NCBI GenBank assembly: GCA_017470525.1
Contig: JAFUYM010000056.1
Location: 1 to 34,343, forward strand
Reading direction: 5' to 3'
Source: Bacteroidaceae bacterium
GTDB taxonomy: Bacteria; Bacteroidota; Bacteroidia; Bacteroidales; Bacteroidaceae
DNA: 34,343 nucleotides
A program made the translations under genes and the position numbers. Below are positions 1-34,343 of the stretch, in pieces (positions within the stretch are counted from its first letter, which is position 1; each line of letters begins with the position of its first letter). Under the pieces are notes generated by a model that saw only the letters and a program-made list of their open reading frames with translations, searched no databases and was not told the DNA's origin.

Positions 1-478
1 CCTCAAGTCGCATCGTGGGGTAAGGGGATGGTGGCTACATATTGATGTTGTGCTGTTGCTTTTTACTGAAAGCTGCTACTAACGACTCATAAATCTACCC
101 TTAATCGTGTATTGGATGATAGTTGCGGATTTTAGGAAAAATACATTATTTTTCATTTTTGTCACTTCTTTTTGGTGCTTTCATCAATTATCCTCTCCTT
201 TTTCAACGATTGCAACTGCCCTATCATATAACTTCACTCTCCAATGTTTACAAATCTTTTCCTAATCTTTATGTCAAAATTCAACTTTCGGAAGTTCTTC
301 TTAACGCTTCGCGTCTTTAGAAAAACCATAAAAAACCAAAGAAAACCTCAAAAAAACAATCATCTTCATCATCAAGAATCTTATAACCCCATATTGTTTT
401 TTATGGTTTTTTCTTGTTTTTTATGGTTTTTCAAAGACCGCTTGCGGTAAAAACACTTCCGAAAATTTAGAGGAGTCA
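1..478. other. Non-coding left edge with an AT-rich repeat triplet
   Basis: No convincing gene is seen here. Frame 1 is open from base 1 to a TGA at 43-45, so the tail of a plus-strand gene cut by the window edge is possible but cannot be tested. The two small open frames at 123-320 and 244-450 overlap each other and have low-complexity composition, so I do not call them. The stretch holds an 18-bp perfect direct repeat (TTGTTTTTTATGGTTTTT at 394-411 and 414-431) and a nearly perfect inverted copy at 321-338, plus a small hairpin ACCGC-TT-GCGGT at 437-448. Read from the minus strand this lies just past the gene ending at 479 and could fold into a long A/U stem that ends that transcript. Confidence 0.5.
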
Positions 479-1006
479 TCAGAAGCCACCGCCGCCGAAG
501 CCGCCGCCACCACCGAAGCCGCCGCCAGGCATACCACCGCCCATACCGCGCATGCCACCCATGCCACGCATCATGTTACCCATGCCGCCCATCATGTTCT
601 GCATGCTCAAACGGCGAACAAACACCTGTGCCGTTTCAACGGGGGTGAGGATTTCGAGGAACTTGGGAAGGTACTCCTTATCGACAGCCAACTGTGCCTC
701 CTGGCCAGCAAACTGCTGCTGGATGAGCGCGTTTGCCTCTTCGTCGGTCATCTTCTTCACGTCAATCTTCTCATCTGCGTTCGCACCATTCGGATTCTCA
801 GCGTTGGCACGTGCGTTCTGATAGTCAATGTAGAGCAGTTTGAAAGGCTCTGCCTTGTCTTTCTTGAGTTTGAGTTGCTTGGCAAGGTTTTCTGCCATGG
901 TTTGATACATCTGTGCCGGATTGAACTGGCGACCATTACCTCTCTGTGCCATTGTGGCAGCGGAGACGAGCACCAATGCGAGTGCTGTGAGAATAAACTT
1001 TTTCAT
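479..1006 (-). CDS. Exported Gly/Met-rich protein, Spy/CpxP-like (uncertain)
   Basis: A 175-residue protein with a clear Sec signal peptide (MKKFILTALALVLVSAATMAQ, cleavage near residue 21). The middle (about 25-135) is charged, helical and Lys/Gln-rich, with a pattern (KQLKLKKDKAEPF, then LPKFLEILTPVETAQVF) recalling the LTxxQ-type periplasmic helical proteins of the Spy/CpxP group; this is a resemblance and not a firm assignment. The last ~40 residues are a Met/Gly tail (GGMGNMMRGMGGMRGMGG followed by GGGFG runs). It is probably periplasmic or outer-membrane associated. The ATG at 1004-1006 is the only start that gives a full signal peptide. There is no Shine-Dalgarno sequence, as usual in this phylum. 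The gene is separated from its upstream neighbour by that gene's terminator, so it should have its own promoter, which I could not identify. Confidence 0.8.
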   Translation of the reverse strand: MKKFILTALALVLVSAATMAQRGNGRQFNPAQMYQTMAENLAKQLKLKKDKAEPFKLLYIDYQNARANAENPNGANADEKIDVKKMTDEEANALIQQQFAGQEAQLAVDKEYLPKFLEILTPVETAQVFVRRLSMQNMMGGMGNMMRGMGGMRGMGGGMPGGGFGGGGGFGGGGF

Positions 1007-1105
1007 GTTTCGATTGATTTAGATAGTTTTTATAATACCATAGTTTGCAAATTTCTTTCGATGGGTAAGACCACACGAAAAGGGAAAAGTTTAATCCTTT
1101 TCTGC

Positions 1106-1142
1106 AAAAAAACAGGGACAGAACGTCAATTGTCCTGTCCCT
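1106..1142 (-). terminator. Intrinsic terminator after the OmpA-family gene
   Basis: On the minus strand an 8-bp perfect stem AGGGACAG/CTGTCCCT (1142-1135 and 1121-1114) with a 13-nt loop is followed after one G by seven T (1112-1106). It lies 30 bases past the stop codon of the 1172-2317 gene, which is the position and form of a rho-independent terminator. Confidence 0.85.
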
Positions 1143-1171
1143 ATATATATAATATAATGTGTAAGCCGTTA

Positions 1172-2317
1172 TTATTTGCTTTGCTCGATGAAGGTGGCAA
1201 CACGATTCCAGTCGTTCTCGTCGAAGAGTTCGTCGGTCACACCGAGACCCTTGTGGGTGAGGCGGCTTGGAGCAATCTTGTAGGTGTTGACCAACATGTC
1301 ATAGACAGCCTTGGCGCGAGCATCCGAGAGTTTCTGGTTGAGTTCAGCATTGCCTTCAGGCGATGCGTAGCCGTAGATGGCAACCTTGCTGGTTGGGTGA
1401 TTCTTCATGTAGGTGGCAATCATGGCAACAGATGGCTTCTGAGAAGCATCGATGGTGCTCTTGCCCAACTGGAAAATCACCACTGGTGCAAGTTGTGTCT
1501 CCTTGGTGATGGTCTTCACCACTTCAACAGGTTTCTCCACCACTTTCTCCACAATTTTCTCTACAGGCACCTCCTTGACGACTTCGGTCGGCTTCTTGGC
1601 AAGTTCTGTGTTCAGACGAGCGATTATTGCATTCATGGCAGCAATGTCGTATGCCTTGAAATAGTGGGTGTCTTGAGCGTTCTTGAAGTGGTAAATGTAC
1701 TTCACGTCAATGCCGATTTGTGCACCATCGCGATTGAAGGCAAGACCTCCGTAACTGTTGCCTGGCTTCTGCAAATCCCACAAGATGTAAGGCTGCACAC
1801 GGATGGTGCTTGCCTTCGACTCGCCCAAATTGAAGTCGATGTCAAACCCGGTCTTGGCAGCAATGGTGTTGTTGGACTTGTCAGAAACAAGAGGGGTGAA
1901 GGCGTGTTCCCAGCCCATACCTGCCACAATGCTTAATTCCACATTACGAGGAATGCCTTTGTAGCCCATGAAGAGGTCGGTCAGGTTGGTGACACTATTC
2001 AGTCCCAACCATAAACCACGAAAAGCGTTAAAGTTGCCATTGGCGTTCTTTCCCCAACGGGAGTTGTAGGCACCATGAGAGCCAAAGAAGGCAGCGCCGT
2101 CCACCTCCAAGGCAAAAGCAGGAGAAATCTGCTTGCCCACCGAGATGCCACCCACCGGATTCACGGGGAAGATTTTGTTAAAGTCCATAGGGGTTGCCAC
2201 ACCGCCACCGATACCGATGTACCAGTTGTCTGTGAACTTGCCTGTCTCGACGGCTGTCTGTGCTTGGGCTGCCAATGCGGATGCAGCCATGACGAACGAA
2301 AGAAGAATCTTTTTCAT
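1172..2317 (-). CDS. OmpA-family outer-membrane protein
   Basis: A 381-residue protein. A signal peptide (MKKILLSFVMAASALAAQAQ) is followed by a region of alternating aromatic/glycine strands (about 28-215) that fits a small beta-barrel. A low-complexity Val/Glu/Lys/Pro linker (about 243-268, VVKEVPVEKIVEKVVEKPVE) joins it to a C-terminal OmpA peptidoglycan-binding domain (about 276-381). In that domain NQKLSDARAKAVYDML carries the conserved Arg (R334), and the loop reads GYASPEG instead of the GHTDxxG of Proteobacteria, a variant common in Bacteroidetes. Its role is to tie the outer membrane to the cell wall; pore activity is not shown by the sequence. The ATG at 2315-2317 directly precedes the signal peptide. 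A strong terminator follows, so the transcript ends with this gene. Confidence 0.93.
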   Translation of the reverse strand: MKKILLSFVMAASALAAQAQTAVETGKFTDNWYIGIGGGVATPMDFNKIFPVNPVGGISVGKQISPAFALEVDGAAFFGSHGAYNSRWGKNANGNFNAFRGLWLGLNSVTNLTDLFMGYKGIPRNVELSIVAGMGWEHAFTPLVSDKSNNTIAAKTGFDIDFNLGESKASTIRVQPYILWDLQKPGNSYGGLAFNRDGAQIGIDVKYIYHFKNAQDTHYFKAYDIAAMNAIIARLNTELAKKPTEVVKEVPVEKIVEKVVEKPVEVVKTITKETQLAPVVIFQLGKSTIDASQKPSVAMIATYMKNHPTSKVAIYGYASPEGNAELNQKLSDARAKAVYDMLVNTYKIAPSRLTHKGLGVTDELFDENDWNRVATFIEQSK

Positions 2318-2371
2318 TTCTTTTCTGTGTTTAGTTAATACTTGGTTTTCTCACTTTATCTTTTAGGAATC

Positions 2372-4474
2372 TTATTTCACGTTTACATGCACTTCCATCG
2401 TAGCACGGTACTGCTTGCCGTCGGTGTGGGTGTAGATGATGGCTTGACGGATGGTGTAGGATTTGCCTTTCGTCAGATGGGCTGGGTATTGACCAAGTTT
2501 GCAAATGTAGGTATCGGGGTACAGTTCTGCATAGATGGCAGCACTGGTGTCGTAACCCACCACATTGCCAGCCGTCGTGAACCAATGTCCGTAGCAGGTG
2601 CTGGAAGAGGTGGAGGTGGTGGTGTTATACTGCAAGTTGCCGTTCTTGCTGACACCCGCAAACACCAGTGTGCCCTTTGTACCGGCGGTAGTGTTGCGTT
2701 TCAGTGCTTTCATCTGGGCAGTGCTCACACCGAGTGCCTGACTGATAGCATCCATATCGTAAGGAATGTTGATGCCACCGTAGCCGCTGCCGTCGTAAGG
2801 AAGGTCTGCCTCTATCACCACGGTTGTGTCGCGACGTGCATAGTCTTCGGGATAATCACCATAGGTGCGTGTGGTGCCTACAGCAGAACAATTCTCGAAT
2901 GCCACCTGATAGGGCCACTGCTCATCGTCAGCATCGCTGTCATTCCAAGGATGGCGCCAATGTTCGGTAGGAGCACCTGTCACCACGAACCATGCACGTT
3001 GTGTGTTCTCGGGCAGGGTGAGTGTCGCCACACCTTCTTTGTCGCTGAACATATCGCCATAGACACGTTCGCCATCGGTGGTCTGTGCTACAAAGCCATA
3101 GCGCCAACCGGCTTTTGCCACATTGATTTTGCGATAGCCAGTCGCTCCTGCAATGCCCTTGAAATCAGCCTTGAGCGTCGCACCGCTCTGGATGCCTTTC
3201 AACGGAATGATGTTGAAACCGTAGTTCTGCGGACAGCAATCGGCACTCACCGCATAGGTATTATCGGTGCCTTCCACGTATTTCAAGGTAGTGGAGAACG
3301 CATTCTGATAGTTCTTGCCACGGTCGCGAATGCCGTCAATGTCCCATGTGGCAGCACGACAGGCATAGTCGAACATCATCTTGTTGAAATCATCCTGCGT
3401 GATATTGTTCATACGGATGTAAGTCTCCACAGGGTCTTCGGGGCGTTTGGTGGTGCGCCACATCCGACCGATGAAGTCCTGTCCGTAGAGTTGGCACCAA
3501 TAGTACTGGATGAAATAGTTGGCATAACGGTAGTCCTCATGCAGAAGGTTTTTATAGGCAGAAGAAACATACTGCCCATAGTAACTGTTGGAAAAGAGGG
3601 TAGCAGGGAACACATTGAAGGCTTGCCACTGGGCACAACTTTCCCACCATGCGCAACCGCCATCACCATTATTGCCAAAACCCCATCGCCAACCGTAGTT
3701 CCATTCGGACTGATTCTTCACAACCGCATAATCAGCACTGACCAGATATTGGAACACGTGCCCGATTTCATGAGCCGCCGTGTGTCCGCCTTCCGCACCT
3801 GCTGCCCAAGGGTTGCAATGGAAGAGTCCCACTTTGTAGGATTTGCTCTTTTTCGATGTGCCATCGTAATACCAAACGGTGCCGTCCTGTCCCGAACCAT
3901 CAGCACGCCAATCGGTCTGATTGACAATAAACATGCAGATTTTGTGTTGGTCGGTCAGCGACTGCCCTGGAGCCAAGAAGCCCAGTTCCTCCACATATTT
4001 CTTCCAAATCTTTTCGCCATTGTTGAGGAGGGTCTTCACATTGACAGAGGAGCCTCCTAACGTGATGGTGTTGTTCCTCAGCGTCAGGCCCTTTTCCCAG
4101 AAGCACACAAAATGCTCGGACTCCATGGAACGCTGGAAACACCACTGGGAGGTCTCTTTCGTGAAATCCACATTGGCATAACCCGAAGGTTTCACAAGGG
4201 AACGCTCCACCTCGTCGAAACGATATACGCCATCCGTGCGATAAGCCTTATAGGTGGAGGTGGAAATTCCTGAAGACAGGGTGACGTGTTGCTTCATCCT
4301 CGCCTTCGTAAACTCAATCGAATCGACAGTCTGCAATTTGATGATGTCGTTTTCGGTGAATCGGTCATCGAACTGAACCCACAATGTGTCGGGCTTCTCC
4401 TGCGCTGAGAGCAAAAGAGACACAACTGGCGACAAGAGAGCCAGCAACATGAGCATCTTTTTCCGTGTCTTCAT
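2372..4474 (-). CDS. Exported HEIGH metallopeptidase-like protein (DUF6055/DUF4859 type)
   Basis: A 700-residue exported protein with a signal peptide ending near LLSAQ (about residue 25). Residues ~35-95 hold a short module with LQTVDSIEFT, of a kind seen at the N-terminus of many Prevotella surface proteins. The central domain (about 100-430) has HTAAHEIGHVFQ, a zinc-protease HExxH motif with the two His at 235 and 239, and a downstream WWES whose E278 is a plausible third ligand; this arrangement fits the DUF6055 peptidase-like family. The last ~130 residues resemble DUF4859, a domain of exported Bacteroidetes proteins. Many Trp/Tyr/Asn residues suggest a carbohydrate-rich or mucin-like environment, but the substrate is unknown. 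The start is 31 bases behind the small gene ending at 4506, so the two are probably one operon. Domain names are from memory and were not searched. Confidence 0.85.
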   Translation of the reverse strand: MKTRKKMLMLLALLSPVVSLLLSAQEKPDTLWVQFDDRFTENDIIKLQTVDSIEFTKARMKQHVTLSSGISTSTYKAYRTDGVYRFDEVERSLVKPSGYANVDFTKETSQWCFQRSMESEHFVCFWEKGLTLRNNTITLGGSSVNVKTLLNNGEKIWKKYVEELGFLAPGQSLTDQHKICMFIVNQTDWRADGSGQDGTVWYYDGTSKKSKSYKVGLFHCNPWAAGAEGGHTAAHEIGHVFQYLVSADYAVVKNQSEWNYGWRWGFGNNGDGGCAWWESCAQWQAFNVFPATLFSNSYYGQYVSSAYKNLLHEDYRYANYFIQYYWCQLYGQDFIGRMWRTTKRPEDPVETYIRMNNITQDDFNKMMFDYACRAATWDIDGIRDRGKNYQNAFSTTLKYVEGTDNTYAVSADCCPQNYGFNIIPLKGIQSGATLKADFKGIAGATGYRKINVAKAGWRYGFVAQTTDGERVYGDMFSDKEGVATLTLPENTQRAWFVVTGAPTEHWRHPWNDSDADDEQWPYQVAFENCSAVGTTRTYGDYPEDYARRDTTVVIEADLPYDGSGYGGINIPYDMDAISQALGVSTAQMKALKRNTTAGTKGTLVFAGVSKNGNLQYNTTTSTSSSTCYGHWFTTAGNVVGYDTSAAIYAELYPDTYICKLGQYPAHLTKGKSYTIRQAIIYTHTDGKQYRATMEVHVNVK

Positions 4475-4505
4475 CGTCTTTCTCTTTTATGGATTATACA
4501 CGTCT

Positions 4506-4958
4506 TTACTTTTTCATCACTTTCAAGGATGACTTGCCTACGTTGATGATGTAAGCACCTTTCTCCAAACCATTCAGGTTCACAGAAATCACATCGCCCA
4601 ACTTGGTCACGTCAGCCTCAACTGCCACACCACCAAGGGTATAGACTTTCACGGACTTCACCTTCGGAGAATTGATGACCAACGTGTTGGCACGGAACTG
4701 GACGTTCTGCTTTGAAAGCACCTCTTCAATGCCATTGGGGTCATCCTCGTTGGAAATAAAGAAGTTCTTAATTTGACTCAGTTCGTAAGCATCGGCATCC
4801 ACCACCATTTTGCCATCGACAAAACGGAGCACAGGATTGGTGTCGCCTCCGAGCAAATAATACACTTTCGTGCCGTCGTTCAGGGTGAACACGACACTCT
4901 TTGCCATTGCTCCCATCGAAGCAAGGCACATCAGAAACAAGAATGTAAGTTTTTTCAT
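4506..4958 (-). CDS. Small exported protein with T9SS-tail-like C-terminus
   Basis: A protein of 150 residues from the ATG at 4956-4958; the frame stays open to an ATG at 4988, but only the internal ATG places the signal peptide (MKKLTFLFLMCLASMGAMA) at the N-terminus. The mature part begins with VVFTLNDGTKVYYLL, a module common in exported Prevotella proteins. The last ~60 residues (SPKVKSVKVYTLGG, then NGLEKGAYIINVG, SSLKVMKK) follow the pattern of type IX secretion sorting tails: 'vkVYtl.G', 'GLekGaYii.v', and a terminal basic pair. If right, most of the protein is a signal peptide plus a sorting tail. It lies 31 bases before the metallopeptidase-like gene and 33 bases after the small membrane protein gene, in one direction. 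The function is unknown. Confidence 0.78.
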   Translation of the reverse strand: MKKLTFLFLMCLASMGAMAKSVVFTLNDGTKVYYLLGGDTNPVLRFVDGKMVVDADAYELSQIKNFFISNEDDPNGIEEVLSKQNVQFRANTLVINSPKVKSVKVYTLGGVAVEADVTKLGDVISVNLNGLEKGAYIINVGKSSLKVMKK

Positions 4959-4991
4959 TTCATCAATAATTAATATAGGTTTTAACAAATT

Positions 4992-5177
4992 CTAATTATC
5001 TTTTTTCAGCATGTTCCTCACATTGAATCCGTACCAGACCAAAGCGAGGAAGAACACGACCATCATCACAATGGAGGTCAGGTCGTTCAGCACTGTGTAG
5101 AGCCATACACTCGCAGCAAAGCCAATGGCAATGAACACGAATGACAGCAGCATGAATATTTTTTTCAGTTTATCCAT
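4992..5177 (-). CDS. Small two-helix membrane protein
   Basis: A 61-residue protein of unknown function with two predicted membrane helices (about 7-27 and 32-51), a basic N-terminus (MDKLKKIF) and a basic C-terminus (RNMLKKDN), so both ends should face the cytoplasm. It sits between cysS (57 bases upstream) and the small exported protein (33 bases downstream) on the same strand with no visible terminator, so it is probably read from the cysS promoter. No catalytic motif is present. The hydropathy and the tight spacing support it as real. Confidence 0.7.
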   Translation of the reverse strand: MDKLKKIFMLLSFVFIAIGFAASVWLYTVLNDLTSIVMMVVFFLALVWYGFNVRNMLKKDN

Positions 5178-5234
5178 TCAAGTTTGCATCCACTTTAAGG
5201 AGTTCGGGTAAGAAGGAGTGAGGGGGCAACTCCT

Positions 5235-6737
5235 TTATTTATTCAGTTTCCAAGTAAAGCCATCTTTGGTGTCCTTCACCTCGAAGCCGAGGGCAGCCAA
5301 GTTGTCGCGAATCATGTCGCTGGTTGCCCAGTCCTTGTTGGCTTTGGCTTTGGCGCGCTGTTCGAGCAGCATGTCAACCACCTTGCCGAAGGCTTCCTCG
5401 CGGGCTTCGTTGCCGCCACCGTTGGAGGCTGTGGCACCTCCTGCCTTGATGCCCAGCAGGTCAAAAGTGAAGAGTCGGAAAGTCTCCTTGAGGGCTTCGA
5501 GGGCATCGGGGGTGATGGTCTCCTTCTTGTCAACGATGGAATTGATGAGTTTGGTGGCATCGAAGAGGTGGGAGATGACGATGGGGGTGTTGAAGTCGTC
5601 GTACATGGCATCGTAGCACTGCTGCTTCAGCGCCTCGACTGAATCGAGGCGCACGGAACCATCGGCTGTGGGTTGGATGTTCTGGAGGGCTTTCCATGCA
5701 TCGAGAAGGCGTTCGAGACCTTTTTCGGCAGCTTGGAGGGCATCGTTGCTGAAATCGACGGTGGAACGGTAGTGTGCCTGCAGGATGAAGAAGCGGATGG
5801 TCATGGGCGAGTAGGCACGGTCGAGTTTCGGGTGGTCGCCGCTGAAGAACTGCGGCAGGGTGATGAAGTTGCCGAGCGATTTGCCCATCTTCTGTCCTTC
5901 GATGGTAATCATGTTGTTGTGAATCCAGTAGGTCACCATCTGCTCGCCCTGACTGGCTACGGCTTGGGCGATTTCGCACTCGTGGTGAGGGAAAATCAAA
6001 TCCATGCCGCCTCCGTGGATGTCGAAGTGTGTACCGAGGTATTTCCGTCCCATGGCGGTGCACTCGCAGTGCCAGCCAGGGAATCCGTCGCTCCAAGGCG
6101 AGGGCCAGCGCATGATGTGTTCGGGCTGTGCAGCCTTCCACAGCGCAAAGTCGGCTTGGTTCTTCTTCTCACCCACACCTGCGAGGTCGCGGCTGGCGTC
6201 TTTCACATTCTCAAGGTTTCTGCCCGAAAGGATGCCGTATTTGTGCACCTTGTTGTACTTCTCCACGTCGAAATAGATGGAGCCGTTGCTCTCGTAGGCA
6301 AAGCCGTTGTCGAGAATCTGCTGCACCAGTTGCTGCTGCTCGATGATGTGCCCCGTGGCATGTGGCTCGATGCTGGGTGGCAGACAGCCAAGGGCATCCA
6401 TTGCCTCGTGGAAGCGGTTGGTGTAGTACTGAGCCACTTCCATCGGCTCCAACTGCTCCAGTCGTGCCTTTTTGGCGATTTTGTCTTCTCCCTCGTCGGC
6501 ATCGTGCTCCAAGTGTCCCACGTCGGTGATGTTGCGCACATAGCGCACCTTGTAGCCGATGTGCTTCAGAAAGCGGAAAATGATGTCGAATGTGATGGCT
6601 GGACGTGCATGTCCGAGGTGAGCATCACCATATACTGTAGGTCCGCAGACGTACATGCCCACGTGTGGCGCATGCAGTGGGCGGAACACTTCTTTCTTTC
6701 GAGTCAGTGTGTTATAAACATAAAGTGCCTGTTCCAT
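5235..6737 (-). CDS. cysS: Cysteinyl-tRNA synthetase
   Basis: Charges tRNA-Cys with cysteine in the cytoplasm; class I synthetase, 500 residues, near the usual length. The HIGH motif is HLGH (40-43) within [16 protein letters not shown], and the KMSKS loop is KMGKS (283-287). Zinc ligands match the family: C31, C226 (in WHCECTAM), H251 and E255 (in [10 protein letters not shown]). The C-terminal anticodon-binding region (about 380-500) ends in the family-typical [20 protein letters not shown]. The ATG at 6735-6737 begins [16 protein letters not shown], as in homologues. A TACCTTTG promoter box lies 30 bases upstream. The three genes that follow on the minus strand have short gaps and may be cotranscribed. 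Confidence 0.98.
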
Positions 6738-6766
6738 ATTCTGTGTTTCTTTTGCTAAAACTTGTA

Positions 6767-6797
6767 CAAAGGTACGTAAAAAGTTCCGCTTAAAACA
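6767..6797 (-). promoter_or_regulatory. Bacteroidetes-type promoter of cysS
   Basis: On the minus strand TACCTTTG (6774-6767) is a perfect TAnnTTTG -7 box. About 19-20 nt upstream lies TGTTTT, a weak match to the TTTG -33 element. The predicted transcript start is about 20-25 nt before the cysS ATG. Confidence 0.65.
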
Positions 6798-6846
6798 TCT
6801 TTTTCATCATAAAATGACATTTTGGAAACAAATTCCGTCAAATGTA

Positions 6847-6879
6847 TTGCTGACATTAAAATTTTTCTGACTAAATTTG
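6847..6879 (+). promoter_or_regulatory. Bacteroidetes-type promoter of the Tat/redox operon
   Basis: TAAATTTG at 6872-6879 is a perfect TAnnTTTG box, with a TTG at 6847-6849 about 22 nt upstream as a slightly distant -33 element. It points right and leaves a leader of about 60 nt before the ATG at 6944. The spacing is 2-3 nt longer than ideal. Confidence 0.5.
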
Positions 6880-6943
6880 CCCTCGAAAACTTTTCATACA
6901 ACACAACTTTCATATTCAGATACGTAATTCTAACCTATACCCA

Positions 6944-8533
6944 ATGCTAAAACTTATCCGTAGAATCCTTGCCGTCATTTTCTGGTTAGGCATCACATGG
7001 CTGTTCGTCGATGTGTCGGGAATAGCCCATCATCAAATTGGCTGGATGGCGAAACTCCAGTTCTTGCCCAGCGTAATGGCATTGAACATCACCTCCATCG
7101 TTATTGTGCTCGTTCTGACACTCCTGTTGGGACGCATCTATTGCTCCATCATCTGCCCGCTCGGAGTCTTGCAAGACTTCTTTGCGTGGATTGGGAAATG
7201 GAGAGTCTTCCGTAAGAACAAAAAGGCAAAGTTTGCCAACAGGTACAGTTATTCGAAGCCGAAAACGTGGCTACGCCTCACGGTGTTGGCACTGTTCGTC
7301 ATCATGCTATTGGCAGGTTTCAATGCTGGGGCAGTATTGCTGGCACCTTATAGTTCATACGGACGCATTGTTTCCTCGCTTTTACAAGTGGTTTACATCG
7401 ACATCAACAACCTCTTGGCGCAGTGGTCTGAAGCCAACGACAATTTCATGTTCTATCGGGTGGAGCCACACAACAACCCGCTCATTCTTGTCGTGATAGC
7501 CTCTGTAACGGCACTCATTCTCTTTGTGTTAGCGTTCCTACATGGCAGAACCTACTGCAACACCATCTGTCCTGTAGGCACCACATTAGGCTATCTGGCA
7601 AAGTTCTCGCTGTTCAAGATGCGTGTGGATGAAGACAAATGTGTGAAATGCGGCATCTGCTCCAAGAACTGCAAAGCCTCCTGCATCCAGATAGAAAAGG
7701 GACAATCGGCTGCTTTCGACTACACCCGCTGTGTCACCTGCGGAAACTGCCAAACGGTCTGCCACAAGAAAGCCATTGGCTACCGCTTCGCACCTTTCTG
7801 GACAAAGGTGAAAAACCCGACAGAAGGAACTCCGAAATCAGCAGAAGACCTTTCCCGCCGTTCCTTCCTCTCCATCACAGGCACAGCGGTTGCTGCTGCC
7901 ACCCTCAAGGCACAAGAGAAGACTACGGACGGTGGGTTGGCTGTTATTGAAGAGAAAAAGGTGCCAGAACGGAAAACTCCACTCACCCCTCCAGGCTCGC
8001 TGTCTGCCAAGAACCTGCAACAGCACTGCACCGCTTGCCAACTCTGCATTGCAAACTGTCCGAATCAAGTGCTGCGTCCTTCGCAGCGACTGGAGAATTT
8101 CTTGCAGCCTGAAATGCAGTACGACAAAGGCTATTGCCGCCCCGAGTGTACACGTTGTTCGAGCATCTGTCCAGCAGGTGCCATCCGTCCGATTGACAAA
8201 GATGACAAACTCTTCATTCAAATCGGACATGCCGTATGGGTGAAAGAGAACTGCATCCCACTCACCGACGGCAAGACCTGCGGCAACTGTGCCAAGCACT
8301 GTCCTGCAGGAGCCATCCAGATGGTGCCTGCCGATAAGAGTTACAAACAAGACCCCGATTCGGGAGAATGGACAGATGCAGAAGGTAATCCTTTGAACGA
8401 GCGTGACATCTTAATGATTCCTGTGGTGAACGCTGAGGAGTGCATTGGTTGTGGAGCCTGTGAAAACCTCTGCCCTGCACGACCCTTCAGTGCTATCTAT
8501 GTGGAAGGACACGAGATACACAAGGAAGTGTGA
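6944..8533 (+). CDS. NapH/NapG-like membrane polyferredoxin with internal twin-arginine motif
   Basis: A 529-residue iron-sulfur protein joining two parts usually encoded separately. The N-terminal half is NapH/CcoG-like: four membrane helices (about 8-25, 47-63, 109-133, 180-200) and two GRxYCxxICPxG motifs (63-74 and 201-212), followed by two 4Fe-4S ferredoxin clusters (C233/236/239/243 and C263/266/269/273). A twin-arginine segment, SRRSFLSITGTAVAAA, starts at residue 304. The C-terminal half is NapG/MauM-like with four more Cys groups (362-372, 398-409, 437-453, 500-510). It probably moves electrons from the quinone pool or cytoplasm to the outside; the terminal acceptor is unknown. It heads an operon with a Tat-signal oxidoreductase and tatA/tatC, which fits Tat-dependent export of the second half. 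Confidence 0.88.
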   Translation: MLKLIRRILAVIFWLGITWLFVDVSGIAHHQIGWMAKLQFLPSVMALNITSIVIVLVLTLLLGRIYCSIICPLGVLQDFFAWIGKWRVFRKNKKAKFANRYSYSKPKTWLRLTVLALFVIMLLAGFNAGAVLLAPYSSYGRIVSSLLQVVYIDINNLLAQWSEANDNFMFYRVEPHNNPLILVVIASVTALILFVLAFLHGRTYCNTICPVGTTLGYLAKFSLFKMRVDEDKCVKCGICSKNCKASCIQIEKGQSAAFDYTRCVTCGNCQTVCHKKAIGYRFAPFWTKVKNPTEGTPKSAEDLSRRSFLSITGTAVAAATLKAQEKTTDGGLAVIEEKKVPERKTPLTPPGSLSAKNLQQHCTACQLCIANCPNQVLRPSQRLENFLQPEMQYDKGYCRPECTRCSSICPAGAIRPIDKDDKLFIQIGHAVWVKENCIPLTDGKTCGNCAKHCPAGAIQMVPADKSYKQDPDSGEWTDAEGNPLNERDILMIPVVNAEECIGCGACENLCPARPFSAIYVEGHEIHKEV

Positions 8534-8582
8534 AAATGAAGACTAAAAAGTGAAGAATGAGGAATGAAAAATTGAAGTTATC

Positions 8583-10004
8583 ATGAAGGATATCAACAGA
8601 AGAGACTTTCTCAAAATAGCAGGAACGGCAACCGCCACGACTGCCCTTGCCGCATGTGCGGGCAAAACCAACTCCGAACTGGGTGACATCGACCCATTAG
8701 GACATCATACAGATGAGGTTCCGACTGACAAAATGACCTACCGCACCAATCCTCATACAGGTGACAAGGTCAGCATTTTGGGTTATGGCATGATGCGCCT
8801 ACCGAACAAGGCGAATGGCAGTTCACGCGATGCTGACAATCCGCAAGGAGAGGAGATTGACCAAGAGCAGGTGAACCGATTGGTGAAGTATGCCCTCGAC
8901 CACGGGGTGAACTATTTCGACACCAGCCCTGCCTATTGTCGCGGACACTCAGAGGAATCTACGGGCATTGCGCTGAAGGCTTCGGGCTATGACCGCTCCA
9001 AGTACTACATCGCCACGAAGTTGAGCAACTTCTCACCTGAGCAATGGAGTTATGCCGAAGGTGTGAAGATGTTCCAGAACTCGCTCAAGAACCTCCAGAC
9101 AGACTACATCGATTACCTCCTGCTACACGGAGTCGGCATGGGAGGTATGGAGAATCTCAACAGCCGATTCATGGACAACGGAATGCTTGACTATCTGCTC
9201 GAACAACGAGAGAAAGGCACCATTCGCAATCTTGGATTCTCTTATCATGGAGATGTTGAGGTGTTTGACTACTTGTTGGAGCACCACGACGAATACAAGT
9301 GGGACTTCGTGCAGATTCAGATGAACTACGTGGATTGGCACTTGGCAGATGAGTCAAATCCACGCAACACCGATGCCGAATACCTGTACGAAGAACTGGA
9401 GAAACGCGGCATCCCGGCTGTCATTATGGAGCCTTTATTGGGTGGTCGTCTCTCAAAGATGCCCGACCACATCGTTGCCACTTTGAAGCATCAGCGTCCC
9501 GAAGACAGCGTGGCATCGTGGGCATTCCGCTATTGTGGCAGCAAACCCAATGTACTCACCGCTCTGAGCGGCATGACCTACATGGAGCATCTGCAAGACA
9601 ACATCCGTAGTTTCAGTCCTTTGGAGCCCATCCCCAAGGAAGAACAGGAATGGTTAGAGACAGAGGTGGCTGACCTCTATTACTCTTACCCGACCATCCC
9701 CTGCAACGACTGCAAGTACTGCATGCCCTGTCCCTACGGCATCGACATTCCTTCCATCTTCGTACATTACAACAAATGTGTTAATCATGGCGATGTGCCC
9801 GAATCCATGCAGGCAGAGAACTATTGGGAAGCGCGCAAGCACTTCCTCGTGGGTTACGACCGCGCCGTGCCCAAAATACGACAAGCAGACCATTGCATCG
9901 GTTGCCGCCAGTGCAATGTACACTGTCCACAAAACATCGACATTCCAAGCGAACTCACTCGCATTGACAATTTTGTGGAAAAACTCAAACAGAACACACT
10001 ATAA
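8583..10004 (+). CDS. Tat-exported lipoprotein aldo/keto reductase with ferredoxin domain
   Basis: A 473-residue protein with a Tat signal ([21 protein letters not shown]) whose LAAC at 22-25 is a lipobox, so it should be folded in the cytoplasm, exported by Tat and anchored by a lipid. Residues ~55-350 form an aldo/keto reductase barrel with the catalytic tetrad D113, Y118, K146 and H182 (FDTSPAY, ATKLS, LLLHG). The C-terminus carries two Cys groups ([16 protein letters not shown] and [17 protein letters not shown]) typical of AKR-ferredoxin fusions. An exported AKR has no obvious NAD(P)H supply, so electrons may come from the polyferredoxin encoded 49 bases upstream; that is inference. The substrate is unknown. 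The gap to the previous gene is a low-complexity AATGAAGA-type tract. Confidence 0.93.
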
Positions 10005-10027
10005 ACTATAATTCTCAACTGTCAACT

Positions 10028-10231
10028 ATGATACAACCTCTACTCCTCGGTCTCGGCATGCAAGAAATACTTGTCATTCTCGTCATTGTCCTTCTCCTCT
10101 TCGGAGGAAAGAAAATCCCTGAGTTGATGCGCGGTGCAGGTAAAGGTGTCCGCGCCTTCAAAGACGGCATGAAGGAAGTGACCACCGACGAAAAAGATGA
10201 AAAGGATGAAAAAATGGAAAGTGAAAAATGA
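10028..10231 (+). CDS. tatA: Sec-independent translocase component TatA
   Basis: A 67-residue pore-forming subunit of the twin-arginine translocase. It has one membrane helix (about 11-26, [17 protein letters not shown]), the hinge FGGKKIPEL, an amphipathic helix ([17 protein letters not shown]) and a charged Lys/Asp/Glu tail, in the usual order and length for TatA. The gene starts 23 bases after the AKR stop and lies before tatC. An internal ATG at codon 11 could also be the start, but the first ATG gives the usual short N-terminal extension. There is no TatB gene, as is normal for this phylum, so the system is a TatAC type. Confidence 0.95.
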
Positions 10232-10239
10232 AAAGTGAA

Positions 10240-10300
10240 AAAAATTTGCTACCGCATATATTCGTCAACGGTTGGTTTACTGCGGCGGTAGCAAATTTTT
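10240..10300 (+). promoter_or_regulatory. Hairpin between tatA and tatC
   Basis: Perfect 16-bp arms (AAAAATTTGCTACCGC at 10240-10255, GCGGTAGCAAATTTTT at 10285-10300) enclose a 29-nt loop. The arms run on into imperfectly paired GTGAAAAATG/CATTTTTCAC tracts. It resembles a terminator with its own T-run in the second arm, but it lies inside an operon, so attenuation or transcript processing that sets the TatA:TatC ratio is more likely. This is inference from the structure only. Confidence 0.6.
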
Positions 10301-10327
10301 CATTTTTCACTTCTAATTTTTACCTTT

Positions 10328-11047
10328 ATGACTTTCTGGGACCATCTCGAAGAACTACGCCATGTACTGCTGCGATGCATCATCGTGACAGTTTTTGTTG
10401 GCATCCTCGCTTTTATCTTCAAAGACGAGGTTTTTGCAATTATCTTCGCCCCAAAAAGTCCCCATTTCCTACCAAGCATTTTCGGAGAATCACCTGACAT
10501 TCAACTCATTAATACCGAGTTGACCCGTCAGTTCGTCGTCCACATGATGACCAGTTTCTATGTCGGGCTTATTGTGGCTGCCCCCTACATCATCTTCGAA
10601 CTTTACCACTTCATCTCCCCCGCCCTCTATCAAAATGAAAAGCGATACACGACACCGCTTGTTGTCACCTCCTATCTCCTTTTCATGGTGGGCACTCTCT
10701 TCAGTTACTTCATCGTTTTTCCCATCACGTTTCGCTTCCTCGGCAACTATCAAGTGTCAGACTCAGTGGAGAACCTCATTTCGCTCGAAAGTTACATCGA
10801 CACGCTTGTGTTCCTCTCCCTCGCCATGGGGATGATTTTCGAGATTCCCATTCTCTCGTGGGCATTAGGGAAACTGGGCATCCTCCATCGTCAACGCATG
10901 CAGCAGTACCGCCGCCATGCATTCGTCATCATCCTCATCATTGCAGCCATCATCACCCCCACGTCTGATGCCTTCACCCTCTCCATTGTCAGCCTGCCCA
11001 TGTATCTGCTCTATGAGGTGAGTATCCTGCTCGTACCACGAAAATGA
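10328..11047 (+). CDS. tatC: Sec-independent translocase component TatC
   Basis: A 239-residue inner-membrane receptor of the Tat translocase that recognises the twin-arginine signal. The N-terminus has the conserved FWDHLEELRHVLLR, the first loop motif region is followed by ISPALYQNEKR, and six membrane helices can be seen (about 14-32, 72-93, 110-134, 157-178, 194-210, 216-232). Length and layout are normal. It comes after tatA and after two genes whose products carry twin-arginine motifs, so machine and cargo are probably made together. The ATG at 10328 is the family-typical start. Confidence 0.97.
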   Translation: MTFWDHLEELRHVLLRCIIVTVFVGILAFIFKDEVFAIIFAPKSPHFLPSIFGESPDIQLINTELTRQFVVHMMTSFYVGLIVAAPYIIFELYHFISPALYQNEKRYTTPLVVTSYLLFMVGTLFSYFIVFPITFRFLGNYQVSDSVENLISLESYIDTLVFLSLAMGMIFEIPILSWALGKLGILHRQRMQQYRRHAFVIILIIAAIITPTSDAFTLSIVSLPMYLLYEVSILLVPRK

Positions 11048-11126
11048 CCTTCCACACAATAAAGGAGCAGCATCTTTCGTTATTGATTCATAGATAGGCA
11101 GGATTGTTGTTCTGCCTCTTTGACGC

Positions 11127-14042
11127 GTGAAAAGAATTCTTTATATCGTTTATGTAGTGATGTCTTTGGCAATACTGGGGGCGTGTTCAACCGACAAGAA
11201 CACGCCAATGACTCGTCGTGTGCAAGCGTTCAAAGCGAGATACAACACCTATTTCAATGGAAATGAGGCATATAAAGAAGGACGATTGCAACAAGAAGAA
11301 GGAAACAAAGACAACTTCACCGAAATCATCCCGCTATACCTCACAGGCAATAAAGCGACCGTGAAAATTGGTGCAAACAACTTCGATGTCGCAGTGGAGA
11401 AAAGCCAAAAGACCATCAAGACACACAGCATCACCAAGCGTCCAGACTGGAAAAAAAGCCGTCCCAAAACAGCAAAAGACAAGATTTGGCTGAGCCAGAA
11501 GGAATACAATCCCTTCCTTTGGAGGGCATGGTTCCTGATGGGAGAAGCCCAATTCCGCAAAGGCGAATACATGGAAGCAGCATCGACATTTGCCTATATT
11601 CAACGCCTCTATTTCTCCAAACCCAATCTGGTGGCAAGAGCCCGACTGCTGGAAGCACGGTGTTATGCCGAAATGGAATGGTTCTACGATGCCGAGGACC
11701 TCATCACCCGTGCCCAACGAGACAGTTTCCCCACCAGCCTTGAACCCCTCAAAGCATCTGTGCTGGCAGACATCCAACTGCGACAGAAGCAATACCCCGA
11801 AGCCATCCTCAACATTGAGAAAGCCCTGAAAGGCGAGCATCGTAGCCTGCCCAAGGCACGAATGTACATGCTCCTGGGACAATTGTACCACAAGATTGGT
11901 CACGACCCCGAAGCCTTCCGCTATTTCAAGAAAGTCATCCGCAAGAATCCCCCTTATGAACTGGAATTCAATGCCCAAATACAAATGACCGAAGCGATGG
12001 CAAAAGGCAAGTCGAAGCAGATGATTCGCAAGTTGACCTCAATGGCAAAGAACCCCAAGAACAAAGAGTATCTCGACCAAGTCTATTATGCCATCGGCAA
12101 CATCCATCTGGCAAAAGGCGACACCACACGCGCCATCTGGGCATACAAGGACGGAGTGGAGAAAAGCACACGCAATGGACTGGAGAAGGGCGTGGTGATG
12201 CTCCATTTGGGAGAATTGTATTGGGACAAGGAAAAGTTTGTGGATGCACAGCAATGCTACTCGCAAGTGCTGGGTTTGCTCGACAAAGAACACGAGAAAT
12301 ACAAAGAAGCCGACGAACGCGGCAAGATTCTGGACGAGTTGCTGCCTTTCGCCTCAGCAGTGGAAGTGCAGGACAGTCTTCAAATGATGGCAAGCCTCGA
12401 TTCTGTCACCCTCATGGCAAAAATTAAAAAGACCATCGAAGAACTGAAGAAGAAGGAACGAGAAGAAGAGAAGAGGGCGATGGAAGCAACCAATGCCCAA
12501 CGCAACGGCACTAACCAGCCAGGCGGTGCCACTGCACAGCAAGGTGTAGCCAACCGCAACGGACAGCAGCCAACCGCAGTCTGGTACTTCTACAACCCCA
12601 CGGCTGTCACGGCTGGTAAGACCGAATTTGAAAAGAAATGGGGCAAACGCGACCTTGAAGACAACTGGCGACGCAGCAACAAGACCGTCCTCAACGACTT
12701 CAATGAAGAGGAGGAAGAAGAAATCTCCGACAGTCTGAAAGTAGTTCAAGACAGCATCGCTGCAGTGGAAGACAGCATCCATCAGGCAAACAAAGGCAAG
12801 AAACTCTCGAAAGAGGAAAAAGACTCCATCAAGGCAGAAGAATATGCCAACGACCCTCACCGACCCGAGTTCTACCTGAAAGACATCCCCTTCACCGAAG
12901 AGCAGATGGCAGCATCCAATGCCGCACTCGTCGAAGGACTCTATGGCTCTGCCATCATCTACAAAGACCGCATGGACAACTTCCCCTTGGCGGAACGCAC
13001 CTTCCAGCGCATTCTGATAGACTTCCCCGAATTTGACAAGATGGACGACATCTGCTACAACATGTTCCAACTTTACTCACGAATGCAGCGCAGCGAGGAT
13101 GCCGAAGTCTATCGGCAAAAACTGATAGAAGAGTACCCCGACAACGAACACAGCAAACTGATTGCCGACCCCAACTTCGAGTTCAAGGGCAGGTATGGCA
13201 AACAAATCGAAGACTCCATCTATAGCCTCACCTATGATGCTTTCCAATACAGCGACTACCAGACCGTCATCAACAATAGCCAAGAGATGGAGCGGGAATA
13301 CCCTAACGGAGCCAACCGCCCACGTTTCATGTTCCTCGAAGCAATGAGCAAACTGGAACTGGGAGACCGCGAACACTTCATGGAAGACCTGAAAGCCATG
13401 GTAGAGAAATATCCACAATCGAGTGTCAGCGAACTGGCAGGACTTTATGTGAAAGGGCTCAAAGAAGGGCGTCTGCTGCAAGGTGGCAAATTCGAGATGG
13501 GCAGCATCTGGCAACGTCGGCGCGGGTTCGACGAAGCCGACTCGCTTGCCAACGACTCCACTTTCAGCCTCGAAAAGAATGCCGACTTCGTCTTTGTCAT
13601 TGCCTACGAGCGCGATTCCATCGACACCAACCAACTGCTCTATGAGATGGCGCGCTACAACTTCACCGCTTTCACCGTCCGCAACTTCGACATCACCGAA
13701 GAACGCGGCGATGGCATCGACATGATGCAGGTGCGCACCTTCCTCAACTACGACGAGGCATACATCTACATGCACCGACTCTTCAACAATGCCGACATGG
13801 CATATAAACTGCAAGGGCTCAAGTGCTTCATCATCAGCGAAGAAAACCTCAAGAAACTGATGCACGGACTGAGTTTTGCCGACTACTTCGACTTCTACGA
13901 CGAGAACTTCGACCGCATCGGCTCACTCAGCATCGACGAGGACGAACCTTCCACCCTCGACGAGCCGACCGAACTGCCTCCACCACCTGAAGAAGACGAG
14001 GAAGAAGGCGATTGGGAAGAAGACGACAACTTCATCTTCTGA
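11127..14042 (+). CDS. porW: PorW/SprE-like TPR lipoprotein of the T9SS
   Basis: A 971-residue lipoprotein. It uses a GTG start at 11127; the signal (MKRILYIVYVVMSLAILGAC) ends in the lipobox LGAC with C20. The mature N-terminus (STDKNTPMTRRVQAFKARYN, then TYFNGNEAYKEG) matches PorW of Porphyromonas and SprE of Flavobacterium, outer-membrane lipoproteins needed for type IX secretion and gliding. TPR-like helical repeats fill about 150-430 and 600-790, with a Lys/Glu-rich and Asn/Gln-rich low-complexity linker at about 435-580. The C-terminus is a Pro/Asp/Glu tail ending in DDNFIF. porX follows after 36 bases. The symbol rests on motif recognition and gene order; I did not compare it with a database. 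Confidence 0.87.
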   Translation: MKRILYIVYVVMSLAILGACSTDKNTPMTRRVQAFKARYNTYFNGNEAYKEGRLQQEEGNKDNFTEIIPLYLTGNKATVKIGANNFDVAVEKSQKTIKTHSITKRPDWKKSRPKTAKDKIWLSQKEYNPFLWRAWFLMGEAQFRKGEYMEAASTFAYIQRLYFSKPNLVARARLLEARCYAEMEWFYDAEDLITRAQRDSFPTSLEPLKASVLADIQLRQKQYPEAILNIEKALKGEHRSLPKARMYMLLGQLYHKIGHDPEAFRYFKKVIRKNPPYELEFNAQIQMTEAMAKGKSKQMIRKLTSMAKNPKNKEYLDQVYYAIGNIHLAKGDTTRAIWAYKDGVEKSTRNGLEKGVVMLHLGELYWDKEKFVDAQQCYSQVLGLLDKEHEKYKEADERGKILDELLPFASAVEVQDSLQMMASLDSVTLMAKIKKTIEELKKKEREEEKRAMEATNAQRNGTNQPGGATAQQGVANRNGQQPTAVWYFYNPTAVTAGKTEFEKKWGKRDLEDNWRRSNKTVLNDFNEEEEEEISDSLKVVQDSIAAVEDSIHQANKGKKLSKEEKDSIKAEEYANDPHRPEFYLKDIPFTEEQMAASNAALVEGLYGSAIIYKDRMDNFPLAERTFQRILIDFPEFDKMDDICYNMFQLYSRMQRSEDAEVYRQKLIEEYPDNEHSKLIADPNFEFKGRYGKQIEDSIYSLTYDAFQYSDYQTVINNSQEMEREYPNGANRPRFMFLEAMSKLELGDREHFMEDLKAMVEKYPQSSVSELAGLYVKGLKEGRLLQGGKFEMGSIWQRRRGFDEADSLANDSTFSLEKNADFVFVIAYERDSIDTNQLLYEMARYNFTAFTVRNFDITEERGDGIDMMQVRTFLNYDEAYIYMHRLFNNADMAYKLQGLKCFIISEENLKKLMHGLSFADYFDFYDENFDRIGSLSIDEDEPSTLDEPTELPPPPEEDEEEGDWEEDDNFIF

Positions 14043-14078
14043 CCCCACAACCCATAACTTTTAACTCCTATTTTCAAC

Positions 14079-15629
14079 ATGACAAACGGAACCCTCCTGT
14101 GGGTGGATGACGAAATCGAATTGCTGAAAGCCTACGTCATCTTCCTCGAAAAGAAAGAATACGAAGTCGTGACCGCCACCAACGGTCAGGATGCCCTCGA
14201 CCTGTGTCGCGAACGCTCCTTCGACCTCATTTTCCTCGACGAGAACATGCCCGGTCTGAGCGGACTCGAAACCCTCTCGCAAATCAAGGAACTCAACCCC
14301 ACCATCCCCATTGTGATGGTGACCAAGAGTGAAGAAGAAAACATCATGGACCAAGCCATTGGTTCCAAGATTGCCGACTATCTCATCAAGCCCGTCAATC
14401 CCAACCAAATCTTCCTCACCCTCAAGAAGCACCTCCACAAGCGTGAGATTGAAGCCGAAGTGACCAACACCAGTTATCAGCAGAGTTTCTCGAAAATCGG
14501 CATGCAAATCAACGACTCCTACACGCTGGAAGACTGGAAAGAAGTCTATAAGCGTCTGGTCTATTGGGAATTGGAACTTGCCGAAACCAACAGCGAGATG
14601 TCAGAGATGCTGCGCATGCAGAAGGAAGAAGCCAACAACAGTTTCGCCAAATTCGTGCGGAAAAACTATCTGACATGGGTGAGTAACAACGAAGAACGTC
14701 CACTCATGTCGCCCGACGTGTTCAAGAAAACCATCTTCCCCCTCCTCAACCAAGGCGAAAAGGTCTTTCTCGTCGTGTTCGACAATTTCCGCTACGACCA
14801 ATGGCGTGAGATTTCCAAAGAACTGGCTGACGACTTTGTGTTCGACGAACAACTCTACCTCAGCATCCTGCCCACAGCCACACAGTATGCCCGCAATGCC
14901 ATCTTCTCAGGGCTCATGCCGAGTCAAATCGCGCAAATGTACCCCAACCTTTGGGTGGATGAAGACGAAGAAGAAGGCAAGAACCTGAATGAGGAACCGC
15001 TCATTCAGACACAACTTGACCGCTACCGTCGCAAAAACACCTTCTCCTACTTCAAACTCAACAACTCCTCCGAGTCAGAGAAACTGGTGGAACGGTTCCG
15101 AAACCTGATGAACAACGACCTCAACGTGCTTGTCATCAACTTCATCGACATGCTCAGCCATGCCCGCACCGAATCACGCATGGTGCGCGAACTCGCCAGC
15201 GACGAACGCGCCTACCGAAGCATCACCGCATCGTGGTTCCACAACTCCCCCGTGCGTGACCTCTTCAAGGAACTCGCCAAAACAGAGGCACACATCATCA
15301 TCACCACCGACCACGGTTCCATCCGCGTGAACAACCCCATCAAAGTCATCGGTGACAAGAACACCAACACCAACCTGCGCTACAAACTGGGCAAGAACCT
15401 CAGTTACAACCCCAAGCAGGTTTATGAACTGAAGGCACCCAAAGCAGCCTTCCTCCCCTCCCCCAACATCAGCACCACCTACATCTTTGCCCAAAACGAC
15501 GACTTCTTCGCCTACCCCAACAACTACAACTACTACGTCAACTACTACAAAAACACCTTCCAGCATGGTGGCATCTCCATGGAAGAGATGCTCGTGCCTC
15601 TCATCACCATGAAGAGTAAACGCCGATAG
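14079..15629 (+). CDS. porX: PorX response regulator with PglZ/alkaline-phosphatase-like domain
   Basis: A 516-residue protein, about the length of known PorX. Receiver domain at 1-120 with acidic pocket D10/D11, phosphorylation site D54 (LIFLDENMPG), T82 and K104 (YLIKPVN). A helical linker (about 150-205) leads to a PglZ-like phosphatase/phosphodiesterase domain with D235 (VVFDNFRYD), the PTATQYARN nucleophile segment (T266/T268) and TTDHGS (about 409-414). In Porphyromonas, PorX acts with the kinase PorY and controls T9SS genes and assembly; no porY is in this window. It shares a transcript with the PorW-like gene and is followed by a strong terminator. Confidence 0.95.
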   Translation: MTNGTLLWVDDEIELLKAYVIFLEKKEYEVVTATNGQDALDLCRERSFDLIFLDENMPGLSGLETLSQIKELNPTIPIVMVTKSEEENIMDQAIGSKIADYLIKPVNPNQIFLTLKKHLHKREIEAEVTNTSYQQSFSKIGMQINDSYTLEDWKEVYKRLVYWELELAETNSEMSEMLRMQKEEANNSFAKFVRKNYLTWVSNNEERPLMSPDVFKKTIFPLLNQGEKVFLVVFDNFRYDQWREISKELADDFVFDEQLYLSILPTATQYARNAIFSGLMPSQIAQMYPNLWVDEDEEEGKNLNEEPLIQTQLDRYRRKNTFSYFKLNNSSESEKLVERFRNLMNNDLNVLVINFIDMLSHARTESRMVRELASDERAYRSITASWFHNSPVRDLFKELAKTEAHIIITTDHGSIRVNNPIKVIGDKNTNTNLRYKLGKNLSYNPKQVYELKAPKAAFLPSPNISTTYIFAQNDDFFAYPNNYNYYVNYYKNTFQHGGISMEEMLVPLITMKSKRR

Positions 15630-15650
15630 GACTCTACGCAAACGCATGAA

Positions 15651-15686
15651 GAAAAGGAGCCACATCAACCGATGTGGCTCCTTTTC
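15651..15686. terminator. Bidirectional intrinsic terminator after porX
   Basis: A perfect 16-bp stem (left arm GAAAAGGAGCCACATC at 15651-15666, right arm 15671-15686) with a 4-nt loop AACC. The A-run and T-run lie inside the arms, so it can end transcripts from both sides: porX on the plus strand, and the superoxide dismutase gene on the minus strand. Confidence 0.9.
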
Positions 15687-15713
15687 TTGTATCCTTCACC
15701 CACATTCCCAAAA

Positions 15714-15778
15714 TCGGACTGCTCCAGTCCGCCGTGCCGCACTGGAGCAGTCCGATGCGTCGGAGTGGAGCAGTCCGA
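15714..15778. repeat. GC-rich element: one forward and two inverted 15-bp copies
   Basis: TCGGACTGCTCCAGT (15714-15728) is followed by its perfect reverse complement at 15741-15755 and a second copy with one mismatch at 15764-15778, so the two inverted copies repeat with a 23-bp period. It is not part of any gene and is distinct from the terminator just upstream. It could be a REP-like repeat or an alternative-pairing RNA element in the 3' end of the superoxide dismutase transcript. Confidence 0.8.
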
Positions 15779-15799
15779 AAGAGAGGTGCTGAGTGGAAA

Positions 15800-16405
15800 T
15801 TACTCGTATCTGTTGTTCACCTCTTCCCAGTTCACAATTTGCCAGAGAGCAGAGAGATGAGCGGGACGACGGTTTTGATAGTCGAGATAGTAGGCGTGTT
15901 CCCAGACATCGAATGTGAGCAGGGGTGTCAGACCTTTGGTGATGGGGTTGCCCGCATTTGTTTCCTGAGTGATGTGGAGTTTGCCGTCCTTGTCGGAGGA
16001 AAGCCACACCCACCCTGAGCCGAAGAGGGTGGTACCTTTCTTTTCAAATTCTTCTTTGAAGGCATCGAACGAGCCAAATTGGGCATTGATGGCAGTAGCC
16101 AAGTTGCCGACAGGCTGGTTGTCGGACCTCGGTGCAGCAAATTGAGTAAAATAGAGGTTGTGGTTCAGAATCTGACCTGCATTGTTGAAGGCACCTCCTT
16201 CACTTTTGCAGACCACCTCTTCAAGGGGAAAGCCTTCCAGAGGGCTACCTGGCAAAAGTCCATTGAGATTGTTCACATACGTCTGCAGGTGTTTTCCATA
16301 ATGGAAACTCAATGTGTTAGCACTAATTACAGGCTCCAAAGCATCAGGAGCATAGGGAAGTTCCACCAACTGGAACTTGCCATCAATAGGTTTGGTCGGT
16401 TTCAT
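15800..16405 (-). CDS. sodB: Superoxide dismutase, Fe/Mn family
   Basis: Converts superoxide to oxygen and hydrogen peroxide in the cytoplasm. A protein of 201 residues from the ATG at 16403-16405; the frame is open further upstream, but that part overlaps coaX and lacks homology-like features. Metal ligands are H35 (SFHYGKH), H82 (LNHNLYF), D166 and H170 (TFDVWEHAYY). NNAGQILNH with Q78 is the position that favours iron-type enzymes; some Bacteroidales enzymes accept either metal, so the preference is not certain. The gene is 22 bases behind coaX at the end of a long minus-strand run and ends before the bidirectional terminator. Confidence 0.95.
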   Translation of the reverse strand: MKPTKPIDGKFQLVELPYAPDALEPVISANTLSFHYGKHLQTYVNNLNGLLPGSPLEGFPLEEVVCKSEGGAFNNAGQILNHNLYFTQFAAPRSDNQPVGNLATAINAQFGSFDAFKEEFEKKGTTLFGSGWVWLSSDKDGKLHITQETNAGNPITKGLTPLLTFDVWEHAYYLDYQNRRPAHLSALWQIVNWEEVNNRYE

Positions 16406-16427
16406 GTTCTTATAGTTTTTTGGATTT

Positions 16428-17162
16428 TTATAATGCATCCAATCCCCGAAAGACCAGATAGGGGTCGTGGGTGATGGGACAAGTGATGTCGTGAGCAAAC
16501 TCAAAAGTGTTGCCGCCTGTGATAAACACGTGCAAGTCTGGATAGTCGCGGAACAGATGACGAATGTATCCTTCTATCTCAAAGCGGGTGCCATTAACAG
16601 CAGAAGAGAGCATGGCGGAGCGTGTGTCATGCCCCAGCAGGACGGCTCTTTTCTCGGCTTCTATCAATGGGAGAAGTGCTGTGTGCTCATGCATGGCATT
16701 CAGTCTTAACTGCACTCCCGGAGAAATGGCTCCACCCAAAATGCTCCCATCTCTGGAAATCACATCGTAGGTGAGGCAAGTGCCAGCATCGATGATGAGT
16801 AAGGTGTGGTCTGGGTCTTGTGCCAATGCCCCGATGTCTGCCGCCCAGCGGTCGGCACCAAAGGTGGGGGGAATATTGGCAATTGGCTTAATCGGACAAG
16901 GAGTTTGGGCGGTGAGCCAGATGACAGGAATCGCCAACACCTCGAGGGCTTCTTTCAGGGCTTCATCTTCCCCTGCCACCGTGGAAATGCGGATGGAGTC
17001 GATGGGGAATGTACTTGTCAGACGGGCAAAGGCATTTGCCCACGGCTCAGAAAGGCGTTCAAAATGCGTCATCCCTGTATCCGCCACAGAAATGGTGCCA
17101 ATGGAGAAGTCTGCCACCGCGAGTTTGGCAGATGTGTTCCCTATATCAATGAGTAGTTTCAT
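16428..17162 (-). CDS. coaX: Type III pantothenate kinase
   Basis: Phosphorylates pantothenate, the first step of coenzyme A synthesis. A 244-residue ASKHA-fold kinase. Visible motifs are the phosphate-binding IDIGNTSAKLAV (5-16), GADRWAADIGA, LIIDAGTCLTYDVI, GGAISPGVQLRLNAMHEHTA and FITGGNT. These are the CoaX signature blocks in order. The ATG at 17160-17162 puts the first motif at the N-terminus. It lies 71 bases behind the DUF2207 gene; this is the widest gap in the minus-strand run and holds two CGATnnnATCG palindromes, so it may have its own control. Confidence 0.96.
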   Translation of the reverse strand: MKLLIDIGNTSAKLAVADFSIGTISVADTGMTHFERLSEPWANAFARLTSTFPIDSIRISTVAGEDEALKEALEVLAIPVIWLTAQTPCPIKPIANIPPTFGADRWAADIGALAQDPDHTLLIIDAGTCLTYDVISRDGSILGGAISPGVQLRLNAMHEHTALLPLIEAEKRAVLLGHDTRSAMLSSAVNGTRFEIEGYIRHLFRDYPDLHVFITGGNTFEFAHDITCPITHDPYLVFRGLDAL

Positions 17163-17176
17163 ATTCTCTTTTTAGG

Positions 17177-17222
17177 CGATTCCATCGGAAGTTTTACATT
17201 ATACTACAATCGATTTCATCGG
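17177..17222. repeat. Paired CGATnnnATCG palindromes upstream of coaX
   Basis: CGATTCCATCGG (17177-17188) and CGATTTCATCGG (17211-17222) differ at one base and are 34 bases apart start to start. Each is itself an 11-bp palindrome, CGAT-nnn-ATCG. They lie in the leader of coaX, so a dimeric regulator site is possible; no regulator is known. Confidence 0.5.
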
Positions 17223-17233
17223 TGGTTGGGACT

Positions 17234-19180
17234 TTACCAACTCCCACCACCTCCACCGCCACCTCCGCCGCCAGAGAATCCACCACCTCCACCACCGCTG
17301 CTACCGCTGGAACTGCTGTCGTGACTGATAATGTTGATGGCGTTGCTGGTGGAGGAATAGAGGCTGCTCGTCATGTGGGAAGTCAGTGCATGACCCATTA
17401 GCGGGGTGTTCGTTTCATACCAATCGGGCTTCTCCACTTCAATATCTTTGAAAAGTTTTGCCCATTTTTTGCTGAGGTCGAACACCATCGCATAAGGCAA
17501 TACCTTATAGAAATAGGCAGGGTCTTCTTGCTGCAAAGATTCAAGGCGTGATTTCTCGGCAGTTTTGATGAATTCCTTGAAACCCAGCAAACGCCCAATC
17601 ATTTGTACACGATAATCGGTATCAACATTGAAACGCCCGATGAATTCGCACAGAAGGAAGCAAATGACAAACAATGCAACCACCATCCAGGAAGTAAATG
17701 GCGAGCCGTATGTGACAAATTGGCTGTAGAAGAAACATATTGCAGCCATGACAAGAGCCTTCACGATGAATGTGAGGAAACGCTTCCATTTGCTTCCAAA
17801 AAGGTCTTTGCTGCTATCGTACAAGCGAACAGCGGCACCAACTACAAATGGACATGCCCATAAGCCGACGGCAAAGACCCACTCATTCAAATCAAAGTCT
17901 TCGATGACAGAATTGGTGCCAAGCATACAGGTGCTGGACAGAAGCAATGCAACATAAAGAAGGAGTGGAGCCCATTTATAGGAGGAAAGTTTCCTCTCTC
18001 CCTTGAAGGAGTCTTTCAGGGCTTTCTTGAAGCCCTCTACCGCAGAAGGCTGCTCGCCCAGATGGTTCAGATCTGCCGTGTCTCCATTTCCAAAAAGAAT
18101 TTTCATTATCTTTTTCTGATAAGTGGGCGCATTCTTTGGCAGGTCTTTCAGTTTGGTCAGAGTGGTTTCTGTCTTTTTCCCGAACAGTGCACTCTGCTCT
18201 TCTTCCTTGATACTGATGTAACCCTGTCCTGCCAGCCACGGAATCATGGAGGCGATATCGATGGAATCGACGCTGCCATCAATGATGGTGCCCACTTCCG
18301 CACTGCTGATGTCGTCGGGAGGATAGAACTCTATCACCTTGGTTGGGATGTTGCGCTTGGTCTTGAACAGATAAAAGATAATCAATACGATTAGCATCAG
18401 TGTGATGGAGAAAGCGATATAATGGAACACGTGATTGACAGAACGGGCACCTTCGTAGTAACCCTCTGGAAGTTTTGCGTAGATGGTGATGCCGTGATTG
18501 GGAGGAATGTTTATGGCTTTTCCCGTAATGACGTTCTTCGTGGCTTTAATGGTCAAGTTTTCCACTGCGTTTTTCTTGTCACCATACGCTCCGCTATAAA
18601 CTTCGAGAAGTTTCTGGATGTTTGCGGGTAATGGTTTCTCAAATTCAATCCTGAAACTGAAATTCTCGATGGGTTCATTGAAGTCGGTTCCCAAAATAGT
18701 ATGGAAGATATAATCATAGTCGGGACGGCGGTCTTCACGATATACATATTTATAGTGAATTACATAACGTTGTTCTCCTGTCACCTCTTTAGAAGAACTG
18801 CCAATACGAACCACCCAGTTACGGTCATTGCCGTCTTCGGTTGAGTACTCCCAGCCATCCACTTTGAAGTCCTCCACTTCGCTTTTATAGTTAAATTTGC
18901 GCCAATCTTGCACCACTTGCCCCTGATTTACGCGTTGTTCCATCCCCTCATCTTTGGACACATCGTGCTCTAAGGAAAATGTCAATGGAATGTATCGGTA
19001 GATGCCATGACGTGGTTCTTCAAAGAACACATCTATTGTCTCGGTCACTTCCCATACATTGTCTTGATGCACCACAGCATCAAAGCGGTAGTTCTTATAA
19101 TAGAATCCCCCTCTGTCCGCCTTTGCTGCAATGGCAGCAATAAGGAGCACAATAAATAAAAGGCTTCTGTGATTTCTCAT
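17234..19180 (-). CDS. DUF2207-type membrane protein with Gly-rich tail
   Basis: A 648-residue protein with a signal peptide (about 1-21). A beta-rich extracytoplasmic DUF2207-like domain (about 22-245) begins DRGGFYYKNYRFDAVVHQDN, followed by a membrane helix (about 245-268), a cytoplasmic region, and a cluster of four helices (about 405-515). The C-terminus is a Ser/Gly run ending GGGGSW, as often seen in this family, where a terminal glycine-rich tail follows the last helix. The molecular function is not known. It starts 7 bases after lemA; the LemA-DUF2207 pairing is common in bacteria and suggests a shared membrane role. Confidence 0.85.
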   Translation of the reverse strand: MRNHRSLLFIVLLIAAIAAKADRGGFYYKNYRFDAVVHQDNVWEVTETIDVFFEEPRHGIYRYIPLTFSLEHDVSKDEGMEQRVNQGQVVQDWRKFNYKSEVEDFKVDGWEYSTEDGNDRNWVVRIGSSSKEVTGEQRYVIHYKYVYREDRRPDYDYIFHTILGTDFNEPIENFSFRIEFEKPLPANIQKLLEVYSGAYGDKKNAVENLTIKATKNVITGKAINIPPNHGITIYAKLPEGYYEGARSVNHVFHYIAFSITLMLIVLIIFYLFKTKRNIPTKVIEFYPPDDISSAEVGTIIDGSVDSIDIASMIPWLAGQGYISIKEEEQSALFGKKTETTLTKLKDLPKNAPTYQKKIMKILFGNGDTADLNHLGEQPSAVEGFKKALKDSFKGERKLSSYKWAPLLLYVALLLSSTCMLGTNSVIEDFDLNEWVFAVGLWACPFVVGAAVRLYDSSKDLFGSKWKRFLTFIVKALVMAAICFFYSQFVTYGSPFTSWMVVALFVICFLLCEFIGRFNVDTDYRVQMIGRLLGFKEFIKTAEKSRLESLQQEDPAYFYKVLPYAMVFDLSKKWAKLFKDIEVEKPDWYETNTPLMGHALTSHMTSSLYSSTSNAINIISHDSSSSGSSGGGGGGFSGGGGGGGGGGSW

Positions 19181-19187
19181 GTCTCTT

Positions 19188-19751
19188 TTATAACTTTACA
19201 TCCACAACATTACGTTCTCTCTCACTTTCCACTGCATACATGGATAGTTCCTTGAAGCCGAACATTGCAGCAATAAGGTTGAACGGGAACATCTGGCACT
19301 GGTTGTTATACACTCTGACACTACCATTGTAATAACGACGTGAGAAGGCGATTTCCTCTTCCATCTTCGACAAGCGTCCCTGCAAGTCCAAAAAGTTCGT
19401 GTTGGCCTTCAGTTCCGGGTATTTCTCCACTACCGCTATCAACGATTTGAGTGCATCGCCAATCTTCATCTCGCTGTTGATGGCTGAGTTCAAGTCGCCT
19501 TGCTGCGAGACTGTGCGCATCTTCGTCACTTCCTGCAGCGTGTCGGTTTCGTGCTTGGCATAGCCTTTCACCACCTCCACCAGACTCGGAATGAGGTCAA
19601 ATCGTTTCTTCAGATAGACATCCATCGTTGAAAAGGCCTCCTTCACTTTGTTGCGTTCCTGCACCAGTGTGTTGTAGGTGACGGCGATAAAGATGCAGAG
19701 CCCAATAATCAAGGAACCAATGAGGATTCCAATGGTAGTTGCATTTATCAT
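19188..19751 (-). CDS. lemA: LemA family protein
   Basis: A 187-residue protein with one N-terminal membrane helix (about 6-27) and a long helical cytoplasmic domain. Family blocks seen are YNTLVQERNKVKEAFSTMDV, LKKRFDLIPSLVEVVKGYAK, ELKANTNFLDLQGRLSKMEE and IAFSRRYYNGSVRVYN, followed by FPFNLIAAMFGF. LemA proteins are widespread with no settled function. The ATG sits 13 bases after the ispG stop and the stop is 7 bases before the DUF2207 gene, so the three are one transcript. Confidence 0.95.
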   Translation of the reverse strand: MINATTIGILIGSLIIGLCIFIAVTYNTLVQERNKVKEAFSTMDVYLKKRFDLIPSLVEVVKGYAKHETDTLQEVTKMRTVSQQGDLNSAINSEMKIGDALKSLIAVVEKYPELKANTNFLDLQGRLSKMEEEIAFSRRYYNGSVRVYNNQCQMFPFNLIAAMFGFKELSMYAVESERERNVVDVKL

Positions 19752-19764
19752 TAATTCAGAATTT

Positions 19765-21165
19765 TTAGCGGGTTAAATCATTTTCAATAAACTCTATCAG
19801 TCGCTGCACGGCTTCGGCCTCGGGGATGTTCTTTTCGATGCACTCCTTCTTTTTGTAGAGTGACACCTTGCCTACGCCAGCACCCACATAGCCATAGTCG
19901 GCATCTGCCATTTCGCCAGGGCCATTAACGATGCAGCCCATGATGCCAATTTTGAGAGTGGCGAAACGTTTGTCTGTTACAGCACGTTGACTCACAGCCG
20001 TGCGAATCTTAGCGATGGTTTCTTCTAAGTTGTAAAGAGTGCGTCCGCAACCTGGACAACTGATATATTCAGTTTTGGTGAATTTAATACGGGCTGCTTG
20101 CAGAATGGCATCTGCCAGTTCCGTGAGTTTTTCTTCGGTGAAATCGCTGTTTTTAATAACGAGACGATGAGCAAGTTGGTCGATGAAAAGGGCACCAACC
20201 GTCATCGCGGCTTTCAGTTGTAAATCTTCCCAATTCTTCTCATGCAATTCAATCGTAACAGTATCGTCAACAATTGCAGCCTTCACACTCTCCCTCATCA
20301 GAGCACATTCCTCGATGGAATCGACCAACTTTCTGGCAACAGGAATCTCGCGTTCGGGGGCTTCCGACAACGAGACACGAATCGTATCACCAATACCTTC
20401 GCAGAGTAAAGCCCCGATTCCAACGGCACTTTTGATGCGTCCGTCTTCTCCTTCACCAGCCTCAGTTACCCCCAAATGCAATGGGAATGCCATGCCTTCT
20501 TTCTCCATCTGCTCAACCAGCAAACGTACTGTACGAACCATGACCACGGTATTGCTTGCCTTAATGGAGATGACCACATTCGAGAAGTCTTCACGAACGC
20601 AGATGCGTAAGAACTCCATGCAGGATTCCACCATGCCTGCAGGAGTGTCGCCATAACGCGACATGATGCGGTCGCTCAATGAACCATGATTGACCCCAAT
20701 GCGAATTGCAGTGTGGTGTTCCTTGCAGATATTCAAGAAAGGAACGAAACGTTCGTCTATTTTCTTGATTTCATCGGCATATTCGGCATCGGTGTACTCC
20801 AATTTTTTGAAAGTCCTGGCAGGATCAACATAATTGCCGGGGTTGATGCGCACTTTTTCGCAGATGGTAGCAGCGGTGTCGGCAACAGCAGCATTGAAAT
20901 GTACGTCCGCCACAAGAGGGACGGTGTAACCATCTGTACGTAATGCATCACTAATATTTTTCATATTGAGAGCCTCACGTTGTCCCTGTGTGGTCAAACG
21001 CACAATCTCACCTCCAACATCAACAATACGTTTTGTTTGGGCGACTGAGCCTGCGGTGTCCATCGTCGAAGTGTTTGCCATTGACTGCACACGGATAGGA
21101 TAATTACTTCCTATCATCACGCCGCCGACATCTACATCAGTTGTTTTTCTTCTCTGGTAACCCAT
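19765..21165 (-). CDS. ispG: 4-hydroxy-3-methylbut-2-enyl diphosphate synthase (IspG)
   Basis: Reduces MEcPP to HMBPP in the MEP isoprenoid pathway using a 4Fe-4S cluster. I choose the ATG at 21163-21165 (MGYQRRKTTDVDVGG, 466 residues), which matches where the family begins; the frame also has a TTG at 21193-21195 that overlaps the purE stop. Blocks seen are PIRVQSMANTSTMDT, PLVADVHFNAAVA and RINPGNY. The C-terminal half has the cluster ligands, CPGC (380 and 383 when counted from the TTG), GCIVNGPGE (421 and 428). The protein is ~100 residues longer than the E. coli enzyme but shorter than the ~600-residue form I expect in many Bacteroidales. All ligands are present, so it should be active. 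Confidence 0.95.
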   Translation of the reverse strand: MGYQRRKTTDVDVGGVMIGSNYPIRVQSMANTSTMDTAGSVAQTKRIVDVGGEIVRLTTQGQREALNMKNISDALRTDGYTVPLVADVHFNAAVADTAATICEKVRINPGNYVDPARTFKKLEYTDAEYADEIKKIDERFVPFLNICKEHHTAIRIGVNHGSLSDRIMSRYGDTPAGMVESCMEFLRICVREDFSNVVISIKASNTVVMVRTVRLLVEQMEKEGMAFPLHLGVTEAGEGEDGRIKSAVGIGALLCEGIGDTIRVSLSEAPEREIPVARKLVDSIEECALMRESVKAAIVDDTVTIELHEKNWEDLQLKAAMTVGALFIDQLAHRLVIKNSDFTEEKLTELADAILQAARIKFTKTEYISCPGCGRTLYNLEETIAKIRTAVSQRAVTDKRFATLKIGIMGCIVNGPGEMADADYGYVGAGVGKVSLYKKKECIEKNIPEAEAVQRLIEFIENDLTR

Positions 21166-21191
21166 ATAAACTGAGAATAATTGTTTGACAA

Positions 21192-21701
21192 TCAATTACA
21201 CTTATAGGCAAATTTCACATCTTTCAATTCCACATTTGCCTTTTCGATTTTCTGACGAAGCCCTTCCTTGTAGTTCGTAAATTTCTCAGCAAGCGCTTCG
21301 TCAGACAATGCCAACATCTGTACAGCCAAAATACCGGCATTCAATGCGCCATTGATGGCTACTGTTGCCACAGGAATGCCCGGAGGCATCTGCAACATAG
21401 AGTAAACGGCATCCACTCCATCCAACACGCTGCCTTTCACGGGCACACCAATGACGGGGAGTGTGGTGCTGGCTGCAATCACACCAGGAAGTGCTGCCGC
21501 CATACCCGCACCAGCAATGATGACCTTAATGCCACGCGCTTTTGCACCTTTCGCAAACTCTTCTACGGCATCGGGGGTACGATGGGCAGAGAGAGCATTC
21601 ATCTCAAAAGGAATTTCCATTTCATCGAAGAACTTGGCAGCCTTCTCCATGACGGGAAGGTCGGAAGTGCTGCCCATAATGATTGATACTACAGGTTTCA
21701 T
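21192..21701 (-). CDS. purE: N5-carboxyaminoimidazole ribonucleotide mutase
   Basis: Converts N5-CAIR to CAIR in purine synthesis. A protein of 169 residues with the class I PurE blocks IIMGSTSDLPVM (8-19), FEMNALSAHRTPD (33-45), IIAGAGMAAALPGVIA and LPVIGVPVKGSVLDGVDA. The His in SAHR is the catalytic residue. No purK is visible in the window. The stop TGA (21192-21194) is 26 bases before the chosen ispG ATG, and the gap to the PAP2 gene upstream is 36 bases, so purE belongs to the minus-strand run started at rpoN. Confidence 0.97.
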   Translation of the reverse strand: MKPVVSIIMGSTSDLPVMEKAAKFFDEMEIPFEMNALSAHRTPDAVEEFAKGAKARGIKVIIAGAGMAAALPGVIAASTTLPVIGVPVKGSVLDGVDAVYSMLQMPPGIPVATVAINGALNAGILAVQMLALSDEALAEKFTNYKEGLRQKIEKANVELKDVKFAYKCN

Positions 21702-21737
21702 ACTCGTTCTTTTTAAGAGTTTTTCTAATGACTAAAT

Positions 21738-22361
21738 TTACATCCAACTGAGTAGGATAAAGGTCATTGCGCATAAATAACCAATGCCAAAGCCCACAAG
21801 CACTTGTGCCAAACTGTGCTGCCGAAGGATGATTCTGCTTGTTCCCAGTGCACCAGATAGTAGCAGCAAGGCACAGAATGGCCAGACAGGATTGTAAAAG
21901 AACAGGATGCTAAAGGCATTCAATGCCCCGACTAAACCACCCATCCCCACCATGTGAGTGCTGACTTTCCACCAAGCGTTGACCGTGATGCAGATAATCT
22001 GAGAAATGAGTCCTGCCATCACGATGCCACGAAAAAACATCGCCGTGTTTATCTTCGTCATGATGACCAAACATGTGGCATAACTCAACAATGTGACAAT
22101 ATAAGGCATGTGTCGGTGCTCGCGATGACTCAATTCGAGGTGAGTCCATTTCTTGAACAGTCGAAACGCCGTGATTCCCAATGTAGGTACAAATACCGTG
22201 AAGAAATAGACCATACAGACAATGAACAACTTATATCCCCACGGCAGCATCCGCAAGTAACTGAACAGGAACAGCCCCAAGAACACCCACATGGGGGCAT
22301 ACAATGGCATGAAAAGCGTTGACATCAACTTTGCCGTCTTAATCAGTGTCCTGTTCTCCAT
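21738..22361 (-). CDS. PAP2-superfamily membrane phosphatase
   Basis: A 207-residue membrane protein with about six helices. The PAP2 core can be read in its second half: STHMVG (SxH motif), then SRIILRQHSLAQVLVG (SRxxLxxHxxxQ), and an Arg/His-rich segment (HREHRHMPY) in place of the first KxxxxxxRP motif. The third motif has Q where Asp is usual (HSLAQ), which is seen in some divergent members. The substrate may be a lipid phosphate such as undecaprenyl diphosphate or a lipid A precursor, but the sequence does not tell. It begins 17 bases after rpoN and is probably cotranscribed. Confidence 0.85.
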   Translation of the reverse strand: MENRTLIKTAKLMSTLFMPLYAPMWVFLGLFLFSYLRMLPWGYKLFIVCMVYFFTVFVPTLGITAFRLFKKWTHLELSHREHRHMPYIVTLLSYATCLVIMTKINTAMFFRGIVMAGLISQIICITVNAWWKVSTHMVGMGGLVGALNAFSILFFYNPVWPFCALLLLSGALGTSRIILRQHSLAQVLVGFGIGYLCAMTFILLSWM

Positions 22362-22378
22362 CTGTTCTTATCGGAATT

Positions 22379-23896
22379 TTATCCACGGCGACTTCCTACA
22401 GGGGGAATGCCTAATTCTACACGATATTTTGCGATAGTGCGGCGAGCAAGTGCCACACCTTTTTTCTTCATTAGTTCCACAATCTTATCATCGGGGTAAG
22501 GATTCGATTTGTCTTCCGTGTCAACAATTTCTTTCAGCATCTCCTTGACCAGACGACCATCAATCTCTTCACCGGAAGCATTCTTGCGAGTCAGTTTGAA
22601 GAAATCCGATAATGGGTAAATCCTTCCATCCAGCAAGGCGCACTTGGAATTGCACACGCGAGAAATGGTTGAAACATCATATCCCGATTTTTTTGCCACA
22701 TCTTCCAACACAAGACGGACTTTGTCATCTTCGTCTTTCGTGAGAAAGAACGTATGCTGCAAATCGATGATGGCTTTCATCGTCTCATACAATGTACGCC
22801 GACGTTGTTTCACGGATTCAATGAACATTTGTGCCGCCTCTATTTTCTGGCGTGTGTACATCAGTCCCTCCTTCTCGCTGCGTGTCATCTTGTTCGGATT
22901 CGCCTGATAGGTCTTCATCTGATGGAGATAATCTTGGCTGACATGCAGCCTTGGCACTTCACCGCTGTTCAACTTCATTAAAATGTTTCCTTCCGGGTCG
23001 GTTTCCACGATGAAATCGGGAATTTGTGTCTGTGCACGGTCAGAAGAAGACTCACTCAAAGCAAAACCCGGATTGACATTCAGTTTTTTGATGTCCTCAA
23101 AAAGTGCGTCTACCTGCAGTGCCGAAATGCCCAACTTGTTCTTCAGTCTTTCTTTATTTCTGTTGATGAACAAGTCATAGTGGTCTGCAATGATTTTTCT
23201 CTCCAGTCGCAAGACCCTTTCTTTCAATTCTGAAACAGGTTCCTCGTCATTGTTCAACTGGCGGTCAATCTGCAGCAACAAACACTCCTGTGTGGAACGT
23301 GCCCCGATTCCCGCAGGGTCGAAATTCTGTAGGATATGCAGCATCTTCTCCACCTCTTTTTCCGTCACATACAGATATTCCTTGAATGCCAATTCTTCTG
23401 TGATGGTAGAGAGGGAGCGGTCAATAAAGCCTCTATTGTCAAGTGAACCTATCAAATACTTCAGAATCGTCACTTCATCCTCGCTCAAGTCATAGTTCAT
23501 CATTTGCGACTCCAAGTACTCAATAAACGAACCGCTGTCACCCATCGGCAATTCATTTCGCCCCTCTGCTTCATGATTAGATGTATAGACAGGCAAATCA
23601 TCGTCACTATAAGCAGACAAACTGGCGATTTGTGTGTCATCGCTGTCGCTGTAAGGGTCATCTCCCGTGTCATTGATGTCGATTCCATCGATGGAATCGA
23701 CATTTTCCTCCGCTTCTTGTCTTTCCTCAGATGCACCTTCTTCCAATGCAGGGTTGTCCATCAGTTCTTTCTTCACCTGCTGTTCAAACTCGGCAATAGG
23801 CATCTCCAACAACTTGACCAACTGAAGTTGCTGTTGCGAAAGGTGGAGTTGCTGCTCCATCCTTTGAGTCTGTGTCTGGGTCAGTGCCTGAGGCAT
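22379..23896 (-). CDS. rpoN: RNA polymerase sigma-54 factor
   Basis: Alternative sigma factor that needs an AAA+ activator. A protein of 505 residues from the ATG at 23894-23896 (MPQALTQTQTQRMEQQLHLS). The Gln/Leu-rich activator-interacting region I is at 1-50, an Asp/Glu-rich region II follows (about 60-115), then the core-binding domain, an HTH and the RpoN box ARRTIAKYR (about 484-492), ending at GSRRG. The open frame extends to an ATG at 23938, but the promoter box TAACTTTG at 23922-23915 lies between the two starts, so the upstream ATG would not be in the mRNA. A 28-bp perfect palindrome is inside region II. No sigma-54 activator gene is seen in this window. Confidence 0.97.
   Translation of the reverse strand: MPQALTQTQTQRMEQQLHLSQQQLQLVKLLEMPIAEFEQQVKKELMDNPALEEGASEERQEAEENVDSIDGIDINDTGDDPYSDSDDTQIASLSAYSDDDLPVYTSNHEAEGRNELPMGDSGSFIEYLESQMMNYDLSEDEVTILKYLIGSLDNRGFIDRSLSTITEELAFKEYLYVTEKEVEKMLHILQNFDPAGIGARSTQECLLLQIDRQLNNDEEPVSELKERVLRLERKIIADHYDLFINRNKERLKNKLGISALQVDALFEDIKKLNVNPGFALSESSSDRAQTQIPDFIVETDPEGNILMKLNSGEVPRLHVSQDYLHQMKTYQANPNKMTRSEKEGLMYTRQKIEAAQMFIESVKQRRRTLYETMKAIIDLQHTFFLTKDEDDKVRLVLEDVAKKSGYDVSTISRVCNSKCALLDGRIYPLSDFFKLTRKNASGEEIDGRLVKEMLKEIVDTEDKSNPYPDDKIVELMKKKGVALARRTIAKYRVELGIPPVGSRRG
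23676..23703. repeat. 28-bp perfect palindrome inside rpoN
   Basis: The half ATGTCGATTCCATC is followed directly by its reverse complement with no spacer. It encodes the repeated acidic stretch VDSIDGIDI of sigma-54 region II. The core TCGATGGAATCGA also appears in ispG (near 20315) and in the DUF2207 gene (near 18257), each time over a VDSI-coding stretch. Confidence 0.75.
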
Positions 23897-23914
23897 ATTC
23901 CAACAAATTTCTTG

Positions 23915-23950
23915 CAAAGTTAGAGAAAAAACATGCATTAAACAACAAAA
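23915..23950 (-). promoter_or_regulatory. Bacteroidetes-type promoter of rpoN
   Basis: On the minus strand TAACTTTG (23922-23915) is a perfect -7 box, with TTG at 23945-23943 20 nt upstream and TTTTG just before it. The transcript would start about 10-15 nt before the ATG at 23896. It fixes the rpoN start. Confidence 0.75.
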
Positions 23951-24018
23951 GAAATGAAAAAAATGAGTCTCTTTGCATAAGATAGCCTACAGTTCGGCAT
24001 AAAAATAAGTTAATTTAT

Positions 24019-24048
24019 TTTGTAGGCACTCAATTTGTATTATCTTTG
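24019..24048 (+). promoter_or_regulatory. Bacteroidetes-type promoter of dnaE
   Basis: TTTG (24019-24022), 18 nt, then TATCTTTG (24041-24048): both elements are perfect and the spacing is near ideal. The transcript would start about 10-15 nt before the dnaE ATG at 24066. It is back to back with the rpoN promoter. Confidence 0.8.
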
Positions 24049-24065
24049 CAACAAAATAAGAAAGT

Positions 24066-27000
24066 ATGGAAGACTTCGTACACCTGCATGTACATACTCA
24101 ATATAGTATCCTCGACGGACAGGCTGCCATCTCGAAACTGGTTGATAAAGCCATCAAGAACGGGATGCGAGGCATGGCTGTGACCGACCATGGCAATATG
24201 TTTGGCATCAAAGAGTTCTTTAATTACTGCAACAAAGTGAACAAGGGCAAGTCGGACGAGGAGAAATTCAAACCCATTTTTGGCTGCGAAGTGTATTGCG
24301 CACGTCGCGATTTGCATTCAAAGGAGAACAATGCCTTAGACAAGAGCGGATGGCATCTTATCTTGCTGGCAAAGAACGAGATTGGCTATCACAATTTGGT
24401 GAAGATTGTCAGTGAGGCATGGGTGGATGGTTACTATCATCGTCCACGTACAGACCACAAATCCATTGAGAAGCACCACGAAGGTTTAATCGTCTCGTCA
24501 GCATGTTTGGCAGGCGAGGTTCCTCGTTACGTGAAAAATGGTCAGATAGAAGAAGCCGAGAAGTCTATTGAATGGTTCAAGAGCATCTTCGGTGATGACT
24601 ATTATATCGAATTGATGCGCCATGAGGTGAAAGACCCCATGCAACGGGCAAACCGTGACACCTACAAAGAACAGAAAGCCATCGAGCCGATGATGATAGA
24701 GTTAGCACGGAAGCACCATGTGAAACTTATCTGCACCAACGACTCTCACTTTGTAGATGAGGAAAATGCCGAAGCACATGACCGATTGCTCTGTCTCTCT
24801 ACGGGCAAAGACTTGGACGACCCCAACCGAATGCTGTACAGCAAGCAGGAATGGTTCAAGACCAAGGAAGAAATGAACGAGGTGTTCAAAGACCTGCCTG
24901 AAGCACTGAGCAATACCATCGAGATTCTTGACAAGGTGGAGACCTACAGCATAGACCATGCCCCTATCATGCCTTTCTATGCCATTCCCGAAGACTTTGG
25001 AACAGAAAAAGAATGGCGTGAGAAATTCACCGACGAAGACATTTTTAATGAGTTTACACGCGATGAAAACGGCAATGTGGTTCTTTCGCAAGAGGATGCC
25101 GAAAAAAAGATAAAAAAACTCGGTGGAATCGACAAATTGTATCGTATCAAGTTTGAAGCGGACTACCTGAAGAAGATCACTTACGAAGGGGCAAAACGGC
25201 TTTATGGAGACCCTGTTCCCGATAGTGTGAAAGCACAACTTGACTTCGAACTGCATGTGATGAAGACCATGGGTTTCCCCGGCTATTTCTTGATAGTGCA
25301 AGATTTCATCAACTCTGCCCGAAAGGAACTGGATGTTTGGGTGGGACCTGGTCGAGGTTCGGCTGCGGGAAGTGCTGTGGCATATTGCTTAGGCATCACG
25401 AAGATTGACCCCATCAAATATGACTTGCTGTTCGAGCGTTTCCTCAATCCCGACCGTATTTCTCTTCCAGATATTGATACCGACTTCGATGACGACGGAC
25501 GTGGGAAAGTGCTGCAGTGGGTAACGGAGAAATATGGTGCCGAGAAGGTGGCACACATCATCACCTATGGCACCATGGCGACGAAACTTGCTATCAAGGA
25601 TGTCGGACGTGTGCAGAAAGTGCCGTTGGCTACGGTGAACGCTCTCTGTAAGGCGATTCCCGACCGACTGCCGAATGGCAAGAAGATGAACCTTGCCAAT
25701 GCCATTGAATGTGTGCCCGAACTGAAGGATGCCGCCACATCGCCCGACCCATTGCTGAGGGACACGATGCGGTTTGCACAAATGCTTGAAAATAACGTAC
25801 GCAATACGGGAGTGCATGCCTGTGGCACCATCATTTGCCGCGATGCCATTGACGACTGGGTGCCAGTGAGCACAGCCGACGACAAGGAAACGGGTGAGAA
25901 ACTGCGCTGTACCCAGTATGACGGTCACGTGATTGAAGAAACGGGACTCATCAAAATGGACTTCTTGGGTTTGAAAACACTTTCGCAACTGAAAGAGGCG
26001 GTGGCAAACGTCAAAGAAAGTTTGGGCATCGACATTGATGTTGACCAATTCGACATCACCGACCCTGCCACCTATCAACTTTATTGCGATGGTCGCACTG
26101 TGGGCACCTTCCAGTTTGAGTCGGCAGGCATGCAGAAATACCTCCGTGAGTTGCAGCCTACCGTCTTCGAGGATTTGATTGCCATGAATGCGCTTTACCG
26201 TCCTGGTCCAATGGACTATATCCCCGATTTCATCGATAGGAAACAGGGTAGAAAGCCTATTGAGTACGATATCCCTTGCATGGAGAAATACCTCAAGGAT
26301 ACCTACGGAATCACCGTCTATCAGGAGCAAGTGATGCTTCTGTCACGACAATTGGCAGACTTTACCCGTGGTGAGAGCGATGCGCTTCGTAAAGCGATGG
26401 GTAAGAAAAAGAAAGACATCGTTGATGCGATGAAGCCCAAGTTCATCGAAGGAGGTCAAAAGAATGGTCACGACCCCAAAATCCTCGATAAAATCTGGGG
26501 AGACTGGGAGAAATTTGCTTCCTACGCTTTCAACAAGTCACACGCCACGTGCTACTCATGGGTGGCTTACCAAACTGCTTTCCTCAAAGCCAACTTCCCT
26601 GCTCAATTCATGGCTGCCGTCATGAGCCGTTCGCTCGACAACATCACAGAAATCCGCAAACTGATGGACGAATGCAAGGCTATGGGAATTAGCACCTTGG
26701 GACCAGATATCAACGAGTCTCGTCATAAGTTCTCTGTCAACTTCGAAGGCGATATACGTTTTGGCATGGCTGCAGTCAAAGGTGTGGGCGAGTCGGCTGT
26801 ACAAGCCATCATAGAAGAACGCGAGAAAAATGGTCCTTATACCAGTTTCTATGACTTTTTTGAGCGTGTAAATCTCTCTCAATGCAACAAAAAGAATATT
26901 GAAAATCTAGTTGTTGCGGGTGCCTTTGACTGCTTCAAGGACATCCATCGTGAGACCTTCTTCGCCCCTGGACAGAGACCTGGAGAAACCTATCTTGACG

Positions 27001-27770
27001 TATTGGTGCGTTATGGAAACAGTTACCAGCAGGACAAATATCAGGCACAAACATCCCTTTTCGGGGGCATGGATGTAGCGGTGAGTCATCCTCCTCTCCC
27101 CAAGAATATACCAGCATGGGGAAATCTGGAACGTCTGACCAAAGAACGCGAACTGGTGGGTATTTACCTCTCTGCACATCCGCTGGATGAATACTCTGCC
27201 ATTCTCGACTACGTGTGCAACACCAAGATGAACCAGTTGGAAGAACAGAAAGAAGAACTGGCAAAGATGGAAGAAGTGACAGTGGGAGGCATTGTCTCAT
27301 CTGTTCGTACAGGAGAGAGCAAGACGGGAAGCCCATACGGTATCGTGAAGATGGAAGATTTCGAGGGCAGTGGCGAAATGCCTCTTTTCGGAACCGATTG
27401 GGTCAACTACCGCAATTTCTTCATGGAAGGAGCGTCCCTTTTCATCCGTCTGAAGTTTGAACCTCACCGATTCCGTCAGGGCATCTACAATATGGTTGTC
27501 AAGTCTGTGGAACTGATGCCGGAAGTGAAAGACAAACTGATACAGAAAATCACCTTGGACGTGCCGCTTGACAAACTCACCTCTACGATGGTGGAAGACC
27601 TGGCAGGCATAGTGAAGGATAATCCTGGCGATGCTGAACTCATTTTCAACATCCACACATCCGACAGTCATAAGGTGTCGCTCATGTCCCGTAAAGTGAA
27701 GGTACGGATGGCGAGAAAACTGGCATTGTACATCAAGGAGCACAATGAAATTGGCGTGAAAATCAATTAG
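24066..27770 (+). CDS. dnaE: DNA polymerase III alpha subunit
   Basis: Replicative polymerase catalytic subunit, 1234 residues. The PHP domain is at 1-290 (FVHLHVHTQYSILDG with H8/H10; VTDHGNMFG), and the palm holds WVGPGRGSAAGSAVAYCLG (425-443) and LPDIDTDFDDDGRG with catalytic D469 and D471; GLIKMDFLGLKTL supplies the third Asp. The fingers have YRPGPMDYIPDFI and GITVYQEQVM. An HhH region with GVGESAVQAI follows, and an OB domain starts near TVGGIVSSVRTGESKTGSPYG. The sequence EMPLFGTDW marks the end of the OB part, and a short tail follows. No exonuclease domain is fused, so it is the DnaE and not the PolC type. Possibly cotranscribed with trxA after a 42-base gap. Confidence 0.99.
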   Translation: MEDFVHLHVHTQYSILDGQAAISKLVDKAIKNGMRGMAVTDHGNMFGIKEFFNYCNKVNKGKSDEEKFKPIFGCEVYCARRDLHSKENNALDKSGWHLILLAKNEIGYHNLVKIVSEAWVDGYYHRPRTDHKSIEKHHEGLIVSSACLAGEVPRYVKNGQIEEAEKSIEWFKSIFGDDYYIELMRHEVKDPMQRANRDTYKEQKAIEPMMIELARKHHVKLICTNDSHFVDEENAEAHDRLLCLSTGKDLDDPNRMLYSKQEWFKTKEEMNEVFKDLPEALSNTIEILDKVETYSIDHAPIMPFYAIPEDFGTEKEWREKFTDEDIFNEFTRDENGNVVLSQEDAEKKIKKLGGIDKLYRIKFEADYLKKITYEGAKRLYGDPVPDSVKAQLDFELHVMKTMGFPGYFLIVQDFINSARKELDVWVGPGRGSAAGSAVAYCLGITKIDPIKYDLLFERFLNPDRISLPDIDTDFDDDGRGKVLQWVTEKYGAEKVAHIITYGTMATKLAIKDVGRVQKVPLATVNALCKAIPDRLPNGKKMNLANAIECVPELKDAATSPDPLLRDTMRFAQMLENNVRNTGVHACGTIICRDAIDDWVPVSTADDKETGEKLRCTQYDGHVIEETGLIKMDFLGLKTLSQLKEAVANVKESLGIDIDVDQFDITDPATYQLYCDGRTVGTFQFESAGMQKYLRELQPTVFEDLIAMNALYRPGPMDYIPDFIDRKQGRKPIEYDIPCMEKYLKDTYGITVYQEQVMLLSRQLADFTRGESDALRKAMGKKKKDIVDAMKPKFIEGGQKNGHDPKILDKIWGDWEKFASYAFNKSHATCYSWVAYQTAFLKANFPAQFMAAVMSRSLDNITEIRKLMDECKAMGISTLGPDINESRHKFSVNFEGDIRFGMAAVKGVGESAVQAIIEEREKNGPYTSFYDFFERVNLSQCNKKNIENLVVAGAFDCFKDIHRETFFAPGQRPGETYLDVLVRYGNSYQQDKYQAQTSLFGGMDVAVSHPPLPKNIPAWGNLERLTKERELVGIYLSAHPLDEYSAILDYVCNTKMNQLEEQKEELAKMEEVTVGGIVSSVRTGESKTGSPYGIVKMEDFEGSGEMPLFGTDWVNYRNFFMEGASLFIRLKFEPHRFRQGIYNMVVKSVELMPEVKDKLIQKITLDVPLDKLTSTMVEDLAGIVKDNPGDAELIFNIHTSDSHKVSLMSRKVKVRMARKLALYIKEHNEIGVKIN

Positions 27771-27812
27771 AGAACTAAACATATTTATTCACTAAAAAAA
27801 CACTTAAGAAAA

Positions 27813-28124
27813 ATGGTCATTAACGATTCTAACTACAGCGAAATTTTGGCACAAAACAAGCCAATGGTACTCGATTTCTGGGCAACATGGTGCGGTCCTT
27901 GCCGCATGGTGGGTCCTGTCATTCAGGAACTGGCAGACCAGTATGAAGGTCAAGTCATTGTCGGCAAAGTGAACATTGAGGAAGATGCAGACGACCTCGT
28001 GGCGCAGTTTGGCATCCGCAACATCCCAACCATTCTTTACATGAAGAACGGAGAGGTGGTAGATAAGGTTGTGGGTGCTGCACCCAAGGCGATGCTGGAA
28101 GAAAAACTCAAGGCACTGCTCTGA
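27813..28124 (+). CDS. trxA: Thioredoxin
   Basis: A 103-residue cytoplasmic thiol-disulfide reductase with the active site WCGPC (C27 and C30) in LDFWATWCGPCRM. FGIRNIPTILYMKNGEVV carries the cis-Pro. There is no signal peptide, so it is the cytoplasmic form. The next gene overlaps its stop by one base (TGATG at 28122-28126), so they are translationally coupled. Confidence 0.97.
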   Translation: MVINDSNYSEILAQNKPMVLDFWATWCGPCRMVGPVIQELADQYEGQVIVGKVNIEEDADDLVAQFGIRNIPTILYMKNGEVVDKVVGAAPKAMLEEKLKALL

Positions 28125-28498
28125 TGGTAAACAACGACGACGAAATCCTCCGTGCTGCCCCCAAGGAAGCATCGGCGATAGACAATGAAATCTTTCGTGG
28201 AGCGGCAGATGATACCAAGGAGGTTGCCTTCATTCAGAACTATATAGGTTCAGAAAACCGTGAACTCTTCACGGAAGAAGACATCTACTACTGTATTGAC
28301 GTTCTGCTCGAATATCTCGACAAACTGAATGACAAGGCAGACGAAGACGGCTACATCGACATCGATGCTGAAGAAATCGCCCGCCACATTCAGAAGAAGG
28401 CGAAAAAAGAAGGCATGGGGCCTTACGAACTTGATGCCCTCATCCTTCTGATTGATGCAGAACTGGAATACAATGAACAATTGGAAAATGAAGAATGA
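28124..28498 (+). CDS. Acidic hypothetical protein coupled to trxA
   Basis: A 124-residue protein of unknown function, strongly acidic, without signal peptide, helix-spanning hydrophobic segments or Cys pairs. Two helical halves can be seen: FTEEDIYYCIDVLLEYLDKL and the C-terminal GPYELDALILLIDAELEYNE. The start codon shares a base with the trxA stop, which implies a fixed expression ratio and perhaps a joint role, for example as a thioredoxin substrate with its single Cys in YYCID. I do not recognise a named family. Confidence 0.85.
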   Translation: MVNNDDEILRAAPKEASAIDNEIFRGAADDTKEVAFIQNYIGSENRELFTEEDIYYCIDVLLEYLDKLNDKADEDGYIDIDAEEIARHIQKKAKKEGMGPYELDALILLIDAELEYNEQLENEE

Positions 28499-28517
28499 AG
28501 AGTGAAGAATTTTTCAT

Positions 28518-28928
28518 TTAGAACCTCACCACTCTTTCCCCATTCATCTCCTCCCCTATGGTGACCTTCACGGCATCGTCGGGGAGGAGATTTTCGATGA
28601 GTTCAGGCCATTCCATGAAACACACATTCCCCGAATACACATAATCCTCATACCCGATGTCCAGCGCCTCCTGTTCCTTTTTTATTCTGTAAAAATCAAA
28701 GTGGTAGATAGGTTCACCCTCCCCATCCACATACTCATTCACAATTGCAAACGTAGGCGAGTTGATGACATCCTCCACACCCAGTTCCTCGCATATAGCC
28801 TTGATAAAGGTTGTTTTTCCAGCCCCCATCTTCCCATAAAAGGCAAACACCTTCCGTTCACCCATTGCTGCTACAAACTCCCTTGCGGCAGCACTCAGTC
28901 CATCTATCGACGCAATCCTTATTTCCAT
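28518..28928 (-). CDS. tsaE: tRNA N6-threonylcarbamoyladenosine ATPase subunit TsaE
   Basis: ATPase needed with TsaB, TsaC and TsaD for t6A37 in ANN-decoding tRNAs. A protein of 136 residues from the ATG at 28926-28928 ([15 protein letters not shown]). Walker A is [10 protein letters not shown] (31-40); family motifs SPTF (57-60), HFDFYR (76-81) and EWPE (106-109) follow. The frame is open to an ATG at 28979, but a perfect promoter (TTTG-N19-TACCTTTG) occupies 28980-28950, so translation must start at 28928. It converges on the trxA operon with only 19 bases between the stops. Confidence 0.96.
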
Positions 28929-28949
28929 CTTTATCTTCTTATTTTTGTG

Positions 28950-28980
28950 CAAAGGTACGATTAAGTGAGCACAATACAAA
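28950..28980 (-). promoter_or_regulatory. Bacteroidetes-type promoter of tsaE
   Basis: On the minus strand TTTG (28980-28977), 19 nt, TACCTTTG (28957-28950): a textbook match. The -33 element lies inside a palindrome (28976-29005), which may be an operator or cruciform. Confidence 0.85.
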
Positions 28981-29005
28981 CGAAAACAACATTTTTTTCG
29001 TTTGT
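28976..29005. repeat. Inverted repeat overlapping the tsaE promoter
   Basis: Perfect 11-bp arms ACAAACGAAAA (28976-28986) and TTTTCGTTTGT (28995-29005) with an 8-nt loop. The left arm covers the -33 TTTG of the tsaE promoter. It could be an operator, or the end of a transcript arriving from the right on the minus strand. The 364 bases from 28929 to 29292 hold this, the promoter, a weak GGGCA/TGCCC hairpin at 29073-29105, and the direct repeat; no gene is seen. Confidence 0.65.
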
Positions 29006-29127
29006 AGGGTTAGCACTCAATGCCTTCTCTGGCACACATTATATAATATAAATATAAACACATAACCCACACAGGGCAGTTCCCGCATTGTGCTTTTTTT
29101 GCCCTTTTGAAAAAAGTAAGGGAAATA

Positions 29128-29239
29128 TTTGGTGGTTTCAATCTTTTTCTGTTACCTTGCCAACGAATGAGTGGAAACACTCTCTGCGGTGCTTTTCGGG
29201 ATGCCGTGGCTTATTGGTAATTATAAAAGCGTTATGCTC
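29128..29239 (+). repeat. ~110-bp direct repeat, copy 1, with micro-ORF
   Basis: Runs from TTTGGTGGTTTCAATC to GCGTTATGCTC and is about 90% identical to 30050-30157. Both copies hold an open frame from TTTGGTGG to TAA; from its ATG copy 1 reads MSGNTLCGAFRDAVAYW. A hairpin GAGTG-GAAA-CACTC (GNRA-type tetraloop) lies in the middle. The repeats bracket the nuclease-like gene at 29293-29835. Confidence 0.85.
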
Positions 29240-29292
29240 TTTCTTGCAAGGTGGAAAACTTGGATTATTAGTTGCAGCCCAACTTAAACGAT

Positions 29293-29835
29293 ATGGAATA
29301 TGATATAGCCTTAGAACTTGCACGGCTCCACATCTTGAATGGAGCCGATTTTGTGCGTCAGTTGAAGTTCTTGGCTGGGTTGAGCGATTTCAAGCCTGTA
29401 AAAGGTGAAACCAATATTTATTCCGTAGGTGGAGAAAATAATGAAGACTACTACAATCTGCTTAATGCCGCCCGAAAAGCGGTAGGGTTGGGATACAGGG
29501 TTTTCATATTGCCCAATCCGCAAGGCATTCGCACCGCAGACTTCATCTTTGAAAGAAAAGGCATCTATAAGATGTATGATCTGAAAACGATTCAAGGAAA
29601 AAGTTCCGTGCTTAATCGTTTACTTGAATCGGTCGGACAAACCAATCATGTCTTGCTGAACATGACCACGCCATACAACGCTCGTCTCTTAGCAGCCCAA
29701 ATCAAGACATTTTTTGCAGTCAATCCTGAAGCAATGGAAGTGCTCATTTTCAAAGGTAAAAACATCATATCTGTGAGTCGTCGGTTCACGTATAATCCCC
29801 GATTCATCCAGTTATTCAGGAAGATGTATGAATAG
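29293..29835 (+). CDS. CdiA-CT-like PD-(D/E)XK nuclease (putative toxin)
   Basis: A protein of 180 residues from the ATG at 29293-29295; a TTG seven codons upstream is possible. There is no signal peptide. The C-terminal part (about 65-155) follows the pattern of the tRNA nuclease domain found at the end of CdiA-type toxins: GYRVFILPNPQG, then TADFIF (D83), YDLKT (D96, K98), VGQTNHVLLNM (Q116) and VLIFKGKNIISVS. These are the D...(D/E)xK...Q positions of a PD-(D/E)XK fold. The N-terminal 60 residues are not recognised. It may be a solitary toxin or a phage/ICE-derived nuclease domain. It lies between two direct repeats and overlaps a 38-codon frame at its stop. No immunity gene of normal size is adjacent. 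Confidence 0.72.
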   Translation: MEYDIALELARLHILNGADFVRQLKFLAGLSDFKPVKGETNIYSVGGENNEDYYNLLNAARKAVGLGYRVFILPNPQGIRTADFIFERKGIYKMYDLKTIQGKSSVLNRLLESVGQTNHVLLNMTTPYNARLLAAQIKTFFAVNPEAMEVLIFKGKNIISVSRRFTYNPRFIQLFRKMYE

Positions 29836-29944
29836 AAATTACCACCTAAAATCCAGGTGGCAAAGACTTAAAATTGGAGCAGGGTCGATACGGGCTTACT
29901 CCCACGCGGAAACTTACCGGATAGTCAAAAACATTGTATTTTGA
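29828..29944 (+). CDS. Overlapping 38-codon basic micro-ORF (uncertain)
   Basis: An ATG at 29828-29830 overlaps the nuclease stop in an ATGAATAG arrangement that favours translational coupling. The 38-residue product starts MNRNYHLKSRWQRLKIGAGS, is strongly basic and ends at TGA 29942-29944. It is too short for a usual immunity protein. The same stretch on the other strand looks like a small RNA gene, so the open frame may be chance. Confidence 0.3.
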   Translation: MNRNYHLKSRWQRLKIGAGSIRAYSHAETYRIVKNIVF

Positions 29945-29945
29945 C
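29836..29945 (-). ncRNA. Putative ~110-nt small RNA antisense to the nuclease 3' end
   Basis: On the minus strand a perfect TATCTTTG (29957-29950) is preceded by TTTG about 20 nt upstream in an AT-rich stretch, giving a predicted start near 29945. The transcript would run left about 85-100 nt through a GC-rich block (29881-29925) and reach a hairpin CCACCT-GGATTTT-AGGTGG (29860-29842) followed by TAATTTC, a weak terminator. No family is recognised. Confidence 0.4.
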
Positions 29946-29949
29946 ATTG

Positions 29950-29982
29950 CAAAGATAGTCTATTTGTTTGAATCCAACAAAT
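29950..29982 (-). promoter_or_regulatory. Leftward promoter behind the nuclease gene
   Basis: TATCTTTG at 29957-29950 on the minus strand matches TAnnTTTG perfectly. A TTTG/TTG lies 17-20 nt upstream inside an ATTTGTT/AACAAAT inverted repeat (29962-29968 and 29976-29982). It is directed against the nuclease gene. Confidence 0.55.
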
Positions 29983-30049
29983 CTTTTCACAACTTTTTTG
30001 TTCTTTTCACAGAAAAAGGTTCTTTCCACAAACTTTTTTGGTTCAAATG

Positions 30050-30157
30050 TTTGGTGGTTTCAATCTTTTTCTGTTACTTTTCCACCGAATGAGTGGAAAC
30101 ACTCTCTGCGGTGCTTTGGGTGCCGTGGCTTATTGGTAATTTAGAAGCGTTATGCTC
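30050..30157 (+). repeat. ~110-bp direct repeat, copy 2, with micro-ORF
   Basis: Second copy of 29128-29239. Differences are a few substitutions, a 3-base deletion that keeps the micro-ORF in frame (MSGNTLCGALGAVAYW, TAA) and a 1-base change after the stop. Here the hairpin around GAGTG-GAAA-CACTC gains an outer CACCG/CGGTG stem, so this copy folds better. The stretch 29945-30374 holds this repeat, the long palindrome and no supported gene. Confidence 0.85.
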
Positions 30158-30164
30158 GTCGTAT

Positions 30165-30288
30165 ACCAAGAAACCTGAGAAATTTCAAAGTAAATACGAT
30201 GATGTGCATAGTATTTCACGTCTGTATTAGGCGTGGAATGTGCTATTCCATCGTTAGGTATTTACGGGTTTTCTCAGGACCTCTTGGT
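30165..30288. repeat. Long imperfect palindrome (~124 nt)
   Basis: Nested pairing arms: ACCAAGAAACCTGAGAAA (30165-30182) with TTTCTCAGGACCTCTTGGT (30270-30288); GTAAATAC (30190-30197) with GTATTTAC (30258-30265); CGATG (30197-30201) with CATCG (30249-30253); TTTCACG (30214-30220) with CGTGGAA (30232-30238). The result is one long stem with bulges and an ~11-nt apical loop. It lies between repeat copy 2 and the membrane-TIR genes, and could be a leader RNA, a MITE or a recombination site. Confidence 0.65.
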
Positions 30289-30374
30289 AGAAGGTGGAGA
30301 CATGGCAGTTCCACGCTTCTTCGTATGTATATAAATACAAACTTTTGTTGGGACTGGCAAAAGTTATCCAAGCA

Positions 30375-30800
30375 ATGGAAGAAAGATTAAAAAATCCTGC
30401 AGTTCAAACCCATATCACAATGCTACAAGGCATCATCGATAGAATGGGAAAAAACTCGAGCCATTGCAAGCAATGGTGTCTCGCTGTGGAAAGTATATTC
30501 TTTGGTATAGCAAAGGATAATATGAGTTGGTGGTTCTTTGCGTTTATTGTTGTGACTACTCTTTTGTTTTGGTTTCAAGATGCGGGCTATCTTGCATTCA
30601 GCAGACATTTTAGAAACCAACAAAAAACATTTGTGGAAAATCTACATAAAGATATTGATTATGAGAAAGATATTTATCTTGTACATACGTTGAAAGGTTG
30701 TGAACGATGTTGTGCCATAATAGAGGCGGCATCTTCCATCTTTGTGTGGCCAACTTATATCGGAATCATTGCTTTTATGACAATTTTTATGTTAAATTGA
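30375..30800 (+). CDS. Small membrane protein paired with the TIR protein
   Basis: A protein of 141 residues from the ATG at 30375; the frame is open to 30294, but the inner start (MEERLKNPAVQTHITMLQGI) fits a family whose members begin with such a helix. After the soluble helix (5-30, ending RMGKNSSHCKQWC) there are hydrophobic segments at about 33-47, 51-69 and 117-140, with a charged cytoplasmic region between (FSRHFRNQQKTFVENLHKDI). The order 'NP.VQ.H...LQ.II.RM..NS..CK.WC' recalls small membrane proteins seen near TIR-type and other defence genes; that link is from memory. The TIR gene starts 8 bases later, so the two are one unit. It may be the membrane effector or anchor. Confidence 0.72.
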   Translation: MEERLKNPAVQTHITMLQGIIDRMGKNSSHCKQWCLAVESIFFGIAKDNMSWWFFAFIVVTTLLFWFQDAGYLAFSRHFRNQQKTFVENLHKDIDYEKDIYLVHTLKGCERCCAIIEAASSIFVWPTYIGIIAFMTIFMLN

Positions 30801-30808
30801 AGATAAAC

Positions 30809-31993
30809 ATGGGAAACTCACGCCAAAAACTCCATCAATTAAAATGCCTGTATTCCAAGCAACTTAAAAGACCAGTAAACGATGTTGTAAAACTCATGCC
30901 ACTGGGCTTCACGGATGACATGTTTATCCTAAAATTCATACATTGTTATGAATACCTCTGGCTTGACTTACAAAAAGAATGGAAGTTCTATCGGCACAAA
31001 AACAAAGTATTCAAAGGCAAAAAACATCTTCTTTTTCCTTCCCCTTATCGTATGGTGCTTAGTGCAGCATATCATCTGTTGAATAAAGCAAAGAGGGGTC
31101 ACCTCACTCAAATGTCAGGCAAATGGAAGAAAGAACAGGAAAATCGGCTTGTAGATGCTTGTCAGAAGAAACTTTCTGAACGTAAAGAGAAGCAACGGCT
31201 GAATACGGAACTTTTGCAGAACGCTGTGCCAAACTATGCCCACAATATGATTGAATCATATTATTTCTTGCGACATTTTCATCGTGAAGATGTAAATGGT
31301 CGTTTCTATGTTTTGAATGAAATCGCTAAGTTTAATCATTCGAGGTTCGTCGGTTTCTTTATAAATGTGATGAAAAGCGAACGCAATGACTTTTGTCGTG
31401 AATTTGCTTTTCGAACATTGCAGAAATGGGGCAAGACAGTACATCTGCCTAAGAAACCTAAAGGAAAGAAACATCCTTCTGACAAAATCGTGCCAACCAT
31501 TCCGACAAATCCAGAAGAACAGATTGCATTGATTGAAAAACTACAAATGGAGCACGACAAGTCATATAATGTGTTCATTTCGCATCGCTCATTGGATAGG
31601 GTGCTCATTATCAAAATAAAAGATATGCTGAACGGGGAAAATCTGAGCGTTTACGTGGATTGGATGATTGATAAAGATGGACTTCCTCGTGAAAAACTAA
31701 GCGATAAAACTTTGGCAACATTGGAAGTGCGGATGAAGCATTGCGACAGGCTGCTATATGTGCATACTAAAAACTGTAAGGATTCCGAATACATCAAGTG
31801 GGAACTGAACCTTGCTCAACAATACAACATTCCTGTGACCATACTGAATGCCGAGGATGTTTTTGAATCAGATGAAATGAGACATATTCCACATGTTCAT
31901 ATCAAAAAGAACAAACTATTTGTTATGATACAAGACAAAGAAATCCTCTATAAATCTTTGTTTTCGCAAGTCAAATCTCAAAGAAATATGTAA
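30809..31993 (+). CDS. TIR-domain protein with helical N-terminal region
   Basis: A protein of 394 residues from the ATG at 30809-30811; the frame is open further upstream but that part overlaps the membrane protein gene. Residues 1-240 are helical and Lys-rich, with a HEAT/ARM-like stretch at 165-208 (VLNEIAKFNH, then EFAFRTLQKWG). The C-terminal TIR domain (252-350) has YNVFISHRSLDRV, LSVYVDWMIDKDG, RMKHCDRLLYVHT and KWELNLAQQYN. E332 in WEL is at the position of the catalytic Glu of NAD-cleaving TIR domains. A signalling or NADase role in abortive infection is inferred. No ThsA, STING or CD-NTase gene is next to it, so it does not match Thoeris or CBASS. Confidence 0.82.
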   Translation: MGNSRQKLHQLKCLYSKQLKRPVNDVVKLMPLGFTDDMFILKFIHCYEYLWLDLQKEWKFYRHKNKVFKGKKHLLFPSPYRMVLSAAYHLLNKAKRGHLTQMSGKWKKEQENRLVDACQKKLSERKEKQRLNTELLQNAVPNYAHNMIESYYFLRHFHREDVNGRFYVLNEIAKFNHSRFVGFFINVMKSERNDFCREFAFRTLQKWGKTVHLPKKPKGKKHPSDKIVPTIPTNPEEQIALIEKLQMEHDKSYNVFISHRSLDRVLIIKIKDMLNGENLSVYVDWMIDKDGLPREKLSDKTLATLEVRMKHCDRLLYVHTKNCKDSEYIKWELNLAQQYNIPVTILNAEDVFESDEMRHIPHVHIKKNKLFVMIQDKEILYKSLFSQVKSQRNM

Positions 31994-32014
31994 CCTTATA
32001 AAAAACAAGAACGT

Positions 32015-32683
32015 ATGAAAAGACTGATTTCAAAATTAACAATGGTAGCCTTTGGAATGTTACTATCGTCAAGCACTACAGTTTGGGGATTTAACGTTAA
32101 TGGAATATATTATGAAAGGAGCCTTGATTATTATGGAAGAGTAGTCGCCGTGATAAAAGGCGAAGAAGAATATACTGGCTCTGTCATCATTCCATCCTCC
32201 ATCAATTATGATGGTATAGTTTTACCAGTAAGAGTTATTTCGGACAGTGCTTTCAAGGGCTGCAGCGGCTTGACCTCATTGACCATCCCCAGCAGTGTCA
32301 CATCCATTGGCAATAATGCTTTCTCTGGCTGTAGCGGCTTGACTTCATTGACCATCCCCAGCAGTGTCACATACATTGGCAGTTCTGCTTTCTCTTATTG
32401 CAGCGGCTTGACATCCATCACTATCCCTAACAGCGTGACGAGCATCGGCGAGGAAGCTTTCTTGGGCTGTAGCCGCTTGACATCCATCACTATCCCTAAC
32501 AGCGTGACGAGCATCGGCGAGGAAGCTTTCCATTCTTGCAGCCGCTTGACATCCATCACTATCCCTAACAGCGTGACGAGCATCGGCGAGGGAGCTTTCT
32601 CTTATTGCAGCGGCTTGACATCCATCACTATCCCTAACAGCGTGGCGAGCATCGGCAGTTATGCTTTCTATTATTGTATTTAG
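32015..32683 (+). CDS. BspA-type leucine-rich-repeat surface protein, probably truncated
   Basis: A 222-residue protein with a signal peptide (about 1-25, ending TTVWG). After ~55 residues of N-terminal domain (NGIYYERS, then [17 protein letters not shown]) it is built of 23-residue LRR_5 repeats: 'aF.[19 protein letters not shown]'. It stops in the middle of a repeat (YAFYYCI), without the C-terminal domain or secretion tail normal in BspA-like proteins, so it has probably lost its 3' end. Related proteins bind host matrix or other bacteria. The gene starts 21 bases after the TIR gene on the same strand, but a functional link is doubtful. Confidence 0.85.
32249..32662 (+). repeat. Six tandem 69-bp units inside the BspA-type gene
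   Basis: Units start GCTTTC at 32249, 32318, 32387, 32456, 32525 and 32594, and a seventh partial at 32663. The later units are almost identical at DNA level (a block of about 50 bp is shared exactly by units 4 and 5), while the first two differ more, which points to recent expansion by duplication or slippage. Confidence 0.92.
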
Positions 32684-32775
32684 AGCCCTCTAAACAACCA
32701 CAAACAATGAAAAACACATAAAGATAAACCATTGTGTATCAACTGCTTTTAGATTTTAACACTTCAGAAGCTGTT

Positions 32776-32807
32776 TTTGGTTGCTTCGGAAATTCCCGTT
32801 AAATTTG
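32776..32807 (+). promoter_or_regulatory. Bacteroidetes-type promoter upstream of the HTH gene
   Basis: TTTG (32776-32779), 20 nt, TAAATTTG (32800-32807). It gives a leader of about 215 nt before the ATG at 33032, and the leader contains the AGTTGACA repeats. Confidence 0.6.
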
Positions 32808-32852
32808 CAACGTATTTCTACCGCAGGGAATTTACGAGGCTTTATTTTTGCC

Positions 32853-32972
32853 ATATCGTGGACATAGTTGACAAGGGATGACTAAGGGTTACATGAGTTG
32901 ACAGATTTCTGACCCGCTTTTGAGAAAAGCAACATCGTGGCGAAAGTTGACAAAGGATGTCGAGAGTTTACT
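32853..32972 (+). repeat. Iterated AGTTGACA sites and a 28-bp direct repeat
   Basis: AGTTGACA occurs exactly at 32866, 32896 and 32945, with a degenerate AGTTTACT at 32965. Two of them lie in a 28-bp imperfect direct repeat (32853-32880 and 32932-32959). The sites precede a multi-HTH gene and an integrase gene, so they are candidate binding sites for one of these. The stretch 32684-33031 has no gene; besides the promoter and these sites nothing else is seen. Confidence 0.7.
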
Positions 32973-33031
32973 TGTGATTACTTGCGGAGAGGTACAACAA
33001 AAGAAATGTTGAACCGATAAATATCGCAAGT

Positions 33032-33994
33032 ATGCCAAAGACCAGAAAATGCGCTTATTGTGGCAAGGTTTTCACCACAAACAGCGGAATGCAGAAGTAT
33101 TGTTCGGAGGAATGTGCCGAGCAAGCGAAGGAAACCAAGAAAAAGAGAAATAGAGATTTCCTTCGAGCTGTTGAGCCAGTGATGGAACTCCAGCAGCAGG
33201 AGTACCTGACCTTTTCCAAAGCAGCCATCCTTTTAGGCTGCACCCGTCAGTATGTCTATAAACTCGTAGAACAAGGGAAGTTGCCAGCCTCACGGTTAAG
33301 CAACCGAATGGCTCTTGTCCGCAAGAGTGACATAGAGAAGATGTTTGCTGCCAATCCTTATAACCGTGTTCTGCCTTGTACTAAGCCAAAGAAGTCTGTT
33401 TCCAAGAAAATGAAGAGTCCTGCAAAGGACAAGGCAAAGGAGGAACGTGCAACCGATGAAGTTCTCGAATACTACTCAGGCGAAGAAGTGAAACAGATAT
33501 ACAAGGTCAAACAGTCATGGCTTTATGCATCAGCCAAGCGTCACCAGATTCCCATGTGCCGTATTGCAGGACGGAACTACTACAGCAAGAAACACATTGA
33601 TGCAGTATTTGGCACTACCATAGACCTTAATGCCATTGTCGATTGGCTGTCACCACAGGAAGTGGCAGACCGATATGGTATCAACCTTACGGCAGTCCGT
33701 TCCTATGCCCATCGTCACAAGATTCCAACCAAGCGTGAGTATGGATGCACCTACTATTCCCAGAGTCATTTTGATGAACTCCGTCGTACAGATCTCTTAT
33801 CAAACGAGAATTATTATACCGTAGAGCAAGTGCAGCAACTCTATGGACTGACCAAAGCCAACATCTGCCACATTGTCAAGGTTAAGCACATTGAGAAGAC
33901 AAAGGTAGGACGGCTTAACCTCTTGCTTCGTTCCGATGTAGAGAGGGTGATGGAGGAACGGAAATCTTTGGGAATGATGACTGTTGGATACTAA
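33032..33994 (+). CDS. Zinc-finger protein with four excisionase/MerR-like HTH units
   Basis: A 320-residue DNA-binding protein. The N-terminus has a zinc finger (C7, C10, C24, C28: CAYCGK...KYCSEEC). Four winged-HTH units of excisionase type follow: about 58-105 (LTFSKAAILLGCTRQYVYKL), 147-195 (YYSGEEVKQIYKVKQSWLYA), 207-252 (LSPQEVADRYGINLTAVRSY) and 262-312 (YYTVEQVQQLYGLTKANICH). A Lys-rich linker lies at about 118-145. Such proteins occur before tyrosine recombinase genes in Bacteroidetes mobile or invertible loci, where they may direct recombination; here the integrase frame starts 127 bases downstream. Repeated AGTTGACA sites upstream may be its targets. The exact role is unknown. Confidence 0.82.
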   Translation: MPKTRKCAYCGKVFTTNSGMQKYCSEECAEQAKETKKKRNRDFLRAVEPVMELQQQEYLTFSKAAILLGCTRQYVYKLVEQGKLPASRLSNRMALVRKSDIEKMFAANPYNRVLPCTKPKKSVSKKMKSPAKDKAKEERATDEVLEYYSGEEVKQIYKVKQSWLYASAKRHQIPMCRIAGRNYYSKKHIDAVFGTTIDLNAIVDWLSPQEVADRYGINLTAVRSYAHRHKIPTKREYGCTYYSQSHFDELRRTDLLSNENYYTVEQVQQLYGLTKANICHIVKVKHIEKTKVGRLNLLLRSDVERVMEERKSLGMMTVGY

Positions 33995-34121
33995 ATTCTA
34001 CCATACTGACAGATTATTCAGTGATTATTGGAAATAATCGGAGTCAGCACCACATCATTGAGTTCCTTTGCACCCGTGGAGAAACGCTCCACCATGATTA
34101 CTAACAATAAAATATATAAGT
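33995..34121. other. Spacer with two hairpins before the integrase
   Basis: The spacer holds a perfect 7-bp inverted repeat GATTATT-GGA-AATAATC (34023-34039) and a hairpin GTGGAG-AAACG-CTCCAC (34076-34092). TTCCTTTG at 34063-34070 is one base from a -7 promoter box. These could be recombinase sites or the integrase promoter. Confidence 0.4.
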
Positions 34122-34343
34122 ATGAGTAACATCTGCAAGACCGTGACCCTCCGCACACGGAAAATCAAAGGCGGAGAACAGCTTTCCTTCTATCTCGACT
34201 ACTACCCCGGCTACCGGGACGAGTCCACCATGAAGGTCATGCGCCATGAATCGCTCGGCATCTAAATCTATGCCAAGCCGAAGTCACAACGGGAGAAGGA
34301 CTACAACGACCGTATGCGCGAGAAGGCAGAAGCCCTCCGCTGC
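34122..34343 (+). pseudogene. Tyrosine recombinase N-terminus, interrupted by a stop and cut by the window edge
   Basis: The ATG at 34122-34124 opens MSNICKTVTLRTRKIKGGEQ and continues LSFYLDYYPGYRDEST, the N-terminal arm of Bacteroidetes phage-type integrases. Codon 48 is TAA (34263-34265); the same frame then continues as IYAKPKSQREKDYNDRMREK to the window end, which is the normal continuation of this family. The expected codon is probably TAC (Tyr) after GI, so a single C-to-A change would explain the stop. The catalytic domain lies beyond the window. The gene is either a real pseudogene, a recoded gene or a sequencing error. Confidence 0.75.

Follow-up and report, generated by a model that had tools for sequence, protein, structure and literature searches.

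Does a TIR gene preceded by the gene of a small membrane protein, in a contig of a Bacteroidaceae bacterium, define a defence system of its own, or does it belong to a known class in which one component has been changed? The initial annotation took the two genes for a candidate anti-phage system that does not match Thoeris. We followed up this proposal over one whole contig (JAFUYM010000056.1 of assembly GCA_017470525.1; 34,343 nt, hereafter the window), which comes from a genome estimated to be 83% complete.

The two proteins of the locus

Both open reading frames, of 141 and 394 residues and separated by 8 nt, are present on the + strand as the initial annotation had described them. The first (30375..30800) encodes the membrane protein M50A, a predicted effector, and the second (30809..31993) a long ThsB-like protein predicted to act as phage sensor and NAD-using signal enzyme. 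For M50A a longer GTG start is possible at 30294; the start was set at 30375 because homologues are of similar length. The ThsB-like gene runs from an ATG at 30809 to a stop at 31993, this start being favoured over 30707 since most homologues have a “MG..KR”-like beginning.

The PADLOC ThsB model PDLC00425 spans residues 1–370 of the 394 of the ThsB-like protein (E 3.5e-56). The C-terminal TIR domain (residues 250–389; 31556..31975, + strand), first recognised from the motifs FISHRS, VYVDW and WEL including E332, is confirmed by a Pfam TIR_2 match at residues 255–345 (E 1.3e-6). The predicted active-site F256 (codon 31574..31576, + strand) and the predicted catalytic E332 (codon 31802..31804, + strand) are both intact, and are kept in 19/19 aligned long ThsBs, 18 of which differ in sequence. 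The F-to-E spacing is 76 residues in 17 of the 19, as in the window protein, and 82 in two. The AlphaFold2 model (pLDDT 86.6) shows helices to residue 245, then the TIR fold. BcThsB is the top Foldseek PDB hit for the TIR protein; that several non-Thoeris TIRs rank above BcThsB in VIA counts against the explanation that we prefer below.

The N-terminal half (residues 1–240; 30809..31528, + strand) is presumed to be the sensor domain. It had been called helical and HEAT-like: the first term agrees with the model, while the second finds no profile support, neither HEAT nor ARM families being among the Pfam hits of the protein. Compared by hhalign, the N-terminal halves of 13 M50A-linked proteins match those of four ThsA-linked proteins at 100% (pairwise E 3.4e-41), and the window half alone matches the ThsA-linked profile with an E-value of 4.6e-24, search size being set to 1. 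These profile comparisons show homology between the window N-terminal half and that of the ThsBs whose genes lie near a gene of the SIR2-STALD effector ThsA. In sequence, the TIR protein is related to Thoeris ThsB over its full length, and its catalysis is predicted. It is the sole TIR_2 match in its genome, a count limited by the fact that the TIR_2 model misses some ThsB kinds (e.g. that of locus L046), and no other TIR gene was found in the window.

For the membrane protein, four PADLOC PDC-M50A models give a match, the best one with an E-value of 1.5e-19 over residues 10–139. The window M50A has no significant Pfam match and no NCBIfam family, and three other M50A proteins have no NCBIfam match. 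Pfam detects neither a macro domain nor a recognisable nucleotide-binding domain in the window protein and 36 family members. As for the “two to three hydrophobic segments” noticed at the outset, both numbers are found: two spans (41–76 and 112–141) exceed the chosen threshold in the window protein alone, and the mean hydropathy over 13 homologues has three peaks (about 31–52, 50–73 and 119–141). The AlphaFold2 model (mean pLDDT 89.7) has helices at 8–45, 52–92, 108–119 and 125–140, i.e. a helical hairpin (8–45/52–92) plus C-terminal helices.

R23 and S28 are invariant across 36 aligned M50A proteins, and Q18, I21, M24, N27, K32, F65, D69, L73, E76 and Y128 are conserved in at least 90% of them; Y72, invariant in 12 members, is nevertheless not among these positions in the set of 36. 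Judged by position in the model, the conserved groups would face each other across the long helical hairpin. The window protein retains R23, N27, S28, K32 and D69, but the nearly invariant E76 is replaced by Ser.

Conservation of the pair and exchange of ThsA and M50A

M50A occurs in 23 genomes besides that of the window (5/120 relatives and 20/395 of the phylum, the window's own being counted in each). Our own profile confirmed 20 of the 23, the unrecognised G085, G449 and G452 being left out, and in 17 of these 20 a TIR/ThsB gene lies beside M50A within 300 nt on the same strand. M50A was found in 12/393 Bacteroidales genomes, window included; nine of the 11 others are new, and seven of these nine have a TIR neighbour. 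Overall, 24/29 other genomes have a TIR/ThsB gene next to M50A by these criteria of distance and strand (24/32 if G085, G449 and G452 are included), a count for which the TIR seeds were drawn partly from counted loci (L040, L043, L046, L050 and L004), all verified by PADLOC or Pfam (only by Pfam TIR for L050, only by PADLOC for L046). The five M50A without a recognised TIR neighbour are those of L042 and L053 (no TIR), L008 (contig end), G613 and G676; the neighbour in G613 resembles a TIR by eye and is unmatched by profile.

The ThsB genes adjoining M50A belong to several PADLOC models (PDLC00431, 00422, 00430 and 00428, in loci L040, L043, L046, L004 and L059). Thus M50A looks like a shared effector. 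For the long ThsB, 15 of the 393 Bacteroidales genomes gave a match (E 1e-10), three of them full-length (window, G736 and G705), and all three have M50A next door. Bacteroidota, Chlorobi, Sulfuricurvum and Vibrio all have full-length homologues paired with M50A, which argues that the pairing is more than chance. On a Vibrio chagasii plasmid (L110, 5501–9712) there are two tandem M50A units; a long ThsB accompanies the M50A of one, and two other TIR genes flank that of the other.

We then compared 21 loci in which the long ThsB is full-length (window, L059–L070, L089, L110–L114, G736 and G705), the search covering the available stretch of each. M50A is present in 15 (window included), ThsA in five, both in none and neither in one, L063, whose contig starts 655 nt upstream. 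The recurrence of the pair across genomes, on which the initial annotation had made its reading depend, is seen from the side of either gene. Another TIR gene lies between the long ThsB and M50A in L066, L067 and L069. These counts contain near-identical loci: L089, L112 and L113 among the ThsA-linked, so that the five ThsA loci amount to about three independent ones, and L066 and L067 among the M50A-linked. Two loci were left out: L071 (Streptococcus mitis), where a long ThsB reduced to 180 aa lies near ThsA, and L117 (Campylobacter), where the protein has 329 aa and M50A is close by. In this S. mitis locus (6256–8225) ThsA also reads as two ORFs, and the copy may be broken.

In an Enterococcus faecium plasmid the long ThsB adjoins ThsA (PADLOC ThsA E 8.2e-198, Pfam STALD 1.2e-69), and in Mammaliicoccus, Lactococcus, Aerococcus and Stenotrophomonas it shares a gene cluster with a ThsA match. 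ThsA was identified by PADLOC and Pfam in L112 and by Pfam in L114; L111, L113 and L089 match the ThsA of L112. The plasmid loci come from 19 records in which 80% or more of the query is covered, five of which were examined, the other 14 being 13 E. faecium plasmids of the same identity and a second Stenotrophomonas. The ThsA of the Aerococcus locus (L089, 1672–3083) reads as two ORFs of 323 and 97 aa, and may be broken or misassembled.

In the tree of 19 long ThsBs, G736 and G705 being outside it, the starred branches cannot be reconciled with fewer than two switches between linkage to M50A and linkage to ThsA. One group, supported at 100/100, joins the M50A-linked proteins of Vibrio and Sulfuricurvum with the ThsA-linked ones of Mammaliicoccus and Stenotrophomonas. 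The window ThsB stands on a long branch (2.16), so that its own place on the tree is unsure. In the window M50A is linked to the long ThsB in place of ThsA: none of the non-overlapping ORFs of at least 60 aa matches the ThsA of E. faecium, and the ORFs neighbouring the pair have no SIR2-STALD Pfam family. No STALD match was obtained in the whole genome, with a search that gave none in control genomes either.

Mechanism, rival explanations and mobile context

We consider it probable that the locus acts in abortive infection as a Thoeris-like pair whose effector has been swapped: ThsB would sense the phage and produce an ADPR-type signal, with M50A as membrane effector in the place of ThsA. That M50A fills this place is suggested by the 21 loci, where the long ThsB has M50A or ThsA and never both. 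The helical N-terminal half would bind a phage component, by homology possibly the major capsid protein, and the TIR domain (F256/E332) would convert NAD+ into an ADPR-type messenger. This messenger, or the activated TIR assembly itself, would open or cluster M50A, which would breach the membrane barrier, the infected cell being stopped before phage release. For this pair we infer phage sensing, messenger production, membrane damage and defence by analogy; our literature search returned no phage, NAD or membrane assay of it. A weak point is the route by which M50A would sense the messenger, because it has no recognisable nucleotide-binding domain.

This same feature of M50A would suit a different division of labour, in which the TIR protein is the killer, hydrolysing NAD+ to depletion on phage sensing, and M50A merely a membrane anchor or regulator. 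E332 is intact, and PMC12847820 describes TIR domains as possible effectors that deplete NAD directly. However, the same ThsB family is found with a separate effector, ThsA in 5/21 loci and M50A in 15/21, with no locus having both, and M50A pairs with several ThsB subfamilies, as expected of a shared effector. We hold a killer TIR to be unlikely.

Antitoxin or sensor genes often come first in their units, as does M50A in 11/15 M50A-linked loci (window included), and the two genes are tightly coupled. It could thus be that M50A senses infection or membrane stress and turns on the TIR enzyme, or that the pair is a toxin-antitoxin without phage specificity. But gene order is variable, the long ThsB preceding M50A in L065, L068, L069 and G705, and the N-terminal half, kept between M50A- and ThsA-linked forms, fits a sensor there. 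Both variants appear very improbable.

A dispersed intergenic element of about 290 nt has one copy just upstream (30045..30335, + strand), ending about 40 nt 5' of M50A, and this copy possibly holds the M50A promoter; the annotation had rightly placed the pair among repeats. Copies or partial copies of the element are also found at 29123–29239 of the window and on three other contigs of the same genome (C57, C30 and C11), the other copies being 73–97% identical to that at 30045 and near different genes. The integrase said to lie beside the pair exists in part: an ORF at 34122–34265 matches the N-terminus of Bacteroidales site-specific integrases (a match to 12 plasmid records, the five listed bearing the integrase name), but it is about 2.1 kb away and is closed by an in-frame stop that lies 78 nt from the end of the contig.

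Three other ORFs were observed nearby. At 29272–29835 a 187-aa ORF, preceded by the partial repeat copy, has a weak CdiA_C match (E 1.8e-4, below cut-off). Directly after the pair (32015–32683) lies a BspA-type leucine-rich repeat gene with 69-nt repeats. The 320-aa protein encoded at 33032–33994 has four HTH_17 (excisionase-like) stretches, and matches PADLOC mad1 at 2e-17 yet falls under the NCBIfam MADS1 cut-off.

Divergence or decay is conceivable, given the loss of E76 in the window M50A and the long branch of its ThsB, and the pair might be a decaying or recently imported remnant without present function in this genome. The GC content, 37–38% over 30001–32000 versus 44–53% over 1–29000, and the in-frame stop of the integrase ORF point the same way. 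A further TIR gene, or several, is present at 11/15 M50A-linked and 5/5 ThsA-linked loci and absent in the window, L062, L064 and L068; the second TIR of most sister loci slightly lowers the weight of the effector swap and slightly raises that of decay. Both reading frames are nevertheless open, and neither the residues predicted to form the TIR active site nor the predicted fold shows damage. The low GC is common in acquired defence genes, which usually have it. Decay is in our judgement quite unlikely.

A pair of this sort is also carried by a phage. In Vibrio phage 10N.286.55.A5_PE002 (PQ189363.1, L156; 14 kb) an integrase, a ThsB-annotated gene and M50A lie in a row (178–2635), the last two overlapping by 4 nt, and profiles found no ThsA in the 6.5 kb examined. 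At the corresponding place, two more Vibrio phages have an M50A match. With the conserved pairing and the PADLOC matches of both proteins, the phage-borne pair supports the initial view of a two-gene defence candidate made of a TIR protein and a membrane partner.

Relation to known systems and meaning for the family

The locus is not outside Thoeris: it has a Thoeris-like sensor with a different effector. The claim that it does not match Thoeris therefore holds for the effector, which is neither ThsA nor a protein with a macro-domain match, and fails for the TIR gene, whose product is related to ThsB from end to end. Compared with type I (ThsB TIR plus SIR2-STALD ThsA), the kinship to ThsA-linked ThsBs is full-length, N-terminal half included, but the window has a 141-aa membrane protein in place of ThsA and a single TIR gene. 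As far as published descriptions go, ThsB1 of Staphylococcus aureus and Streptococcus equinus has its Phe and Glu 76 residues apart, as in the window protein: in PMC12578639 the putative active-site pairs are F242/E318 and F260/E336, and ThsB1 complexes with the phage major head protein. According to the same paper, mutations of the ThsB1 active site leave immunity of Sau-Thoeris intact, ThsB2 being the signal maker, while the S. equinus system needs no ThsB other than ThsB1 against one phage. The dispensable active site and the signal coming from ThsB2 in Sau-Thoeris weaken the effector swap as an explanation.

In type II, as presented in PMC11204291 and PMC12948488, ThsB is likewise coupled to a membrane effector, a transmembrane-macro ThsA. 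That effector is however gated by its macro domain, whereas the 141-aa M50A has no macro match. For type III, the window protein scores 18.7 bits with the NCBIfam model NF058526 (ThcB4), versus a cut-off of 220.

Whether the system already has a name receives a divided answer. The membrane gene is the PDC-M50A of PDC-M50, a phage-defence candidate that PADLOC-DB lists as M50A with the small TIR-like M50B; the name PDC-M50 was not found in the literature searched. In the window this small partner is replaced by the long ThsB: the model of PDC-M50B (PDLC04688) fits a 163-aa ThsB_TIR protein type and gives no match to the second gene at E up to 1. The TIR and transmembrane cassette of the P2-like phage AC1, which protects E. 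coli C according to PMC9122126, also associates a TIR protein with transmembrane proteins, but has three genes versus two here, and is likened to the window pair by its description. Novelty is thus partial, since PDC-M50 is already in PADLOC-DB and, by that account, the AC1 cassette has already been tested.

TIR genes also lie beside small 2TM proteins of the SLATT family, like the window pair; these proteins are predicted, in PMC9503650, to control membrane permeability when ADPR derivatives are present. We tried M50A as a SLATT protein and rejected it: hhalign probabilities were at most 1.4% against three stretches with Pfam SLATT matches, and SLATT is absent among 25 of the 40 Pfam families listed for 36 M50A proteins (E up to 1), the remaining 15 matching one member each. 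In these tests M50A shows no sequence kinship to SLATT.

A bolder reading, which we offer tentatively and as rather doubtful, would make of these loci a further Thoeris type, in which a capsid-sensing long ThsB would repeatedly have traded its SIR2 effector for a membrane protein some 140 residues long that lacks a separate nucleotide-binding domain. The conserved polar patch in the helical hairpin of this protein (R23, N27, S28 and K32 against D69) would bind the ADPR-type messenger directly, or the TIR assembly would gate the protein by contact.

The main value of the locus lies in the recurrent exchange of effectors and in the membrane family M50A, which has no Pfam match and for which our searches returned no functional test. 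The sensor half of Thoeris is kept while the killing half is exchanged, so that the same kind of ThsB can be studied in combination with ThsA and with M50A. As M50A adjoins several kinds of ThsB, knowing its function could make sense of TIR loci as a class. Compared with the macro-gated membrane effector of type II Thoeris, it would reach the same outcome in a shorter way and, if an ADPR derivative does activate it although it has no known binding domain, it would represent a novel type of nucleotide-gated membrane effector.
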